Source: Verrucomicrobiales bacterium
GTDB lineage: Bacteria; Verrucomicrobiota; Verrucomicrobiia; Limisphaerales; CAIMTB01
Length of the DNA stretch: 64,000 nt
NCBI GenBank assembly: GCA_016795425.1
Contig: JAEUHG010000227.1
Coordinates: forward strand, 1-64,000
Direction: 5' to 3'
Numbering within the stretch: the stretch's first letter is position 1; each line of letters begins with the position of its first letter. A program made the translations under genes and the position numbers. This document shows positions 1-64,000 of this stretch, piece by piece. The notes beneath the pieces were generated by a model. It did not search any database. It was not told the origin of the DNA and worked only from the letters and a program-made list of their open reading frames with translations.

Positions 1-150
1 CCGGATGAACTCTACATGTTTCGCAGTCAGTTCCTTCCAGTACAGACGCCTTCTGGGCCGGGCCTGCTGGTGGGTGGAACCTGGTATGATCAGGCGCGCG
101 AATTGAAACTCATGTTGTGGTCGCGACCGTCCCGGCCGTGCCTGCGCTAG
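1..150 (+). CDS. C-terminal end of an unidentified protein (truncated by window edge)
   Basis: Frame 1 is open from the first base to a TAG at 148-150 and encodes 49 residues. The peptide contains a GLLVGGTWYD stretch and ends in a basic, Pro/Arg-rich tail. No start codon or ribosome binding site is needed, because the reading frame enters from outside the window. I do not recognise a family. Composition is compatible with coding but the segment is too short to be certain. The next gene, an ECF sigma factor, starts 192 bases later on the same strand. The gap between them shows no clear terminator. Confidence 0.4.
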   Translation, partial: PDELYMFRSQFLPVQTPSGPGLLVGGTWYDQARELKLMLWSRPSRPCLR

Positions 151-342
151 CCCGAATCTCTCACTGAGCGACGCGGAGTCGCGGTCTTGGTGCCGACCAT
201 TGCGGTGTCTGGTCACATGCACAGGCGCGATCGTCACCTTGTTGAATTTCAAGGGGTGGCTGGCACTGACTTCGCTCTGGTGCCCCTTCGAATTCGCGCG
301 TTGCCTCATTGATTCCGCAATGTCGCTGGCTATCGTCCCGGC

Positions 343-1062
343 ATGATTCCCGGCATCCTCGACGCGGCGTTCGCGACAACGCACTGGAGCGTCGTGCTGG
401 CTGCCGCCGGCGAGGCCACCCCCGCTGCTCGCCAGGCCTGGGAACACTTGGCGCGGTCTTGCTGGCAGCCCCTCTATGTCCATGCCCGTCGCCACGGGAG
501 GAATCATGAGGATGCCCAGGATGTCGTGCAGGCCTTCTTCAAGCGGCTATTGGAAAGACCGGTCTTGAGAGCGGCACAACGGGAGCGCGGGCGGTTTCGC
601 ACCTTCCTGCTTTCGTCCTTCGACCATTTTTTGGCCAATGACTACGACCGCACCATGGCTCTGAAACGGGGCGGCGGTTTGCGGTTCGAACCCTTGCACG
701 AAGTGGACGCCCCCTTCGAGCCTGCCAGTGCGGATGTGCCCCAGGAACAACAGTTCGACACGGAATTCGCCAGGGGCATCTTCGAACGCGCGCTGCAACG
801 GTTGGAAGGGGAGTTCGACGTCGATGGCAAATCGAGCCAGTTCACAGCCCTCGCACCATTGCTTTGCCGACCTCCCGAACCGGGAGAATATGAACGCCTC
901 GCCCAGGTGCTGGGGATACGGCCCGGCCTCATGGCAACGGCCACATTGCGCCTGAGGCGCCGCTACTATGAGCTCATTCGCGCCGAGGTTGCCGCCGTCG
1001 TCGCCACGCCCGCGGAACTGAATGAAGAACTTTCCTACCTCGTCGGACTGCTCTCGCGCTGA
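343..1062 (+). CDS. ECF-type RNA polymerase sigma factor (kinase-associated type)
   Basis: The 239-residue product looks like a small extracytoplasmic-function sigma factor of the kind found beside Ser/Thr kinases in Planctomycetes and Verrucomicrobia. The N-terminus has the typical FATTHWSVVL opening. A sigma region 2 follows at about residues 30-110, with the pattern YVHARR, EDAQDVVQAFF and GRFRTFLL. A region-4-like helix-turn-helix near residues 180-220 ends in LRLRRRYYELIR. The order sigma then kinase (132-base gap) is repeated by the minus-strand pair at 7.5-11.6 kb, and the two sigma proteins are clearly paralogous. No anti-sigma gene is seen, so control through the adjacent kinase is an inference. 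No strong Shine-Dalgarno precedes the ATG. Confidence 0.85.
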   Translation: MIPGILDAAFATTHWSVVLAAAGEATPAARQAWEHLARSCWQPLYVHARRHGRNHEDAQDVVQAFFKRLLERPVLRAAQRERGRFRTFLLSSFDHFLANDYDRTMALKRGGGLRFEPLHEVDAPFEPASADVPQEQQFDTEFARGIFERALQRLEGEFDVDGKSSQFTALAPLLCRPPEPGEYERLAQVLGIRPGLMATATLRLRRRYYELIRAEVAAVVATPAELNEELSYLVGLLSR

Positions 1063-1194
1063 CGACACGGGCGGCGAGGAAATTTAGACAGGCCTTAAGG
1101 TCCCGAAATCCACGCCTTCTTCGGTTTCTTGGAATCTTCCGAAGGTTTTTTGCAATTCCACCGAGGCGATGCTTTACCAAGAGTATGCGAGCCT

Positions 1195-4100
1195 ATGGAC
1201 CCAGAGGGATGTGTCGAGTTGAAGAAATGTAGCCACTGCGGCGCGAGCCTTCGTCGTCACAGGCAGCTTGGTTTCTGCTCTCACTGCGCGGCGGAAACGA
1301 TTCGGGAACAGGTGGCGGCGTTGGGTGCGGACGAGGATTCGGATGACGAATTGAGTTCCATTCTGCCGTCCTCACTGGGCAGCTCTGACGGGCGAACGCG
1401 GTTCGGCGATTACGAGTTGGTGGAAGAGATCGCGCGGGGTGGAGCCGGCGTGGTTTACCGCGCGCGACAGCGTTCACTCAACCGCGTGGTGGCCCTAAAG
1501 ATGCTTCTCTTCGGCGGTGGAGGAGACCCGGACCGGATCCGACGCTTCCGTGTCGAGGCCACCACCGCCGCCTCCCTCAACCATCCGAACATCGTACGGG
1601 TGCTCGACATCGGCGAGCACAACGGCCAGCCCTACCTGGCCATGGAGTTGGTCGATGGATCCAGTTTGGATGGGTTGATTCGGGACCGGCCGCTGGCACC
1701 TGAGCGGGCCGCGCGTTACGTGGAACGCGCGGCCCGAGCCATCGCCTTTGCCCATGAACGCGGAGTGCTTCACCGAGACCTGAAACCCTCCAACGTGCTC
1801 GTTGATTCCTTTGACGAGCCGCGGATCACGGATTTCGGCTTGGCCCGTCACCTGAACGGAGGATCCGAGCTGACTATCACGGGCCAGGCGTTGGGCACCC
1901 CGAACTTCATGCCCCCCGAGCAAGTGGCTGGCGACCTGTCTCGGCTAGGCCCTGCCAGCGACGTGTACGGCCTCGGGACCATTCTCTATGCCTTGCTCAC
2001 GACTCGTCCTCCGTTCCTGGCGGGGAGTGTGGAAGCCACGCTGGCCGCCGTTTGCGAAAGCGAACCGGTGCCGCTCCGGCAATTGAACGGGCAGGTCCCG
2101 CGCGACCTGGAGACGATCTGCCTGAAGTGCCTGGAGAAAGATCCGGCCAAGCGCTACCCGACCGCGCTCGAACTGGCCGGGGAACTCGAATGTTTCCAGA
2201 GAGGCGAACCCATTCTCGCCCGCCCGGTGACCCGCTCGGAACGGGCGTGGCGGTGGTGCCAACGCAAACCCGCGCTCGCTTCCATCGGTTTGCTTGCCGC
2301 CAGCCTCTTGCTGCTCCTCGGCGTTGGCGGGCCCATTGCCGCGTATCGCATCAATCAAGCCCGCGCTACCGCCATGGCCGAGGCTGGCCGCGCGCAGCGG
2401 AGCCTGTACGCGTCGGACATGCTCTTGGCCTTTCAGGCGCTGGAGAACAACAACCGCGGTCGGGTCCGCGCCTTACTCGAGAAACACCGTCTGCCTGCGG
2501 GCGCCGAAATCGGGAGTCCGAATTCCGGGACTGAAGACGCGCGTGCCGTCGCGACTTCTGACTCAAGGCTTCCCGCCGACCTCCGCGGCTGGGAATGGCG
2601 TTACCTCTGGAGCCAGACCTTGAGCGATGAACTCCACACGCTGACCCTTGAACCGAATCGGGTGTGGCGAGTGGCCTGGTCGGCGAAGGGCGACCGCATC
2701 GCCACGGCTGGCGCGATTCCCGGCACCAATGCCACCCGCGTCAAAGTGTGGGGCGTGGCGGAGCGACGAGAGTTGCGACGCGTCGATGTTCCCGTTTCCG
2801 TCTCGGAACTTCGCTTTCTGGGTCGGGACGAGTTGCTGGTGATCGGAGCGCGCGACCTGGCGATTTATCTCTGGAACAGTGCCACCGGCCGCGCCACGGA
2901 AATCCCGACTGACGAAAACTCTCTCGGCGCCGTGACCTTGGCCGGTGACGGTCGAACGTTGGCCGCCACCGGGACAGACTGGGTCGGAATCTGGGATCTG
3001 GAGTCGGGGCAAAGGACGGCTTCCACCCATTCACCGGGAATTCTGGTGGCCAATGACCGAGCCATTGCCCTTTCCGCCGACGGGCACCGGTTGGCCTACA
3101 ACAATTTCCTGGGGACCTTCGCGAATTCGCAGATCCTGCTGGCCGAGTCGACCTCCGCCACGACATTGGCGAATTGGAGCGGGCACAAGGATCGCATCGA
3201 ACGCCTCGAGTTTTCGCCGGACGGCAAGTGGATCGCGTCGGGCAGCCTGGATGGCGCGGTCAAACTGTGGGACACCGAGGGGCGGGCCTTGCGATTCGAA
3301 CTCTCAGGACATACCGCCGCCATCAGCGCCATGGCGTTCTCGCCGGATGGTCAACGGCTGGCCACCGGAGGTTGGGATCAGCGGATTCTGGTCTGGAATG
3401 TGGCGACCGGCGAACGGTTGGGTCGTCTGCAAGGTCACACGCAGGTCATCACTTCCCTCGCGTTCTCACCCGGAGGCGAACGGATTTGCAGCAGCAGCCG
3501 GGACGGTAGCGTTCGTGTGTGGAGCGCCGAGATTGCGAAGGCGCTGCCGATCGTCCTCACGAACGAGCCCCCGGTTTTCGCGTCGGAGTTTGCTCCGGGC
3601 GCCGATGGTTTTTGGACCTTTGACGGCGGCGACGCCATCACGACGTGGAATCCGACCGAGATGTCTGAAACCGGCACCTTCCACACGCCGGAGTCGTGGG
3701 CCGCGAAGTTTCGAACGGGACCGGGCGGTTTGATCGCCATTCAGCTGACCAACAACCACGTCGCCGTTTATGCCACGAGCCCGTTGCGGCTATTGAGCGA
3801 ACGACAGGAGAGCACCAACTCCGTGCGAGCCCTGGCTTTCTCGCTGGACGGGCAGCGGGTCGCCATCGCGCGCGACGAGTGGCCGGAGCGCCCTGCCTCG
3901 ACGGTCGATGTGTGGGATTGGAAGTCGGAGAAGTCATTGTCGTCTCTCCAACTTCGACCGCAACGGGTGGCGGGCATGGGCTTTTCGCGCGACGCGGCAC
4001 TCATTGGCATTGGGTACCAGGATGGATGGATCGAAATCTGGCGCTTGGCCGATTCGCGGCGGGTTGCTGCCTTCCAGGGAACGTCCGAGTGGGCCAATCG

Positions 4101-4467
4101 CATCTTGTTCCTGTCGGATCAGCGACGGGTCGTCTGCGCCAGCAGTGTTTCCGGATTCATCCGAATCTGGGATCTGGTCCGTGAGACCGAAGCCGCGAGT
4201 CTCTCCGGGCAAGTGACGGCCTACACCCAGATCTCTGAATCGATGGACGGGTGTCGGCTCGCCGGCGGGGGTGGCGACGGCACGATCACCATCTGGGACC
4301 TTGAAAGCTACGCGGAGGTGGCGACGCTACGGGGGCACAAAGATCCTGTGCTCTCGATGGCCTTCCTCCCGGACGGGGACACGCTGGTTTCCATCAGTCG
4401 TGAATCGAAACGAATCTGGCGCGCGACGCCGGTTGCCCAAACCGACGGGCCACGGAAGTCGAAATGA
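1195..4467 (+). CDS. Zinc-ribbon Ser/Thr protein kinase with WD40 propeller
   Basis: The 1090-residue protein begins with a zinc-ribbon (C12-C15 and C28-C31). A Hanks-type kinase domain follows at about residues 68-330, with a glycine loop, catalytic Lys102, HRD at 193-195 in a DLKPSN context, and DFG at 213-215. One membrane helix lies near residues 363-385. A long C-terminal half of roughly a dozen WD40 repeats (FSPDG and VWD/LWD signatures) follows. The kinase faces the cytoplasm and the propeller is predicted outside, so an envelope signal could be sensed. The start at 1195 was chosen because the zinc-ribbon begins right after it; an in-frame start at 1129 would add 22 unstructured residues. 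Its stop overlaps the pseudopilin start (ATGA), implying translational coupling. Control of the upstream sigma factor is inferred. Confidence 0.9.
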
Positions 4468-5258
4468 AAGGAATTCCTGTTAAAATCGGATCCCGTGGGA
4501 GAGGCCTTTTCACTTCGGGAACCGTGCCTGGCCAGGGCCTTACAGGCGCGCATGCGACGCCCAGGAGAACGTTGGCGGGGCGCTGCATCCGAAGCGCCTT
4601 CACCCTCGTCGAACTCCTGGTGGTCATCGCCATCATCGCGATTCTCGCCGGGATGCTCCTGCCAGCCTTGAGCAAGGCGAAGCAAAGGGCCAAGACCGTC
4701 CGCTGCCTTTCCAACCTCCGTCAGTCCGGGCTCGCCATCTCCCTCTACACCTCGGATTACGATGAAAAGTTTCCCTTCAGCCGCAATAGCTGGGAGCGGG
4801 TGTTCTTCATCGACTTCTGGAACCTCATCCAGCCCTATGCGTCGACGAACGGGAACTTCTATCTGTGTCCGAGTGACAAGGGTCCGTTCAATGTTGCCGT
4901 GATCGTCCTCGATGGTTTTGGACCCGTCGGCATCCGCACCAATGAGCTTCCGTGCCTCAATTCCTATTACTACTGGCAATCCTTTTATGTGGATGATCGA
5001 AATCCGCCGACGCCACGGGTCCGGTCGACGGCCGAAGTGACGTATCCGTCTCAGAAAGTGATTATGAACTGTGACGCGATTGCCTCGTGGTCGAGGAAGG
5101 CGGGATTGGGGAGCATTCGGTGGGGTCATGGTGGGGATGGCAAACGCACCTACCTCTTTGTGGACGGCCATGCCGACAACATGCCTTGGAACAAGCGACG
5201 TTTCTTTGCCAACGGCTTCGGACCGAACCTGACGCCCATGAATTGGCAGGATTTTTAG
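4464..5258 (+). CDS. Type II secretion/type IV pilin-like protein (prepilin N-terminus, H-x9-DG-type C-terminus)
   Basis: The 264-residue product carries a classic prepilin methylation segment, [19 protein letters not shown], preceded by a basic leader of about 45 residues. Cleavage is expected before the Phe, with Ala rather than Gly at -1. The body contains the SNLRQ...[10 protein letters not shown] and YLCPSD patterns, and the end has [17 protein letters not shown]. These features are common in the expanded pseudopilin families of Verrucomicrobia and Planctomycetes. The ATG overlaps the kinase stop codon (ATGA at 4464-4467). A later start nearer the pilin segment is possible because the leader is long. 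The role is probably as a surface or secretion-system pseudopilin. The link to the kinase is known only from gene order. Confidence 0.85.
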
Positions 5259-5274
5259 TCAGCCACCGAATTCC

Positions 5275-7395
5275 ATGAAAACCTGCCCACGTTCTTTGGT
5301 TCAGACGGCCCTGCTCGTCTTCGCCCTGCCTTGGTATCCTGCGGTCGCCGCCCATACCTTGGAGTTGGCTCAGGCCACCTACCGGGTGAGTGACCCGCCA
5401 ACCTTACATGCCGGCGAACCCAGCACGGCCGAGGAAGGCAAGGATCGTCATCTCCGTTTCCAGATCGTGCGGAACGGTGATCGGAGTCAGCCATGTTCGG
5501 TGGAGTATCGAACTCTCGCTGATGGCACCGCCTCACCTGGTGTGGACTTTGTTCCGCAGACGGGTGTCCTGCATTTCGCTGCCAATGAACAATACAAGGA
5601 AGCGGCCGTCCCGGTCTTGGACGACGGCGTGGTTGAGGGGCTGCCGGAAACGGTTCGATTTGAATTGTTCAACCCCAGCCAGGGGGTGGCCATCGGCCAG
5701 CGGGTTGGGGAATCCTTTATTCGGGATGACGAAGTGCCGACGACACTGGATGTCAACTTTCGACCGGAGGTCGGAGCCGCTTCAATCCTCGCGGTCCAGC
5801 CGGATGGAAAAATTCTGGTGCGCGGATGGTCACCGGACGCATTCCGAATCGGTTCGCGATGGTCGGCAATGGCTCGTCTGCATGCCGACGGCAGTGTGGA
5901 TCGAGAGTTTTTCGTGGACGTTGATCTCTCGGAGGGCCTGGCGAATCCGGCACTCGTACCGGGAGGTGGGATGATCATTTCCGGGGTGTTCAAGCTTGTG
6001 AACGGTGTGCCACGACGCGGATTGGCCCGCCTTCGGTCGAATGGCCAGCTTGATACGACGTTCGTTCCTGCGGACGAGGCCACGGCGGGATTTCTTGAAC
6101 ATGGAAGTTGGCCGGGGGTTGTCGTCCTACGTTCGGGGCGGGTTGTGCTTTGGAATCCGTGGGATTCTTCGGTTGGACCGGTGGCTCTTCATCCTGATGG
6201 CTCGATCGACACTGAGTTCATCCGGAACGCGATGAAGGCCTTTGGTTCGCGGGGCAGCCTGGTGAGTATCAAGGAACACCACGATGGCAGGCTTCTCTGC
6301 ATTTTGCAGAGTGGATTCGGCGAAACGGTCACGCAGTCGCTCATCGCGCTCCGTGAAGATGGGACCTCCGATCCCGATTTTGTGGAATCTTCAGCAGCAT
6401 TCATCGTGGGGGTTTTCCCGCTCGCCGACGGGCGCATCGCCGTTTCTTACGAGAGGCGTGGCCTGGCGCTGGAGGCGGGCCTCACGGATCGTGCAACCCT
6501 GTCGTATTTGACCGCCCAAGGGAGGGTGAAAAAAACCGTCTCCCTTCCCGATGGGTATTCCGGTGTCCCCCTGCTGGAACAGGACGGCAAGGTCTATTGG
6601 GCCGGTGTGAGGTTTCAGGGCGGGTACCGGGCGTGGATTCAACGCATGGACGCGGAGGGACGTTGGGATCCTGATTTCATTTCTCCCATGCTCGTTCCCG
6701 TGGACACGTTATCTTATCTGAATGTCTTTGCATCCCTGCATCAAGGCGGCTTGCTTTGCTGGACCGCTCCCCGGTTATCGCACCCACTGGATCATTCCTT
6801 TTGGGAATCTCCTGGCCTGGTGAGGATTCTAACGCGGGACATTCCTGCTTCGAGCTTCGCCTGGTCGCCTAACTCGGTGGCCCGCGAAGGCGCTCCGGTG
6901 GCGGAAGTCCGAGTGCATCGACTCGGCGACCTTTCGCGCCCGGCCGCGGTGAACTTTGCCACGCGGGACGGTCGTGCGCGCGCCGGGTTCAACTACGTGG
7001 CCACTCAGGGTGTGCTGCGATTCGAACCGTTGGAGTCTCGGAAAACCATCCAAGTGCCGCTAATCAACATCACAAAGTTTGAGGGTGCTCCCGACTTTGT
7101 CATCGAACTGAGCCAGCCCTCGGATCCGTCGGCCGTCCTCGCGCGACCCTTGAGCGTGAGGATCTACGACGACGAGCCGGGCATCCTCCCGGAAACGTTC
7201 TGGCGTCGGCCGGATGGTGCGGTCCAGTTCAAGATGACGGTGGCATCCGGAGTTTCCCACGTGATTGAAAATTCGTCCGATCTCCGCAGTTGGCGTTTGG
7301 TGGATGCTTTCGCCGCGGAGAGTCCCCTGGCCATGGAATTCGAAGACTGGCCGGATCTAATGGGACCGTGGTTCTACCGCGTGCGTCGGCGATGA
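5275..7395 (+). CDS. Exported Calx-beta / delta-60 repeat protein
   Basis: The 706-residue protein has a signal peptide (about residues 1-26, ending PAVAA). A Calx-beta domain follows at about 45-155 (GTASPGVDFVPQTGVLHF and a DDGVVEG loop). Delta-60-type beta-propeller repeats come next at about 160-430, marked by LAVQPDGKIL and LARLRSNGQLDTTF. A second Calx-beta domain lies near 540-640 (RAGFNYVATQGVLRFEP). A short C-terminal domain contains IENSSDLRSW, a pattern often seen at the ends of verrucomicrobial exported proteins. Calx-beta modules bind calcium and usually mediate adhesion. It lies 16 bases after the pseudopilin gene and is probably in the same transcript. The function is probably cell-surface, without an enzymatic motif. 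Confidence 0.8.
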   Translation: MKTCPRSLVQTALLVFALPWYPAVAAHTLELAQATYRVSDPPTLHAGEPSTAEEGKDRHLRFQIVRNGDRSQPCSVEYRTLADGTASPGVDFVPQTGVLHFAANEQYKEAAVPVLDDGVVEGLPETVRFELFNPSQGVAIGQRVGESFIRDDEVPTTLDVNFRPEVGAASILAVQPDGKILVRGWSPDAFRIGSRWSAMARLHADGSVDREFFVDVDLSEGLANPALVPGGGMIISGVFKLVNGVPRRGLARLRSNGQLDTTFVPADEATAGFLEHGSWPGVVVLRSGRVVLWNPWDSSVGPVALHPDGSIDTEFIRNAMKAFGSRGSLVSIKEHHDGRLLCILQSGFGETVTQSLIALREDGTSDPDFVESSAAFIVGVFPLADGRIAVSYERRGLALEAGLTDRATLSYLTAQGRVKKTVSLPDGYSGVPLLEQDGKVYWAGVRFQGGYRAWIQRMDAEGRWDPDFISPMLVPVDTLSYLNVFASLHQGGLLCWTAPRLSHPLDHSFWESPGLVRILTRDIPASSFAWSPNSVAREGAPVAEVRVHRLGDLSRPAAVNFATRDGRARAGFNYVATQGVLRFEPLESRKTIQVPLINITKFEGAPDFVIELSQPSDPSAVLARPLSVRIYDDEPGILPETFWRRPDGAVQFKMTVASGVSHVIENSSDLRSWRLVDAFAAESPLAMEFEDWPDLMGPWFYRVRRR

Positions 7396-7516
7396 GAACG
7401 TTGGAGCCACCATATCCGAGAGCCGACATGGATCCACGGTCCTGGAGGATCGACTTCCGAAGCTGGTGCGAGAGAGCGACCGTCGGGTGTCCGATTCAAC
7501 CTTATGTCCCGAGGAA

Positions 7517-10500
7517 TCAGGGTGATCCTTCGTCCGGCAGCGATCTTGGCGCGCGCCAGAGCCGAAGGCGACCGTCCTGGGAATAACAAATCAAGGATTG
7601 CCCGTCGGGCGAACAGCGCACAAACCGATAAGGCGAGGCATCGGGCCATCGCAAGGTACAGGTGACACGATGACTCTCCAGGTTGAAGAGTCGCACGCCA
7701 TCCGCGGAGGTCATGACAGCGAGACTGTTTCCGTCGGGGAGAAACTCCGGCACCGGAACACCGATCCAGTGTGAGTCGATGCTGACGAGTTCGCCGGTGG
7801 GCATCCGCCAGAGACGGACTTTGCCGTCCCACCCCCCGGTGGCGAGGGCGCGGCCATCCGGCGAGAAGCTCAGGACGGTAATGGCGTGCTCGGCTCCGCG
7901 CAGAACCGCCGCTTCACGCAAGTGGGTCAGATCCCAGAGTCGTGCGGTTTGGTCGAGGCTACCGGTGGCCAGCCATTTGAGATCCGGCGAAAACCTCGCC
8001 CCCATGATCCGGCGCGTGTGGTTGGTGAAGGTGGCCACCTGCTGGCCGGTTCGTCCGTCCCAGATCCAGATCCGTCCGTCGTCAGTGGCTTCCGGCGGCA
8101 CGGCGGCCAACCAACGGCCGTCGTTGGATAGGGCGATCTCGGTTTGGCGCTGGGCGATTTTCTCCAGTCGAACCTGGCTCAGAACGGACAGGTCGGGAAT
8201 TGCGCGGCGTTTGATGGTGCTGTCGCCCTCGGCCACGTAGACGGAGCGACTATCGTTGGCGAATGCCGTGTGGAGGTGAGGGGAGCTGACGTAGACCGTT
8301 CGCGCGAGGTGGCCCGAGGAAGCGTCCCAGAGGGCCAGGTTGGTCCCCGTCAATCCAGAGGTGAACCAGCGGGAGTCTGGCGAAAAGGCCAGGGAGCCGG
8401 TGGAGAACTCCGCCACCACGTTGGTGGCGATGATCTCGCGGGAGGGGGGTGGGCCCGTTGGCCAGACGCTGATCGAACCATCGCCCCCCGCTGCGATTAT
8501 GGCGCTCTGATCCGGGGTCCAGAGAATCTGCCAGATCTCGGACATGTGGGCGCGGCATTGCCATCGGGGCTCGAGGGTTTCGGCATCCCACACTCTGAGG
8601 AAGGGATCCTCGCCTCCGGTGGCCAGCAGGGTGCCATCGGGCGAATAGGTGATGGCCCTCAGAAAATTGCCGCGGGGAACATGGGCTTGTCGCAGTCGTT
8701 GACCGCTTTCGGTATCCCAAACGTTGAGATCTCCGGCCGTATTCCCCGCTGCCAAACGCCGGCCGTCCGGAGAGAAGGCCAGACCCAGAATGGAACCGGC
8801 GTCGGTGAGTTCCTTTTGAAGGCTGACTTCCGGACCCACATCGGGTGTGCCGGCGGACCATTGCCACAGCTTGATTCGCTGCCGCCAGGAACCCGTGGCG
8901 AGATGGTGGCCGTCGGCTGAGAACGCCACGTGCCCTCCTGATTCCCGGAGGTCACGGAGGCGTTCGCCGCGCAGGTTGAGGACCGTGGCGGTGGCGGTGC
9001 TGGCAGACCAGCCGTTCAGGTTTCCACAGATCAGCCAATGTCCGTCAGGAGAGAACTTCAGGAGTTGCAGGTAACTGGGTTCGAGAACGTGCGTCTCGCC
9101 TCCCGACGTATCGGTGATCCAGCCGCCATGATTCAGGTCGCCGCCGACGGCCAGGTGGTGTCCATCAGGATGCAGGGCGATGGAACTCGCGTGGAAAGCC
9201 GAGGTGCGTGACCACGCCGTTTCGGCGCCGGGGCCGAGGGCTTGGCGTCGGGCGACGCCATCCAATCCCGCCGAGTAAAGGGTCCGCCCGTCGCGACTGA
9301 GGGCGAGCCCGGTGGTTGCCCCATGGTGGGGCTCCAAGGAGCGATGCGGGTCGGGCCTCGTGGCGTGCCACAGGTAATACCACTCGAATCCGCGCGGATC
9401 GAAATTGGGCTGGGACGCGACATCGGAAGCAGGCGGCGCCGGTGCCTTGGGCGAGGACGATCCGGGTTGGGGATGGGTTGGGGAGTCACCGCGATGGTTG
9501 GGATTCAGGTAGGGCAGCAGGCGTTCGCGAGCTTGGGCGAAATTCCCTTGGTCGGTGGCCTGTGCCGCCAGATTCATGTCGGCGGCGAAAAGGTTCAGGC
9601 GCGCGCGTCGTTCCTCGGCTTCGGCGCGCCGACGTTGGCGGACTTCCTGGCGCCACTCCGTGAGCACGCCGGCGAATCCAGCCACCACCGCCAGCACGAA
9701 CGCGGCTCCGAGGGTCGCTGCAACGGGTTCGCGTCGGGCCCAGAGCCAGACGCGCGTGGCGCGGGGGATGCGGCGGGCATGGATCGGGCGTCGATCGAGG
9801 AATCGCTGCAAATCCTCCGCCAGCGCCGCGGCGGTGGCGTACCGATGGTCCGCTCCTTTGGCCAGGCACTTGAGGCAGATGGTCTCCAGATCGATGGGGA
9901 GATGCGGATTTAGAGAGCGCGGGGCGACCGGCTCGGAGGTGGTGACGAGGCGGAGGGTTTCGACCGGACTGGGGGCGACAAAGGGTGGCCGGCCGGTCAA
10001 CAATTCATAAAGGATCGCTCCGAGAGAATAGACGTCGCTTCGAGCATCGAGGGTATCGGCGTTTCCTCGGGCTTGTTCGGGCGGCATGTAGCTTGGGGTG
10101 CCGAGGACCACTCCGGAAAGCGTGGGATCGGTGGAAACCTCTCCGAGTTTCGCCAATCCAAAATCGAGAATGCGCGGTTGGTCGAAGCGATCGAGAATGA
10201 GATTGGAGGGCTTAAGGTCGCGGTGCAGCACGCCTTCCCGATGGGCGAAATGGATCGTTTGGGCGATGGCGAGGATGTAGCGGCCGGCCTGGTCGGATTC
10301 CAAGGGACCGTTGCCGAGGCGATCAGCCAAGCTGGTGCCTTCGACAAATTCCATCACCAGATAGGGCTGGCCGCCGTGGTCGCCGAATTCGTGAATGGCC
10401 ACGATGTTCGGGTGTTTCAGGCGGGCGGCGATTTCCGCCTCGCTGCGGAAGCGTTGGAGCGATTTAGCGCGTGAGGCCAGCAGGGGGCGGAGGACTTTGA

Positions 10501-10759
10501 CCGCCACGGTGCGATTCAGGCTGATCTGGAGCGCGCGATAGACCACCCCCATGCCGCCCGAGCCGATTTCTTCGAGAAGATGATAATCTCCCAGGATGGG
10601 GCCTGAACCCCCGGGGGACGGGTCGGTTGGCGTCGCAGGTTCCGCGTCGACCTCGTAACCGTGAAACCCGAATTCCAGGGCGCAGGCGGCACAGAGATGC
10701 TCGGACCATTCCTGGACGGAAGTGGAGCCGCATCGCGGGCAGGTCCGGGGTTCGGGCAT
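7517..10759 (-). CDS. Zinc-ribbon Ser/Thr protein kinase with WD40 propeller (paralogue)
   Basis: The 1080-residue protein has the same architecture as the plus-strand kinase at 1195-4467. It has a zinc-ribbon (C7, C10, C23, C26) and a kinase domain at about residues 55-320, with Lys88, HRD at 179-181 and DFG at 199-201. One membrane helix lies near 345-366, and a WD40 propeller fills most of the remaining 650 residues. The glycine loop GSGGMGVVY is canonical, so the kinase should be active. The gene lies 75 bases downstream of its own sigma factor and runs head-on into the Calx-beta gene, with 121 bases between stop codons. The linker after the membrane helix is Pro/Ser-rich. Function is inferred as a membrane receptor kinase linked to the neighbouring sigma factor. 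Confidence 0.9.
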   Translation of the reverse strand: MPEPRTCPRCGSTSVQEWSEHLCAACALEFGFHGYEVDAEPATPTDPSPGGSGPILGDYHLLEEIGSGGMGVVYRALQISLNRTVAVKVLRPLLASRAKSLQRFRSEAEIAARLKHPNIVAIHEFGDHGGQPYLVMEFVEGTSLADRLGNGPLESDQAGRYILAIAQTIHFAHREGVLHRDLKPSNLILDRFDQPRILDFGLAKLGEVSTDPTLSGVVLGTPSYMPPEQARGNADTLDARSDVYSLGAILYELLTGRPPFVAPSPVETLRLVTTSEPVAPRSLNPHLPIDLETICLKCLAKGADHRYATAAALAEDLQRFLDRRPIHARRIPRATRVWLWARREPVAATLGAAFVLAVVAGFAGVLTEWRQEVRQRRRAEAEERRARLNLFAADMNLAAQATDQGNFAQARERLLPYLNPNHRGDSPTHPQPGSSSPKAPAPPASDVASQPNFDPRGFEWYYLWHATRPDPHRSLEPHHGATTGLALSRDGRTLYSAGLDGVARRQALGPGAETAWSRTSAFHASSIALHPDGHHLAVGGDLNHGGWITDTSGGETHVLEPSYLQLLKFSPDGHWLICGNLNGWSASTATATVLNLRGERLRDLRESGGHVAFSADGHHLATGSWRQRIKLWQWSAGTPDVGPEVSLQKELTDAGSILGLAFSPDGRRLAAGNTAGDLNVWDTESGQRLRQAHVPRGNFLRAITYSPDGTLLATGGEDPFLRVWDAETLEPRWQCRAHMSEIWQILWTPDQSAIIAAGGDGSISVWPTGPPPSREIIATNVVAEFSTGSLAFSPDSRWFTSGLTGTNLALWDASSGHLARTVYVSSPHLHTAFANDSRSVYVAEGDSTIKRRAIPDLSVLSQVRLEKIAQRQTEIALSNDGRWLAAVPPEATDDGRIWIWDGRTGQQVATFTNHTRRIMGARFSPDLKWLATGSLDQTARLWDLTHLREAAVLRGAEHAITVLSFSPDGRALATGGWDGKVRLWRMPTGELVSIDSHWIGVPVPEFLPDGNSLAVMTSADGVRLFNLESHRVTCTLRWPDASPYRFVRCSPDGQSLICYSQDGRLRLWRAPRSLPDEGSP

Positions 10760-10834
10760 GGTGAATGGGAGGTGTCACCTTCTACTGCAAGCCGGGTGTG
10801 AAATCGTTACATGGCTCGCCCTTGGTTGACGGCG

Positions 10835-11572
10835 TCAACGGCGCAACACCGCCAGAAGATGGCTGACTTCGTCCTCCAGATCCTTGGGATCGGCCACGGT
10901 CTGGGCGATCTCCTGACGCAACAGGTCGCGGTAACGCTGGCGCAATCGATGGACGGCCACCCTCGCCGCTCCTTCGGTCATGGCGAGCCGTTGACCCACT
11001 TCGGCATAGCTCGGCGTCTCGGTGTTTCCCGAAAGAAAGCCCTGCAAGGCGGTGAAAAGTTCCGCTTTGCCGGCGGTCGTCCATTCGGCGCGCAGTTGCG
11101 AGACGACCTGGTCCAGCAGCGCCAGAGCCCAGCGTTTCTCGAAGATCACCTCGGGCGTATGGGGATCTGACAATTCCGGACGAAAGCTCTCTTCGGCGGT
11201 CAATGTCTCCAAGGCCAGGGGAAGCCGTCCGCCGCCACGCTTTTGCCGGCGCTGGCGATGCCATTCGTTGGCCAACAGGTGATTGGCTGCCGCCATCAAG
11301 TAGGACCGGAACCGCCCCTTTTGTGGTGAGACACTGGCAAGTTGGTCCTTTTCCAGTAGGGCAAGAAAGACCTCCTGCACCAGGTCGAGGGCGGTCTCGA
11401 TCGAATGTCCTTGGCGGCGGATGTAGGTGTAGAGCGGTCGGGAATAGATCTGATACAGGTGTCCCAAAGCCGCCTCCGCCTCGTCCGAGGCGCGGTCGCC
11501 CGCCCGCAGGACCAGGCTCCAATGGGTCGTCGCGAACGCTCTCGCCGGGAGGGTTGTCGGATCGCTTTTCAT
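10835..11572 (-). CDS. ECF-type RNA polymerase sigma factor (paralogue)
   Basis: The 245-residue product shares the FATTHWSLVL opening, the region 2 helix set (ALDLVQEVFLALL, KGRFRSYLMAAANHLLANEWHR) and a C-terminal region 4 helix (AARVAVHRLRQRYRDLLR) with the sigma factor at 343-1062. The start at 11572 was preferred to the one 42 bases upstream because a GGAGAGG sequence lies about 13 bases before it and the paralogue begins at the same point. The gene sits directly upstream of the second kinase in the same orientation, so the pair forms a sigma-kinase unit. It follows the acetyltransferase gene by 52 bases and may be read from its own promoter. Confidence 0.85.
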   Translation of the reverse strand: MKSDPTTLPARAFATTHWSLVLRAGDRASDEAEAALGHLYQIYSRPLYTYIRRQGHSIETALDLVQEVFLALLEKDQLASVSPQKGRFRSYLMAAANHLLANEWHRQRRQKRGGGRLPLALETLTAEESFRPELSDPHTPEVIFEKRWALALLDQVVSQLRAEWTTAGKAELFTALQGFLSGNTETPSYAEVGQRLAMTEGAARVAVHRLRQRYRDLLRQEIAQTVADPKDLEDEVSHLLAVLRR

Positions 11573-11624
11573 GACACCCAAACCCCTCTCCGCCGGGACG
11601 CCCCACAACCCCATTCCATACCGT

Positions 11625-12164
11625 TCAGGCGAACCATTGCATATAGACTACGTCGAGCCAGCGCTCGAACTTGTGTCCGACTTGCCGAAAGTGTCCGCAT
11701 TGCGCAAATCCGAACTTCCGATGAAGCCGAAGGCTGGCGTCATTGCTGGCGTCGATCACGGCTATCACCGTGTGAAGTCCGCGCAATCGAGCGGCTTCAA
11801 GCAGTGGAGAGAGCAGCTTCGAGCCCAAGCCCTGGCCGCGCCGGTCGGCGGCGACGTAAATCGAGTTTTCGGCGGTGTACCGGTAACCGGCGCGGTCGTG
11901 GTAGGGACTCAGGGAGGACCAGCCAACGACTCGTCCCTGCTGCTCGGCGACGAACATCGCGAAGTCCTGTTTCACATGGGCGTCGTACCAGGCCAGGCGA
12001 TGCTCCAGTGTGCGCGGTTCGAAATCGTAGGAGGCCGTGGTCGTCAGAACGGCGTCGTTGTAGATGGCGAGGATGTCGGGGCAGTCGTCGCGACGCGCGC
12101 GGCGGACGGTGACCGGGACCAAGTCCATGGAAGGGAAATTGGCGATCTCACCGGCGGAAGTCAC
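11625..12164 (-). CDS. GNAT N-acetyltransferase, phosphinothricin acetyltransferase (PAT/Bar) type
   Basis: The product (179 residues) shows the PAT/Bar-type GNAT pattern. It has VRRARRDDCPDILAIYNDAV at the start, then SSLSPYHDRAGYRYTAENSIYV. An acetyl-CoA loop, DRRGQGLGSKLL, is followed by the NDASLRLHRKFGF motif. Members acetylate the amino group of phosphinothricin, methionine sulfone or related small amines in the cytoplasm; the natural substrate here is unknown. The GTG start at 12164 lies 4 bases after the alcohol dehydrogenase stop, behind GGTGAGGGC. An ATG at 12128 is an equally good alternative and matches the usual family N-terminus. It appears to be the last gene of the minus-strand unit that starts at 13669. 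Confidence 0.82.
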   Translation of the reverse strand: MTSAGEIANFPSMDLVPVTVRRARRDDCPDILAIYNDAVLTTTASYDFEPRTLEHRLAWYDAHVKQDFAMFVAEQQGRVVGWSSLSPYHDRAGYRYTAENSIYVAADRRGQGLGSKLLSPLLEAARLRGLHTVIAVIDASNDASLRLHRKFGFAQCGHFRQVGHKFERWLDVVYMQWFA

Positions 12165-12168
12165 GCCC

Positions 12169-13329
12169 TCACCAGGAACTCTCCAGGATAGCGGTGATCT
12201 CGGGTGGAGTGAGGGGGATGGGATTTGCCTTCATGCTGCTCGCAGCCGCGGCCTTCTGGGCCAGGTCCGAAAAATCCGCTGGGGTGATGCCGTAGGTTCG
12301 AAGTGTGGGGATGCGGAGATCCCGCAACAGATCAAGGACCCAGACGATACCGTCCTCGGCCACCGCGTCGTTATGACCGGTCAACTCCCGTGCCATGTGA
12401 TCAAAGCGCTCGAGGACAGGCGCATTGGGGCGACGCGACCGCAGCGCCGCCAGATTGATCGTCAGGGCGGCGCCAAGCAGCGCGGCGCAGACCGCTCCGT
12501 GCGGCGCGGGGAATGCCCCGCCAATGGGAGCGGCAAGGCCGTGCACCGCACCCAGTCCTGCGTTGGCCAGGGACAAGCCTCCCAGCAATGCCGCAACCGA
12601 CATATCGTTCCGGGCGGCCAGGTTTGAACCTTGGTTCACAGCCGTTCGCAATGACCGGGCGACGCGTCGCATCCCATCCAGACAGAAAGAGTCGGTCATC
12701 GGATTGGACCGGTTGCAGAGCCAGGGTTCAATCACCTGCGTCAGGGTGTCCAAGCCGGTGGCGGCCGTAATCGAAGGCGGCAGGTCGAGGGTCAGTGTCG
12801 CATCGACGATCGCGACACGCGCCAGGAGGCCTTGGCTGCGAAGGCTGGCCTTGACGCGATGGGCCGGTGACGTGATGACGGCATTCCGGGTCACTTCGGC
12901 GCCGGCGCCCGCCGTGGTGGGAACGGCGATCCAGGGTGCCGCCGCATTCAGGAGGGGACGTCCTTGGCCGACGACTTCGAGGTAATCCAGCAGGTCCCCC
13001 TCGTTGGCGAGCAGGCCGGCGATGGCTTTGGCGGCGTCGATCGCACTGCCTCCACCGAATCCCACCACAAACTCCGAGCCGCTCGCCCGCGCTTGGTCCA
13101 GCCCCAGGGCGATTTGGTCGAGGGTTGGTTCCCCGCCAACGAGTGGCCAGGTCGTGGTCTCGATGCCAGCGGCGGCGAGCGTGGTGAGGATCGGTCGTGC
13201 ACGGTGGGGCTGGGATCCGGTCACGACCAGACACCGGGTTCCGAAGGCGCGGGAGATGGTTCCGATTTCTGCAGAGGTGCCCGGCCCGACAACCAGGCGG
13301 GCAGCCGTGGCAAATTCAAAACGATCCAT
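12169..13329 (-). CDS. Iron-containing (group III) alcohol dehydrogenase family protein with a His-to-Gln change at the metal site
   Basis: The 386-residue protein covers a full-length group III alcohol dehydrogenase. It has an N-terminal Rossmann-like NAD(P)-binding half with GFGGGSAIDAAK at about 90-101 and PTTAGAGAEVT near 137-147, followed by an alpha-helical half. Expected metal ligands are Asp194, His263 (AVHGLA) and His277 (APHGA). The fourth position, usually His, is Gln198 in GLDTLTQVIEPW. Similar Gln-containing relatives exist as far as I recall, so this may mark a subfamily rather than loss of function, but the metal or activity could differ. The gene lies between the ABM-domain gene (34-base gap) and the acetyltransferase. 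The substrate cannot be read from the sequence. Confidence 0.85.
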   Translation of the reverse strand: MDRFEFATAARLVVGPGTSAEIGTISRAFGTRCLVVTGSQPHRARPILTTLAAAGIETTTWPLVGGEPTLDQIALGLDQARASGSEFVVGFGGGSAIDAAKAIAGLLANEGDLLDYLEVVGQGRPLLNAAAPWIAVPTTAGAGAEVTRNAVITSPAHRVKASLRSQGLLARVAIVDATLTLDLPPSITAATGLDTLTQVIEPWLCNRSNPMTDSFCLDGMRRVARSLRTAVNQGSNLAARNDMSVAALLGGLSLANAGLGAVHGLAAPIGGAFPAPHGAVCAALLGAALTINLAALRSRRPNAPVLERFDHMARELTGHNDAVAEDGIVWVLDLLRDLRIPTLRTYGITPADFSDLAQKAAAASSMKANPIPLTPPEITAILESSW

Positions 13330-13363
13330 GAACCATGCGCGTTGAGTCTCCGGCGAACCGGCA

Positions 13364-13669
13364 TCAATACGAGGCGTCGTCGGGGGAGACGTTGTTGTAT
13401 TTCGTGCTTCGCCGGGATTCCGCCATCATCGGTTCGACTGCATCCCGCCACGCGCGGTAGTGAGCGGTCTCCTTATGGGCCGCAGGGGCAGTGGAAGAGC
13501 GATAAGCCTCTACCAGGACGAATCGGGTGGGGTCGTCGGCCTGTTGCAGGACGTCGAAGCGAGCGATCCCGGGTTCAAGACGGCTATGGCTCGCGTTTTC
13601 GTGGGTGGCGATTTTGAACGCCTCTACGGACTCGGGCTTTACGTGGACCTGGACGAGGACGATCAGCAT
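13364..13669 (-). CDS. ABM-fold (LsrG/antibiotic biosynthesis monooxygenase-like) protein
   Basis: The 101-residue protein fits the dimeric alpha+beta ABM fold: a beta strand [11 protein letters not shown], then [28 protein letters not shown], then [12 protein letters not shown]. This is the layout of LsrG/YgiN-type quinol monooxygenases and autoinducer-processing enzymes. No cofactor motif is expected in this family. It is the first gene of a minus-strand group with the iron-type alcohol dehydrogenase and the acetyltransferase, which suggests a small catabolic or detoxification unit. A strong terminator at 13744-13776 separates it from the small membrane-protein gene upstream, so it should have its own promoter in 13670-13743. 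Confidence 0.8.
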
Positions 13670-13743
13670 GGGGTGAGGTGGGAACGGTGGCGGAGTCTGG
13701 TCGGAGGGTCACGCCATTTGGGATTGGCGACTGCGGTGGGAAC

Positions 13744-13776
13744 AAAAAAGGCCGCCTGCTTTGAGAGCAGGCGGCC
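13744..13776 (-). terminator. Rho-independent terminator of the small membrane-protein gene
   Basis: An 11-bp perfect stem (13750-13760 paired with 13766-13776, five-base loop TTGAG) is followed on the minus strand by six T residues (13749-13744). It lies 16 bases after the stop of the 55-codon gene at 13792-13959, where a terminator for that gene should be. This is the strongest intrinsic terminator I saw in the window. Confidence 0.9.
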
Positions 13777-13791
13777 GTGCAATTTTCTTAT

Positions 13792-13959
13792 TCAGGCCGA
13801 CCAATAGAGATACACCAAGCCCATGCAGAAGCCGGCGACGATCCATGCCGCCACGCGTTCTCTCCAGGCCGGGTGTGCCCCCTTTTGAGCGACCGTATTC
13901 TCTTCGCTCACCCCAGTATCGGGTGCGGCACCGAGTCCAGTAGCAGACAACGTATTCAT
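13792..13959 (-). CDS. Small single-TM protein of unknown function
   Basis: A 55-codon frame runs from ATG at 13959 to TGA at 13792. The first half is polar (MNTLSATGLGAAPDTG...). It is followed by a basic WRERVAAW segment and one hydrophobic helix (WIVAGFCMGLVYLYWSA) that ends exactly at the C-terminus. A strong terminator 16 bases downstream supports it as a real transcription unit. I do not recognise the family. A longer overlapping frame on the same strand reads through the terminator stem and is judged spurious. No clear Shine-Dalgarno is visible. It may be an accessory subunit of a membrane complex, but nothing nearby shows which. Confidence 0.6.
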   Translation of the reverse strand: MNTLSATGLGAAPDTGVSEENTVAQKGAHPAWRERVAAWIVAGFCMGLVYLYWSA

Positions 13960-14340
13960 ACAGCTTACGACTTTTGCCTATCGTCGGGTGGGGCTCGGAT
14001 CCCTCCTTGGTGACCCAAGAAGAATTCTTGGGTTTGCTTTTCAGCTTGGACCGTTGCCTCCCGGCGTCAGACGAGGCGAAATTGCGGTTTCGGTTGGGAA
14101 CTGTCAATCTCGCGTATGAGGAAATTCCTTAGTGTTGGAGACCAGTCGAATGTCCTATGCGCGAATCAGTTAGACCTCGCGACAGGCATCTCGGCGGGTG
14201 TTTCGATCGGGGAGCATTGATTTCATGGGAAACATGAACATCGCCGATCGGGCAACACCGAACAGGCGGCGTAACCCCGGGAAGGAACTTGCGCATGAAC
14301 GGCTTCCCTTCGGCCGTTCAGGTCTTCATTTTGTCAGGCG
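13960..14340. other. 381-base gene-free stretch with several inverted repeats
   Basis: This divergent intergenic region lies between the small membrane-protein gene (minus) and the PHP hydrolase gene (plus). It holds a near-perfect inverted repeat at 14013-14033 (9-bp arms, 3-base centre), an 11-base palindrome AGGAAATTCCT near 14120, and the nested hairpins described separately at 14198-14320. I see no plausible coding frame on either strand. It must contain the promoters of both flanking genes, but no convincing -35/-10 pair stands out. Confidence 0.6.
14198..14320 (+). promoter_or_regulatory. Candidate structured 5' leader upstream of the PHP-domain hydrolase gene
   Basis: Three pairings occur in order on the plus strand. 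An outer interrupted stem pairs GTGTT/CGATCGG (14198-14210) with CCGATCG/AACAC (14244-14258). An inner hairpin TTCATG-GGAAA-CATGAA spans 14222-14238. A separate 8-bp hairpin, TGAACGGC/GCCGTTCA, spans 14296-14320 and ends 20 bases before the ATG at 14341. The arrangement resembles a regulatory leader or attenuator, but I match it to no known riboswitch class. The pairing is visible in the sequence; the regulatory role is inference. Confidence 0.3.
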
Positions 14341-16911
14341 ATGAGGATGGCTCACCAATCCCACCTCCGGGTTTCCGCTCCTGTTCGCGCCTGGATGCGA
14401 TTGGCCGCGGTCGGTTGGGTGGTGGCATTGGCGTGGCTGCAACCGCTCGACACGCTGGGAGTCGAGGCGTTTCAAGTGGGCCCAACTCGTTGGAGGGAGT
14501 TACCAGGTGGCAAGGAGGCCGACGGGGTCGTGGGCGATTTCGTGATGCGCAACGCTCGGGTCGAGGCCGTCGTGGCCCAGGGTGCGGCCGATCGGCGGGC
14601 CAATTGGACAACTTACATTGGCCAGGATGGAACGCCGGGCAGCCTCTATGACCTCTCGTTGCGCGGTCGCGATAATGATCACCTGACCTTGTTCGCTCCG
14701 TCGAATCTGCGGGGCCCGGTTGCGCATGTGCGTGTGGTCAGGGATGGCACCGAAGGCGATGCGGTGGTGGAAACGGTGATCGATGCGGCCATGAATGAGG
14801 GATTGGCGGTGAGGCACACCTACGTGCTGCGCGAGGACTGGCAGGGGCTACTGATCCTCACCAACCTCCGCAACACAGGTCGTGAAATCAGGAGATTCGA
14901 AACCGGCGATCGCTGGCGGACGCTGTCCGACATCGTGGTGGTTCGTGGGACGACGGTCGGGGACGCGTCGGATCCCGCGGATAAATGCGCCTACGCCTAC
15001 CGTTGGTTTGAGGGACCGGGTTGGGTCCTTCCGGAGGAGGAGGTGACCGTCGCCGCTGGAGTGGAAGTGACGTTCGCGCGCGGGTTGGTGGTCGCCGATT
15101 CTCCGGCGGCCGCCTTCGGCGTCCTGGCGAGCTACGTCGAAGGCACGGCGCCCGTGCGGGGCAGCCTTCGCAATGAGCGCGGCATGGCGGTGACGACGGC
15201 GCGGGTCGAAATTCGGATCGCCGATCAATGGCTCGCAGCCTATCCGGACGCGCGCGGCAATCTGCAGTTCCCACTGCCGTTCGGAGACTATGACGTAAGG
15301 ATTCTGGATGCAGGACGGGCACCGGTGACGACACGGTTGGTCGTTCAGCCGGACCATGAAGCGCGACTCGAGGTCGATTTGGGGCCGGCAGCCGGGCTTC
15401 GATTTCGGGTGGAGGACGAGTCTGGCGACCTCATTCCCTGCAAGGTGCAGATTCTTGGAACGAACGGAACGGCATCACCCCGGCTGGGGCCTCCTCATCG
15501 GGCCCACGGCTGTCTCGACCAATATCATTCCGAGCGGGGCGACTTCGCGGTGGCTGTTCCGCCGGGTCAATACCATGTGGTCGTCACCCGCGGACCGGAA
15601 TACGGTCACGCGGCGCGGTCGGTGAGCGTGGCTCCTGGCCAGGAAGCTGTCGTGGCGGTTCGGCTTCCGCGGCAGGTGTCGACACGGGGTTGGATCAGTG
15701 CCGACTTTCATTCGCACTCAACGCTCAGCGGCGACAGCCTCTGTGGACTGGAGGATCGATTGATCAACTTGGCTGCGGAGCACATCGAGTTTGCACCGGC
15801 AACGGAGCACAACCGGTTGGCCGATTGGTCGCCTGCCATCGAGCGATTGGGATTGAAGGACCGACTGGCAACGGTGACCGGCATCGAGTTGACGGGTCCC
15901 GGAGCGCACTGGAACGCATTTCCCTTCGAACCCGAACCCGGTGTCGCGGAAGGGGGAGCGCCGCGTTGGTCCAAAGATCCACGCGTCAGTGCGCTGACCT
16001 TGCGGGAATTCCAGGGGCCGAATCCGGACCGCTGGGTGCAATGGAATCATCCGGATCTGATCGAAGGACTGTTTGACCGCAATGGGGACGGCGAAGCGGA
16101 CGGGGGATATTCGGGTTTGATCGCCATGGGGGACGGGATGGAGGCGGCGGGCCTGGGTATTCTGGCGACGAGTCCTTACGCCATTGACCGCGCTCCCAAT
16201 GGCCGGGAGATCGTGGTGACCCAGAGGGAGTTCGTATGGCTGCAATTGCTCAACCAGGGACACCGCTGGGTCTGCGTCGCCGTCTCGGACGCCCACGGGG
16301 TGCATGACAACGGGGTCGGGGGTTGGCGCTCTTACATTGCCAGTCCCACCGATGATCCGGGACGGATCGATGGGCGAGTGATCAGCCGCAATGCGAAGGC
16401 CGGTCGGGTGATGGTGACAACGGGCCCGTTCTTGGAGGTGGCTGCGGCTGACGGAACCGAAGCAGGTGGAACGACGCAATGTCGGGGAGAACTCGGACTA
16501 CGCATTCGTGTGCAATGCGCCGATTGGCTCGACATCGATCGTGTCCAAGTCCTGGTCAATGGGCGTCCTCGACCCGACTTGAATTTCACCCGGCGCAGTC
16601 ATCCGGAGGCCTTTCGGCCAGGGGCTGTGCGATTCGAGCGGGAAGTTGGAGTGAAGTTGGATCAAGACGCTCATTTGATCGTGGTGGCCTGTGGCGAGAA
16701 TTCGACATTGAAGACCGGATTCGGCACCAGTGGTCCCGGAGCCTGGCGTCCGTGCGCATACCATAACCCGATCTATGTCGATGTGGATGGCGGCGGCTTC
16801 AAGGCCAGCGGCGATACCCTCGGCTGGGGGCTGCCGGTGCGTCGCATCGATGTTGAGGAAGTCCGACGCTGGAATGCACGTGGCGGGCCCGACCACAGTG
16901 CGGCTCGCTGA
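14341..16911 (+). CDS. Exported CehA/McbA-type PHP-domain metallohydrolase
   Basis: The 856-residue protein starts with a signal-peptide-like segment (about residues 17-42). An all-beta region follows, with carboxypeptidase-regulatory-like beta sandwiches around 270-440. A PHP metallohydrolase domain spans about 450-700. The metal-binding pattern DFHSHS places His457 and His459, and is followed by ATEHN and SDAHGVHDNG. This order matches CehA/McbA-type proteins, which hydrolyse esters or phosphoesters, although the physiological substrate of most members is unknown. The start is either the ATG at 14341 or the one at 14347; neither has a clear ribosome site. It stands alone, convergent with the STAS gene 28 bases downstream of its stop. 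Confidence 0.8.
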   Translation: MRMAHQSHLRVSAPVRAWMRLAAVGWVVALAWLQPLDTLGVEAFQVGPTRWRELPGGKEADGVVGDFVMRNARVEAVVAQGAADRRANWTTYIGQDGTPGSLYDLSLRGRDNDHLTLFAPSNLRGPVAHVRVVRDGTEGDAVVETVIDAAMNEGLAVRHTYVLREDWQGLLILTNLRNTGREIRRFETGDRWRTLSDIVVVRGTTVGDASDPADKCAYAYRWFEGPGWVLPEEEVTVAAGVEVTFARGLVVADSPAAAFGVLASYVEGTAPVRGSLRNERGMAVTTARVEIRIADQWLAAYPDARGNLQFPLPFGDYDVRILDAGRAPVTTRLVVQPDHEARLEVDLGPAAGLRFRVEDESGDLIPCKVQILGTNGTASPRLGPPHRAHGCLDQYHSERGDFAVAVPPGQYHVVVTRGPEYGHAARSVSVAPGQEAVVAVRLPRQVSTRGWISADFHSHSTLSGDSLCGLEDRLINLAAEHIEFAPATEHNRLADWSPAIERLGLKDRLATVTGIELTGPGAHWNAFPFEPEPGVAEGGAPRWSKDPRVSALTLREFQGPNPDRWVQWNHPDLIEGLFDRNGDGEADGGYSGLIAMGDGMEAAGLGILATSPYAIDRAPNGREIVVTQREFVWLQLLNQGHRWVCVAVSDAHGVHDNGVGGWRSYIASPTDDPGRIDGRVISRNAKAGRVMVTTGPFLEVAAADGTEAGGTTQCRGELGLRIRVQCADWLDIDRVQVLVNGRPRPDLNFTRRSHPEAFRPGAVRFEREVGVKLDQDAHLIVVACGENSTLKTGFGTSGPGAWRPCAYHNPIYVDVDGGGFKASGDTLGWGLPVRRIDVEEVRRWNARGGPDHSAAR

Positions 16912-16939
16912 GACGGGTGACGGCGTTGAACCGGTCGAT

Positions 16940-17263
16940 TCAGGAGGCCACGACGAGTTCCACGTGTCGGTCGATGCGCAGGAAGAGGAGGGTGCGATGG
17001 ACGAACCGACTTTTCACCGTGACGGTGATTCCGAGCTTGCGGGTCTGGCAGGCGCGGATGATTCCGACGAGGAAGTTCACCCCGGCGGAGTCAATCATGT
17101 TCACGGCGCAGAGGTTGAGATGGACTTTTCCGACCTGGGAGTATTTGAGGGCGGTGTCGTCGAAGAGGGGGAGGATCTCGGCGCGGAGAGACTCGACCGT
17201 CGTGCTAAGAAGGTCGGTGGGAATTCCGATGGCGAGGACTTGATCGTCGATGGTGTGGTTCAT
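16940..17263 (-). CDS. STAS-domain anti-anti-sigma factor-like protein
   Basis: The 107-residue product is a single STAS domain: VEKVHLNLCAVNMIDSAGVNFLV-like strand-helix order, with the DSAGVN motif holding the expected phosphorylatable Ser. STAS proteins such as SpoIIAA and RsbV are switched by Ser phosphorylation from an HATPase-type kinase and by dephosphorylation from a PP2C phosphatase. Both activities are predicted in the gene immediately upstream, whose stop overlaps this ATG (ATGA at 17260-17263). The two genes should therefore be translationally coupled and form a compact partner switch. The final target (a sigma factor, cyclase or other protein) is not visible. Confidence 0.85.
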   Translation of the reverse strand: MNHTIDDQVLAIGIPTDLLSTTVESLRAEILPLFDDTALKYSQVGKVHLNLCAVNMIDSAGVNFLVGIIRACQTRKLGITVTVKSRFVHRTLLFLRIDRHVELVVAS

Positions 17264-18828
17264 GGCGGTTCGGGCAGGTGAAAGTCGAGGGTAAGCGAGG
17301 CGCCGTGGCGGTGGTTCTCAATCCGCGAGGCGAAATGGTGCATCATCGAGAGCCCGCGATGGGATGGCAGCAGGTCCCGCTGTGCGACATAAGCATGGCT
17401 GGCCCAATCGAATCCATGTCCTGGTCCCGGGTCATCGATCCATGCACGGAGATTCCGGGCTTTGGACTGGTATTGAAATCGAAGACTGGCCGTGCATTCG
17501 GGCCGTCCTTTGCATCCGTGCTTGAGGGCGTTGAGCATTCCTTCGCGCAGGCAAATCAGGATCTCACAGAGTCGTTCCTCGGATAGCGCTGGGATGGCGA
17601 GGGTAAGCGTGTTCCGCCATTCGTTCTGGATCGCGTCGATCTCTCGCCAACGATCGCCGGCGTATTGGTCGGCCAGAATGGGAAAGCCCTCGTCGAAACT
17701 GGCGGAACCAAGAGCCACGGCAACGACAAGGATGTCATCGATCGCATCCCCGATGCTGGCGCGCCGGGCTGTTGATTCATCACGTCGGAGCAGCGTGTAG
17801 GCGAGACCCCACGGACTGACCGCCAACTGGCGGGCGTGGTCCTCGAGTCCGTCCGTCCACAAGACCAGCCACCCCGATTCCGGGACATCGACCGTCTTGC
17901 GTTCGGGTAGAGCCTCGGCGAACCAGCCCATGGGATGTCCGCCGCCGACCCCGCAGGGGCGGATTTCTCCCGAGGGCAGGACGACCTGGGCATCGGGAAA
18001 GCCGGCGCTGAACAGGGTGGCTTGACCGCGGCCCGGCGGAAGAACCGCCGCGCAAAGAGACAGAGAAGTGGGCATCTCGAGTGTCACCGCCGAGCGATCA
18101 CCCCAGTCCGACCAAAGACAATGATTGAAGAACGACAGCACCTCGTCGATAGGGGTGCTCTTCTCCAACATGCCGCGGACGATCCCCTGGAAGTAGGCCG
18201 AAACGAATGCTGCCTTCAGGTCGTGACCCGATACGTCGGCGGCAAGCACCAGCAGGGCGCCGTCCGGACACGGATGGACATTCAGGAAATCGCCACCCGC
18301 CGTCCGCTTTGGGTGATGTGAGAAATGGACTTTGCCTGGGATGGCCAGGTTGCGGCCACCGAGGAGATGGCGCTGCAGGTGGCCGACGGCTGCGGCGTCT
18401 GCCTCGTTACGGGCGAGTTCACGTCGATGCCGGGTGGTCTCCACCGCCTTGTTGACGGCCTGTTCCAAGTCTTCCCGGCGGTAGGGCTTGTCGAGGTAGT
18501 TGTTGGCACCATTGCGCAGCGCGGCGGCGACGAGGTCCTTTTCCCCTGCGCCGGCGATGACAATGGACGCGAGACAGGGATCCTTGGATCGCAACCAGAT
18601 CAGAAGATCCAGGCCCGACTTCTCCGGCATTTGGTAGTCGGTGATGACGCAGTCGAAGTAGCCCGGCGGACGCATCTCGATGATCTGCTGGGCGTGCATC
18701 ACGCTGGTCGCGAGCTCGGGGCGAAAGCCGGAGCGGGAAAGGTATTGGTCGAGGACGAGCCGCGCCACCCCGTCATCATCGACACCGAGGATGTTGCCGG
18801 GACTGGTATGGGTTTCGACGACCCTCAT
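17260..18828 (-). CDS. Receiver-PP2C(SpoIIE)-HATPase fusion, RsbU/RsbW-like partner-switch regulator
   Basis: The 522-residue protein has three domains. An N-terminal receiver spans about 10-125, with the acidic DDD at 17-19, phospho-acceptor Asp64 and Lys114. The conserved Ser/Thr position is Ala92 (IVIAGAG), which is unusual. A SpoIIE/PP2C phosphatase lies near 165-385 (AGGDFLNV, ADVSGHDLKAAF, WTDGLEDHA). A C-terminal HATPase_c domain of the RsbW/SpoIIAB type lies near 400-515 (REGMLNALKHG, IDDPGPGHGFDW, HRGLSMM). It would both phosphorylate and dephosphorylate the STAS partner encoded just downstream. The upstream HNOBA-REC-Hpt gene ends four bases before it, so phosphotransfer from that protein to this receiver is plausible. 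Confidence 0.88.
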   Translation of the reverse strand: MRVVETHTSPGNILGVDDDGVARLVLDQYLSRSGFRPELATSVMHAQQIIEMRPPGYFDCVITDYQMPEKSGLDLLIWLRSKDPCLASIVIAGAGEKDLVAAALRNGANNYLDKPYRREDLEQAVNKAVETTRHRRELARNEADAAAVGHLQRHLLGGRNLAIPGKVHFSHHPKRTAGGDFLNVHPCPDGALLVLAADVSGHDLKAAFVSAYFQGIVRGMLEKSTPIDEVLSFFNHCLWSDWGDRSAVTLEMPTSLSLCAAVLPPGRGQATLFSAGFPDAQVVLPSGEIRPCGVGGGHPMGWFAEALPERKTVDVPESGWLVLWTDGLEDHARQLAVSPWGLAYTLLRRDESTARRASIGDAIDDILVVAVALGSASFDEGFPILADQYAGDRWREIDAIQNEWRNTLTLAIPALSEERLCEILICLREGMLNALKHGCKGRPECTASLRFQYQSKARNLRAWIDDPGPGHGFDWASHAYVAQRDLLPSHRGLSMMHHFASRIENHRHGASLTLDFHLPEPP

Positions 18829-18832
18829 CGGA

Positions 18833-20113
18833 TCAGGCGAGGGACCTCGCGCTCGTCTCGGCGTCGACCGCCGAATGCAGAAGTTCGGTGAGTTCCCTGT
18901 TGAGTTGATCCAGGCCAGACTTGAGTTCTTCCCACCAGACAGGAACTTGATCCCATCGGTCCGCCTTGCCCTGCCGCTCCAACCCGCGGGCCGCCGCTTC
19001 GAGATTGGGAACTTCGAGGTAACTCAGGGATCCCTTCAGCCGATGGGCATGAAACGCCAGATCGGAGGCGTGGCGGCGGCGAATGGCTCCGTCGATGGCG
19101 GCGAGAATCTGCGGTGTCTGTTGCAGAAAGACCTCGGCAACTGTCGCGACCAGGGCCGGGTCGCCCTGAATGAGGCGGACATGAGGCGCGGATTCGGACG
19201 CCACGACGCCGGGTGAGGCAGGGAGCGGCGACGGGTGTGGAAGCTGGGTGGCGGCGTTGGCCTCCGGGTGTTCGGGCGATGATTCCACCGTCCGGCCGGC
19301 GTGGATGGGGGCGGCGTTTTGTCCCAGGCTTTCCAGGGTGGCGATCAATTGATCGACGCGCAGCGGTTTGGACAGATAGGCATCCATGCCGGCATGCAGA
19401 CATCGCTCGCGATCCTCCGAGAACGCGTGAGCCGTGACGGCAACAATGGGGACATGTCCGCCGCGGGTCTTTTCCAATTCGCGTATCGCCCGAGTGGCAT
19501 CGATGCCCGACACCTCGGGCATCTGAATGTCCATCAATACGAAATCCACCGCGCTGTCTTGGATCGCCTGAATGGCGGCCTTTCCTCCGTCGATGGGAAT
19601 CGCCTCGTAGTGACGGAGTCGCAGGAGTTCGGTGGCCAGCAATCGGTTGACCGGGTGATCGTCCACCACGAGCACGCGGGGTCGCCGACGGCCGGTCGGG
19701 GGCGGCGTGGGCGCGGCGGACGCAGGTTGAGTTTGCCGTTGGTGATGATGCCTGGCGAGGTCGCTGAGCACGACCGTGGTTGGGATCTCTGGCGTTCCCA
19801 GGAAGGCAATCGCGGTCGGATCCGGCAACGTGATCAGGGGTCCGGAGAGGCGCAGAACCGGGATCGAATGTCGAATCTCGAGGGTAATCGACCGGAGCTG
19901 AGCCAGGGCCTGGAAGGTGAGCGCAGCTTTGGTGGTGTTCGTCAGGAGGAAGGACTCGGAAAGTGCGGATCGGGTCTGGATCGACGGATACAGCTTGGTC
20001 AGGAGGGGGCCCACGGCGCGCAGTCGGTCATCGTTTCCGATGACCACATGCAGCGGGAACGCGACGCGCAGGAGTTCCTGCAGCGCCCCCGAATCCAGGT
20101 CGATTCCAGCCAT
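18833..20113 (-). CDS. HNOBA-like sensor / receiver / Hpt phosphotransfer protein
   Basis: The 426-residue protein begins with a segment (about 10-120) that reads like an HNOBA domain: FPLHVVIGNDDRLRAVGPLL, a central LEIRHSIPVLRLSG stretch and AIAFLGTPEI...VVLSDLARH. After a Pro-rich linker, a receiver spans about 145-262, with Asp151/Asp152, Asp195 and Lys249. A C-terminal Hpt domain has the HRLKGS motif at His357. HNOBA domains usually accompany H-NOX sensors, cyclases or kinases; here no kinase domain is fused. The start at 20113 was chosen because the HNOBA segment starts there; a further 45 upstream residues look like non-coding translation. The gene diverges from the MCP-like gene at 20305, sharing a 191-base promoter region. 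Confidence 0.72.
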   Translation of the reverse strand: MAGIDLDSGALQELLRVAFPLHVVIGNDDRLRAVGPLLTKLYPSIQTRSALSESFLLTNTTKAALTFQALAQLRSITLEIRHSIPVLRLSGPLITLPDPTAIAFLGTPEIPTTVVLSDLARHHHQRQTQPASAAPTPPPTGRRRPRVLVVDDHPVNRLLATELLRLRHYEAIPIDGGKAAIQAIQDSAVDFVLMDIQMPEVSGIDATRAIRELEKTRGGHVPIVAVTAHAFSEDRERCLHAGMDAYLSKPLRVDQLIATLESLGQNAAPIHAGRTVESSPEHPEANAATQLPHPSPLPASPGVVASESAPHVRLIQGDPALVATVAEVFLQQTPQILAAIDGAIRRRHASDLAFHAHRLKGSLSYLEVPNLEAAARGLERQGKADRWDQVPVWWEELKSGLDQLNRELTELLHSAVDAETSARSLA

Positions 20114-20304
20114 GCGGATCGCTTTCGCCCCCAAGTGGTATAAACCCGCACCGGGGGGTGGCGAATGCCGGTCGTGGGTTGGCGAACCTTGCGGGTGAAA
20201 GTTCGGAAAGCGGCGGACCGCGGCACTCGGACGGAATATCGGCGACAACGATCCCGCAGTTAAGCGGTTGGGCGGTTAAGGAGACGCTCAAGGGGACCCC
20301 AAGA

Positions 20305-22500
20305 ATGACCGATGAACACCCGATGTCCGATGCCGAAAGGAACGGATTAGCCCCCGAGTTCGTCCTCGGTGCTCTGGGTCGGTTTTCTCCGAAGGCCGCT
20401 TGTCGGCAATTGCGGGGATGGTTCCGGCTTCGTGTGCTGGACCGGCCGTTAAGCCGGTTGCGTCAACCTATGGGGCAATTGCTCTCAGAGGGTCGGCGGG
20501 TGGAGTCGACGACACGGGAGTTGGAGACCCGATTTCTATCGATTGGTGCCGACATCGAGACGATGGCCAGCCTGAGTGGCGACCTGGTGTCGCGCAGTGA
20601 ACGTCTATTGGCCCTGGCGACCGGGCAATCGAGCGGCGAGGATGTCCTCTCGTCGGCGATCGAGGAACTGCGGCGTCCAGTCGAGTTTCTGGAAGATTCT
20701 CGGTTGCGTTGGGCGGAAATCGTCTCGCGCCTGCGGGAGCACCTGCGCCTGGTCGGCGAGGTTCGACGGATGGAAACCTGCCTGGAGCGCGCGGTAGCGC
20801 CGTTACGGTTTATCCAGACATTCTTTCGCATTGAATCCGCGATCCTTCCGGCGGAAGTCCAGCATGTCTTCAGCTCCCTGACCCAGGACATTGGCGAACT
20901 CCATCACCGGGTGGTGGACCTCTTCTCGGAGCAGTTCCTGAGCTTGCGGAAGGCGGAAGTCACCGTGGAGGCGCTGGTAAAGCGCCTGGAGGTGCAACTT
21001 CGGCTCCACGAAAGCCTGGTAAAGGAGAAGAAGAAGCTGATCGAAGACGCCATGGTGAACCTCAAGCAGATGCTTGAGGAGAACCGGGCTGTGGATATCC
21101 GTCTCACGGGTACCACCCGGGACATCGATCGCGATGTGGGCCGTATTGTCACGAGCCTCCAATTCCAGGATATCACCCGCCAGAAACTGGAGCATGTGAC
21201 CGAAGCGATTGGGCGGATGACATCCGATTTCAGAGCCTTGGAAGGGCGCGGATCTGCGGAGTCGCGCGGGCCAGCCAGGGAAGGGTTGGGGCGTCTCAAC
21301 GAAACGAGCCGGATTCAGGTGGCGCAATTGGACGCCGTGTGCGGCGACCTGGCAAAGGCGGAGACTGAAATCACTGAGGCGGTCCACGGCATTCATCAAA
21401 GAGCCGGCACCCTCGACGAGGAATGCATCACGCTGCGGAATTTCAGGAGCATTTCCGTGTCACAGGATGGTGTGGTGCAAGTGGTTCTGAACACCCTCGA
21501 GGAAGTGCGCGCCTTGACCGCCACTATGCTGACGGTCCACACCGACACCTACGAAACCATCAAACCGCTGGAAAGCCTGACGTCGAACCTGACCGACGTG
21601 ATGCGCAATTTGTCGAACAACATCCGATTGATTGCGCTGAATGCCCAAATCCAGGCAACCCAGGTGGGTGAAGGCACCGGACTCGAAGTGTTGTCGCAAC
21701 GGACCTGCACCATTTCCGATGAAGCCAACGCGGTGAACGAGCGCGCGGCGGTGGAATTGGACCGTTTGACCGCCGGCTTTGAGCGCATGGTGCATGAGAG
21801 CCGCGAGCTTCGAGAGCTGATCGATGGAGAACAGCGCTGGCTTTCGGATCAGGGCTCCCGGTTGGAGGCGCGTCTCCACGAGTACCGTGATTCGACGCTG
21901 GAGGTTTTCCGCGAGGTGGATGAACTGGCGGCCAAATTGCGCGACCATACCCAGACCTGCCAGGAACACCTCGATTTCGCCGCCCGCGCAGCGGAGGAGC
22001 TTCAGCCGTTGCGCGATCTTCTGCAGACGGTCGCCACGGCATCCGAATCCTGGAAGCCACAACGAACGGCGGGACGGGACCGGGAGTCTTCCGATTCCAC
22101 CTATACGATGCAGGCGGAGCGAGAAGTGCACCGCGCGGTCCTCACGGGTGCGGCCGCGCCGGTGGCTGTTGCCGTGACGGACGCTTCCGCAGGGAGTCTG
22201 GACATGTTCGAGGATTTTGGTGTGGCTCAGCCCGGCAACCCGACGGTCGAGCCGTCACCGCCGTCCCTGGATGCCGCGAAGACCGCATCACACGAGACCG
22301 GAACTTCGGAGCCTTCGGTGGTGCCGATACGCGTGGGACCTGCGAGTCCACCCAGCACGTCCCTTGCGGCTTCCGAGCCACTGACGGCGCTGGCGCGCGG
22401 TATGGCGCCGGTGGAGTCCGTACCTTCGCCCCGGCCGGGCGTCGAATCTCCCCCACCTGCTCCCGCTGGAAACTTGGGCGACAATGTTGAGTTGTTCTGA
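20305..22500 (+). CDS. Cytoplasmic MCP-like coiled-coil protein with CheZ-type D-x-x-x-Q motif
   Basis: The 731-residue protein is soluble and mostly helical. Residues 285-293 read LQFQDITRQ. This matches the CheZ active-site pattern FQDLTGQ, whose Asp143 and Gln147 in E. coli catalyse CheY-P hydrolysis; here they would be Asp289 and Gln293. Residues about 436-470 (NNIRLIALNAQIQATQVGEG) resemble a degenerate MCP signalling tip. A Pro/Ala-rich tail (about 620-722) ends in GDNVELF. CheZ likewise ends in a flexible linker plus a short CheY-binding peptide. The gene lies 156 bases before cheY. The start at 20305 follows AAGGGGA; an upstream ATG-type start at 20158 would intrude on the divergent promoter region. 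Phosphatase activity is inference from motif and context. Confidence 0.7.
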   Translation: MTDEHPMSDAERNGLAPEFVLGALGRFSPKAACRQLRGWFRLRVLDRPLSRLRQPMGQLLSEGRRVESTTRELETRFLSIGADIETMASLSGDLVSRSERLLALATGQSSGEDVLSSAIEELRRPVEFLEDSRLRWAEIVSRLREHLRLVGEVRRMETCLERAVAPLRFIQTFFRIESAILPAEVQHVFSSLTQDIGELHHRVVDLFSEQFLSLRKAEVTVEALVKRLEVQLRLHESLVKEKKKLIEDAMVNLKQMLEENRAVDIRLTGTTRDIDRDVGRIVTSLQFQDITRQKLEHVTEAIGRMTSDFRALEGRGSAESRGPAREGLGRLNETSRIQVAQLDAVCGDLAKAETEITEAVHGIHQRAGTLDEECITLRNFRSISVSQDGVVQVVLNTLEEVRALTATMLTVHTDTYETIKPLESLTSNLTDVMRNLSNNIRLIALNAQIQATQVGEGTGLEVLSQRTCTISDEANAVNERAAVELDRLTAGFERMVHESRELRELIDGEQRWLSDQGSRLEARLHEYRDSTLEVFREVDELAAKLRDHTQTCQEHLDFAARAAEELQPLRDLLQTVATASESWKPQRTAGRDRESSDSTYTMQAEREVHRAVLTGAAAPVAVAVTDASAGSLDMFEDFGVAQPGNPTVEPSPPSLDAAKTASHETGTSEPSVVPIRVGPASPPSTSLAASEPLTALARGMAPVESVPSPRPGVESPPPAPAGNLGDNVELF

Positions 22501-22656
22501 CCCCCAAGCAACGCGTGGTAAGGGAATTGCAGACAGCAGCGGCCCCTTAAGTTCTGTGCGGATTGTGCCGATTCACCCCTGGCGGCGGAGGTTGTTGAAG
22601 CGCCTACCAACGGGGGACATGGAAACCGTAGGCGAACCGCGCGGGAGTTACCAAGT

Positions 22657-23025
22657 ATGAGTAAGACCATCATGACGGTCGATGATGCCACCACGATGCG
22701 TCGCATGATTGCGTTCGCCCTGAAGCCCACCGGGCACGCGGTGGTGGAGGCGCCGGATGGCCGGGCCGCCCTGGATCTGGCTCGGAGCCGGCAGGTCGAT
22801 CTGGTGATCACGGATGTCAACATGCCCAACATGGGAGGGCTGGAATTGACCAAGGAGCTGCGGGCGATCCCGTCCTACGCCCGGGTGCCGATCATTCTGC
22901 TGACCACCGAATCCGATCCGGAGATGAAGAACAAGGGACGTGCCGCGGGCGCGACCGGCTGGATCGTGAAACCCTTCAATCCGGAGCAGCTCGTTGCGGT
23001 CGTTTCGCGCGTGCTTCCCAACTGA
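22657..23025 (+). CDS. cheY: CheY-type single-domain response regulator
   Basis: The 122-residue protein is a stand-alone receiver with all catalytic residues: Asp9/Asp10, phospho-acceptor Asp53 (ITDVNMPNMGG), Thr83/Thr84 and Lys105 (VKPF). It has no output domain, as expected for a CheY that diffuses from CheA to a motor or partner. It is followed 13 bases later by cheA, and preceded by the gene for the CheZ-motif protein, which may be its phosphatase. A second CheY-like protein is encoded at 34943-35311, so the system has two candidate phosphate acceptors. Confidence 0.9.
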   Translation: MSKTIMTVDDATTMRRMIAFALKPTGHAVVEAPDGRAALDLARSRQVDLVITDVNMPNMGGLELTKELRAIPSYARVPIILLTTESDPEMKNKGRAAGATGWIVKPFNPEQLVAVVSRVLPN

Positions 23026-23038
23026 CCCGCTCGCGACT

Positions 23039-25399
23039 GTGAAAAGTTCCCTGCAACAGCAGCTCATCGCCGATTTTCTCATTGAGAGTTTTGAGGGGCT
23101 TGACCAGTTCGACCAGGACCTGCTCGGCCTTGAACAAGGTTCGGCGGACGGCGAGACGCTCAATCGTATCTTTCGCGCCATCCATAGCATCAAAGGCACC
23201 GCCGGCTGTCTCGGTATCCAGCGCATGGAGAAAGTCGCGCACGTGGGCGAAAACCTGTTGAGCCTGATGCGGGAGGGGCGGTTAAAGGCCAACAAGGACA
23301 TCATTTCCACGCTGCTCAAGTACGCCGACGCGCTTCGGGAGATGCTGAGGAACCTGGAGCAGTCCGGCACCGAAGGCACCACGGATCACTCCGCGCTGAT
23401 CGCGCGTCTCCAGGAACTTCAGGGCGAACCATCGGTCGCCTCCACGCCTTCACCCGCGCCATCTTCCGCACCGGCACCGGCACCGGCAGCGGCAGCGATA
23501 GCGACGCCGGAAACGGTGGCCCCTGAAGCCGTCACCCCGCCCGTTTCCACCGAACCCAATCCCCCGCCCACTTCCGCCGCACCAACCGCGGAGGAGGATG
23601 CGGCGTGGGGCTTCTTCTCCGATGCTCCGGCCGCACCGGCCCCAAGCGCAGCGGCTGCCGTCGAATCGGCACCGATCTCCGCCACACCGCCAACGTCCTC
23701 CGCTCCGACCGTCGAACGCGAGACCACTTCCCGCGGGTCCATCGCAGACAGTGCCATCCGCGTCGATGTCGGGCATCTCGACAAACTCATGAATTTGGTG
23801 GGCGAGTTGGTTCTGGCCAGGAACCAGATCGTCCAGCACATCCGGAGTTCCCGGGACTCGGCCATGCTCCCGGTGGCCCAGCGGCTGAATCTCATCACCA
23901 CCGAGCTGCAGGAAGGGGTGATGAAGACCCGCATGCAGCCGATCGACAATGTTTGGGCGAAGTTTCCGCGCATCGTCCGTGATGTCTCCCAAGAGTTGGG
24001 CAAGGTGGTCCGTCTGGAAATGGAAGGGCGGAACACCGAGCTCGACCGAACGATCATCGAGGCGATCAAGGATCCACTGACCCACATCCTGCGCAATTCC
24101 ATCGATCATGGTATCGAGTCACCCGCCAAGCGCCGGGCTGCGGGGAAGTCGGAGGCTGGCTTATTGTACCTGCGCGCCTTCCACGAGGGCGGACAGGTCA
24201 ATATCGAAATCATGGATGATGGCGCCGGGGTGAACACGGCGCGGGTGAAGGAGAAGGCACTGCAGAAGGGCCTGGTTCCGCCGGAACAGATCGCCCGCAT
24301 GAGCGATCGCGAGGCGTGCAACCTCATCTTCCTTCCAGGCCTGTCGACCGCCGAGAAGATATCCAACGTCTCGGGCCGCGGTGTCGGCATGGACGTGGTG
24401 AAGACCAATATCGAGAAGATCGGCGGATCGGTGGATGTCCAGAGCGAGGCTGGGCAGGGGACCACCATCAAGATCAAGATTCCGCTGACTTTGGCCATCA
24501 TTCCGGCGCTCACGGTACGCAGCGGCGGGGAGCGTTTCGCGATTCCTCAGGTCAATCTGCTGGAGTTGCTGCGCGTCGAGAGTGGTTCCGCCGAAAACAG
24601 CATCGAGAACATCTTCGACGCACCGGTCTACCGGTTGCGTGGAAAGCTGCTGCCCCTGGTTTTCCTGAACCGGGTCCTGTCGTTGGAACCGCCGGATCCG
24701 TCGACCCTCACGTCGCTCAACATCGTCGTGTTGCAGGCGGACGGGCGTCTTTTCGGGCTCGTCGTTGATTCGGTGAGCGACACCGAGGAAATCGTGGTCA
24801 AACCGCTCGGCAAACAGTTGAGCGGCCTCACTTGCTTCGCTGGAGCGACCATCATGGGCGACGGCCAGGTGGCCTTGATTCTCGATGTGATGGGATTGGC
24901 TCAGCATGCCCAGGTGGCTGCGGTCGAACGAACCGCCGTCTCGGCCAAGACCGAGGAGGCGCAGACCGACGAACAAACCCGACGGCAGACGCTGCTTCTT
25001 TTCAGCGTCGGGGACCGACCGCGCATGGCTATGACGCTGTCCGAGGCGGGGCGGTTGGAGGAAATTCCTCGCGCCAAGGTGGAGCGGGCGGGGCGCCGCG
25101 AGGTGGTCCAATACCGCGGCCAGATCCTGCCGCTGATTCGCGTGGCTCAACATCTGCCGGGTGGAGGCGAGGACCCGATCGCCGACCCCATGCACGTGGT
25201 GGTGTACTCCGAGCAGGGCCGCAGCGTCGGCCTGGTGGTGTCCAACATCGAGGATATCGTGGAAGACGCCGTTCGCGTGGAGCATCGGATTTCGCGCGAT
25301 GGCATCGTAGGTTCGGCGGTGGTGCATGGCCGGGTCACCGATTTGTTGGACGTGAAAGGCATCATTCGCGAAGCGGAACCGGCGTTCTTCGAATCCTAA
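23039..25399 (+). CDS. cheA: Chemotaxis histidine kinase CheA with two CheW-like domains
   Basis: The 786-residue kinase has an N-terminal Hpt/P1 domain with phospho-acceptor His49 (AIHSIKGTAG). An Ala/Pro-rich linker of about 110 residues follows, with no recognisable P2 domain. The P3 dimerisation helices contain IRVDVGHLDKLMNLVGELV. The P4 ATPase contains LRNSIDHGIESPAKR, IMDDGAGV and GRGVGMDVVK. Two CheW-like domains close the protein instead of one, the second beginning around residue 660. The GTG at 23039 is chosen as start because the family N-terminus aligns there; an ATG at 22994 would overlap cheY by 32 bases. CheA autophosphorylates in receptor arrays and passes phosphate to CheY and CheB. 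Confidence 0.92.
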   Translation: MKSSLQQQLIADFLIESFEGLDQFDQDLLGLEQGSADGETLNRIFRAIHSIKGTAGCLGIQRMEKVAHVGENLLSLMREGRLKANKDIISTLLKYADALREMLRNLEQSGTEGTTDHSALIARLQELQGEPSVASTPSPAPSSAPAPAPAAAAIATPETVAPEAVTPPVSTEPNPPPTSAAPTAEEDAAWGFFSDAPAAPAPSAAAAVESAPISATPPTSSAPTVERETTSRGSIADSAIRVDVGHLDKLMNLVGELVLARNQIVQHIRSSRDSAMLPVAQRLNLITTELQEGVMKTRMQPIDNVWAKFPRIVRDVSQELGKVVRLEMEGRNTELDRTIIEAIKDPLTHILRNSIDHGIESPAKRRAAGKSEAGLLYLRAFHEGGQVNIEIMDDGAGVNTARVKEKALQKGLVPPEQIARMSDREACNLIFLPGLSTAEKISNVSGRGVGMDVVKTNIEKIGGSVDVQSEAGQGTTIKIKIPLTLAIIPALTVRSGGERFAIPQVNLLELLRVESGSAENSIENIFDAPVYRLRGKLLPLVFLNRVLSLEPPDPSTLTSLNIVVLQADGRLFGLVVDSVSDTEEIVVKPLGKQLSGLTCFAGATIMGDGQVALILDVMGLAQHAQVAAVERTAVSAKTEEAQTDEQTRRQTLLLFSVGDRPRMAMTLSEAGRLEEIPRAKVERAGRREVVQYRGQILPLIRVAQHLPGGGEDPIADPMHVVVYSEQGRSVGLVVSNIEDIVEDAVRVEHRISRDGIVGSAVVHGRVTDLLDVKGIIREAEPAFFES

Positions 25400-25403
25400 T
25401 TCC

Positions 25404-25853
25404 ATGAGTACTCCGCGGCAGTTCTGTACATTTTTCGTGGATGGCTTGTTTTTCGGCATCGACGTCCTGCAGGTCCAGGAGGTCCTGCGCTATCAACCGA
25501 TGACCAAGGTGCCGATGGCGCCGACCATGGTTCGGGGCCTGATCAATTTGCGCGGGCAGATCGTAACGGCGATCGATCTCCGGCATCGGCTCGGCTTGTC
25601 GTCGCGCAGCGCCGACAGCCTGCCCATGAACATTGTGGTCCGCTCCGAAGAGGGTGCGGTCAGCCTGTTGGCGGATCAGATCGGCGACGTGATCGAGATC
25701 GACGACGAGACCTTCGAGCGTCCGCCCGACACCTTGAAAGGGGCGGCGAGGGAATTAGTGACAGGGGTCCACAAATTGAAGGACCGATTGCTGTTGATCC
25801 TCGATACCCACCGAGCCATCGGCGTGGCGCAGGGTGTCGCTGTTGAGGCATGA
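25404..25853 (+). CDS. cheW: Chemotaxis coupling protein CheW
   Basis: The 149-residue protein is a single CheW domain. It shows the standard pattern FFVDGLFFGIDVLQVQEVLR, then TMVRGLINLRGQIVTAIDLRHRLG, and a closing VHKLKDRLLLILD strand. It links receptors to CheA in chemosensory arrays. It lies four bases after cheA and its stop codon overlaps the start of the next gene (ATGA at 25850-25853), so a small membrane protein is translationally coupled to it. Two further CheW-like domains are at the end of CheA. Confidence 0.92.
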   Translation: MSTPRQFCTFFVDGLFFGIDVLQVQEVLRYQPMTKVPMAPTMVRGLINLRGQIVTAIDLRHRLGLSSRSADSLPMNIVVRSEEGAVSLLADQIGDVIEIDDETFERPPDTLKGAARELVTGVHKLKDRLLLILDTHRAIGVAQGVAVEA

Positions 25854-26212
25854 CCGTTCTCCATTTGATTTCGACGGGCGTTTTGGTGCTCGTCGCCTTG
25901 GGCCTTGGTTTTCGCCGCAGACCACCGGTGCATCGGGCCTTCATGCTTTCCGCCTTCACGGTGGATCTCCTGATGGTGCTCTACATCGAGTTCACCCGCC
26001 ACGCGGTGGGAAAAGCCGTAGCAACGACCAGCCCGATTCTCCGCTTCCACGTGGTGATTTCCACCCTCGTCCTGGCGGCCTACCTGGTCCAGTTGGTGTT
26101 GGGGTGGCGCCTGTCCCGTGGTCCCGGGCGTCGGGTGTGGCATGTCCGGATCGGGATTTCCTTCGTCGTCCTGCGGCTGACGAACTACGTGACCAGTTTT
26201 TTGATCTCCTGA
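25850..26212 (+). CDS. Four-TM membrane protein, possibly DUF420-like
   Basis: The 120-residue product has about four hydrophobic helices: residues 3-20, 30-48, 65-85 and 98-118. It has spaced histidines in or near them (VHRAF, FTRH, LRFHVV, VWHVRIG). This layout recalls DUF420 and other small cytochrome-like membrane proteins, but I cannot prove the family or haem binding by eye. The start codon overlaps the cheW stop (ATGA), so it is made with the chemosensory proteins. A role as a membrane redox or oxygen-related component feeding the receptors is possible but speculative. Confidence 0.65.
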   Translation: MTVLHLISTGVLVLVALGLGFRRRPPVHRAFMLSAFTVDLLMVLYIEFTRHAVGKAVATTSPILRFHVVISTLVLAAYLVQLVLGWRLSRGPGRRVWHVRIGISFVVLRLTNYVTSFLIS

Positions 26213-26457
26213 GTGCCACACCACTAATCCCTTTTGGCCAGGTGCCGATAGCAAGAGGTGGTTGCCCGTGAACCCGACTGGACCTTCCAACCTGTGCAGG
26301 AGCGACACCGACCGCGACGGTGCCAAACGTCGGCGGCGTTCTCGTTGGGAGTTCAGGACCCGGCTGTTTCTGGTTTCAGAATACTCCTCGTGGACTCCCC
26401 CGCGTCGGGTTACGCCGCGGATCAGTCCGGACCCAGGCCGCCCAATTTAAAAACACC

Positions 26458-29157
26458 GTGAACGCGACTCCCTCCTTCTCCACCCAGCAGAACCCTCTCG
26501 CCTCCGGCCGCAACGGTGCGCGTCGTGGCAGGGGAACCGCGACACCCAATCATGGTCCGATGACGCGACGGACCTCCGCCCCGACGTCGGAGGTGACGCC
26601 GCCACAGGCTTCCGTGCCGTCGTCCGAGCCGGTCGGTGAGTTGGGGACGAAGCGCCGCGGCTTATCCTTCGGTCTCATGACCAAGCTGGTGGGGCCAAGC
26701 GCCACGATTATTCTTCTGGTTGCCGCGGCCATCTTCGTCGCGGTCTACGAAAAGAAGGACCACATCCAAGGCGAGCGAGCTTCGGGTTTGGAGAACGTCG
26801 CGGCCAACATCCAGGACAAGGTCGATCGCTGTCTGTTCGAGCGCTACGGCGATGTGCAGGCTTTCGGTCTCAATTCCGAGGTGCGCCGACCCCTCGGCCA
26901 GTTGACGGCGGCCGAGCAGGCCTCCTTGACCGCCACCATCGACGCCTACATGAAGGCGTATGGTTGTTACGCTTTAAGTCTGGTCGTGGACACTTCCGGC
27001 AAGGTGGTCGCGGTGAACTCGGTGGATTCCAACGGCCAGTCGTTGCCGGCCACTTCGCGCCTCGTGGGCAGGGATCTTTCGGCGACGGACTGGTTCCAGC
27101 AGGTGAAAGCGGAGCGATACACCACTGATGGCAAGCCGGGGTCGTTGTCCGGAACCGTGGTGACGGCGCCCCAGCGCACTCCATTGGTGGACGAGGCGTA
27201 TGGCGCCAAGCGCCCGAGCTGGGAGATGGGTTTCAGTGCGCCGATTCGGTCCGTCGACGGACAGATCGTGGGCTATTGGTACAACGCGTTTTCCTCGTCC
27301 ATGGTGGAACAGATCGTCGAGACGCAGTACGAGGCGTTGAAACGTCAGGACATGGCGAGCGCCGAGTTCACCTTGATCGATGACAAGGGCAACGTCCTGG
27401 TGGATGTCGATCCTTCGACCACCGGGTCAGCGGCCAGTCGCACCGAGGATGTGCTCAAAGTGAATCTCGCCGACAACGGTGTCGCGTTGGCCAAGACGGC
27501 TCTGGCGCCCAACGCCGCGCCGCTGGGCAGCGGGCCGACTGCCGTCGGGACGAAAACCGGCACCTCAGCCAAGCAGGAAGGCATGGGAGCCTATGCCCGC
27601 AGCGTGCCGGTGATGGGATTTTCGGGGTCCAACCTCACCACCTTGGTCCGCATTAGCGGCTATGAGTTCATGGATGTGATTTATGACCTGCTGTGGGCGG
27701 CGGGTGTCGTGGCCTTGGTTGGCGTGGTGATTGGTGTCGTCGGCGTCTGGGCCTCGGTGCGACCGATCGTCGCCCGGGTGAACAAGATCCGGGATGCAGT
27801 CGGTGGCCTGGCTCGCGGCGACATCGCCGACAACCTGCAGGTGCGGGGCGCCGACGAGGTGGCCCAGGCGGCCGAAGCGTTGTCGCAGACCAAGGCGGAA
27901 CTCCGTGAGGTGTTCGGCAAGGAGCAGTTGGATTGGCAGCAGGTGGCCAGCCAACAGCGCGAAGCTTCGCGCATGCGCAATGTCGTTGAGAATTCGCCGG
28001 TCAACATCATGGTCGCCGACACCGACCTGCGAATCACGTATTTGAACGCGGCGTCTCAATCGACGCTCGGCAAGCTCGAACGGCTCCTGCCCGTCAAGGC
28101 GAACCAGATCATCGGGCAAACGATCGACATCTTCCACAAGGACCCCGCGCATCAGCGGCGAATTCTGGCGGACCCGCGCAATCTTCCGCACCGCGCCGTC
28201 TTCAAGCTCGGAGATGAGACCATCGATCTCACCGCCGCGGCGGTTTGCGACGACGAGGGGCGGTATCTTGGACCCATGGTGTCCTGGGAAGTCGTGACCC
28301 AACGCGTCACCCTGGAAGAGCGCGACAAGGCCAACGCCCTGAGTTTGAAACAGACCCTCGATGGCGTGAACCAGAACGCTCAGACACTGGCGTCGTCCTC
28401 GGAGGAACTCTCCGCCGTTGCCCAGCAGATGAGTTCGAACTCCGAGGAGACGACGGCCCAGGCCAATGTCGCCGCCGCAGCCGCGGAGGAGGTCAGCAAG
28501 AACGTCGCCACGGTCGCCACCAGCGCCGAGGAGATGAGCGCCAGCACCAAGGAAATCGCCAAGAACGCCTCGGACGCCGCCCGGGTTGCCACTCAGGCTG
28601 TTCGTGTGGCGGACGAGACCAATCGCACGGTGTCGAAGCTCGGCGAAAGCAGCATCGAGATTGGCAAGGTCATCAAGGTGATCACCTCGATCGCCCAGCA
28701 GACCAACCTGCTCGCTCTCAATGCCACCATCGAGGCTGCCCGCGCCGGCGAGGCTGGCAAGGGATTCGCCGTCGTTGCCAACGAGGTCAAGGAACTCGCC
28801 AAACAAACCGCGTCCGCCACCGAGGAGATCTCCCAGAAGATCGAGGCCATCCAGACGGACACCAAGGGGGCCGTCACAGCCATCAGCCAAATCGGCACGA
28901 TCATCAACCAGATCAACGACATTCAGAGCACCATCGCCAGCGCGGTCGAGGAACAGACAGCCACCACCAACGAGATCGCGCGCAATGCCTCCGAGGCCGC
29001 CCGCGGCAGCACCGAGATCGCCAAGAACGTGGCCAGTGTCTCGCAGGCCGCCCGCAGCACCTCGGAAGGCGCTGCCAATTCGCTCATGGCGTCGTCGGAG
29101 CTCGCCCGGCTGGCTGCCGACCTCAAACGCATGGTGGATATGACGAACCTGCGCTGA
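26458..29157 (+). CDS. Transmembrane methyl-accepting chemotaxis protein with PAS domain
   Basis: The roughly 900-residue receptor has a first membrane helix ([19 protein letters not shown]). A periplasmic cache-like sensor of about 300 residues follows, then a second helix ([20 protein letters not shown]) and a HAMP domain. A cytoplasmic PAS domain ([20 protein letters not shown]) and an MCP signalling domain complete it. The signalling tip reads [20 protein letters not shown]. It detects an external ligand and signals through CheW to CheA. The start is uncertain: GTG at 26458 was chosen, ATG at 26560 and an upstream ATG at 26320 are alternatives, and none has a clear ribosome site. It lies 245 bases after the four-TM gene, so it may have its own promoter. 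Confidence 0.88.
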
Positions 29158-29188
29158 ACCGGATTATCCAACCTGTATCCCTCATCGC

Positions 29189-29209
29189 CCGGAGTAGGGG
29201 GAACTCCGG
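29189..29209. repeat. Inverted repeat between the MCP and AarF genes
   Basis: A perfect 7-bp stem (CCGGAGT / ACTCCGG) encloses the loop AGGGGGA, 32 bases after the MCP stop and 18 bases before the AarF start. There is no T tract on either strand, so it is not a standard terminator. It could be an operator, an mRNA-stability hairpin or chance. Confidence 0.4.
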
Positions 29210-29226
29210 AGTGAGCGAATCCGTCC

Positions 29227-30783
29227 ATGAGTTTTTCCCTCCAACGTGCCGCGAACCTTGGGCGACTCGCCTGGGACTTCGCGGCAACGCGTTTTCCGGG
29301 GTCACCGCAACGATGCGACCGGGCCCGGCGCCGTCTGATCCAACGGTTGGGGTTGATGCATGGATTGCCCCAGAAGCTCGGGCAGCTCCTGGCCCTGCCG
29401 GAACTGCGCGATTCGGATCACGCGTACTCGGTGCTTACTGAAGGGTCTCCCGGCTTGGCCCCTCGCGACGCGCTGGACGAGATCCGTCGATGCCTGGCGC
29501 AGGATTCCAGTCCCACCGAGAGTCGCGCCCTTTCCAAGGTCTTTCGCTACGTTGACCCGAAGGGAATCGGCGCTTCACTCGGACAGGTCCATCGCGCCCA
29601 GCTCATGGATGGGACTCGGGTCGCCGTCAAAATTCAGTTCCCGGGAATTCTGGATGCGGTCGACACCGATCTTCACGCACTCGGTTGGCTGACTGAACCG
29701 GTGGGCGGATTACGGCGCGGATTTGATGGGGCTGCCTATCGTGCCGAGATCGGCGGCATGCTGCGGTCCGAACTGGATTATCGTCGCGAGGCGGACCACC
29801 TCGAAGCCTACGCCGCAGCGGTGAGGCATCTGCCCGTGCGCGTGCCCAGAGTGTTTCGGGAGTACAGCGGGCCGCGCCTGTTGACCATGACGTGGATGGA
29901 TGGCGAGCGGTTGGACGCTGCGATTCGGTGGCCATCCGAGGACCGGGCACGGGTTGCCGAGATACTGGCGGAGCTGTTCTTTGGTTCGTTGATGGGTTGG
30001 GGACTTCTGCATGCCGATCCGCATCCGGGTAACTACCGGTTCTCGCGCGACGGTGGCGCGGTGAGGGTGGGGCTCTTGGATTTCGGTTGCGTCAAGCGTG
30101 TGCCGGGTCGCCTCGCACGCTCGCTTTCCGACCTGGTTCGCGCCGGTCGCGGCGGATGGCTCGACTCCGCCTCGGCGTTCGAGGCCTTTGCCGGCATGGG
30201 ATTCAGCGTTGAGGCGCTGGGTCGCCTCAGGGGAAAGCTCGAAGCGATCGCGCGCTGCCTGATCGCCCCGTTGGTCCAGCCGCGACCGCTTCGGATCGCG
30301 GAATGGCGTCTCGGCGACCGATTGGTTGAGATACTTGGTGCCGACCGGATGGTCTTTCGCACGGCGGGTCCGCCCGACTTCATCTTCATTCTCCGGGCCT
30401 GGCACGGCCTGCTCCATCAGTTGAGAGCTTTGGATGTCGCGGTGCCATGGCAGGAGGTCTGGGATCGCGTGGTGGCCGATGGCAGGGCTGGCCACTTTGG
30501 TGAGGAAGCGGTCGAAGAGGAACCGGAGGAAGTGCCCTGCCTCGCCGCGCAGTTGCGATTGCAGATCGTCGATCGAGGACAAACGAAAGTGGACCTTAGT
30601 TTTCCGGCGAGATGTGTGAACCAGTTAGAGGATCTCATGCCGCACGGACTTCCCGAGCGCCTCCGCGGTCGCGGGTGGGACGTTCAGCGCATTGTCGATG
30701 AATCGCGGTGCCGGGGTCACGCTCCCGCGGAATTGTTCGTCTGCGACGAGGGCGAACGCCGAGTGAGGGTATGGCTGGCATGA
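29227..30783 (+). CDS. ABC1/AarF (UbiB-family) atypical protein kinase-like ATPase
   Basis: The 518-residue protein carries the ABC1/UbiB signatures. The KxGQ motif in PQKLGQLL places Lys50 and Gln53. It also has the Ala-rich-type loop ASLGQVHRA, VAVKIQ, HADPHPGNY with Asp264, and LLDFGCVKR with Asp285. Members assist ubiquinone and other lipid-quinone biosynthesis, or regulate lipids. About 90 C-terminal residues after the usual domain (from about 430) are acidic then basic and are not a standard part of the family as I know it. It sits between an MCP and a periplasmic binding protein inside the chemosensory island and overlaps the next gene by four bases. That location is unexpected for quinone metabolism. 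Confidence 0.85.
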   Translation: MSFSLQRAANLGRLAWDFAATRFPGSPQRCDRARRRLIQRLGLMHGLPQKLGQLLALPELRDSDHAYSVLTEGSPGLAPRDALDEIRRCLAQDSSPTESRALSKVFRYVDPKGIGASLGQVHRAQLMDGTRVAVKIQFPGILDAVDTDLHALGWLTEPVGGLRRGFDGAAYRAEIGGMLRSELDYRREADHLEAYAAAVRHLPVRVPRVFREYSGPRLLTMTWMDGERLDAAIRWPSEDRARVAEILAELFFGSLMGWGLLHADPHPGNYRFSRDGGAVRVGLLDFGCVKRVPGRLARSLSDLVRAGRGGWLDSASAFEAFAGMGFSVEALGRLRGKLEAIARCLIAPLVQPRPLRIAEWRLGDRLVEILGADRMVFRTAGPPDFIFILRAWHGLLHQLRALDVAVPWQEVWDRVVADGRAGHFGEEAVEEEPEEVPCLAAQLRLQIVDRGQTKVDLSFPARCVNQLEDLMPHGLPERLRGRGWDVQRIVDESRCRGHAPAELFVCDEGERRVRVWLA

Positions 30784-31979
30784 AGCTTCCTCCGATCATC
30801 ACCCTCCTGGCCTGGCTTTCGCGGGCCCTCGCGGACGCCTCGGAATCGACGCCACGGGAGCCGCCGATGGTGCTGGGAATGTCCACCGCGTTGACGGGGC
30901 CCTTGGCCCCGGTGGGCGAGGAGATCAAGCGAGGAGTTGAGTTGGCGATCGAGGAAGTGAATCGCGAGGGAGGAGTTCCCAATTTGCCCTGGAAACTCGT
31001 CGCCGTGGATGACGGCTACGATCCGACGCGCACGGCGGCGAATATGCGTTCGCTCATCGAAGAGCACCGTGTCATGGCGGTCGTGGGCAACCTCGGAACA
31101 CCCACGGCGGCGGTGGCGCTGCCGATCGCGACGGAGACCCGGACACTCTTTTATGCTCCGGTGACCGGGGCGTCGATGCTCCGACAGATTCCCTCGAACC
31201 GGTACGTCATCCATCTGCGCGCAGGCTACCGGGAGGAAATCCATGCGATGGTCGACGCCTTGATGCGTTACGTCGGGGTCGGGGTGGAACAGATTGGTTT
31301 CCTGACGCAGCGGGACGCGTATGGCGATGACGGGTTTGCCGTTGGTCTGGAGGAACTGGCGCGGCGAGGAGTGGCCGGTGCGGGTGAGGTGCTTCACCTG
31401 CGATATGAACGGAATACCACCGCAGTGGAGGGCGCGGTGGCCCGGTTGCTGGCTCAACGGAGGCGTCCGCGCGCGATGATACTGGTCGCCACCCATGCGG
31501 CCGGGGCGAAGTTTGTTCGCCTGGTGCGTGAGCGCGGTCTGGATACCTGCTTTCTCGCGGTGTCCTTCCTCGGTTCGGAAGCCTTTGCCAATTCGATTGG
31601 GAGCGGCATCGACCGGGTGTTGGTGACACAGGTAGTGCCGCATCCCACCGGCGAGGAGCCAGCCGCCCGGAGGTTTCGTGAGGCGTTGGAGGCGTCGGCA
31701 CCCGGGGTCCCGGTGACGTGCGTCGCATTCGAAGGATTCATCATGGTCCGAGTATTGGCTCGGGCTTTGAGAGGGGTGCAGGGCCCGCTGGACCGAGAGC
31801 GTGTGGTGGATGCGCTCGAGAGTTTGGGGAGCTTCGAGTTGTCGACGCACCTGAAGATGCGGTTGACGCCCGGAGAGCATCAGGCAAGCGGCGGCGTGTG
31901 GCCGACCCTCCTGCGCGACGGAAAATTCGTGCCCTGCGACTGGGGTGACTTGAAGGAGTGGCGCCTGCCGGGGACCTAG
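30780..31979 (+). CDS. Periplasmic branched-chain amino acid/urea-type ligand-binding protein without a transporter
   Basis: The 399-residue protein has an N-terminal signal peptide (about 1-20, ending SRALA) without a lipobox Cys. The body is a type I periplasmic-binding fold: MSTALTGPLAPVGEEIKRGVELAIEEVNREGG, then VVGNLGTPTAA, FYAPVTGAS and FLTQRDAYGDDGF. This is the pattern of Leu/Ile/Val, amide or urea binding proteins. No permease or ATPase gene is near. The ATG overlaps the AarF stop (ATGA at 30780-30783), and a membrane-bound hybrid histidine kinase follows four bases later. A sensory role with that kinase is therefore more likely than transport. Confidence 0.85.
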   Translation: MKLPPIITLLAWLSRALADASESTPREPPMVLGMSTALTGPLAPVGEEIKRGVELAIEEVNREGGVPNLPWKLVAVDDGYDPTRTAANMRSLIEEHRVMAVVGNLGTPTAAVALPIATETRTLFYAPVTGASMLRQIPSNRYVIHLRAGYREEIHAMVDALMRYVGVGVEQIGFLTQRDAYGDDGFAVGLEELARRGVAGAGEVLHLRYERNTTAVEGAVARLLAQRRRPRAMILVATHAAGAKFVRLVRERGLDTCFLAVSFLGSEAFANSIGSGIDRVLVTQVVPHPTGEEPAARRFREALEASAPGVPVTCVAFEGFIMVRVLARALRGVQGPLDRERVVDALESLGSFELSTHLKMRLTPGEHQASGGVWPTLLRDGKFVPCDWGDLKEWRLPGT

Positions 31980-31983
31980 AATC

Positions 31984-34788
31984 ATGCATCCGGACACCTC
32001 CATTGTCGCCGCACGACGCGGGACCCGCCAGGTCTGGACCCTGGCGATGGCGGGCGTGGCGACCGTGGTCCTGGTTTTGGTGCTGGTGAACTGGGCGTTG
32101 CGGGAACTGCGCAACTCGGAACGCGAGCTGCGCCGGGTCCAGGATCAGACCGACGAAGTATCCCGCGCCTTGCGAGCGGCCCTGACGGACGCCTTGGCGG
32201 AGCGACTGGGTTACCTCGATGATCGTCGGCCGGTGAAGGTTGCGGTGGAGTGGGGGGCCCAAACGGCCGGGCTGGTGGCGTCGTTGCAATCCATCGTCTC
32301 CGCAGGTTCCGAGTCCGAGGTGTTGCGGCAAGTGGAAGGTGCGTTCGATGAAACGAAGGAAGCCATCGACCGTTGTCGCAATTGGCGCATGCGACAGGAT
32401 GCCATTCAGACGTCGTTGGAGGTTCGCGCCACGGCGTTGAGGCGGTCGATTGACGAGTTGGCCGGCGAAGCGACGCTGATCGAGGGGGTTCTTGCACTGG
32501 AGGCCGTGTCGCAGTCCGGATCGCCTATGTTTGACTCAATATCGGAGCGACGCGACGAGGCGAGCGACGCGCGAATTGAGTTGTTGGCCTTGGCGACCAT
32601 GGTGGAACGCTTGCGAACCGAGGAGAACGCCGATCAGTTGGCCCACCATCGGGACAATCTGATCGGACCTTGTCTGACCCGCCTGGAACACCTGCTTCCG
32701 AAGATCGCGAAGGATCGACCGGTGGCGACGCTGCCTTTGATCGAACAGCTTTACGGCATTCGACGGGAACTGCTGGGATCGGAATCAGCCCCGTCGCGCC
32801 GTTGGCAGGCCGAGAGCGACGACGGAACGAACCCGTGCATGATCAGCGAACTGCGGGCCATGATCCACCTCGGCAAGGAGCTTCAACTGGTCCGTGAGGA
32901 TTCCGCTCTCGCAATGCGGCGCCTCCAGCAGGCGGATTGGGAAGTGCATGGGATCCTCGATCGGCGCAAGCAGGAATTGGCGGCGGGCCTTGAACGCATT
33001 CTTCGCAACGATCGAAACGCCTTGGTCGTCATCGGCCTCATTTGTGTCGGCGCGCTCGGGAGTCTGGGTTGGAGCGTTCGCCGAACATTGCTCGGTCAAA
33101 TCGGCACGATGGCGAGGATCAACCTGGACCTCGCGCAGGCCTGTCGCGAGTCGCAAGTTGCCTCCCGGCTTCTCGCTCAGCAGAAGTACGCCCTCGACCA
33201 GCACGCCATCGTGGCGGTCACGAATGTCGAGGGCCGGATCTCTTACGTGAACGACAAGTTCTGCCAGTTGACGGGCTTCAGCCGGGACGAATTGATCGGA
33301 AGCACGCATAGTCGAGTGAAGTCGGGGCACCATTCGCCCCAGTACTTCCATTCCATGCGCCAGAGCATTGAGTCCGGCTCGGTCTGGCGGGGTCTCACCT
33401 GCAACCGGCGCAAAGACGGCTGCCTTTATTGGGTGGACCAGACCATCGTCCCGATCCGCAATGTCGACGGTGAAATCACGGAGTTCATCTCCATCCAGGT
33501 GGATGTCACCGAGCATCAGCGGCGCGAAGCGGAACTGGTCGACGCCAAGAAACTCGCGGAAGCGGGCAGCCGGGCCAAGTCGGAGTTCCTGGCGATGATG
33601 AGCCATGAGATCCGAACCCCGATGAACGCGATCATGGGGTTCGCAAATCTCCTGGAGGCAACGTCGTTGAACGATCAACAGCGGGAATTCACCCGACTGA
33701 TCAACGAGTCCTCCGGAGCCTTGCTGCGCATTATCAATGATATCCTGGATCTTTCGCGGGTGGAGGCCGGCAAGCTGGATGTCGAGCGCGTTGAGTTCGA
33801 TCTTCCCGAGGTGGTGGAGCAGGTCGCTGAAATGGTGCTGAACCAGGTGGAAACCCAAGGACTGGCGGTCGGGGTGAAGTGGGGCGCCGGCGCGTCGACC
33901 CGGGCCTTCGCCGATCCTGGGCGCGTCCGCCAGGTCCTGGTCAACCTGACCGGCAACGCCGCAAAGTTCACGGCTTCCGGGCACATTCGAATTGAAGTGA
34001 CGCCATACTGGCCGGACGGCATTGGTGAACTCCTGGAGGGCAGCCGCCCCGGTGACCGGCCAACCGCCCCTGCCGTGCGCGTGGCGGTCGTGGATACCGG
34101 CATCGGCATCCCGGAGGAGGCCCAGACACGGCTTTTCCAAACGTTCAGCCAGGCCGACAATTCCACGACCCGGCGTTTTGGAGGGGCCGGGCTTGGATTG
34201 GCCATCTCGCGGCGACTGGTGGAACTCATGGGCGGGCGCATCGGGATGTCGAGCCGGCCGGGTGAAGGCTCAGTTTTCTGGTTCTCCTTGCCGGTCACGG
34301 TCGCCCCTGACGGGCAGCCGCAGAGGCCATGGCGGGATCGACCCCGTGTCCTGTTGGTTCAGGCGCATCCCGGGTTCGGGATGCTCATGAAGGGGCAACT
34401 CGATGAATGGGGGTTGCGCCATGACCTGGTGCGTTCGGGAGCCGAGGCCTTGGAACGCTTGTGGGGCGCCGTGGAGGATGGGGACCCCTATGCCTGCCTT
34501 CACCTGGACGCCATGCTGCCCGGGATGCCGCCCGATCGATTGCGCGATGCGATTCGGCAGGACCCATTGCTGCGGGATTTGAAGTTGGTGCTGACGGGCA
34601 CGACGGCGTCGGCGGAGCGATTCCGCCGCTTGCAGCAGGGCGGCTTTGACGCGTTTTGCATGAATCCGACGCTGCAGCCGCGGTCCTGGCGCCAGGCGTT
34701 GGAGCAGGTGCTGGCCTCGGGCGGCCGGGGCGATTGGGCCGAGGCTGCGGAATCGTCCGGGAGCGGGCGGGTGATCGGGAAACCTTGA
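31984..34788 (+). CDS. Hybrid sensor histidine kinase with PAS domain and degenerate receiver
   Basis: The 934-residue kinase has two membrane helices: about 18-38 and 340-358 (ALVVIGLICVGALGSLGW). A roughly 300-residue helical periplasmic region lies between them. A PAS/PAC pair follows near 405-520, then HisKA with His541 (MSHEIRTPMNA), then HATPase with LTGNAAKF, DTGIGIPEEA and RFGGAGLGLA. The C-terminal receiver (from about 788) has lost the acidic pair (VQAHPG in place of VDD) and the conserved Lys (MNP in place of KP), though an Asp remains in LHLDAMLPGM. It is probably a pseudo-receiver. The gene follows the periplasmic binding protein directly, a likely ligand-presenting partner. Confidence 0.88.
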   Translation: MHPDTSIVAARRGTRQVWTLAMAGVATVVLVLVLVNWALRELRNSERELRRVQDQTDEVSRALRAALTDALAERLGYLDDRRPVKVAVEWGAQTAGLVASLQSIVSAGSESEVLRQVEGAFDETKEAIDRCRNWRMRQDAIQTSLEVRATALRRSIDELAGEATLIEGVLALEAVSQSGSPMFDSISERRDEASDARIELLALATMVERLRTEENADQLAHHRDNLIGPCLTRLEHLLPKIAKDRPVATLPLIEQLYGIRRELLGSESAPSRRWQAESDDGTNPCMISELRAMIHLGKELQLVREDSALAMRRLQQADWEVHGILDRRKQELAAGLERILRNDRNALVVIGLICVGALGSLGWSVRRTLLGQIGTMARINLDLAQACRESQVASRLLAQQKYALDQHAIVAVTNVEGRISYVNDKFCQLTGFSRDELIGSTHSRVKSGHHSPQYFHSMRQSIESGSVWRGLTCNRRKDGCLYWVDQTIVPIRNVDGEITEFISIQVDVTEHQRREAELVDAKKLAEAGSRAKSEFLAMMSHEIRTPMNAIMGFANLLEATSLNDQQREFTRLINESSGALLRIINDILDLSRVEAGKLDVERVEFDLPEVVEQVAEMVLNQVETQGLAVGVKWGAGASTRAFADPGRVRQVLVNLTGNAAKFTASGHIRIEVTPYWPDGIGELLEGSRPGDRPTAPAVRVAVVDTGIGIPEEAQTRLFQTFSQADNSTTRRFGGAGLGLAISRRLVELMGGRIGMSSRPGEGSVFWFSLPVTVAPDGQPQRPWRDRPRVLLVQAHPGFGMLMKGQLDEWGLRHDLVRSGAEALERLWGAVEDGDPYACLHLDAMLPGMPPDRLRDAIRQDPLLRDLKLVLTGTTASAERFRRLQQGGFDAFCMNPTLQPRSWRQALEQVLASGGRGDWAEAAESSGSGRVIGKP

Positions 34789-34942
34789 TCGATGGTTGAA
34801 GCTCAAGCGGATGCAAAATCCGTCGATGTTTTTCGTGGGTTGTTGTCGGGATCTCCGAGCGGGCGCGTCCGGCTTCGCGGCTGGTTCGCGTGGATCTGCT
34901 GGGATGCCGTTGGGCCTGCCAGCCCCCCAAACGAGAAAACGC

Positions 34943-35311
34943 ATGAAAGTGCTGATCATCGATGATTCGCGGACGATGCGCCGCCTCCTGGCTTCCTACC
35001 TGGCTCCACTCGCGGCCCAAACGTACGAAGCTGGCAATGGACGTGAAGCCCTGGATGTTCTCGAAAAGGAAGAGGCTGTGGATCTGGCGCTGGTGGATTG
35101 GGATATGCCGGTCATGAACGGCATCGATTTTGTCCGTACGGTGCGCGGGGATGTCCGGCGTTCGGCCATGAAACTCCTGATGGTGACCGCGCACAACAAC
35201 ATGGAATCGGTGACGGAAGCGATTACGGCGGGTGCGGACGATTTTCTGATGAAGCCCCTTACCGAGGAAATGGTGATGGACAAGCTGCGCATGATGGGAG
35301 TTGCCGCGTAG
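34943..35311 (+). CDS. CheY-type single-domain response regulator (second copy)
   Basis: The 122-residue receiver has Asp7/Asp8 (IIDDSRTM), phospho-acceptor Asp52 (LVDWDMPVMNG), Thr82 and Lys104 (LMKPL), so it should be functional. Start 34943 was chosen because the fold begins exactly there; an upstream in-frame ATG at 34796 would add 49 residues of low-complexity translation. It lies between the hybrid kinase and cheB. It could accept phosphate from either CheA or the hybrid kinase, giving a point of cross-talk. Confidence 0.9.
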   Translation: MKVLIIDDSRTMRRLLASYLAPLAAQTYEAGNGREALDVLEKEEAVDLALVDWDMPVMNGIDFVRTVRGDVRRSAMKLLMVTAHNNMESVTEAITAGADDFLMKPLTEEMVMDKLRMMGVAA

Positions 35312-35340
35312 CGCCTGTCTTCTTTTGCCCCTGGCCTGCC

Positions 35341-36450
35341 ATGCCAAAAATTCGCGTCCTGGTGGTCGATGATGCGGTGGTGATGCGGAAGATCATCTCC
35401 GATGTGATCAGCCGCGATCCGGAATTGGAGGTCGCCGCGGTCGCCGCCAACGGCAAGATCGCCCTCCAGCGGATCCCTCAAGTCAATCCCGACGTCGTTA
35501 CCCTGGATGTGGAGATGCCCGAAATGGATGGCGTCACCACGGTGCGCGAGATTCGAAAAGTCTATCCCAAGCTTCCGGTCGTCATGTTCTCGACGCTCAC
35601 CCAGAGGGGAGCGGAGGTCACTCTCGACGCGCTCAGTGCGGGTGCCAATGACTATGTCACCAAGCCGGCGAATGTCGGCAGCGTCACCGAGAGCATGAAC
35701 CGGCTGGCCACCGAATTGCTTCCCCGGCTCAAGTCGTTCTTCCACCCGAAGTCCGGCCCCCCGCCGCTGGCTCCGGGACCCCGGGTGTCGTCACCGGTGT
35801 CGGTTCCGGTTCCGACCCTGCCGCTCACCGTTCGCCCGGCGCGCGGACCGCGGGGACCGATCGAGGTGGTGTGTGTCGGAACGTCGACCGGCGGACCGAA
35901 TGCTTTGGCGGATGTGTTTGGAGCGATTCGGAAGCCGCTGCCGGTCCCCATGGTGATCGTCCAGCACATGCCGCCGGTGTTCACCAAGATCCTGGCGGAA
36001 CGCCTGGCGAAGATCGCGGGACTCCCGGTGGTGGAAGGGAGCGATGGTGTCTGCGTCGAGCCCGGCGGTGTGTATCTCGCTCCGGGAGGCAAGCACATGG
36101 AGGTGCGCAAGGACGGGAACCAGATCCGTCTTCGGTTGCATGAGGGGACACCCGAGAATTCCTGCCGACCCGCGGTCGATGTCTTGTTTCGCAGCGTGGC
36201 CGAGGTTTATGGCGCGTCGACGCTGGCGGTGGTGATGACGGGGATGGGGCAGGATGGACTTCGCGGGTGCGAGGTGATTCGGGAACGCGGGGGGCAGGTC
36301 ATCGCGCAAGACCAGGCTACCAGCGTGGTTTGGGGCATGCCGGGATACGTCGTGCAGCACGGGCTGGCGGACGCGGTCCTGCCGCTGCTTCAGATTGGCC
36401 CGGATTTGGTGCGTCGAGTTCAGGAGAAACGTTGCGCCGTGCACGCCTAA
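35341..36450 (+). CDS. cheB: Chemotaxis protein-glutamate methylesterase CheB
   Basis: The 369-residue protein has an N-terminal receiver (Asp10/Asp11, phospho-acceptor Asp56) and a Pro-rich linker (about 140-170). The C-terminal methylesterase domain carries the catalytic triad expected for CheB: Ser182 in GTSTGG, His209 in VQHMPP and Asp305 in MTGMGQDG. It demethylates or deamidates receptor glutamates when phosphorylated by CheA, giving adaptation. It lies 29 bases after the second cheY and eight bases before cheR. The start at 35341 matches the receiver start. Confidence 0.95.
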   Translation: MPKIRVLVVDDAVVMRKIISDVISRDPELEVAAVAANGKIALQRIPQVNPDVVTLDVEMPEMDGVTTVREIRKVYPKLPVVMFSTLTQRGAEVTLDALSAGANDYVTKPANVGSVTESMNRLATELLPRLKSFFHPKSGPPPLAPGPRVSSPVSVPVPTLPLTVRPARGPRGPIEVVCVGTSTGGPNALADVFGAIRKPLPVPMVIVQHMPPVFTKILAERLAKIAGLPVVEGSDGVCVEPGGVYLAPGGKHMEVRKDGNQIRLRLHEGTPENSCRPAVDVLFRSVAEVYGASTLAVVMTGMGQDGLRGCEVIRERGGQVIAQDQATSVVWGMPGYVVQHGLADAVLPLLQIGPDLVRRVQEKRCAVHA

Positions 36451-36457
36451 TCAACCC

Positions 36458-37288
36458 ATGGCACTCAAGCTCGAGGACTTTCAGTTCATCTCGGACATCG
36501 CCCGCCAGAACGCGGCGATCGTGATCGAGACGGGGAAGGAGTATCTCGTTGAGACGCGGTTGGAACCGTTGGCGCGACAGGAGGGCTTCGGTTCGATCGA
36601 GGCGTTGATCACCCAGGTACGGCTGCAGAAGGGCTTCGGGCCGCTGCACGCCAAGATCGTCGATGCGCTGACAACGAATGAGACGTTCTTTTTCCGTGAT
36701 TTTCATCCTTTCGAGGCGATGCGGTTGAAGGTGTTGCCCGGCCTCATCTCAACGCGGGCCGCCACCAAGCGACTCACCATCTGGTCCGCTGCGTGTTCCT
36801 CCGGACAGGAGCCCTACAGTCTGGCCATGATGATCCGCGAGCACTTCCCACAGCTGCGGGATTGGTCGATCAAGATCCTGGCGACCGATCTGTCGCCAAC
36901 CATCCTGGGACAAGCCCGAACGGGCCGGTACACCCAACTGCAGGTGAACCGCGGCTTGCCCGCCATTTACCTGGTGAAGTATTTCGCCCAGAAGGACGGC
37001 GCGTGGCTGATCAAGGACGACATCAAGTCCATGATTGAGTTTCGCGAGATGAACCTGGCGCAACCCTGGCCGATGCTGCCGGCTTTCGACGTCGTGTTTC
37101 TTCGGAATGTGATGATCTACTTCGATGTCGAGACCAAGAAATCGATTCTCCGCCGGCTCCGGGCGTGCACCTTGCCGCACAGCCATCTCTTTCTTGGCAC
37201 GGCGGAGACGACCATGAACCTGGATACCGGGTGGAAGCCGGCAACCCTCGGCTCCGCAGTTGCGTATCAGCATGCCATGGCCGCTTGA
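36458..37288 (+). CDS. cheR: Chemotaxis receptor methyltransferase CheR
   Basis: The 276-residue protein matches CheR: an N-terminal helical domain, then TTNETFFFRDFHPFE, the SAM-binding loop SAACSSGQEPYSLAM, ATDLSPTILGQARTGRY, and VFLRNVMIYFD. It methylates receptor glutamates from S-adenosylmethionine and opposes CheB. The start at 36458 follows the cheB stop by seven bases; the frame extends upstream inside cheB but that part reads as shadow. Presence of both cheR and cheB shows that the system has methylation-based adaptation. Confidence 0.95.
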   Translation: MALKLEDFQFISDIARQNAAIVIETGKEYLVETRLEPLARQEGFGSIEALITQVRLQKGFGPLHAKIVDALTTNETFFFRDFHPFEAMRLKVLPGLISTRAATKRLTIWSAACSSGQEPYSLAMMIREHFPQLRDWSIKILATDLSPTILGQARTGRYTQLQVNRGLPAIYLVKYFAQKDGAWLIKDDIKSMIEFREMNLAQPWPMLPAFDVVFLRNVMIYFDVETKKSILRRLRACTLPHSHLFLGTAETTMNLDTGWKPATLGSAVAYQHAMAA

Positions 37289-37306
37289 CCTCCCCAGGCT
37301 GAACCT

Positions 37307-37861
37307 ATGAATCCCACGAAAGCACCGCTGACCGGCCGCGAAATCACGTTCGGAGAGGACGAGATCATCGTCAGCAAGACCGACCTTCGCGGCGTCATTA
37401 CCTACGCCAACGATGTTTTTGAAAGGGTATCGGGTTATGCCGAGTCGGAGCTGATCGGCAAGCCGCACAACCTGATCCGGCATCCGGAGATGCCAGCCTG
37501 CGTCTTTCGCCTGCTATGGGACACCCTCAAACAGGAGAAGGAAATCTTCGCCTATGTGCTGAATCGGGCGCGCAACGGCGATGAATATTGGGTCTTCGCC
37601 CATGTGACGCCCAGTTTTGATCTCGACGGCAATGTGGTGGGGTATCACTCGAATCGCCGCGTTCCTTATCCCGATGCCCTGGCCAAGGTGAAGACCTTGT
37701 ATGTCCAATTGCTCGGAATCGAAAGACGCGAACGGGATCGCGCCGCCGGAATCGCGGCGTGCATGGCGCACTTGCAGACGCAACTCACCGCCGCCGGCAT
37801 GGATTACAGCGAGTTCGTCTTCAGTCTGTCGGAACATACCTCTCTCGGAGCTGTCGCATGA
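37307..37861 (+). CDS. Aer-type PAS domain protein
   Basis: The 184-residue protein is mainly one PAS domain. Its core follows the E. coli Aer pattern: [38 protein letters not shown], and [13 protein letters not shown]. In Aer this domain binds FAD and senses cellular redox state; FAD binding here is inferred. About 55 helical residues follow (to [10 protein letters not shown]). There is no signalling domain in the chain. The next gene, a soluble MCP, overlaps it by ATGA (37858-37861), so the two may act as a split Aer receptor. Confidence 0.82.
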
Positions 37862-39036
37862 ATTCCACCTCGTCCAATAGCACCCTCGACCGGGACGCCG
37901 TGGCCCAGGCCTTGTCGGTGATTGTCGATACCTGTGAGCGCGCCTCCCAGGGAGATCTCGAAGCCCGCGTCGTCGGGCTCCCCGATCATCCGGAACTCGT
38001 CCGCCTCGGACACGCCATCAATCATCTCCTCGATGTTTCGGACGCCTATGTCCGCGAATCCGCGGCCGCCATGGCGGAGTGCGCCCAAGGCCGCTTCCAT
38101 CGACCGATCCTGCTCCGCGGTTTGCCGGGTTCGTATCGTGATGCCGCCCTGACCATCAACCAGGCGGCGTTGAGGATGAAGGAGGACACGGAGCGCATCC
38201 GGAAATTCGAGATCGAACGCGCGCAAGTGGCGGATCGTGTTCAGAACACCACGCAATCGGTGTCGACCTCCGCCCAGACCCTGGACCAGACCGCGCTGCA
38301 AATCCTCGGAAATGCGGAGCAGACTAAGACTCTCTCCGACACCGTTGCGGCCTCCGCCACCGCCACCGCCTCGAATGTGAGCGCCGTCGCCGCCGCCTGC
38401 GAGGAATTGACCGCATCGACTTCCGAGATCTCGCGTCAAACCACCCAATCTGCGGATCTGACCGCAGCGGCCGTCAAACAGTCGCACGAGGCGGCGGACT
38501 CTGTGCGCGCTCTTGGCCAGGCGGCTCGCAAGATCGAAACGGTGGTGGGGTTGATTCACAAGATTGCGGGACAGACGAAACTCCTGGCACTGAATGCGAC
38601 GCTCGAGGCGGCGCGTGCCGGTGACGCGGGGCGCGGCTTCGCCGTGGTGGCGAATGAGGTGAAGGTGTTGTCCCAGGAAACGGCCGCGGCGACCGATTCG
38701 ATCTCCGATCAGGTCAATTCCATGAGGCAAGCGACCAGCAGCGTGGCTTCCGCCATCGACGGAGTGAGCGCCGCGATCGGAAAGATCAACGACAACGCAG
38801 GCATCATTTCAGCCTCGCTCGAGGAACAGGTGGTGGCGACGACGGAGATTGCCAAGCGCGTCAGTGAGGCGTCCGCCACGGCCTCGCAGATCTCGGAGAC
38901 CATCGTGACTGTCGCCCAGGCGGCGTCCGGCACCGAGGCTGCCTCCATCCAGCTCAAGCAGGCGTCCGCGGCACTCTTCGAACAAGCCGGTCTCCTTAGC
39001 CAGGAGGTTGAGCACTTGAATACCAGCCGGAACTGA
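37858..39036 (+). CDS. Soluble methyl-accepting chemotaxis protein
   Basis: The 392-residue protein lacks membrane helices. Residues about 20-110 look like a HAMP-type linker region ([40 protein letters not shown]), a layout seen in cytoplasmic receptors. The remainder is an MCP signalling domain with the tip [20 protein letters not shown]. It would join CheA/CheW arrays in the cytoplasm. The ATG overlaps the stop of the PAS gene, and the two proteins together contain the parts of an Aer-like energy sensor. It is the last gene of the chemosensory island. Confidence 0.9.
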
Positions 39037-39114
39037 CCGGCATCGGCCGGCATCCCCCTTTCGGACTATGGCGGCCTGCGGACTTCAGGGCCACCATGCG
39101 CACCCAAGAGACCT

Positions 39115-41919
39115 ATGGGTTGCGACTGGTTTTCGAGATTTGCCAGGGGAACAAACCTCTGGATATGGAGTGTCTGCTGCGCCGGCATCGCCCTGGCGGC
39201 AGCCGGGCCCGGCATTCCCGCCTGTTTCGCCCGAAATATCATTTCGTGCGACGTCGTGCACCCCGACTGGGCGTTGGGACAGCGGCGGTCGCAGCCTACG
39301 GTATCGGCGATCGGAACCCGGACGTTGATCTATTTTCGGGTGCGGTTCGCGGATGACCGCGACGATCCGGTGTCCGTCGAAGAGGCGGTTCGCGACCTGA
39401 CCGAGGCGCAGGCCATCTTCCAGCAGAATTCCCGCGGTCGATTCGGGCTGACTTGGGAGGTCTCGCCGGTCCTTCAGCTGGCGGTCGAGCGGAGCGCTTT
39501 TGCGGGACCGGGAGGGTTCGAGCGATTCCTCACGGCGGTGCGCGAAGCGGGGTTGGCGGCAGGGATTGACTACCAAAAGTTCGACCTCGACGTCGCGCGG
39601 CACAGTGGTGTGCCGGGCTTCGCGGGCGGCAACGCGAATTTGGGCGCGCGGGGTGCCCAGGTCCAGGCGGGTGGCGGGGTGCTGCTGAGTCATGAACTGG
39701 GGCATAATCTGGGGCTATTGCATGCCAATGCCTGGATGACGGGAAACCCAGGCATCAGCCGTGGCAGTCCACCGCTCCCTTCCAACTACGAGACACTCCC
39801 CGAACCTCGCGACGTGCCCGTCTATCCCGACAGCCAGATGGGACATGAAACGGTCACGGGTCCGGGACGATCCGCGGAGTATGGGGACATCAACGACATC
39901 ATGGGATCGGGTTCGAGCGACTTCAGCGCCTTGAATCGGTATGCATTGGGCTGGCTTGCGGCCGACGAGATCGCGGTGCTGGAACCAGGTTGGCACGCTC
40001 TTTCGCTCCAATCTTTGGAGGGAGGGATTCACCCGGCGCTGCCGCGGGCCATTCAGATCGGCCCGACGGTCACCACCCCGTTGGGTGATCGGCAGTACTG
40101 GGTTCAGCTGGCACCCAAGGCGACCAACGGCGTCGCCGCGCCGGGGATCCAGATCCGGTGGGCGGACCCCGTCGCCATCGGCCTTGGATCACTTGTCCTG
40201 GCGCCGCTGGCTTCGGAAATGCCCTTGGATGGTGGCGTCACGTTGACTGCCGGTCGTACGTTCTCGGATTTCGCGAACGGCGTGCACCTCACCCTGCGAC
40301 AATGGGTCGGCGAGGGTGATTCGCAGGTGGCGGAGGTCTTGGTGGCGGTGGGGTTCAATGCCGACAACCAGGCTCCGCTTCTCGCCTTGGATCCCCTTCC
40401 GGCAGCCGCGGAAGTGGGAGAGGAGTTGGTTCTGACGGCGCGGGCGCTGGACAGCAATGGGGACACTTTGGTTTGGCATTGGGACTTTGGCGACGGCACG
40501 AGCAGCACGGTGCCCGGCACGGTCACGAAGACCTGGCGACGCAAGGGGGATTTTCGCGTGGTCGTGGAAGTGAGCGATGGCAAAGGGGGCGTTGCTCGGG
40601 CGCAGTCCGTCGTGCGAGTCGGGGCCGTGGATACGCGACGAATCACCGGACGAGTCGTGGATCCGACGGGCCGACCGGTTGCCGGAGTACGCGTTCACAA
40701 TGGCGTGCTGCGGGCAGTGGGCGGTGGGCGTTCCCTGGCCACCACCCTGACCGACTCCGAAGGTCGCTATATTCTCACCGGATTGGTACCCGGAACCTAC
40801 ACCAACGGCGCCTACCACCTGGGTTATTCGGTCCGGCGTCTGCCGCCTGTCGCCGTGGAAGCTTCGGATCTGAATGGGCTCGATTTCGTTGCGGTCCCAC
40901 TGCCGGAGGTTCAGGCCGAGGCTCTGTCGGAGGTCCCCGAATCGGCGGGATACGCCACTCTGTTTAAGATCAAGCGGAGTGGTGCCGTCGATGCTCCCCT
41001 GACGGTGTTCTATCGCTTGGTCGGCACGGCGTCTGCTGGCTCGGATTATGTCCGACCGCTGGTGGATCGGGTGGTTATTCCGGCCGGATCATCGGAGGTG
41101 AGCCTGGCCTTGGATCTGTTTGACGATGGCGTGGCGGAAGGAGACGAGACCATTCGATTGGAGATCCAGGCGCCGACTCAGGCCATCCGCGTCGATCCAC
41201 AGGGGAATCTCTATACCGTCTACTATCCGGGCTGGGAGTACCTCGAAGTCGACGGTTTGATGCAATGGGTCCTGACGGAGCCGTCCTACCTTCCGGTGCG
41301 AACCAACCACGACACCGTGGTGGTACGCGACAACGACGTCGCCAGGGAACAGATCGTGTCGGTCACCGCGGACGACCTGATCGCCATTGAGCAGCCCATT
41401 GTCGAAGGACACTTTCGCATCGCGCGCGAAGGAGCCACGGAGCTGCCTTTGGAGGTCCATCTGCAGATGGGGGGGACCGCGACGGCCGGGGTCGACTACA
41501 CCGCGCTGCCTGGCGTTGTGCGCTTCCACCCGGGCGAAACCGAACAGGTGTTGGTGGTGCAGCCCATCGACGATGGGATTGCGGAACCGGAGGAGGCGGT
41601 TGATCTAGAGGTGGTTTTACGGCCGGAGTACGCCGTCGCTCAGGGCATCGCGAGGGTACGCCTGCGGGACTCGGGCGAGGTCACCCTCCGCCTCGACGTG
41701 AGACAGCGAGCCGACGGCTTGTTGGAACTGGTGTTGAAAGGGAAGCCAGGATCCCGGGTCATCCTGGATCGCAGCGAAGATTTCCGCGCCTGGACCCCGG
41801 TGCGAACGAACTTCCTTTTCAACAGCGATACCGCCGCGGTGTTGTTGTCGCCGACGGCAACGGCGTCCGGCTTTTTCCGGACGCGGCTGGAATCGATGGA
41901 CCCCACGCGGTCGCCTTGA
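39115..41919 (+). CDS. Exported metzincin-type metalloprotease with PKD, CNA-like and Calx-beta domains
   Basis: The 934-residue protein has a signal-like N-terminus (about 14-32). The protease domain contains HELGHNLGLLH with zinc ligands His193, His197 and His203, followed by a Met-turn candidate in NDIMGSG. This is the metzincin HExxHxxGxxH pattern, closest in feel to gametolysin-like (M11) or reprolysin-like enzymes. Downstream are a PKD domain (about 430-500, WHWDFGDGTS), a carboxypeptidase-regulatory-like domain (about 505-590) and two Calx-beta domains (about 600-860). A short C-terminal segment (ILDRSEDFRAW) resembles the one in the exported protein at 5275. It probably degrades or remodels extracellular protein. 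Confidence 0.82.
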   Translation: MGCDWFSRFARGTNLWIWSVCCAGIALAAAGPGIPACFARNIISCDVVHPDWALGQRRSQPTVSAIGTRTLIYFRVRFADDRDDPVSVEEAVRDLTEAQAIFQQNSRGRFGLTWEVSPVLQLAVERSAFAGPGGFERFLTAVREAGLAAGIDYQKFDLDVARHSGVPGFAGGNANLGARGAQVQAGGGVLLSHELGHNLGLLHANAWMTGNPGISRGSPPLPSNYETLPEPRDVPVYPDSQMGHETVTGPGRSAEYGDINDIMGSGSSDFSALNRYALGWLAADEIAVLEPGWHALSLQSLEGGIHPALPRAIQIGPTVTTPLGDRQYWVQLAPKATNGVAAPGIQIRWADPVAIGLGSLVLAPLASEMPLDGGVTLTAGRTFSDFANGVHLTLRQWVGEGDSQVAEVLVAVGFNADNQAPLLALDPLPAAAEVGEELVLTARALDSNGDTLVWHWDFGDGTSSTVPGTVTKTWRRKGDFRVVVEVSDGKGGVARAQSVVRVGAVDTRRITGRVVDPTGRPVAGVRVHNGVLRAVGGGRSLATTLTDSEGRYILTGLVPGTYTNGAYHLGYSVRRLPPVAVEASDLNGLDFVAVPLPEVQAEALSEVPESAGYATLFKIKRSGAVDAPLTVFYRLVGTASAGSDYVRPLVDRVVIPAGSSEVSLALDLFDDGVAEGDETIRLEIQAPTQAIRVDPQGNLYTVYYPGWEYLEVDGLMQWVLTEPSYLPVRTNHDTVVVRDNDVAREQIVSVTADDLIAIEQPIVEGHFRIAREGATELPLEVHLQMGGTATAGVDYTALPGVVRFHPGETEQVLVVQPIDDGIAEPEEAVDLEVVLRPEYAVAQGIARVRLRDSGEVTLRLDVRQRADGLLELVLKGKPGSRVILDRSEDFRAWTPVRTNFLFNSDTAAVLLSPTATASGFFRTRLESMDPTRSP

Positions 41920-42021
41920 CTGGATTCCGCCAACAACGCGGCGGTTGCTTCGGAAGGCAGTCGTTCGAGTTGCGGCAGATTCGCAACAGATCGAGGTCGT
42001 CCAAGAGAGGCGTTTTGGTCC

Positions 42022-44361
42022 ATGGTGCCCGCCGTGGCGGGGAACCGCGCAACGAAACTTTGGATCGCGCCGTCGGTCCTGGTCCAACTGGTCTGGGTGC
42101 TCGGAGTCGTGCCCCTGGTGGCGGCTGATCGCGTGGGTCCAAACGACCTGATTTGCCGGACGGGATCCACCAATGGGCCCGCGATGGACCTGCCGGAGGG
42201 GACACGGCGCATGGTGGCGCGTTTGGCGGAGATTCAGGCCCGCGCGGCGACCGATGCCGTTCAAAATCCATTTCTGGCCTCGGAACTTGCGGGGGTCTAC
42301 CAGGGGGCGCTCGAGAAAGCACTGGCTTCCGGAAATGCCGCCGGCGCGCTCGAGCTGCGTCCGAAGCTCGCCTTGCAGTTGCTGAATGCCGGACAAAACG
42401 AAGCCGCGCTTCAACAGTTCGAGTTGTTTCGGGGCATGGTCCAAGCCGCGAGCTGGCGTCTCGATACCCGGCAGTCCACGGAATTGGCGATTCGGACGGC
42501 GGTGGCCTATCTGAGAATCGGCGAGCAACAAAACTGTCTGGGCGAGCACAATCCTGATTCCTGCTTGTTCCCGATCCGCGATGGGGGGATTCACCGTCGG
42601 ACGCGCGGAGTGCTCGGTGCCCTGCGGGTGTTGGAGCGTCACCTGGGGCAGGTCTCAGACGACCTGCGGGCGCGTTGGTTGTTGAATATCGCGCATATGG
42701 CGCTTGGAACCTACCCGGCGGATGTTCCCACCGAGTGGTTGATTCCGCCCACCGCGTTCGTGTCGGAGGCGGACTTCCCAAGATTGCCGGATGTGGCGGG
42801 CGAAGCGGGGGTCGACGTGGACGACATCGCGGGCGGCGTGGTGGTCGAGGATTTCGACGGGGACGGCTGGCTTGACCTGATGGTATCGAGTTCGAGCTTG
42901 TCCGGACAGCTGCGGCTCTTTCAGAACCGGGGCGATGGCCGTTTTGACGAGCGCACTCACGAGGCTCGACTGGCGGGTCTGTTGGGTGGACTCAATCTGG
43001 TTTCCACGGACTACGACAATGATGGATGGGTGGATGTTTTGGTTTTGCGCGGAGCCTGGCTAGGCAGGGCGGGGCACCATCCGAACTCGTTGCTGCGGAA
43101 CCGAGGCGACGGGACCTTTGAGGATGTCACCGAGGCGGCAGGATTGCTGAGTTTTCATCCCACCCAGACGGCGGCGTGGCTGGATTTCGATAGTGACGGT
43201 TTTCTCGATGTCTTCATCGGGAATGAATCCACGCCCGAGGATCCGCATCCCTGCGAACTGTTCCGGAATAACGGAAACGGAACGTTCACCGAGTGCGCCG
43301 CCGCCTGCGGCTTGGACGTTCGGCAGTTCATCAAGGCCGTGGTCGCTGGCGACTACAACGGCGACGGCAGACCTGACCTTTATCTTTCGAACGGTCGCGG
43401 CCCGAACCTGTTGTTTCGCAATGACGGCGCATCCTCGGCAACCGTCACCGACCCGGCGCGCTGGCGATTCACCGAGGTGGCCCCATCCGCCGGGGTGACC
43501 GAGCCTGCGCGTAGTTTTCCGACCTGGTTCTGGGATTACGACAACGATGGATGGCTGGATCTCTTCGTTTCGGGCTACGGCTACCGGGACGTGGGGGATG
43601 TGGCGGCGGATTATCTCGGGCTGCCGCATCAAGCCACCCTGCCGCGCCTCTATCGCAATCGTGGTGACGGGACGTTTGAGGATGTCACGCGGGCGGCCCG
43701 GTTGAATCGCGTCCTCCTCGCGATGGGCTCCAACTTCGGTGACCTCGACAACGATGGCTGGCTGGATTTCTACGTCGGCACGGGTGATCCGGATCTGGCC
43801 ACCCTCATCCCGAATCGACTGTTTCGAAATGAGGGAGGACAGAGGTTCCACGAAATCACCACGGCAGCGGGCGTGGGTCATCTTCAGAAGGGCCATGGCG
43901 TGGCCTTTGCCGACTTCGACAATGACGGCGACCAGGATGTCTACCTGGTGGTGGGAGGGGCCCTCCCATCGGATCACTACCCCAACGCGTTGTTCCGTAA
44001 TCCGGGTTTTGGCAACCATTGGCTGACGCTGCGTCTGGAGGGCGTCCGATCCCATCGCGCGGCTCTTGGCGCGAGGATCCGCGTGGAATTGGAAACGGAG
44101 ACCGGGCCGCGGTCGGTCTACCGGGTGGTGGGGACGGGTGGCAGCTTTGGTGCCTCGCCGTTGCGTCAGGAGATGGGATTGGGCAGCGCTCGTTCCATCC
44201 GGTGGGTTGAGATACATTGGCCTTCAGGCGGAATAGTGCAGCGGTTTGAAGGATTGGCGATGGACCGGTTCTATCGGCTTCGCGAAGGCGATCCGGAGGC
44301 GCGGCCGTTGCCGGCGCGCTCCTTTCAACTCGGGCGCCGCCACGATTCCGGCGGGGGATGA
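42022..44361 (+). CDS. Exported FG-GAP/VCBS repeat protein with ASPIC/UnbV C-terminus (CRTAC1-like)
   Basis: The 779-residue protein has a signal-like helix (about 14-35) and a 200-residue helical N-terminal region. At least six FG-GAP/VCBS propeller repeats follow, with calcium-binding D-x-D-x-D-G loops such as DFDGDGWLDL, DYDNDGWVDV and DFDSDGFLDV. The end (about 670-770) matches ASPIC/UnbV: SHRAALGARIRVELET, then WVEIHWPSGGIVQRFEGL. These proteins are predicted surface or periplasmic integrin-like propellers without known enzyme activity. An AGAGAGG-like purine run (AGAGAGG) precedes the ATG by 12 bases. It precedes the ceramidase-like gene by 27 bases, suggesting co-transcription. Confidence 0.85.
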   Translation: MVPAVAGNRATKLWIAPSVLVQLVWVLGVVPLVAADRVGPNDLICRTGSTNGPAMDLPEGTRRMVARLAEIQARAATDAVQNPFLASELAGVYQGALEKALASGNAAGALELRPKLALQLLNAGQNEAALQQFELFRGMVQAASWRLDTRQSTELAIRTAVAYLRIGEQQNCLGEHNPDSCLFPIRDGGIHRRTRGVLGALRVLERHLGQVSDDLRARWLLNIAHMALGTYPADVPTEWLIPPTAFVSEADFPRLPDVAGEAGVDVDDIAGGVVVEDFDGDGWLDLMVSSSSLSGQLRLFQNRGDGRFDERTHEARLAGLLGGLNLVSTDYDNDGWVDVLVLRGAWLGRAGHHPNSLLRNRGDGTFEDVTEAAGLLSFHPTQTAAWLDFDSDGFLDVFIGNESTPEDPHPCELFRNNGNGTFTECAAACGLDVRQFIKAVVAGDYNGDGRPDLYLSNGRGPNLLFRNDGASSATVTDPARWRFTEVAPSAGVTEPARSFPTWFWDYDNDGWLDLFVSGYGYRDVGDVAADYLGLPHQATLPRLYRNRGDGTFEDVTRAARLNRVLLAMGSNFGDLDNDGWLDFYVGTGDPDLATLIPNRLFRNEGGQRFHEITTAAGVGHLQKGHGVAFADFDNDGDQDVYLVVGGALPSDHYPNALFRNPGFGNHWLTLRLEGVRSHRAALGARIRVELETETGPRSVYRVVGTGGSFGASPLRQEMGLGSARSIRWVEIHWPSGGIVQRFEGLAMDRFYRLREGDPEARPLPARSFQLGRRHDSGGG

Positions 44362-44388
44362 TGGATTGCCTCGCCGCGAGGAGGGCGG

Positions 44389-45834
44389 TTGGATGGCGGG
44401 GTGCGTAAGCTTTGGCGCGTCCTCGCTCGAATGGGTCTGGTTGGCGGCGTCCTTTTGGCGGGTTTGCTGGCGGCCACGGTGGCGCCGGTGGACCGCCGAG
44501 GCATCGAGGGATTGCCCTGTTATCTTGAGGCACAGCAGCGCATGGCAACCGCTTCAGGGGCGATATCTGAACCCGTGCGGCTTGGGGAATTACGGGCGGG
44601 ATTCGGCAAGGCTTCGCTCAATCCAACCCTGGGGGCGGATCACGACGACGGGGAGGCCGGGAGGTTCGTGGCCCTGCCTTTGGCGGGATACGGGAATCGC
44701 GATGGGCGCCCCGCCGAAGGCGTGCACGACGATCTCTGGGCAAAATCCGTCGCGTTCACGGTTGGCGGTCGAACCGGACTGGTGGTGAGTGCCGACCTTC
44801 TGATTATTCCGCGCGAGGTTGCCGACGACGCGGCGAGACGGATCGCGGACCAGTGCGGCGTGGATCGGGCCGCGGTCTATTTTGGGGCGACCCATTCGCA
44901 CTGCAGTTTGGGAGGGTGGGGGGAGGGAAAGGTGGCAGAGGCCTTCGCCGGAGGGTTTCGTCCCGCCGTTCGACTTTGGATGGCCAGGCAGTTGGCCGCA
45001 GCCGCTGCGGCCGCGGTTGCCGACTTAACCCCGGCCGCGGCCGGTCAAGCCCACTTCCTGGCTGAGGATTTGGTGCGCAACCGGTTGGTGGGAGATGCCG
45101 GCCGGGTGGATGGCACTTTTGCCCTCCTGCGATTTCGGCAGGCGGATGGTGATGTGGCCACCGTGGGCTCGTTCGCCGCGCACGCCACCGTGCTGTCCGG
45201 CAATTTCATGCAATACGGCGGTGATTACCCGGGCTATTGGCAGAGGGGGATTGAAGCGGCTTCTGGAGGAATGGCGGTCTTCTTCGCCGGGGCAGTGGGA
45301 AGTCACTCTCCACGACCGCCGGAAGGCGGATTGGAGGGCGCGCGACGAATGGGAGAGGAACTTGCGCGGCGATCGATGGAGGTATTGTCGAAGGTCGAGA
45401 CGAGCCCGAGCCTACCCGTAGGTTGGGTGACTCTCACGGCGCCCTTGCCCCTGCTGCAACCGCGGATCGCGGAGGGTTGGCGATTGCGTGCGTGGTTGGC
45501 GCGCCGACTGCTTCCGGTGGGCGGGGAAAGCCGGCTTCAGGCGTTGAGAATCGGATCGTCAGTCTGGCTTTCCACGCCGTGCGATTACAGCGGAGAGTTG
45601 GCGTTGGAATTGAAGGAGGCGACGGCGGACCTTGGTCTGCAGGTGGCGGTGACCAGTTTCAACGGCGACTACCTCGGGTACGTGGTTCCGGCACGGTACT
45701 ACAGCATGAACACCTACGAGACGCGCGTCATGGCGTTTTTTGGGCCGCAACTGCCGGACTACTTCGACAGACTGCTCAAGGACATGACGCGTCGGGTTGC
45801 GGCGGTCGGGGTTTCGCCTTTGGCGCCCCGCTGA
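44389..45834 (+). CDS. Neutral/alkaline ceramidase-like membrane-anchored hydrolase
   Basis: The 481-residue protein starts with an N-terminal membrane segment (about 10-30). It continues as the N-terminal domain of the neutral/alkaline ceramidase family: LRAGFGKASLNP, ADLLIIP, then GATHSHCSLG with His169 and His171 as likely zinc ligands, and FAAHATVLSGNFMQYGGDYPGYW. True ceramidases hydrolyse the amide of ceramide, but many bacterial members act on unknown substrates. The usual C-terminal immunoglobulin-like domain seems absent. The TTG start at 44389 was chosen because AGGAGG lies four bases upstream; GTG at 44401 is an alternative. Confidence 0.78.
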   Translation: MDGGVRKLWRVLARMGLVGGVLLAGLLAATVAPVDRRGIEGLPCYLEAQQRMATASGAISEPVRLGELRAGFGKASLNPTLGADHDDGEAGRFVALPLAGYGNRDGRPAEGVHDDLWAKSVAFTVGGRTGLVVSADLLIIPREVADDAARRIADQCGVDRAAVYFGATHSHCSLGGWGEGKVAEAFAGGFRPAVRLWMARQLAAAAAAAVADLTPAAAGQAHFLAEDLVRNRLVGDAGRVDGTFALLRFRQADGDVATVGSFAAHATVLSGNFMQYGGDYPGYWQRGIEAASGGMAVFFAGAVGSHSPRPPEGGLEGARRMGEELARRSMEVLSKVETSPSLPVGWVTLTAPLPLLQPRIAEGWRLRAWLARRLLPVGGESRLQALRIGSSVWLSTPCDYSGELALELKEATADLGLQVAVTSFNGDYLGYVVPARYYSMNTYETRVMAFFGPQLPDYFDRLLKDMTRRVAAVGVSPLAPR

Positions 45835-45852
45835 AAGGCGACGACGGCGGCG

Positions 45853-47034
45853 TCAGCGTTTCTGATAGCGAAAGTGCCGGTGGCTCCATTCGACAAAGGG
45901 CCGTTCAAACCAGCGCCAGGACAGGCTCGCGACAATGATCGTGATCGCGAAGGCCAGCAGCGTCACGGCCATCTCGGGTGCGGTCTGGAACCTCGGCTTC
46001 GCATTCAGGAGCACCGCGTGAACCAGGCCATCCATGGATTCGTGCAGGAGGTAAATGCCATAGGAGATCACGCCGATGTGGACCAGCCAGCGATGCCGCA
46101 GAAAGGCGGCGATACGCGGAGCATGACCGCTGAGCACCAGCATGACGGCGCTGAAGTAGAAGAGACCGAGAACCAGGTAACCTCCGAGCGTCATGGCCGG
46201 CGCCATTATCACCCCCTTGGCAGTGATCGCGGCGGCAACCATCACCAGGCCGAGCAGCAGCGTCGAGATCCACAGTGCCCGCCCGGCGGTGGCTAGCCTG
46301 TTGCCCCAGGATGGCTGGCGGAGAACCCAGGCGCCGAGCACCCCGAGAAACAAGGGATCCCATCGGCAGGGCAGCAGCACGTAACACCAAAGCCCGGCCT
46401 GGCTCGGCCAAAGGGAATAGAGAAGCCATCGAAGACCCGCGCCTGCCGCGATCAGAAGCAGCAGGACGATCGGCAGGCGGCGCAGCGGGATGAAGCGGAT
46501 CATGACGGGCAGGAGCAGGTAGAACTGTTCCTCGATCGCCAGTGACCACGTGATGTTCAGGGCCTGATTCGCGAACCGATCCATCGCCGCCATCGCAAAA
46601 TTCTGCGTGAAGGTCAGATAACTCCAGAACGGCAGCCTCGGTGTGAACATCCAGCCAATCCCGGGCAGAGCCTCGCGTGCCGCCTCGGTCTGCATCACGG
46701 CACAGATCGCCAGGAATCCAAAATAGAGAGGAAAGATCCGACACATCCGGCGGAGGTAGAAAACCTTGAAGTAATCGGTGCTCTCCCGCTGGCTGAGTAA
46801 AATCCCGCCGATCAGAAAACCGGACAGAACAAAGAAAAGGTCCACGCCCGACCACGTGAGTCGGAACAGCATGTTCGCTTTGGCCCATAATGAACCGGGT
46901 TCGGGCGTGGTCTTGAGGTGGACATAGTGCCAGACGATCACCGTCAGGATCGCCACGGCCCGGATGCCATCCAGTTCAAGGATGCGACCGGAGCTCTTTC
47001 CCGGGGGTGGTGCGGCAGTCTCGGAAAGACTCAT
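45853..47034 (-). CDS. Acyltransferase-3 family membrane protein (OafA/YrhL-like)
   Basis: The 393-residue protein shows the acyltransferase-3 layout with about ten hydrophobic helices. Its N-terminus reads ILELDGIRAVAILTVIVWHY, and the region around 68-95 reads SGVDLFFVLSGFLIGGILL. These contain the conserved His and the Arg/Asp-type signatures of the family. A SLAIEEQFYLLLPV motif follows. Such proteins O-acylate sugars of lipopolysaccharide, exopolysaccharide or macrolides at the inner membrane. It is the last gene of the minus-strand group with tsaB, 79 bases after its stop, and converges with the ceramidase-like gene. Confidence 0.88.
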   Translation of the reverse strand: MSLSETAAPPPGKSSGRILELDGIRAVAILTVIVWHYVHLKTTPEPGSLWAKANMLFRLTWSGVDLFFVLSGFLIGGILLSQRESTDYFKVFYLRRMCRIFPLYFGFLAICAVMQTEAAREALPGIGWMFTPRLPFWSYLTFTQNFAMAAMDRFANQALNITWSLAIEEQFYLLLPVMIRFIPLRRLPIVLLLLIAAGAGLRWLLYSLWPSQAGLWCYVLLPCRWDPLFLGVLGAWVLRQPSWGNRLATAGRALWISTLLLGLVMVAAAITAKGVIMAPAMTLGGYLVLGLFYFSAVMLVLSGHAPRIAAFLRHRWLVHIGVISYGIYLLHESMDGLVHAVLLNAKPRFQTAPEMAVTLLAFAITIIVASLSWRWFERPFVEWSHRHFRYQKR

Positions 47035-47113
47035 GGCCGGCGCAGGTAACGAGAATTCAGCGGTCGATGCCAGCTCGGAACCTCCGCTGTGAAAGGGCGA
47101 CGGTTGGAAGCGG

Positions 47114-47758
47114 TCACGCCGTAACCCGCGGTGGTGCTGCCTTCACGAAGCTGGTCGCGCGCAGATAGATCGGTTCGAGACGATCGCCCCGGTGGTCGTC
47201 CGTTCGCATCGCGGCCAACCTTGCCAGCGCTGTGGCGTCGGGAAACACCCGCGATCCCTGAAGCCCCTGGGCTTCCAGTTCGGGACCTACCAGCCTGACG
47301 CCCGACTCCGCCACGGCGCGAGCTTCGGCCCGGGAGACCAGTCGGATCGGTGCCGTGGCGGTGACGGCCTGCGCCTCGATGCGGAAGGGAGCGAGATAAC
47401 ACTCCTGTCGTTGGGCATCGATCACCACCGCGATGTCCCCGCGCCATCCCTCCTGATGGCATTGTTGGGCGCAGACCTCGGCCGAACTGACTCCGCGGAG
47501 CCGCACTCGAGTCGCCAATTCCCAGCCTTGGGCAATGGCGATGGCGGCACGAATGCCAGTGTAGGAGCCGGGTCCCAGCCCGATGGCCAGAGTGCCGATG
47601 GCGTCCCTGGGGATGCCCGACTCCGCCAAGACCTGCTCAATCAAAGCGAAAACCCCGGCCTGACGCAGGTCCGGATGCCGCCGGCTGGCGACCACGCGAT
47701 CAGCCTCCCAAAGCGCGACGGAGCGCGTCGCGGAGGAGCACTCAAGGGCAAGGAGCAT
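47114..47758 (-). CDS. tsaB: tRNA threonylcarbamoyladenosine biosynthesis protein TsaB
   Basis: The 214-residue protein begins MLLALECSSATRSVALWE and contains GLGPGSYTGIRAAIAIAQGW, both typical of TsaB. It is the inactive ASKHA-fold partner of TsaD in the complex making t6A37 on ANN-decoding tRNAs. The ATG at 47758 lies inside the tsaE 3' end (17-base overlap). A TTG at 47767 would add three residues. The neighbouring tsaE supports the assignment. tsaD and tsaC are not in the window. Confidence 0.88.
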   Translation of the reverse strand: MLLALECSSATRSVALWEADRVVASRRHPDLRQAGVFALIEQVLAESGIPRDAIGTLAIGLGPGSYTGIRAAIAIAQGWELATRVRLRGVSSAEVCAQQCHQEGWRGDIAVVIDAQRQECYLAPFRIEAQAVTATAPIRLVSRAEARAVAESGVRLVGPELEAQGLQGSRVFPDATALARLAAMRTDDHRGDRLEPIYLRATSFVKAAPPRVTA

Positions 47759-48170
47759 GGTATTCAATCAGGCGTTCGGTTTCGCTGGTGGCGCGGAGCG
47801 TGACCCGACAGAGCTGCGCAGGGGCCGGACCTTGCCAGCGTTCGTACCATTCGATGACGGTGAGTCCTTCCCCGGAAAAAAGGAAATCCTCCAGGCCCGC
47901 GGCAAGGATCTGCGCCATGGTCTCGAGCCGATAAAGGTCGAGGTGAAAGAGAGGCCATCGACCGCCACGGTGTTCGATCACCAGCGCGAAGGTCGGTGAC
48001 GGAATGCGTTCGCGGATGCCGAGCGACTCGGCGATGCCTTTCACCAGCTGGGTCTTTCCCGCACCCAGGTCGCCGGTGACTCCGATCACCCAGCCTTGGC
48101 GCGCCATCGAACCCAGTTTCACGCCAAACGCCACGGTGTCGGCGGGACTACGTGAAATGAACGTATCCAT
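47742..48170 (-). CDS. tsaE: tRNA t6A biosynthesis ATPase TsaE
   Basis: The 142-residue protein has a P-loop GVTGDLGAGKTQLVKGI (about 31-47). SPTFALVIEH follows, then the HLDLYRLE motif and a late WYERW segment, the standard TsaE features. It hydrolyses ATP to recycle the TsaBD complex in t6A synthesis. The start at 48170 overlaps the thiL 3' end by 23 bases, and its 3' end overlaps tsaB by 17 bases. The three genes are therefore tightly coupled. The frame extends further upstream inside thiL but that part is shadow. Confidence 0.92.
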   Translation of the reverse strand: MDTFISRSPADTVAFGVKLGSMARQGWVIGVTGDLGAGKTQLVKGIAESLGIRERIPSPTFALVIEHRGGRWPLFHLDLYRLETMAQILAAGLEDFLFSGEGLTVIEWYERWQGPAPAQLCRVTLRATSETERLIEYHAPCP

Positions 48171-49080
48171 GGACGGGTGCCTCCCGCACTCCTTTGTCGT
48201 CTCGGAGTCGAAGCCCTTGGACCTCGACGATACGGCCAATGCAGGCCAGCGGTGTTTCTGGAAAGCGGGCCTTCCACCCGTCCAGCACGGGGACCGCACT
48301 TCGGGCGGGAACAGTAAAGAGCAGTTCGAAATCTTCGCCGTCAGTAAGGGCTGCCAGGAGGGGCGGCTTGGCGGCATCGCCCGTCCGCGCGTTGAGTCGA
48401 GCCGCGCGGCTGATCGGAATGGCGTCCTGCAACAGTTCAGCCCCAACCCCGGAAGCGCGCAGCAAGTGGCGCAGGTCGCCGGCCAAGCCGTCACTGAGGT
48501 CGATCATGGCGTGGACCTCGAAGTTTTCGGTCAACCACGCCGCTTCCGCGAGGCGGGGCACAAAATCGAGGTGATGCCCCTCGCTGGATCCGCCCAGGGT
48601 TCCACTGACGAAGATACCGTCGCCCGGCCGCGCCCCACTGCGGCGGACCACTCGATCCCGCGCCACTGTACCGATGGCGGAAACGGAGAGGAGCGTGCGA
48701 TCCGGATTGGTGGTGGTTTCGCCCCCGACAATGGCGACATTCCAGCGCTCCGCGGTGGTGCGCAGCCCTCGATAGACCTCTTCCACCCAACCCGCGTCAA
48801 AGGCCCGGGGCAGTCCGAGAGTGACCAACGCCGCCACCGGGGTTGCAGCGGCGGCGGCGAAATCGCTCAGCACCCGCGCGAGGGCTTTGTGTCCCACTTT
48901 TCCGGGCTCCGTGGACTTCGTAAAATGCACCCCTTCCACCACGGCATCCGTCTTGAAGACGACCCAACGGTCCGGGATGCCCAGGTCCACCAAGGCGCAA
49001 TCATCTCCCGGACCTGTCACCACGGCGGCATTGGTCGGCAGATGGGCGGTCAGGCGGGCGATCAACTCGAACTCGTTCAT
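48148..49080 (-). CDS. thiL: Thiamine-monophosphate kinase ThiL
   Basis: The 310-residue protein fits ThiL: a N-terminal FELIARLTAHLP, GDDCALVDL, KTDAVVEGVHF, then GGETT, and a C-terminal MIDLSDGLAGDLRHL. It phosphorylates thiamine monophosphate to the diphosphate with ATP and Mg2+ in the cytoplasm. The ATG overlaps the stop of the CPBP protease gene by ATGA (49077-49080), and its 3' end overlaps tsaE. No other thiamine genes are nearby. Confidence 0.92.
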   Translation of the reverse strand: MNEFELIARLTAHLPTNAAVVTGPGDDCALVDLGIPDRWVVFKTDAVVEGVHFTKSTEPGKVGHKALARVLSDFAAAAATPVAALVTLGLPRAFDAGWVEEVYRGLRTTAERWNVAIVGGETTTNPDRTLLSVSAIGTVARDRVVRRSGARPGDGIFVSGTLGGSSEGHHLDFVPRLAEAAWLTENFEVHAMIDLSDGLAGDLRHLLRASGVGAELLQDAIPISRAARLNARTGDAAKPPLLAALTDGEDFELLFTVPARSAVPVLDGWKARFPETPLACIGRIVEVQGLRLRDDKGVREAPVHGYVHFT

Positions 49081-49802
49081 GCGTCAGAATGGGCAACGGA
49101 AATCAAGAGCCAGGCGAAGTTCAAGCCATTGAATATCGCGTGGCTGAGGATCGGTGTGGTGAGGTCGCCGGTCTTTTCGAAGAGCCAGGTCCAAAATATC
49201 CCCAGAGCAAGCAGGGGCACCAGCGCCGCGGCATTGGCGTGAATCAGGGCGAATAGTGCCGAAACTGCCACACATCCGACCACCCGCCAGCCGCGATCCC
49301 GAAGGATTGGCCACAGAATTCCTCGGAACAACACCTCCTCCATGATGGGGGCGGTGAGGACGGCGAAAATGAAGAGCAGCCCACGTTCCCAAATCGCCGA
49401 CGTTCGCCGCACCGCGTCCACCGCGGCCTGGGCGTCATGGGATATGCCGAACCAATCCAGAATCTGCGTGCATCCCCAGTGGAGAATCCATGCTCCGATC
49501 ATTGCTGGCAGCGTCCAGATCGCGGTGCGCAACCACGTCTTGGGCCAGCCATGAGAGAAAATGCCAAATGCGTCCGTCCATCGGTAACCATGGGCCCGGA
49601 CCAGCCACTGGACCATGCCGAACATCAGAAGGTGCAGGACTCCTGTTCCGGCACCCAGCAGCCAGCCAGGTCGAGGTTCGGACGTGCCGACCATCGTGCG
49701 CGCGAACCCTTCAACCGCCAGACCGCTCAGGGCCATCACCATGGGCAGGAACGCGAGGAATCGAAGGGTGGGTTCAAATCGCCACGGGTTCTCGCATCGC
49801 AC
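49077..49802 (-). CDS. CPBP-family intramembrane metalloprotease
   Basis: The product (about 241 residues from GTG at 49802) has around seven hydrophobic helices. It carries the CPBP/Abi motifs: TAPIMEEVLFRGILWPIL with the EExxxR signature, ALFALIHANAAAL with the second-helix His, and LSHAIFNGLNF with the third. Members are glutamic-type or metal intramembrane proteases similar to Rce1, and some confer bacteriocin self-immunity. The start is uncertain; a GTG at 49880 would add 26 residues but would overlap the divergent glycosyltransferase gene start. It heads the minus-strand thiL-tsaE-tsaB group. Confidence 0.82.
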   Translation of the reverse strand: MRCENPWRFEPTLRFLAFLPMVMALSGLAVEGFARTMVGTSEPRPGWLLGAGTGVLHLLMFGMVQWLVRAHGYRWTDAFGIFSHGWPKTWLRTAIWTLPAMIGAWILHWGCTQILDWFGISHDAQAAVDAVRRTSAIWERGLLFIFAVLTAPIMEEVLFRGILWPILRDRGWRVVGCVAVSALFALIHANAAALVPLLALGIFWTWLFEKTGDLTTPILSHAIFNGLNFAWLLISVAHSDA

Positions 49803-49848
49803 GCGAATCAGCCTAGCGGTCCATCCAAGGGCCGCAAAGCGGGGATCG

Positions 49849-51510
49849 ATGCTGCTCGATAACCAAGAGGAACAGGGCACCCGTGCCGGTTCGGGCGCGG
49901 CGATGGTTGGCGGGACCGGGTTCCTCCGGCACCATGGGCCCGTGGCAGCGTCGCCAATCTCCGCATCACCGAGGGAGCATCCTCTCGAGGATCGCCTTTG
50001 GTTCCGTCGTTTCTTCTACCTATTGGCTGCGGTGACCGCCGTGCGGTTGGTGTATGCCGCCGTGTTCCCTTTGGACCTGGCTCCGGACGAATCCTATTAC
50101 TGGGATTGGGGGCGTCGGCCCGACTGGGGCTACTTCAGCAAGCCCCCGATGGTCGGATGGCTGATGGGGTTGGCAGGCTGGCTCGGTGGCGACACCCAGT
50201 TTGGATTAAAGATTTTTCCGGTGCTTCTGACATCGGTGGGGCTGACGTTCGTTTTCCTGTTGGGACGGGCCATGTACGGGGTGCGGTCCGGATTTTGGGC
50301 TGCACTGGTCTTGCTGGCGACGCCGGCAAACGCCGCGTTGAGCACGTTTTTCACCATTGATCCGCCGCTCTTCGCAGCGTGGAGTGCCAGTCTGTTCTTT
50401 GCGTGGCAATGGTGGACGCGACCGTCGTCGATAGGGGCCGCCGGTGCGGCACTGGTGGTCGCCTTGGGGTGCGGGTTTCTGACCAAACAGGTCCAGTTGG
50501 TGTTTCCGCTGGTGTTGGTTGTCTTCGCGACGATCCATCGACGCCACTTGCGAGCCGGCGATGGAACGCGTCTTGCAGCCATGATCGCCGTTTCCCTGGC
50601 GTTCTTAACCCCACCTCTCTGGTGGAATTGGAAGCACGGCTGGATCACGTTTCGGCACACCGCCGACGAATTGGAGGGGCGTGCTTGGGAATTGCGCCGC
50701 AGCCTCAAGTTCCTTGGCGAATTCATCGGCGGACAGGCCGGACTGTCCGGAGGCATCACCTGGCTTTTGTTGGTGGCCGCCCTTTTCCTGGCGGTTCGGC
50801 GGTGGCGAACCGGCGAGACCCGGGAACGGTTTCTCCTTTTGTTTTCCGCGCCCGGGTTGGCGGCCTTCCTTGGCCTTTCCCTGTTTCAGCGCGTGGAGCA
50901 GAACTGGCCGTTGGTCTTTTATGTCTCCGCGGCCGTTCTCTTGGCAGGCACGGCGATGGGCCAGGTTCAGGCCCCGCGATGGTTGCGGCCGTGGATGACG
51001 GCGGGTGTCGGTACCGGTGCTGTTTTGGGGATGGCGCTGATGATTCTCCCATTCGTCCTGCCGTCCACACCGATGGCGGGCACCAAAGGAGATCCGACCA
51101 CCCGGCTCCGCGGTTGGAGAGATTTGGCGGCGGCAGTGGAGAGGCACCGACAGGAATTGGAGAAGCCGACTCAGACATTTCTTCTTGCCGCAGATGATCG
51201 TTACGTGGCCAGCGCCCTGGCCTTCTACCTGCCAGACCGACCGCGGACCTACACCTGGGAACGCCAGGGATTTCCGGAATCGCAGTATGGAATCTGGGGA
51301 AGACCGTCGGTGGCGGCAGGAACGGATGCCCTCGTCTTGGTGCGTAATCCTATGGCGTCCAATATTTTGGAGATTCAGTCCTGCTTCGAATCATGGCAGC
51401 GACGCGGAGAAATTCAGGTTTTGGTGGGGGCCGCAGAGGCCCGGAACCGGACCTATTCCGTGTTTCTTGGCCGAGGTTACCGAGGGTTTGAACCCGCGAA
51501 GGTCCCATAA
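49849..51510 (+). CDS. GT39/ArnT-like membrane glycosyltransferase
   Basis: The 553-residue protein has about a dozen membrane helices. The first periplasmic loop contains FPLDLAPDESYYWDWGRRPD, with the Asp-Glu pair typical of dolichyl-phosphate-mannose and ArnT-like transferases, then YFSKPPMVGWLMGL. It is predicted to move a sugar from a polyprenyl-phosphate donor to an envelope acceptor. The start ATG 49849 follows GGGGA by about four bases; an ATG at 49903 is an alternative. It diverges from the CPBP gene. A second protein of the same general type starts at 62761. Confidence 0.85.
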   Translation: MLLDNQEEQGTRAGSGAAMVGGTGFLRHHGPVAASPISASPREHPLEDRLWFRRFFYLLAAVTAVRLVYAAVFPLDLAPDESYYWDWGRRPDWGYFSKPPMVGWLMGLAGWLGGDTQFGLKIFPVLLTSVGLTFVFLLGRAMYGVRSGFWAALVLLATPANAALSTFFTIDPPLFAAWSASLFFAWQWWTRPSSIGAAGAALVVALGCGFLTKQVQLVFPLVLVVFATIHRRHLRAGDGTRLAAMIAVSLAFLTPPLWWNWKHGWITFRHTADELEGRAWELRRSLKFLGEFIGGQAGLSGGITWLLLVAALFLAVRRWRTGETRERFLLLFSAPGLAAFLGLSLFQRVEQNWPLVFYVSAAVLLAGTAMGQVQAPRWLRPWMTAGVGTGAVLGMALMILPFVLPSTPMAGTKGDPTTRLRGWRDLAAAVERHRQELEKPTQTFLLAADDRYVASALAFYLPDRPRTYTWERQGFPESQYGIWGRPSVAAGTDALVLVRNPMASNILEIQSCFESWQRRGEIQVLVGAAEARNRTYSVFLGRGYRGFEPAKVP

Positions 51511-51584
51511 TGCAGGCCAACCCGTGGGGGCTCCACCAGGCCGGGTATATCCGCTTGAATTCCAACCAGCAGCGAACAAAGGCA

Positions 51585-51612
51585 TTGACACTCGGTTGCA
51601 GGTTTTTAGATT
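51585..51612 (+). promoter_or_regulatory. Sigma-70-like promoter of the FecR-domain gene
   Basis: A consensus -35 box TTGACA (51585-51590), a 16-base spacer and a -10 box TAGATT (51607-51612) lie 43 bases upstream of the ATG at 51656. A good ribosome site AGGAG is at 51644-51648, seven bases before that ATG. This is the clearest promoter in the window. Confidence 0.75.
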
Positions 51613-51655
51613 GCTCCCCGCTGGATCACGAATCGCAACTGCTAGGAGCACAGCT

Positions 51656-52459
51656 ATGAATTCATTTCGCACGATGGGTGGGAAGTTCGCACGCCTGACG
51701 GTTGGCGCGGCGTTGCTGGCGCTCGCGTCGGCTTCGCAAGCTGCCGTTGAAAAAGGAACTGCCAAGGTCCTTGCCATTCAGGGCGCTGCCGAGGTCTCGA
51801 CGGATGGGGCGACTTGGACCGCCCTGCGCCGCGGTGAAAGTCTGCGCGAAGGCGTGGTTATCCGGACCACCGGCACTGCCGCCGCTGATTTGGACCTCGG
51901 TCGCAATGGCTCGCGCTTGCGCGTGATGCCCAACTCGACGGTCGCGCTGTCGGCCCTTTCCTACGAGGACACAGGTTTGGAAACGGTTGTCAATACGCAG
52001 ATTGAATTGCGTCAGGGCCGCGTTCTGGGTCAGGTGCACAAGCTTTCGTCGGCCTCCAAGTACGAGGTGAAGTCGGCCAAGGCGATCTCCACGATCCGTG
52101 GCACCCGGTATGACATCTCCGCCGAAGGCAAGGTGGTGGTCTCCGAGGGAGCCGTGGTGGTGGTCGCGCTTCGCGAAGATGGATCGACCATTACGCGCGT
52201 CGTGAATGCGAATGAGACGTTCACCGCTGTTTCGGGCCTGGTGACTCCGGCGACGGAAGCCGACCTGAGCGACATCGGAGGTTCGGCCTCCTCGGTCCCT
52301 GGCATTGTGGCACTGCCGCCGCTGCAGGGTGCGGATTTCGACGATCGAACCTCGATCGACCGCGTGCTGCTCCCGACGGATGTGCATATTTCTCGGACCC
52401 AGCCGAAGTCGAACGCCGGAGCGGGTTCGACCACCACGGGCGGCGGCGTCGATGAGTAA
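51656..52459 (+). CDS. Exported FecR-domain protein
   Basis: The 267-residue protein has a signal peptide (about 1-29, ending ASQA). A FecR domain follows, with AAEVSTDGATWTALRRGESL, a SRLRVMPNSTVAL stretch and ISTIRGTRYDISAEG. FecR domains outside iron signalling are thought to be beta-sandwich envelope modules of unknown ligand. No TonB receptor or sigma factor is adjacent. The last 40 residues are polar. It has its own consensus-like promoter, a strong ribosome site and a terminator, so it is probably a well expressed single-gene unit. The ATG at 51656 was chosen for that ribosome site. Confidence 0.85.
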   Translation: MNSFRTMGGKFARLTVGAALLALASASQAAVEKGTAKVLAIQGAAEVSTDGATWTALRRGESLREGVVIRTTGTAAADLDLGRNGSRLRVMPNSTVALSALSYEDTGLETVVNTQIELRQGRVLGQVHKLSSASKYEVKSAKAISTIRGTRYDISAEGKVVVSEGAVVVVALREDGSTITRVVNANETFTAVSGLVTPATEADLSDIGGSASSVPGIVALPPLQGADFDDRTSIDRVLLPTDVHISRTQPKSNAGAGSTTTGGGVDE

Positions 52460-52593
52460 GGCACTCAGGTTGCACCCGGTGACCTGGGGCGAACAACGCT
52501 GACCCGGTTACACAGGTCGCGAGGTCCAGCAGGGTAATCAGCTTGGAACTCGTTCCCATCACCGACCTTCCAGCCTCTGCCCAACGATTCATG

Positions 52594-52628
52594 AATCCCG
52601 GAGTCCCATGGCTCCGGGATTTCCTTTT
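52594..52628 (+). terminator. Rho-independent terminator downstream of the FecR-domain gene
   Basis: A perfect 10-bp stem (AATCCCGGAG at 52594-52603 with CTCCGGGATT at 52612-52621), loop TCCCATGG, is followed by TCCTTTT. It lies 135 bases after the FecR stop and 98 bases before coaD. Confidence 0.8.
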
Positions 52629-52726
52629 ACGGGAACTGGACTGGAAGCGTTAATCGGTGGCGTTCGGGGCGACCCACATGCGGATTGCGGCCGGTGAGGT
52701 AATGGATTCCTTCCTTGCGCCAGCCA

Positions 52727-53221
52727 ATGAGTTCACGAGTCGCCATTTGCCCGGGTAGTTTTGATCCGATTACAAATGGCCATTTGGACGTTGTTCAACG
52801 GGCTTCGCGGTTGTTTGACCGGGTGATCGTGGCGGTGGCGGCCAGCGAGGCGAAGCGCCCCCTCTTCACGTTGGACGAGCGATTGGACCTGGTCCGCAAG
52901 GCCGTGCGACATCTCCCGAACGTCGAAGCGGATGCATTTTCCGGTCTGCTCGTGGAATACGCCCGAACTCAGTCCGCGCACGCGGTGGTTCGCGGACTGA
53001 GGGCGGTTTCGGATTTCGAATTCGAGTTTCAGCTGGCTCTGATGAATCGCAAACTCAACGACCAAGTGGAGACGATCTTCATGATGCCGCGCGAAAGTAA
53101 CACGTTTCTGAGTTCGCGTTTGGTGAAGGAAATCGCCACTCTGGGCGGGGATGTGGCGGAGTTTGTGCCGCAGCCGGTGCTGGAAGCATTGAGGGCCAAA
53201 CTCGGATCCGAGTCCCTGTAA
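52727..53221 (+). CDS. coaD: Phosphopantetheine adenylyltransferase CoaD
   Basis: The 164-residue protein matches CoaD: CPGSFDPITNGHLDVVQRA with the T/HxGH nucleotidyl-transfer motif, RGLRAVSDFEFEFQLALMN, and PRESNTFLSSRLVKEIA. It makes dephospho-CoA from phosphopantetheine and ATP, the penultimate CoA step. The ATG at 52727 was chosen over a TTG four codons upstream. It is followed six bases later by the DUF177 gene and heads a group with rpmF, plsX and fabH, linking CoA to fatty-acid synthesis. Confidence 0.95.
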   Translation: MSSRVAICPGSFDPITNGHLDVVQRASRLFDRVIVAVAASEAKRPLFTLDERLDLVRKAVRHLPNVEADAFSGLLVEYARTQSAHAVVRGLRAVSDFEFEFQLALMNRKLNDQVETIFMMPRESNTFLSSRLVKEIATLGGDVAEFVPQPVLEALRAKLGSESL

Positions 53222-53227
53222 ACGGGC

Positions 53228-53719
53228 ATGGCATTGCTGATTTCTATCGCGGCTCTGGAGCGCGGTTCGGTGACGTTGAGTGGCGAACTCACCCCGGACG
53301 AGTTGGGATTTGATCTGCGGGACCCTTGTTTCGAGGCGCACCAACCGCTTCGCTACGAATTGACCGCGCAGATTATGGGGCCGGAGGTCTTTGTCGAAGG
53401 CGCACTTTCAACGGTCTTTCGCTGCCAATGCGTGCGCTGCCTGGCGGCGTTCGACCTTCCGATGGAGATCAAGCCCTGGGCCTGTCTGATCCCCATTTTG
53501 GGCGAGGACGCCCTCCCGTTGGTCAATGAGTCGGTGGACTTGACGCCCCAGATTCGCGAAGATAGCTTGCTCGCGCTTCCGCAGCACCCGCTGTGTGGGC
53601 CGGAGTGTCCCGGCCCGCCCAAACCGCGATCGGATTCGTCGGGCCCGGATGGTCCCTCGGGCCAAAAGCCTCGGATCACCACTGCGTGGAGTGTTCTCGA
53701 CACGCTGAATCTCGAATAA
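53228..53719 (+). CDS. YceD/DUF177 family protein (23S rRNA accumulation)
   Basis: The 163-residue protein has the DUF177 pattern: a beta-rich N-terminal half, a CxxC pair in FRCQCVRCLAAF, then VDLTPQIREDSLLALP and a CGPEC segment. The family is encoded next to rpmF in many bacteria and is needed for normal 23S rRNA levels; in plants and E. coli it is linked to large-subunit biogenesis. It lies between coaD and rpmF, 13 bases before the latter. A Pro/Gly-rich tail is unusual but not disqualifying. Confidence 0.88.
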   Translation: MALLISIAALERGSVTLSGELTPDELGFDLRDPCFEAHQPLRYELTAQIMGPEVFVEGALSTVFRCQCVRCLAAFDLPMEIKPWACLIPILGEDALPLVNESVDLTPQIREDSLLALPQHPLCGPECPGPPKPRSDSSGPDGPSGQKPRITTAWSVLDTLNLE

Positions 53720-53732
53720 CGATTTTGATTTT

Positions 53733-53921
53733 ATGGGAGTTCCAAAGCGCAAACCTTCGCGCAGCCGTCAACGGATGCGGCGCGCCTATAACAGTGTCCT
53801 TCATCTGCCGCAGTTGAGCACCTGCCCCCAGTGCAGCGCCCCGTTCGTGTCCCATCGCGTGTGTCCGGCCTGCGGCTATTACAAGGGCCGCCAAGTGGTG
53901 GCTGTTCAATCCTTCGCCTAA
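53733..53921 (+). CDS. rpmF: 50S ribosomal protein L32
   Basis: The 62-residue protein starts MGVPKRKPSRSRQRMRRA and carries the CPQC and CPAC zinc-binding pairs (about residues 30-33 and 46-49), as in zinc-type L32. The position between DUF177 and plsX is the conserved yceD-rpmF-plsX-fabH order. A terminator-like hairpin lies just downstream. Confidence 0.97.
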   Translation: MGVPKRKPSRSRQRMRRAYNSVLHLPQLSTCPQCSAPFVSHRVCPACGYYKGRQVVAVQSFA

Positions 53922-53938
53922 ATTCGGGTTAACGGCAG

Positions 53939-53975
53939 GCGCGGATGCCTTCAGGCCACTCCGCGCTTTTCGTTT
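53939..53975 (+). terminator. Terminator-like hairpin between rpmF and plsX (possible attenuator)
   Basis: GCGCGGA (53939-53945) pairs with TCCGCGC (53960-53966), with a smaller GCC/GGC pairing in the loop. TTTTCGTTT follows immediately. The T tract ends one base before the plsX ATG at 53976, so the hairpin occupies the region where the plsX ribosome site should be. It could end rpmF transcripts partially or mask plsX translation. Confidence 0.6.
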
Positions 53976-55013
53976 ATGCGCCTTGCGGTCGACGTGATGG
54001 GAGGCGATCACGGTCCCGGTGTCGTGGTGACCGGTGCTCTGACCGCCTTGGAGGCGAGTGACGCTATCCGCGAACTGATCCTGGTTGGGAAGGAATCGGA
54101 GATCGCGGCCGCGGCCTCCGGCATTGCCTCACGGCCTCGCGTGCGTCTTTTGCATGCGACAGAAGTCGTGGAGATGGAGGACGCTCCCATGGATGTCCTC
54201 CGACGCAAGAAAGACTCTTCCATGGGAAGGGCCGTGGATCTCGTGGCCCGCGGGGAGGCGGATGCGGTGTTGTCTTGTGGCAATACGGGCGCCCTCCTGG
54301 CGGCTGCCACCGTCAAACTTCGCCGGCTTCCGGGTATCGACCGTGCCGGGATTGCCACCGTCATTCCCACTCCCGAGAATGAATTCGTCCTCCTCGATGC
54401 CGGCGCCAACGTGGAGGCCAAACCGATCCACCTCGCCCATTATGCTTTGATGGGCTCGATTTTTTCGGCGGAAGTGCTCGGCTATTCCAAGCCACGGGTG
54501 GGATTGCTGAGCAACGGCACGGAAGAATCCAAAGGCAACGAACTCACCCAGGAGGCGTACCGGCTTTGCAAACAGCTTGATATTCATTTCATCGGCAACA
54601 TCGAAGGCCACGACCTCTTTGCCGGTCGGGTGGATGTCGTGGTCTGCGATGGGTTCGTCGGTAACATCACGCTAAAAACTTCCGAGAGTCTGGCCAAAGG
54701 AATGTTCCGCCTCCTGAAAAGAGAATTGACTGCCACCCCGTTGCGTCGATTGGGTGCGTGGTTGTCCCGCGGCGCGTTCCAATCGATCAAGCGGCGCATG
54801 GATCCCGACATGTATGGTAGCGCCCCATTGTTGGGATTGAACGGCGTGGTCTTCAAATCCCATGCCGGCGCAAGTGAAAAGGCCATCCGCAACGGCATTC
54901 GATTGGCCACCGAGGCTTTCCGTCACCATATCAATGATCTGATCGTCACTCGGGCCGCCGACGCGAGCCAGCGTCTTGCTGCCGTCTCCACATCGTCGGT
55001 GGCCGCCACATGA
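53976..55013 (+). CDS. plsX: Phosphate acyltransferase PlsX
   Basis: The 345-residue protein matches PlsX from its start, AVDVMGGDHGPGVVVTGA, through KDSSMGRAVDLVARGEADA, SCGNTGALLAAA and GLLSNGTEESKGNEL to the closing LLGLNGVVFKSHGA-type motif (here KSHAGASEKAI). It converts acyl-ACP to acyl-phosphate, the first step of membrane phospholipid synthesis in most bacteria. The stop overlaps the fabH start (ATGA at 55010-55013). No clear ribosome site is visible because the rpmF-plsX hairpin fills that region. Confidence 0.95.
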   Translation: MRLAVDVMGGDHGPGVVVTGALTALEASDAIRELILVGKESEIAAAASGIASRPRVRLLHATEVVEMEDAPMDVLRRKKDSSMGRAVDLVARGEADAVLSCGNTGALLAAATVKLRRLPGIDRAGIATVIPTPENEFVLLDAGANVEAKPIHLAHYALMGSIFSAEVLGYSKPRVGLLSNGTEESKGNELTQEAYRLCKQLDIHFIGNIEGHDLFAGRVDVVVCDGFVGNITLKTSESLAKGMFRLLKRELTATPLRRLGAWLSRGAFQSIKRRMDPDMYGSAPLLGLNGVVFKSHAGASEKAIRNGIRLATEAFRHHINDLIVTRAADASQRLAAVSTSSVAAT

Positions 55014-56047
55014 CCGAATTACCTCCCGCGCCATTCCGTAATCCCAGGGCACGCCACGGATTCCGAGCCCGAACGTGTTCCATTGCCGGTGTTGGATCCT
55101 ATGTTCCGAGCCGCGTTCTGACCAACGCCGAGCTGGAGAAGATCGTGGATACCACCGATGAGTGGATCACGACGCGCACCGGGATCCGGGAACGGCGAAT
55201 GGCGGCGGAAAACGAGGCGACGTCCGACATGGCGGCGAAAGCAGCCATTCAGGCGATGCAGTCGGCTGGAGTGACGGCGGATGCCATTGACCTGATTATC
55301 GTCGCGACCATCACGCCCGACATGCTGTTCCCTTCGGTCGCGTGTCTGGTGCAGCATAAAATCGGCGCCCGAAAAGCCGCCGCATTCGATCTTGAAGCCG
55401 CCTGTTCCGGCTTCATCTACGCGCTCGAAGTGGGACAACAGTTCATCATGTCCCACACCTACGATACCGTCCTGGTCATTGGTGCCGAGAAGCTCTCGTC
55501 GATCATCGATTGGACGGATCGGAACACCTGCGTGCTGTTTGGGGACGGTGCCGGGGCAGCCATCCTGCAGAATCGTCCCCATTCCCATGGACTCCTGACC
55601 GCTTGCATGGGGTCGGACGGTAGCAAGGCGGATTTGCTGTGCATGCCGGGAGGAGGAAGTCGCATTCCCGCGAGTCCGGATTCGGTGTCATCCCGGCTGC
55701 ATTATTTGCGCATGGACGGGCGGGAAACGTACAAGAACGCGGTGGTGGCGATGTATACCGCCGCACAGGAGGCCCTGCGGCGTTGTGAACTGACCGTCGA
55801 CAGGATCGATTGCATCATTCCACATCAGGCCAATCGGCGGATCATCGAAGCGGTGGCCGAGCGATTGGCCACCCCAATGGACAAGGTCTACGTGAATGTG
55901 GATCGCTACGGGAATACCTCGGCGGCCTCGGTGGCGATCGCCCTGGATGAGGCGGTGCGATCGGGCCGGATTCGTCGCGGCGATTTGCTGCTGCTCCTGG
56001 TTTTCGGTGCGGGATTGACCTGGGGAGCCGCGGTCATTGAATGGTGA
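55010..56047 (+). CDS. fabH: 3-oxoacyl-[ACP] synthase III (KASIII)
   Basis: The 345-residue enzyme has the KASIII triad Cys132 (LEAACSGF), His272 (IIPHQANRR) and Asn302 (RYGNTSAA). It has the usual N-terminal ITTRTGIRERR and the C-terminal FGAGLTWGAAV. It starts fatty-acid synthesis by condensing acetyl- or short acyl-CoA with malonyl-ACP. The ATGA overlap with plsX implies translational coupling. The N-terminus is about 20 residues longer than typical, with a Pro/Arg-rich extension. Confidence 0.95.
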   Translation: MTELPPAPFRNPRARHGFRARTCSIAGVGSYVPSRVLTNAELEKIVDTTDEWITTRTGIRERRMAAENEATSDMAAKAAIQAMQSAGVTADAIDLIIVATITPDMLFPSVACLVQHKIGARKAAAFDLEAACSGFIYALEVGQQFIMSHTYDTVLVIGAEKLSSIIDWTDRNTCVLFGDGAGAAILQNRPHSHGLLTACMGSDGSKADLLCMPGGGSRIPASPDSVSSRLHYLRMDGRETYKNAVVAMYTAAQEALRRCELTVDRIDCIIPHQANRRIIEAVAERLATPMDKVYVNVDRYGNTSAASVAIALDEAVRSGRIRRGDLLLLLVFGAGLTWGAAVIEW

Positions 56048-56071
56048 GCACAATCTTATCGAGTCCGCGCG

Positions 56072-56099
56072 TTGACGCTCGGCCCTCGTGTGATACTGT
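56072..56099 (+). promoter_or_regulatory. Candidate extended -10 promoter for the PilZ-like gene
   Basis: TTGACG (56072-56077), a 16-base spacer and TACTGT (56094-56099) with an upstream TGA form a plausible -35/extended -10 set, 12 bases before the ATG at 56112. The short distance would leave almost no leader, so the match is tentative. Confidence 0.3.
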
Positions 56100-56111
56100 C
56101 CCATCGCCGAT

Positions 56112-56435
56112 ATGAGCGCAGGCCGAGCAGACCGTCGAAGTCCACCCCGTTCCGCCCCCTCGTCGCAGTCCTCAGCCATCAGTCTTCCCGCTAAGGCCGT
56201 CACGATACGCAAGAACGGCATCGAGTTCCTATCCGCGCAACCCGTTGCGCCATGGACCGAAGTGAATCTTGCCATCGAGTCCCCGATCGAGAAAACCCGA
56301 GTGGCCTGTCGAGGTGTGGTGGTGGCATGTGATGGCAATCGTCACGCTGGGTACAAGGTGTCCCTTCTATTCCTTGGCGTAACTCCTGAGACGCAGCGTC
56401 GACTGGATTCCCTGGCCCTCTCGCATCTGGGCTAA
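56112..56435 (+). CDS. PilZ-domain-like protein
   Basis: The 107-residue product has a polar N-terminus of about 25 residues. A beta-rich segment follows with RKNGIEFLSAQPVAPWTEVNL, CRGVVVAC and GYKVSLLFLGV, and then a helical end. The pattern resembles a compact PilZ domain, which binds cyclic di-GMP or acts in pilus control. The N-terminal RxxxR c-di-GMP motif is not evident, so it may be a non-binding PilZ. It lies 61 bases before pilT, which fits a pilus-related role. Confidence 0.65.
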   Translation: MSAGRADRRSPPRSAPSSQSSAISLPAKAVTIRKNGIEFLSAQPVAPWTEVNLAIESPIEKTRVACRGVVVACDGNRHAGYKVSLLFLGVTPETQRRLDSLALSHLG

Positions 56436-56496
56436 TCCTCATTTACCCGAGGCCGCCGCCACGCCTGGACGGAACGGCCTCAGTGTCTTTCCGCCC

Positions 56497-57585
56497 ATGG
56501 AACTATTTCACAAGATCCTCAAGATCGCCGTGGATGGCGGTGCGTCCGATGTCCACATCAAGATCGGAACCCCCGTCGTTTTTCGGATCAACCGCCAATT
56601 GGTGCCCATCGAATGCCCCACTCCGACCGAGGAATGGGTGAATTCGATCACCGATGCCATCGTGCCCAAACATGGCAAGGAACAGTTGCTGGAGACGCGG
56701 GAAGTCGATTTTTCCTATTTCGTGCCCGGGATCGGACGATTCCGGACCAATGTCTTCCAGCAGCGCGGCACCCTTTGTTTGGCGATGCGTTATGTGAAGG
56801 CCCAGATCCCGGAGTTTGAGACTCTCGGATTGCTTCCCGTTGTTCGCAAGATCGCCGAGTCCCCACGCGGCATCGTCTTGGTCGCCGGAGCTACCGGAAG
56901 CGGTAAATCCACAACCCTGGCCGCGATGATGCAGCACATCAATCGCAGTGCCCGCAAGCACGTCATCACCCTCGAGGACCCGATCGAGTATGTGTTCGAA
57001 GACGACCAGTCCGTCATTGAACAGCGGGAAATCGGGCTGGATACCCCGTCCTATGTGCACGGATTGAAATACGTGCTCCGGCAGGACCCCGACATCATCA
57101 TGATCGGTGAGATGCGGGACGCGATCAGCTTTCAAGCCGCCATTGGCGCAGCGGATACCGGGCACTTGGTGTTGTCCACCTTGCACACCACCACCGCCGC
57201 CCAGTCCGTGACCCGTATCCTGGACTTTTTTAAGGCCGACGATCGGGAGCAGGTCCGGCGGCAGCTCGTCGGAACGCTTCAGGCCGTCATCTGCCAGCGC
57301 ATGGTGCAAACGGTGGAGACCGGTGTGACGGTCGCGCTCGAAATTCTCATCAGCAACGCCACGGTTCGCAAATTAATTGAGGAAAACCGGCTCGATAAGC
57401 TGGCGGCAGCCATCGAGGTGGGCACCGATGATGGCATGCAAACCTTCAATCAGGCTCTGTTCGACCTGGTGAAGGCGCGAAAGATCACGGAGAAGGAAGC
57501 GCTGGCCAAAGCCTCCAATGCCCAGGCACTGGAGATGAACTTCAAGGGGATCTTCCTCGACGAAGGCCGGCGGATTCTAGGGTAG
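56497..57585 (+). CDS. pilT: Type IV pilus retraction ATPase PilT
   Basis: The 362-residue protein follows PilT throughout: ASDVHIKIG near residue 16, Walker A GATGSGKST at 131-139, the Asp box DPIEYVFE, Walker B region IIMIGEMRD, the His box STLHTTTA, and a late TVRKLIEENR corresponding to the AIRNLIRE signature. It powers pilus disassembly in twitching motility. The PilZ-like gene precedes it. No pilB, pilC or pilM-Q genes are in the window. The chemosensory island at 16.9-39 kb could regulate this system, but they are far apart. Confidence 0.94.
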   Translation: MELFHKILKIAVDGGASDVHIKIGTPVVFRINRQLVPIECPTPTEEWVNSITDAIVPKHGKEQLLETREVDFSYFVPGIGRFRTNVFQQRGTLCLAMRYVKAQIPEFETLGLLPVVRKIAESPRGIVLVAGATGSGKSTTLAAMMQHINRSARKHVITLEDPIEYVFEDDQSVIEQREIGLDTPSYVHGLKYVLRQDPDIIMIGEMRDAISFQAAIGAADTGHLVLSTLHTTTAAQSVTRILDFFKADDREQVRRQLVGTLQAVICQRMVQTVETGVTVALEILISNATVRKLIEENRLDKLAAAIEVGTDDGMQTFNQALFDLVKARKITEKEALAKASNAQALEMNFKGIFLDEGRRILG

Positions 57586-57891
57586 CCGCCAAGAGGGCGG
57601 CCTCGCGTATCGGGACCACGAACCAGGGCGGGATCGCCCTTTCGCAGCGCGACCAGGCCCATCTGGATTGGAACTAGGTCCGGTGAGGTGGCCCGCGTCG
57701 CGCGGCGACAAGGGGTGCAGGGTCCGGCGGTTATGGGAGCCTCGGGGATTTCAAAATCCCCTTCCGTCCGCCGCCGATGGTTTCCAGCTCGCCCTGGGAT
57801 TGGCATCGGCGGTCCACCTTGCCAGACTGCGGTTCGCCCTCCCGCGCCGGGGCGTTTGCCCGGCGGCAGGTGTGGGCCATGTTTCCGCCCC
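57586..57891. other. 306-base gene-free stretch with three inverted repeats
   Basis: This region lies between pilT and the alcohol dehydrogenase gene. It holds AGGGCG-GGAT-CGCCCT (57625-57640) followed by TTTC, a weak terminator-like hairpin for pilT. It also holds an 18-base perfect inverted repeat GGGGATTT-CA-AAATCCCC (57744-57761) and a long-range repeat CCGCCGATG / CATCGGCGG (57771-57779 and 57804-57812). An in-frame extension of the dehydrogenase gene crosses it from 57688 but reads as non-coding, Arg/Pro/Gly-rich sequence. No promoter is certain. Confidence 0.5.
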
Positions 57892-59124
57892 ATGTCCGCC
57901 AGCACTGCTTCCACGTCGTCCGCGGGAAACGCCCGTCTCCCTGCTGATTGGCACTTAGCTTCCTTCGATGCCGCGCCGCGCACGCGACTTGTTTTCGCGC
58001 GTGGCGCCGTCGGACGCCTCGGCGCCCTGGTTTCCGAGTTGGCTGCCAGCCGCGTCCTGTTGGTGACCGATCCGGGCCTGGTGCAGGCCGGACACGCGGA
58101 GCGTGTCACCGCGGCTTTGTCAGGGCAGGTCAAGGAGGTCGTGATATTCGATCGGGTTCGTGAGAACCCGGACACCCAGTGCGTGGACGAGTGCGTGGCG
58201 GTGGCCCGCGACTTTCGTCCGGATGTCCTGGTGGGATTGGGCGGCGGCAGCTCTCTCGACACGGCCAAAGGCTGCAATTTCATTCACACGAATGGGGGTC
58301 GAATTCAGGACTACTGGGGTGTGGGGAAGGCTTCGCAGCCGATGCTGCCGTTTATCGCCATTCCCACTACCGCCGGAACCGGTAGCGAATGTCAGTCCGC
58401 GGCCCTGATCGCCGACGCCTCGAGCCACATGAAGATGGCCTGCCTGGATCCCAAGGCCACGGCGCGGGTCGCCATATTGGATCCGGAATTGACGGTTTCC
58501 ATGCCGCCCAAGGTGACGGCATACACGGGCATCGACGCCATCGCCCATGCGGTCGAAACGGCGGTCACTTCCAAGCGGAATGCCATTTCGCTGATGTACT
58601 CGCACGAGGCGTTCAAGTTGTTGGCCCCGAATCTCCCGAGAGTGCTGAAGGATCCCGGCGATTTGGCGGCACGGGGGCGCATGCTCCTCGGCTCGGCACT
58701 GGCCGGCATGGCCATCGAACACAGCATGTTGGGCGCCTCCCATTCGGCCGCCAATCCCTTGACCGCCCACTTCAATCTGATCCATGGCCTTGCCGTCGGG
58801 CTGATGCTGCCTCACGTCGTCCGATACAACGCGGCGGATCCTGATGTGCGCCTCGCCTATGCCGAACTCGCATCGGCGCCGGAGATTGCCTGCGTTAGCG
58901 AAGGCCTCGACCACGCGGTCAACGCCCTGGTTTCCTACCTCAACCAACTGCTGGACGAATGCGGTCTTCCCCGTTCCTTGGCGGACGCCGGGGTGCAGCC
59001 GGATCTCATTCCCGTGATGGCATCGGAAGCAGAGAAGCAGTGGACCGCCACCTTTAATCCACGGTTGGTGACGGCACCGGATTTCGAGGCGCTCTACCGT
59101 GCGGCGATGCTGCCGCGGGGTTGA
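57892..59124 (+). CDS. Iron-containing (group III) alcohol dehydrogenase
   Basis: The 410-residue enzyme has the nucleotide-binding GLGGGSSLDTAKG, the PTTAGTGSE loop and complete metal ligands: Asp and His in GIDAIAHAVE, His in GASHSAANPL and His in LIHGLAVGL. Unlike the paralogous protein at 12169-13329, it keeps the second ligand as His. The substrate is not evident; family members oxidise or reduce small alcohols, lactaldehyde, butanol or 1,3-propanediol. Start 57892 was chosen because the family N-terminus begins about 30 residues later and the upstream extension is compositionally unlike coding sequence. It converges with the metallophosphoesterase gene. Confidence 0.9.
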   Translation: MSASTASTSSAGNARLPADWHLASFDAAPRTRLVFARGAVGRLGALVSELAASRVLLVTDPGLVQAGHAERVTAALSGQVKEVVIFDRVRENPDTQCVDECVAVARDFRPDVLVGLGGGSSLDTAKGCNFIHTNGGRIQDYWGVGKASQPMLPFIAIPTTAGTGSECQSAALIADASSHMKMACLDPKATARVAILDPELTVSMPPKVTAYTGIDAIAHAVETAVTSKRNAISLMYSHEAFKLLAPNLPRVLKDPGDLAARGRMLLGSALAGMAIEHSMLGASHSAANPLTAHFNLIHGLAVGLMLPHVVRYNAADPDVRLAYAELASAPEIACVSEGLDHAVNALVSYLNQLLDECGLPRSLADAGVQPDLIPVMASEAEKQWTATFNPRLVTAPDFEALYRAAMLPRG

Positions 59125-59141
59125 TTCGAATCAGGTCCCCT

Positions 59142-60122
59142 TCACGACCGCCACGGCAGGCGGCGGCGAAGGATGCGAATACCGCCGTTAGCCAGCAGCT
59201 CCATCTCCAGGAAACCACCATCCTTCGCGATCTGGATTCCCGGCGGCGATGGACACAAGACCAGGCGGAACGCGCGCCAGCCTCGTGCCTTTCTCAAGGC
59301 ACCGCTCAAGCGGCGGGCCGTATTGCCGAGGATTCCGAGTTCGGGCATGCCCGACAGGCAACGGCTCATTCTCAGGATCCAGGGCGAGTGCAGATGGCCG
59401 ATAATGGTGCACTCCAGTTGTCCCAGCCTCTCCGCCACCTTGGGTTCCGCCGCAAGGAACGGCAACGCCGTCGGATCATGGCAAAACAGAAGGATGCGTC
59501 GCCGAGAATCCAATCCCGAGAATACGTCGCCGAGTCTGGCCATGTAATCGGACCGCAGACGCTCCCAGGCGCCCCGTTCCTCGGAGAGAATTTCCGGGTG
59601 AAACGCCGGCAGTGCAATGAGACTCGAAGTCACTCCAATTAGGACGTGGTCCTCCAACGTCTGGGTCCAGAGCGGCGAAATACCCAATCCTGCCGTGGAA
59701 CGCTCCCAACTGGCGATCCGCAGGCCGCCGACGCCGCCAAACAGACTCATCTTCCCCAATTCGTGGTCGCCCAACGTGGCGAGAAAACGATCGCCAAAAC
59801 CAGACCTGAGTTTCTCTAGGCACTCCCGGGCGCTGGAAAATGCCGCATCGTCCGCCAATCCGATGAATCCACTGTCGCACGAGTAATCGCCGTTCGCGAT
59901 CACCCAGTCGGGACGGCCCGCGGCACGCAGGAAGGCATCGACCTGGTGATTGTGCGCGGTGGGATCCGCCAACCAGAAGAACCGACGGTAAAGGCTGGCG
60001 AACCACCGCAGGGTCGGACTGGGAATAGCACGGCGTTCCCATCCCTTACGGCTGCGTTCCGCGGCTCCTGCGTAATGGGGGTCGCTGAATACAACGAGGC
60101 GATGACGAATGGGTGCGTCCAT
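59142..60122 (-). CDS. Calcineurin-like metallophosphoesterase
   Basis: The 326-residue protein has the metallophosphoesterase motifs in order: VVFSDPHY (D-x-H), IANGDYSCDSG (GD), TLGDHE (GN/DHE), LLFCHDP and IIGHLHSP (GH-x-H). The expected dinuclear metal site is complete, except that Asp replaces Asn in the GNHE-type motif. Substrate is unknown; relatives cleave UDP-diacylglucosamine, cyclic nucleotides or phosphoproteins. No signal peptide is seen. The start at 60122 (ATG) was preferred to a start 33 bases upstream because the fold begins nine residues later. It diverges from the exported protein gene at 60294. Confidence 0.82.
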   Translation of the reverse strand: MDAPIRHRLVVFSDPHYAGAAERSRKGWERRAIPSPTLRWFASLYRRFFWLADPTAHNHQVDAFLRAAGRPDWVIANGDYSCDSGFIGLADDAAFSSARECLEKLRSGFGDRFLATLGDHELGKMSLFGGVGGLRIASWERSTAGLGISPLWTQTLEDHVLIGVTSSLIALPAFHPEILSEERGAWERLRSDYMARLGDVFSGLDSRRRILLFCHDPTALPFLAAEPKVAERLGQLECTIIGHLHSPWILRMSRCLSGMPELGILGNTARRLSGALRKARGWRAFRLVLCPSPPGIQIAKDGGFLEMELLANGGIRILRRRLPWRS

Positions 60123-60293
60123 GGGTCTTGAAACCGGGTGCGCTTCGGGCCTCACCCTGACCTGAACGATCTCGCGGATCGAGGACTGAAATCAGGGCAT
60201 TCGTGGCGACGAAATTTTCCTTCATTAACTCTGCAATATTTCGCCCTCATCTTACGTTATACACAGCGGACGGGTTCGCATTCACCAAGGAGC

Positions 60294-61406
60294 ATGGAAC
60301 CACCCAAATATAGTACGGTCCGTCGTTGGCTTCTGCGTTGGCTGATCCTCCTGGGGATCTCACTGGGCATCCCTCACCGGGCAGCACGGGCAGCGGATGA
60401 TCGCGGATCAGCAGGCGAGCGTGTGCGCGATTTTCTCGAGGATCCGCCGCGGTACGCATCCTTGCTGATACAGCGGACACTGGCGATTCGTCCCATATCC
60501 TTCCGTTCCGAACGCGAGGCCGCGCGCTTTCTGGATCAGTGGAAAGCAGGAACCATCAGCCCTCCGGCGGAAACCTCGTGGTTCGAGGTTCGGTATCAGG
60601 CTCAGCCTCCCGCATTCTTCCTTCGTGCACTCCATGACATCCATCAATTCGAGCAGGTTGGAGGGCGACGCCTGACTCCTCTTGCGGGGCGATATCATTC
60701 GGACTGGTGGTCGGTCTTGGATGTCGTGCCCGGACAGGTTCAGTTACTCAAGTCACTGGATGGTATCGATGTCAGTCCGAAGGGCAGCACCAACGCTTAT
60801 CACCAGGGAAACCAGCGGTGGGCGACCGAATTTCTAAGGCTTGGTATGTTTGAAGTCCTGGTGGAGACACTGCGTTGGCAGCCCGGGAATCACCAGTTCG
60901 AGGCCAAGTTGGAGTCCGGCGCCTCCTGCCGAGGTAGAGTCGAAACGGCAGAAGAGCAGGAATCGGTCGTTCTTTGGCTGGATTTTCCTGGATTGAGCCA
61001 GGGGAAGCGAATCCAGGTTTTGGGTGCCACACAGGAGGGGCGATGGCTGCCGCGCCGGCTAGTCGTGGATCGGTGGACCGGATCCTTGGAGGTCCCGGTT
61101 TTGTCACCCTACGCCACCTTTGATGTCCTCTCGCAGGTTCTGGCTGCTGAGCCCATTCCGCGGGATCGCTTTTCCCCGGAACCGTATCTCCGGACCAATG
61201 ATTTATGGGTCGAAATCGAGCATGGCAACTACTTCTCGCTCGATGTCATCGGGACCAACATTGTGCGTACACTGGCTCCACCTCAGCCCCAGGGTTTCGG
61301 GATGAGGCACTTGTTGCGGGCGGCCCTCTTGATCGCCGTCGGGGGCGCGGGAACGTGGCTGATCCTGCATTACGTTTTGGAATGGCGCAGGCGCTGTCGC
61401 ACCTGA
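60294..61406 (+). CDS. Exported protein with C-terminal membrane anchor, unknown function
   Basis: The 370-residue protein has a signal peptide (about 10-34, ending RAARA). A soluble domain of about 300 residues follows, without a motif that I recognise. One C-terminal hydrophobic helix (about 344-363) is followed by a basic WRRRCRT tail. This predicts a periplasmic protein anchored by its C-terminus. The start ATG 60294 is preceded by AAGGAG with only one base of spacing, which is tight; the frame extends upstream to 60138 but reads as non-coding. It precedes the Cys-rich exported protein gene by 42 bases on the same strand, and may be part of one group with it and the MauE-like gene. Confidence 0.7.
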   Translation: MEPPKYSTVRRWLLRWLILLGISLGIPHRAARAADDRGSAGERVRDFLEDPPRYASLLIQRTLAIRPISFRSEREAARFLDQWKAGTISPPAETSWFEVRYQAQPPAFFLRALHDIHQFEQVGGRRLTPLAGRYHSDWWSVLDVVPGQVQLLKSLDGIDVSPKGSTNAYHQGNQRWATEFLRLGMFEVLVETLRWQPGNHQFEAKLESGASCRGRVETAEEQESVVLWLDFPGLSQGKRIQVLGATQEGRWLPRRLVVDRWTGSLEVPVLSPYATFDVLSQVLAAEPIPRDRFSPEPYLRTNDLWVEIEHGNYFSLDVIGTNIVRTLAPPQPQGFGMRHLLRAALLIAVGGAGTWLILHYVLEWRRRCRT

Positions 61407-61448
61407 GTCGTTCCTGCTTCGGTAAAACTCAAAAGTAGAAAGGATCCT

Positions 61449-61862
61449 ATGAAGAGAAACGGTCGTCGCTGGAAGTCCGTTGGATGGGCACTGGTCGCTT
61501 TGGCAATGAATCACATCATGTCAATCCCGGCCCTTGCAGTGTCGTGCTTCAGTACGACATTAACGCCGGTTTGTGCATGCTCGGGCTGCGGATACTACGT
61601 CTTTTGCGGGGTCAAGGTCGGACCGACAGGAATCGTGGACGTCGCCTATTGTACGGGCAACAACCCTGGGTTTCTGGTGGTTGGCTCAGTGAGTACGACG
61701 CAAGGTCTGACTAGTACCACCTGCTATGTGTCGACCTGTGGAACGGCCATCCTGACCGGCGTTTGCTGCGGAGGCGCGCGGACGACAACCTCGGACTGGT
61801 CGCTCTACCAGGCGTGCCCGCCGTCGGGTGCCCGTTGTGGCCCCGGCGGGACTGGCGGTTGA
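61449..61862 (+). CDS. Small exported cysteine-rich protein, unknown function
   Basis: The 137-residue protein starts with a long signal peptide (about 1-31, ending IPALA). The mature part of about 106 residues holds 12 cysteines, in patterns such as CACSGC, TCYVSTC and VCCGG, and is rich in Gly and Thr. An even number of Cys suggests up to six disulfides. AAAGG lies about seven bases before the ATG, a good ribosome site. I recognise no family. A MauE-like membrane protein, whose relatives are tied to Cys-rich subunit maturation, lies 310 bases downstream, which suggests a partnership. Confidence 0.7.
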   Translation: MKRNGRRWKSVGWALVALAMNHIMSIPALAVSCFSTTLTPVCACSGCGYYVFCGVKVGPTGIVDVAYCTGNNPGFLVVGSVSTTQGLTSTTCYVSTCGTAILTGVCCGGARTTTSDWSLYQACPPSGARCGPGGTGG

Positions 61863-61866
61863 AGCA

Positions 61867-62175
61867 GTGAATCCGCCGCCGGGGACGATGACTTCGGGTT
61901 CGCACGAGAAGTACTCCAGTGACAACGACCCTGAGAACGGCCCAGACCCTCTGAGGCGAATCTACGGGTGCGAGTCACCGGTTCGAACACGGAATACCCA
62001 AGTCCTGCGAGCCACCACGTTAGTAGGGTGGGATCTCGAAGGGCGCTGGATAAGGCACCCTCAGAGTGATCTCCAGGGATTGGCTCGTGCGGTTGAATGG
62101 GAACCATCGTCTCCGGCGGTTGGTGGGTGGCCACCATTGATGAACTCAAAGACTAACGGCAAACGACATCGATGA
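61867..62175 (+). CDS. Hypothetical protein between Cys-rich and MauE-like genes (uncertain)
   Basis: A 102-codon frame from GTG at 61867 ends at 62175, and its stop overlaps the MauE-like ATG (ATGA at 62172-62175). The product is polar, with Pro, Asp, Arg and a basic NGKRHR end. It has a single Cys and no signal peptide or membrane helix. No family is recognised. The overlap with the next gene supports coding; the lack of a ribosome site and the unremarkable composition argue against. If it is not a gene, 61863-62171 is a 309-base gap with nothing else visible. Confidence 0.4.
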   Translation: MNPPPGTMTSGSHEKYSSDNDPENGPDPLRRIYGCESPVRTRNTQVLRATTLVGWDLEGRWIRHPQSDLQGLARAVEWEPSSPAVGGWPPLMNSKTNGKRHR

Positions 62176-62753
62176 GGACCGAGAGTCAGAATCCGCGGCT
62201 GCCTGGCGCCAGCACGAGTTCCCATCACGACACGGAGTGGACTCGCGGTGAGCGGACTTGGATCGGAATCGTGTCGTTGCTCTTCTCGAGCACCGGGAGT
62301 CTGAAGCTGTATGCAGGGCTTACTGGTGCAGGCATTCGGGAGGCTGCCGAGAAGGTGTTTCAGTTACCCATGACCGAGTGGTCGCTCGCAGTGGGCACGT
62401 TGGAGTTGATATGGGTGGTTTTGTTGGTGGCGTCGCCTGGACCAGGTGTTGCGTTGCGCATCGTGCGGTTTCTTTTCTCGGCGATCCTGGCATATCGGAC
62501 GTTATTTCACGCCTTCGATGGGGGGTATTGCGGTTGCCTGGGGGGATTGCTTTCGGACACGCCTTGGCAGAGTCAGGAGGGTCTCGTGCTCGGCAGTGTG
62601 GCAGTGGCGGGACTAGTGGTGAATGAAGGCCTGCTGGCCCTTTGGCGGCACCGTCAATCCGGGGTCAGGAGGGTAGCGAGCGGACGGTCCGTTGACCTCA
62701 TGATGACGCACCTTCGCGCCTCCGATGGCAACCAATCGGCGGATAGGACCTGA
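62172..62753 (+). CDS. MauE/DoxX-like four-TM membrane protein with CGC motif
   Basis: The 193-residue protein has about four hydrophobic helices (about 30-48, 70-90, 95-112 and 135-158). A FDGGYCGCLG loop places Cys120 and Cys122. MauE and related membrane proteins carry a similar short Cys motif and, in methylamine dehydrogenase systems, are needed for maturation of a subunit with many disulfides. Here the Cys-rich exported protein upstream is an attractive client. The assignment rests on layout and the Cys motif only. The tail after the last helix is basic and polar. Confidence 0.6.
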   Translation: MRTESQNPRLPGASTSSHHDTEWTRGERTWIGIVSLLFSSTGSLKLYAGLTGAGIREAAEKVFQLPMTEWSLAVGTLELIWVVLLVASPGPGVALRIVRFLFSAILAYRTLFHAFDGGYCGCLGGLLSDTPWQSQEGLVLGSVAVAGLVVNEGLLALWRHRQSGVRRVASGRSVDLMMTHLRASDGNQSADRT

Positions 62754-62760
62754 TACGATC

Positions 62761-64000
62761 ATGCATCGCGTCCAAACACGCGCCGGTGGGGTGGAATGCG
62801 CCATGAATTCGGCGACGTGGAACCGTTGGTTGCTCAGGGCAGCAAGGATGACGTGCGTTGGATTGCCGTTGTTCCTGATGTGGGTGCTGCCATTGGATTC
62901 CTTGTATCTCACGGGCGGTGACGAAGGCATCGAATTGACGAAGGGTGCCTATTTTGCGCGGCAGGGCTATTGGCCGGTCGAAGTTTGGAATGATCAGCCA
63001 CTCGCTCATACGCGGCTCTACGGGTGGTTGCTCCGTTGGCGACCCGACCCGTTGGGGCCACGCTGGTGGTCCATTGTGACATTCGCCGGTCTCCTGGTAG
63101 CGGTTCATGGGTTTACCTTTCATGTCCATCGAGACCATGCGGTGGCCCTGGCGGCAGTTGTAGTCCTGGCATGGTCACCCTTGGTACTGGACCTGTCGGT
63201 CGCAGCGATGCAGGAAATGCCAGCAACGGCGTTGGGGATGGTTTCCGTGTGGTTGGTGTTGCGCGCTGATGAGGATGAAAACCGGTGGCTTCTTCTGATG
63301 GCCGTGCTTTCCGCAAGCGCCGGAATCGCCATCAAACTGACCGCTGGCTTCTATGCGGTGGCCGCATTTCTCTTGTTGCTTCGCAGGCGCTGCGGCGGAA
63401 CCGACCTCGATCGGCGGGTTGAGCGGCAAATGATCGGTTGGCCCTGGTGGTACGCACTCGGTGTCGCCGTCGGCTGCTGGCTGGCCTTGTGGCTACTGGA
63501 TGGGCGACCGGTCGCCGCCCATCTCGCCAGTCATTGGGCGGCCCTGGACGCTGCGAGACGTTCCTCGGGTGCCGAATCGGCGGGACCATGGATGTTTCTC
63601 TTCGGGACGCATCCGTTTCTATGGATCTTTGCTGTCATTGGGGTCTCGGCCGCCTTGCGTTCGCGGCGCGTTATTGGGGGCAGGTGCTGGGATGGCTTTA
63701 TTTTAGTTGGAGTGGTCGCGTTGTTTCACGCCGTCCTGCGGCCTTGGTGGGAGTACTACGCCCTGACGTGCTGGGTAGGTCTGGTGCCAATTGCGGCAAA
63801 GGGATGGGTCGTGTCGTTGAAGGCCTGGCGCGGGTCGGACGGAAGGGCGAGAAGCCCGGAAGGGCGAGGGATGATCGCGTGGAGTGCCGCCGCTGGGGCA
63901 CTCGCCGCCGGGGTCTTCTGGGGGTGGGCGTGGCTGCACCAGTTGGTCGCTCTTCGGAATTCCCCGCGGGCCACGGATTCACGGTTACTCGCGTCGCTGC
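62761..64000 (+). CDS. GT39-like membrane glycosyltransferase, 3' end outside window
   Basis: An uninterrupted frame from ATG 62761 runs off the window end (413 codons seen). After the first helix comes YLTGGDEGIELTKGAYFARQ, with an Asp-Glu pair in the position of GT39/ArnT catalytic residues, and then WNDQPLAHTRLYGWLL. Around ten membrane helices follow. It is probably a polyprenyl-phosphate-sugar-dependent transferase. It starts seven bases after the MauE-like stop and may be co-transcribed. An in-frame ATG at 62803 is an alternative start. Confidence 0.75.
   Translation, partial: MHRVQTRAGGVECAMNSATWNRWLLRAARMTCVGLPLFLMWVLPLDSLYLTGGDEGIELTKGAYFARQGYWPVEVWNDQPLAHTRLYGWLLRWRPDPLGPRWWSIVTFAGLLVAVHGFTFHVHRDHAVALAAVVVLAWSPLVLDLSVAAMQEMPATALGMVSVWLVLRADEDENRWLLLMAVLSASAGIAIKLTAGFYAVAAFLLLLRRRCGGTDLDRRVERQMIGWPWWYALGVAVGCWLALWLLDGRPVAAHLASHWAALDAARRSSGAESAGPWMFLFGTHPFLWIFAVIGVSAALRSRRVIGGRCWDGFILVGVVALFHAVLRPWWEYYALTCWVGLVPIAAKGWVVSLKAWRGSDGRARSPEGRGMIAWSAAAGALAAGVFWGWAWLHQLVALRNSPRATDSRLLASL

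Follow-up and report, generated by a model that had tools for sequence, protein, structure and literature searches.

Asp143 and Gln147 are the established catalytic pair of CheZ, and the active-site Asp contacts a conserved Lys of CheY. The DxxxQ motif of CheZ adjoins an AxxF(Y)Q sequence, and together they form a conserved CheZ signature (PMC7750401). A DxxxQ motif is also found in CheT of Sinorhizobium meliloti, which acts on CheY-P and assembles with CheR into a complex (PMC12654446, citing Agbekudzi et al. 2024). CheT is described there as lacking significant homology in sequence to the known proteins of chemotaxis, and its predicted structure as highly CheZ-like. CheT sets a precedent for DxxxQ phosphatases other than CheZ. 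Furthermore, CheA-CheC/CheX fusions are present in Leptospirae (PMC10542144). Comparative surveys count CheZ, CheC, and CheX, and many systems are consequently deemed phosphatase-less. A Geobacter survey states that the mechanism at work in that group must be independent of CheZ (PMC2577667).

We analyzed P0001, a protein of 731 aa encoded in a 64,000-nt stretch of DNA (the window) from a Verrucomicrobiales bacterium (GCA_016795425.1, contig JAEUHG010000227.1). P0001 and its homologues resemble CheZ (PF04344) in the AxxF(Y)Q-DxxxQ sequence on a long helix, the coiled-coil hairpins, the gene adjoining cheY, and the flexible linker followed by a C-terminal motif. They differ from CheZ in that the site lies on a far longer MCP hairpin and the C-terminal motif is another one; P0001 moreover reads as the product of a tandem duplication, each chain bearing a single site, and it matches no CheZ model. 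The family shares with MCPs (PF00015) the hairpin coiled coil and a signalling tip, which is canonical in the short relatives, whereas P0001 has no visible sensor domain, a degenerate tip, and a DxxxQ motif 15 heptads from the tip. P0001 also has no pentapeptide of the CheR type, in contrast to many MCPs encoded in the related loci, whose C-termini are FEEF/FERY-type sequences. CheT and the family have the DxxxQ phosphatase motif in common, but CheT is not described with an MCP tip in PMC12654446. The Leptospirae fusions likewise place a phosphatase function inside a core array protein, but with the fold and chemistry of CheC/CheX and with CheA as the host protein (PMC10542144).

Results

Domain organization and predicted structure of P0001

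The gene for P0001, a tandem MCP/CheZ-type hybrid in family alignments A1 and A5, is an intact ORF at 20305..22500 on the + strand. This ORF, the motif LQFQDITRQ at residues 285–293, and the cheY gene downstream had been reported in the initial annotation, and all three were confirmed. Two modules were delimited by hhalign profile comparison. Module 1 (residues 60–325; 20482..21279, +) keeps the CheZ-type site, LQFQDITRQ with Asp289 and Gln293 (21157..21183, +), which was assigned by conservation among homologues. Module 2 (residues 326 to about 620–625; 21280..22164, +) keeps the tip and has lost DxxxQ; by column equivalence, its degenerate counterpart of the site is LDFAARAAEEL (residues 556–566; 21970..22002, +), with Ala560 and Glu564 in the Asp and Gln columns. 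A YTMxxERxxH motif conserved among homologues follows at residues 600–609 (22102..22131, +). Tyr600, Thr601, Met602, and His609 were kept in 17, 15, 14, and 16, respectively, of the 18 sequences in the motif-free homologue alignment, and the first three were each present in at least 90% of alignment A5. The remainder consists of a disordered Pro/Ala-rich linker (residues 610–723; 22132..22473, +) and the C-terminal docking-type motif LGDNVELF (residues 724–731; 22474..22497, +), so that the protein ends in NLGDNVELF. A second D...Q sequence, DGVVQ in SISVSQDGVVQVV, lies in the inter-module region; it was rejected as a candidate site, being kept only in close relatives and not in a CheZ-like context. 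A plasmid search gave no match.

P0001 scored 12.9 bits (E = 0.1) against Pfam MCPsignal (PF00015), below the cut-off of 34.6 bits, and gave no match to Pfam CheZ. Pfam also found no CheC (PF04509), CheX (PF13690), sensor, or HAMP domain in it. The HMM search with CheZ and MCP profiles that had been proposed as a check thus reached no Pfam cut-off for P0001 itself; most of the short relatives described below match both models. The best PDB sequence matches of P0001 were MCP tips (E = 0.002). In profile comparisons, its C-half matched MCPs with E = 6e-10, and MCP structures ranked top in a sequence-profile search (E ~1e-20), which bears out the degenerate MCP tip previously suggested at about residues 436–470.

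The AlphaFold2 model of P0001 had an overall pLDDT of 79, mostly >85 at residues 50–580, and a pTM of 0.61. The body was helical, and the tail was predicted to be disordered, with pLDDT <50 from residue 621 on. Helix breaks were predicted at residues 179–182 and 455–458, which together with the profile matches bear out the signalling-tip hairpin. The second break belongs to the divergent tip of module 2 (IRLIALNAQIQATQVGEGTGLEVLSQRT, residues 436–470; 21610..21714, +). The first lies in a more degenerate tip in module 1, which the initial annotation had missed (residues 165–205, containing FIQTFFRIESAILPAEVQHVFSSLTQDIGEL; 20797..20919, +) and which aligns to the canonical tip of the short relatives. 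The tip consensus of module 2, ALNAQVQAAQVG, has a one-residue deletion and a change of EAAR to QATQ, and conserved charges are lost. A Foldseek search with the P0001 model returned nothing at E ≤0.001; MCPs were the top chemotaxis entries, and CheZ was not among the 50 matches listed. At the level of the model, this result is that of an MCP-like coiled coil and nothing more informative. The model of a short relative matched MCPs, one with a TM score of 0.94 over the tip, and CheZ was not among the matches listed. Insertion into the receptor array, which had been proposed for P0001, is plausible for the short relatives because their tip is canonical; for P0001 it is doubtful, given that the tip is one residue shorter and, with EAAR changed to QATQ, has lost conserved charges.

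Conservation of the CheZ-type site

Whole-protein searches among relatives and the phylum, in which the LQFQDITRQ motif was not used, gave 18 aligned sequences including P0001. Scanning GTDB species genomes yielded 79 family loci. One scan pattern contained LQFQDITRQ, so conservation across the 79 loci is partly circular, and we therefore relied on the motif-free set of 18 sequences. Gln286, Asp289, and Gln293 were kept in all 18, and conservation of the Asp/Gln pair in orthologues, which had been set as a check, was thereby observed. In alignment A5, the DxxxQ pair was present in 47/47 sequences, and Gln286 (47/47) and His297 (45/47) were near-invariant. The residues between the invariant positions vary, as in QDITRQ, GDIVRQ, HDSMSQ, EDILTQ, and QDSTCQ. 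Judged by the conservation in the 18 sequences, the motif is beyond chance. The AxxF(Y)Q element was found as A/S/G at position 284 (43/47), F/Y at 287 (37/47), and Q at 288 (42/47); P0001 has the version SLQFQ, with Ser replacing Ala.

We compared the family with a CheZ profile built from ten CheZ sequences, using 16 ordinary MCPs of the same genome as the comparison set. The profile matched the short members with E = 2e-7 and module 1 with E = 1.6e-7, against E = 0.39 for the ordinary MCPs and 0.011 for module 2. When the nine motif residues were masked, the match weakened to E = 0.002–0.003. The similarity to CheZ is thus specific but lies mostly in the active-site stretch. As judged from these sequences, the link to CheZ could reflect convergence as well as common descent.

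Duplication of the short unit

The short members of the family have about 400 aa and contain a canonical MCP tip followed by LQFQDITRQ. The spacing from the tip to the Asp was 105–107 residues in the 47 members measured, and the 105 residues in the short relatives correspond to 15 heptads along the returning helix. All 28 short relatives matched Pfam MCPsignal, with scores of up to 132 bits against PF00015, and 19 of them also matched Pfam CheZ (E ≤0.01). One short relative, L120, exceeded both curated cut-offs (MCPsignal, 73.7 bits; CheZ, 32.6 bits against a cut-off of 30.7), and it was the one relative to pass that for CheZ. In the alignment, several short members, including L086 and L120, have a hydrophobic N-terminal stretch, which suggests that some of them are membrane-anchored without a recognised sensor domain.

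In hhalign comparisons, module 1 matched the short family over 250 columns (E = 1.4e-29), module 2 matched it over 288 columns (E = 2.2e-26), and the two modules matched each other (E = 7.6e-12). These profile matches indicate that the long members, including P0001, are tandem duplicates of the short unit. In the tree, the N-halves (46), C-halves (42), and short units (28) formed separate clades with support values of 0.996, 0.994, and 0.848, respectively, as expected of one old duplication. The DxxxQ motif was kept in 47/47 copies of module 1 and 0/47 copies of module 2 in the long members, whereas module 2 retains the ALNA core of the tip, which module 1 has lost. On this comparison the loss is complementary: module 1 has the site without the tip, and module 2 has the tip without the site.

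Distribution and gene neighbourhood

The loci of the GTDB scan belong to Verrucomicrobiota, deltaproteobacteria (Geobacter/Desulfuromonadales and others), Nitrospira, spirochaetes and Brevinematales, Chitinispirillaceae, Acidobacteriaceae, and Alpha- and Betaproteobacteria. One genome (G037) carries at least four family paralogues on separate contigs (L007, L008, L009, and L004/L006). No description of a fused MCP-CheZ protein, of the motif, or of the tail was found in the largely open-licence literature searched. The family is apparently a multi-phylum and undescribed one.

In the window, the P0001 gene is followed on the + strand by cheY, the presumed substrate or partner (22657..23025; PF00072, E = 1.8e-28), cheA (22994..25399; Hpt, H-kinase_dim, HATPase_c, and CheW domains, with the true start perhaps further in), and cheW (25404..25853; PF01584, E = 9.6e-32). 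An MCP gene with PAS and canonical signalling domains follows at 26320..29157 (+; PF00015, E = 8e-35), its dCache and HAMP matches being sub-threshold. By sequence reading and similarity to the corresponding ORFs of related loci, cheB (35098-36450, +) and cheR (36395-37288, +) lie further downstream. On the other side are a receiver-Hpt protein (18833-20248), a divergent receiver-SpoIIE-HATPase gene (17260-18828, −), and an adjoining STAS gene (16940-17263); the latter two form a partner-switching module alongside the che operon. A receiver-SpoIIE-HATPase gene also lies divergently upstream at L044:7031-8764 and L050:6795-8456 (Pfam), and similar ORFs are upstream in L045-L048 and L052 (ORF similarity).

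The family gene usually precedes cheY-cheA. The next gene was a CheY ORF in 68 of the 76 loci having enough downstream sequence, with a median open-frame gap of 14 bases, and a cheY ORF lay directly upstream instead in three loci (L113, L114, and L121). The proposal of a CheZ-type site on an MCP-like scaffold next to cheY is therefore supported, with both DxxxQ and AxxF(Y)Q conserved across phyla. Among the CheYs adjoining the family gene, 66/69 had Asn59, and all 69 had both Glu89 and Trp at E. coli position 106; for the other CheY-like ORFs of the same loci, the corresponding counts were 15/29, 16/29, and 15/29. The window cheY encodes both this Trp and Asn59. These frequencies fit a distinct CheY type that travels with the family, the control set of CheY-like ORFs being a mixed one.

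The initial annotation had noted the absence of cheZ, cheC, and cheX. This holds for the window, and for CheZ and CheC it holds throughout the genome, but one CheX is encoded on a different contig, at a distance of 18 kb from fliM. None of the 22 Verrucomicrobiota genomes with the family had a CheZ above the cut-off, and the weak CheZ matches in two of them were the family protein itself. These genomes commonly encode CheX, in many cases near fliM by coordinate comparison and outside the P0001-type operon. In Nitrospira, the family gene lies about 10 kb from the gene for a true CheZ, which adjoins a second che cluster, so the family protein would not be the sole phosphatase there. In several Geobacter-type genomes (G356-G362 and G377), the family was present and no FliM was detected. 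The partner CheY therefore need not control a flagellum, and the che systems of these genomes may control something else.

C-terminal tail

An ending like N(V/I)(E/T)LF was found in 64/79 family ORFs, and several members lack the motif. The same ending occurred eight times among about 6000 other ORFs, and all eight (L080, L088-L092, L100, and L115, from Nitrospira and one other locus) were CheD by profile, three of them confirmed by Pfam. Internal copies of the motif were present in 10/63 linkers against 0.02 expected; the P0001 linker contains a degenerate one, SLDMF (22195-22209, +), and the disordered C-terminal tail of L034 holds three tandem copies, GGNIELF, CDNVELF, and GDNVELF.

The Pro-rich tail ending in GDNVELF is thus present as previously described, but its reading as the linker and CheY-binding peptide of CheZ was rejected: N(V/I)(E/T)LF differs from CheZ tails, is common to CheD, and is missing from several members. 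P0001 also lacks the CheZ-type amphipathic C-terminal helix ((V/I)D-LL---GF), and its tail is predicted to be disordered. The simplest reading, a CheR pentapeptide, was also set aside: position 2 holds V/I in place of an aromatic residue, MCPs of the related loci have the aromatic form, and the linkers hold copies. The occurrence of the tail makes a docking motif common to CheD its best reading, and the shared endings suggest that the family protein and CheD have a docking partner in common.

Discussion

We infer, with a probability of about 0.7, that P0001 is a system-specific CheY-P phosphatase that uses CheZ-type chemistry on the coiled coil of a chemoreceptor. The short relatives would still show the ancestral unit, an MCP hairpin whose tip is normal and whose returning helix bears a CheZ-type DxxxQ site 15 heptads on. 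Tandem duplication of this unit would have split the functions within one chain, leaving the catalytic helix in module 1 and the tip in module 2. CheY-P would dock on module 1, where Asp289 would position it as Asp143 does in CheZ, and the side-chain amide of Gln293 would orient the water molecule that hydrolyses the phospho-Asp of the adjacent CheY. Module 2 would contribute a hairpin like that of a receptor and might pack against module 1, giving a single-chain pseudo-dimer. The flexible linker and the NVELF-type motifs would dock P0001 to a partner, in some operons one common to CheD.

The MCP-like fold would also suit a non-enzymatic, receptor-like scaffold in which the conserved helix is a non-catalytic docking site for CheY, CheA, or some other array component. 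The near-invariant Gln286 (47/47) and His297 (45/47) would fit a binding surface, and Nitrospira already has a true CheZ nearby. However, the conserved positions include exactly the CheZ pair of D-x-x-x-Q and AxxF(Y)Q (PMC7750401), and ordinary MCPs show no similarity to the CheZ profile; we consider such a scaffold unlikely. The same profile result (E = 0.39 for plain MCPs) weighs against an ordinary soluble chemoreceptor or array spacer in which LQFQDITRQ is a coincidental heptad feature. The match of 28/28 short relatives to MCPsignal agrees with an ordinary receptor, but the motif stands at a fixed spacing from the tip and, in the long members, in the module that lost the tip, which makes a coincidence highly improbable.

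A phosphatase could also serve a receiver other than CheY, namely the receiver-SpoIIE protein (17260-18828), the receiver-Hpt protein (18833-20248), or CheB. Several related Verrucomicrobiota loci do share the divergent upstream receiver-SpoIIE-HATPase gene, but this neighbour was not noted outside Verrucomicrobiota, whereas the stand-alone cheY is constant (68/76). Another receiver is accordingly a quite improbable substrate. A phosphatase acting on the adjoining CheY remains our preferred reading. A broader interpretation, which we hold tentatively and at slightly short of an even chance, is that the family is a new multi-phylum phosphatase class with the CheZ-type site inside a chemoreceptor, so that CheY-P would be made and destroyed within one array, and that the duplication in one branch splits these functions in a single-chain pseudo-dimer.

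The complementary decay of the two modules provides a clean case of functions divided within one polypeptide. Genomes related to the surveyed Geobacter carry the family gene within che clusters. If the family is active, it would fill an apparent gap in signal termination in several phyla; it would also place CheZ chemistry on a receptor scaffold and make the position of a phosphatase in arrays directly testable.

Follow-up and report, generated by a model that had tools for sequence, protein, structure and literature searches.

In an 8.8 Mb genome of the Verrucomicrobiota, a gene for an exported protein with 12 cysteines (C) lies between the genes of an exported, C-terminally anchored protein (A) and of a membrane protein resembling MauE (M). 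This arrangement, found in a stretch of 64,000 nucleotides (hereafter, the window), raises the question of whether the three proteins work together, and of what M would do to a neighbour so rich in cysteines. The reading favoured here, with a probability of roughly 0.6, is that A-C-M represents one type of a cassette, widespread in the order, for the production of small exported disulfide-rich proteins, in which M, together with A or with a second anchored family (B), would act on the cysteines of C.

The A, C, and M genes and their products

The three open reading frames (ORFs) described in a previous sequence-only reading of the window are all present, on the plus strand. A (60294-61406) encodes 370 residues from an ATG at 60294, with an N-terminal signal-like segment (about 60294-60392) and a C-terminal hydrophobic segment with a basic tail (about 61311-61406). 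It is followed by C (61449-61862; 137 residues, signal-like segment at about 61449-61538) and M (62172-62753; 193 residues). A GTG ORF of 115 residues that overlaps the end of C (61828-62175, plus strand) is probably not a gene: no genus-mate homologue (best tblastn E=0.24) and no Pfam match were found for it. Upstream, a metallophosphoesterase-like gene (59142-60155, minus strand) diverges from A, a layout that makes the intergenic stretch 60156-60293 a likely promoter region; no sigma-70-like site was found in 60100-62800. Downstream, the glycosyltransferase-like protein noticed earlier holds up as a GT-C type enzyme (PMT_2, 28.4 bits vs a cut-off of 26.1), whose gene runs on the plus strand from 62725 to 64000 and on to contig position 64335, past the window. 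Farther downstream, the contig holds a pseudopilin gene with a DUF1559-like region (64262-65143) and a GT2 gene (65050-65913).

Neither A nor C matches any Pfam, NCBIfam, or PADLOC profile above threshold, which for C agrees with the earlier statement that it belongs to no known family. The 12 cysteines ascribed to C are all located after its hydrophobic N-terminus, and include CxC and CC motifs; a TGVCCGG motif lies at 61755-61775 (plus strand), and CCGG is shared by the window C family, with six detected members. The AlphaFold2 models of both proteins, obtained with the window protein and the homologue from locus L091 only, reached a mean pLDDT of 36 for C and 46 for A. Foldseek retrieved nothing at E<=0.001 for this A model, and the A profile found nothing below E=0.27 among PDB sequences. 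A LolA-like fold for A was discarded, its sole hint being a match (E=0.09) in one of 18 members to DUF4292, a family of the LolA clan.

M had been described as a MauE-type protein with a short Cys motif, which in MauE is CxC. The window protein itself remains below the cut-off of the Pfam MauE family (PF07291; E=0.0015, 19.3 bits vs 27), but the wider family does match it, with 18 of 26 members at E<=0.01 (best 1.6e-07), and keeps C120-G-C122 (62529-62537, plus strand), which stands in the window M within Y-C-G-C-L-G. In the alignment of these 26 sequences, K45, Y108, and C122 are invariant, and E78, C120, and G124 nearly so, the latter two cysteine and glycine positions being kept in at least 90%. 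Sequence comparison thus supports placing M with MauE rather than in an unrelated family. The family-averaged hydropathy resolves three of the four expected transmembrane segments, the one before CxC falling under the threshold, and the mean number of Lys plus Arg residues (3.96 at the N-terminus, 3.46 at the C-terminus, 1.50 in the first loop) would fit a topology with both termini inside.

Recurrence and joint absence among relatives

A single-sequence search of 58 genomes with the window C revealed two further intact homologues, both adjoining A: one in the genus-mate G004 (44% identity) and one in G032 (30%). A third candidate, in G024 (locus L004), was rejected, as it carries three internal stops and has no A next door. 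In G004, the A-C-M order is identical to that of the window, and M is followed by the same GT-C gene (33% identity). Identities between both genomes are 43% for C (43-44% over the comparisons made), 46% for A, and 46% for M. This conserved order, together with C identities of 59, 70, and 38 of 108 at the three codon positions, argues for C being a real gene. The C protein of G004 has 10 cysteines instead of 12, and the differing pair corresponds to residues 63 and 94 of the aligned stretch, a two-cysteine difference that fits what would be expected of a bonded pair.

On the other hand, another genus-mate, G003, keeps the row plsX-fabH-pilT-FeADH-GT2-PhoH without A, C, M, the GT-C gene, the pseudopilin, or the metallophosphoesterase, and its FeADH-PhoH interval contains a GT2-like gene only. 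G001 retains the metallophosphoesterase and FeADH genes as a pair, with PhoH on a different contig; A, C, and M are absent from both stretches. The rule, however, is not strict. In G032, A and C lie side by side, and no M was found at this locus or, among the 32 of 54 candidates scored, elsewhere in the genome.

Profile searches extended the comparison: of 320 genomes of the order, 43 carry an A homologue; a profile built from a wider alignment matched, among 288 genomes of the phylum, the window's own genome only. The resulting 47 A loci (517 kb, five weak A-profile places being left out) were compared with a small control set of 20 stretches (286 kb) from genomes of the same set. The A loci contain 53 ORFs for A, 34 for M, and 27 for exported Cys-rich proteins, vs none for A or M and two Cys-rich ORFs, both wrong-frame-looking, in the controls. 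Of the 53 A genes, 32 have an M gene on their own strand no more than 4 kb away (0 M in the 286 kb of control), and 23 of the 53 have C; several of the remaining ones are at contig ends. An exported Cys-rich ORF is the next gene in 16 of 44 cases for A and in 19 of 35 for B—the second family of anchored exported proteins, found in the loci of relatives—but in only one of 173 for control genes. The grouping proposed in the sequence-only reading thus exceeds what the control stretches show. As for individual places, one candidate A locus (G001:C47, L020) was not confirmed by the A profile, and at the start of contig G089:C77 (L019 1-60) an A ORF is cut short by a contig-end stretch, presumably of Nextera adapter sequence.

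The association is also observed from the side of M. Among 40 regions besides those already analysed, chosen by M alone as top-ranking places of the M search, an exported Cys-rich ORF lies within 2.5 kb of 28 of 48 M genes. A, B, or C is within this distance of 36 of them, a count in which the share of B is not independent, since B was first seen in such loci. For the other 12 M genes, this distance contains none of the three, and some of them adjoin a pseudopilin instead. Of the six window-type C genes detected in the A and M loci, five are accompanied by an M on their strand at a distance of up to 4 kb, but these loci had been selected through A or M. In the unbiased genome search with C, the expectation that C homologues sit beside MauE-like genes holds for one of the two intact homologues, that of G004, which adjoins M and A; in G032, C accompanies A only.

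M fusions and neighbouring genes

M can also be encoded in a single chain with A or with B. Ten fusion ORFs were found in eight genomes, two of them M-A and eight M-B. Homology between A and B is not detectable (hhalign probability 3.7%). In the eight fusions inspected, the last transmembrane segment of M is followed by a basic stretch, a new hydrophobic signal-like segment, and the A or B domain. Because the basic stretch and the second signal-like segment separate M from this domain, the latter should face the same compartment as CxC. The window's own genome also encodes a B protein (G000:C222, L212 1195-2286), with neither M nor C next to it over the stretch examined.

Regarding the surrounding genes, among the 47 A loci 10 hold a GT-C type, as do 12 of the 40 M loci and none of the 20 controls; pseudopilins are present in 24, 20, and 3, respectively. 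The glycosyltransferase and pseudopilin profiles had the window and a single M locus as their seeds. The glycosyltransferase association that had been suggested is thus corroborated for the GT-C types, whereas the difference for GT2 (8 of 47, 8 of 40, and 1 of 20) is not significant. The genes read earlier as a possible module of product, maturation factor, anchor, and glycosyltransferase do recur as a unit, but this unit is wider than proposed, reaching the pseudopilin and GT2 genes, and relatives use B. Next to a DUF1559-like pseudopilin, three loci (L143 7457-9232, L144 5102-6877, and L162 1265-3097) encode a conserved exported protein of about 590-610 residues, with TolB-like repeats recognised by eye; L143 and L144 also hold an M-like protein of 453 residues that includes a further C-terminal part.

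The prevalence of pseudopilins raises the alternative that M serves them or other envelope proteins, C being an extra passenger. M-like genes paired with a pseudopilin, with no Cys-rich gene detected between them (L148, L150, and L163), point in the same direction, and also show that A-C-M is not an invariable combination. However, the frequency with which C directly follows A or B, far above that of control genes, and its position downstream of M-B fusions (L054, L160, L173, and L176-L178) make this alternative improbable.

Diversity of C, nearest known systems, and proposed function

The exported Cys-rich ORFs kept in the A and M loci (58, after two that overlapped or were identical to M had been dropped) fall into several unrelated-looking families, and no convincing Pfam match was found for the 30 proteins compared. 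Their cysteine count is even in 38 cases and odd in 20, some of which may be wrong frames or include cysteines of the signal region. Tandem or duplicated Cys-rich genes occur in L064 (7865-8737), L149 (1865-2977), and L181 (5510-7893), those of L181 looking identical. In L149, the two Cys-rich genes are directly preceded by a gene (771-1868) whose exported product weakly matches OS_HP2 and choice-of-anchor-D.

NVEALA proteins (PF14055) of Bacteroidetes are likewise small, exported, Cys-containing proteins found near MauE-like genes. Nevertheless, PF14055 gave no match in the window's genome (the control, Bacteroides ihuae, did match) or in the 30 C proteins, and NVEALA as a whole word gave no literature match. 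For MauE itself, a role in forming the disulfides of the methylamine dehydrogenase beta subunit has been speculated, as repeated in PMC7794033. The mau cluster, in which MauE and MauD serve the maturation of this subunit, resembles the window locus in that a membrane protein of the MauE type is encoded next to an exported protein with many cysteines. It differs in that no MauD-like thioredoxin is present among the window-locus neighbours scanned, and in that no Pfam match links C to the MauA family; the MauA light chain (PF02975) was found in none of 116 genomes of the order, a search in which the control genomes gave no match either. To our knowledge, the mau cluster contains nothing that corresponds to A or B.

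The closest published precedent is found in Streptomyces, where, according to the same study, MauE homologues occur in three candidate RiPP families detected by decRiPPter, each with precursors of at least 8 cysteines (PMC7794033). A MauE homologue adjoining such a precursor is also found here, but in another phylum, and the likeness described is one of gene arrangement. Moreover, unlike in those families, C has a signal-like segment, the anchored exported partner can be fused to M, and glycosyltransferase and pseudopilin genes are neighbours.

This precedent lends some weight to a second alternative, in which the C proteins are secreted, bacteriocin-like antagonistic peptides that need disulfides, and A and B are their immunity or receptor proteins. 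In its favour, the C families vary by locus, with frequent tandem arrangements (L064, L149, and L161), diverse anchored exported A and B proteins accompany them, and the Streptomyces clusters have been proposed as RiPP clusters in PMC7794033. However, C evolves no faster than A and M between the genus-mates, and the fusions of A and B to M point to maturation over immunity. PADLOC, which covers anti-phage systems and not bacteriocins, found no match in eight proteins, and a defence role of the cassette was discarded on this result. Overall, antagonism is given a low probability.

Even less credit is given to the possibility that C coordinates metal ions through its cysteines, with M and A as a metal or redox sensor or an export pair. 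The CxC and CC motifs and the odd cysteine counts would be compatible with it, but C is exported, two of its cysteines differ as a pair between genus-mates, and M is related to MauE. Finally, a chance neighbourhood with no functional link, for which nothing speaks beyond the small control set of 20 stretches, is contradicted by the association counts, fusions, and joint absence, and is almost certainly wrong.

Returning to the cassette, A, C, and M co-occur, keep their order in the genus-mate G004, and are absent together in G003, and M is fused to A or B in some ORFs. From the sequences, we infer a route in which C would be the cargo, crossing the inner membrane with many free cysteines. The CxC pair of M, facing the periplasm, would oxidise or reshuffle these cysteines, and M would pass the electrons from C through the membrane. 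An exported domain tethered beside M, supplied by A here and by B elsewhere, would hold C or hand it over, and the neighbouring GT-C, GT2, and pseudopilin proteins would probably decorate or display the product. The order in G004, the joint absence in G003, the association counts and fusions, the two-cysteine difference, the predominance of even counts, and the disulfide role speculated for MauE in PMC7794033 argue for this cassette. The A-C pair of G032 without a detected M, the 12 of 48 M genes without A, B, or C, the sub-threshold Pfam score of M, the 20 odd counts, the lack of a MauD-like thioredoxin among the neighbours scanned, and the low-pLDDT models of A and C argue against it. A more far-reaching version, in which a large and diversifying set of exported disulfide-rich proteins would be made through dedicated M-A or M-B complexes, glycosylated, and displayed by way of a pseudopilin apparatus as an undescribed, self-contained envelope system, is put forward tentatively and considered unlikely.

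Among the titles and abstract beginnings matched in the literature, none describes this cassette. The bulk of research on bacterial disulfides is built on the general Dsb systems. If the proposal is correct, the cassette would represent a dedicated disulfide route, in which a MauE-like protein is paired with a cargo of its own and with a partner tethered nearby, sometimes within one chain. It would also provide natural substrates for MauE, whose role is still presented as speculative in PMC7794033, and a function for two unnamed exported families, A and B. These observations suggest that a bacterial group which has received little study makes disulfide-rich proteins by a production line not yet described.
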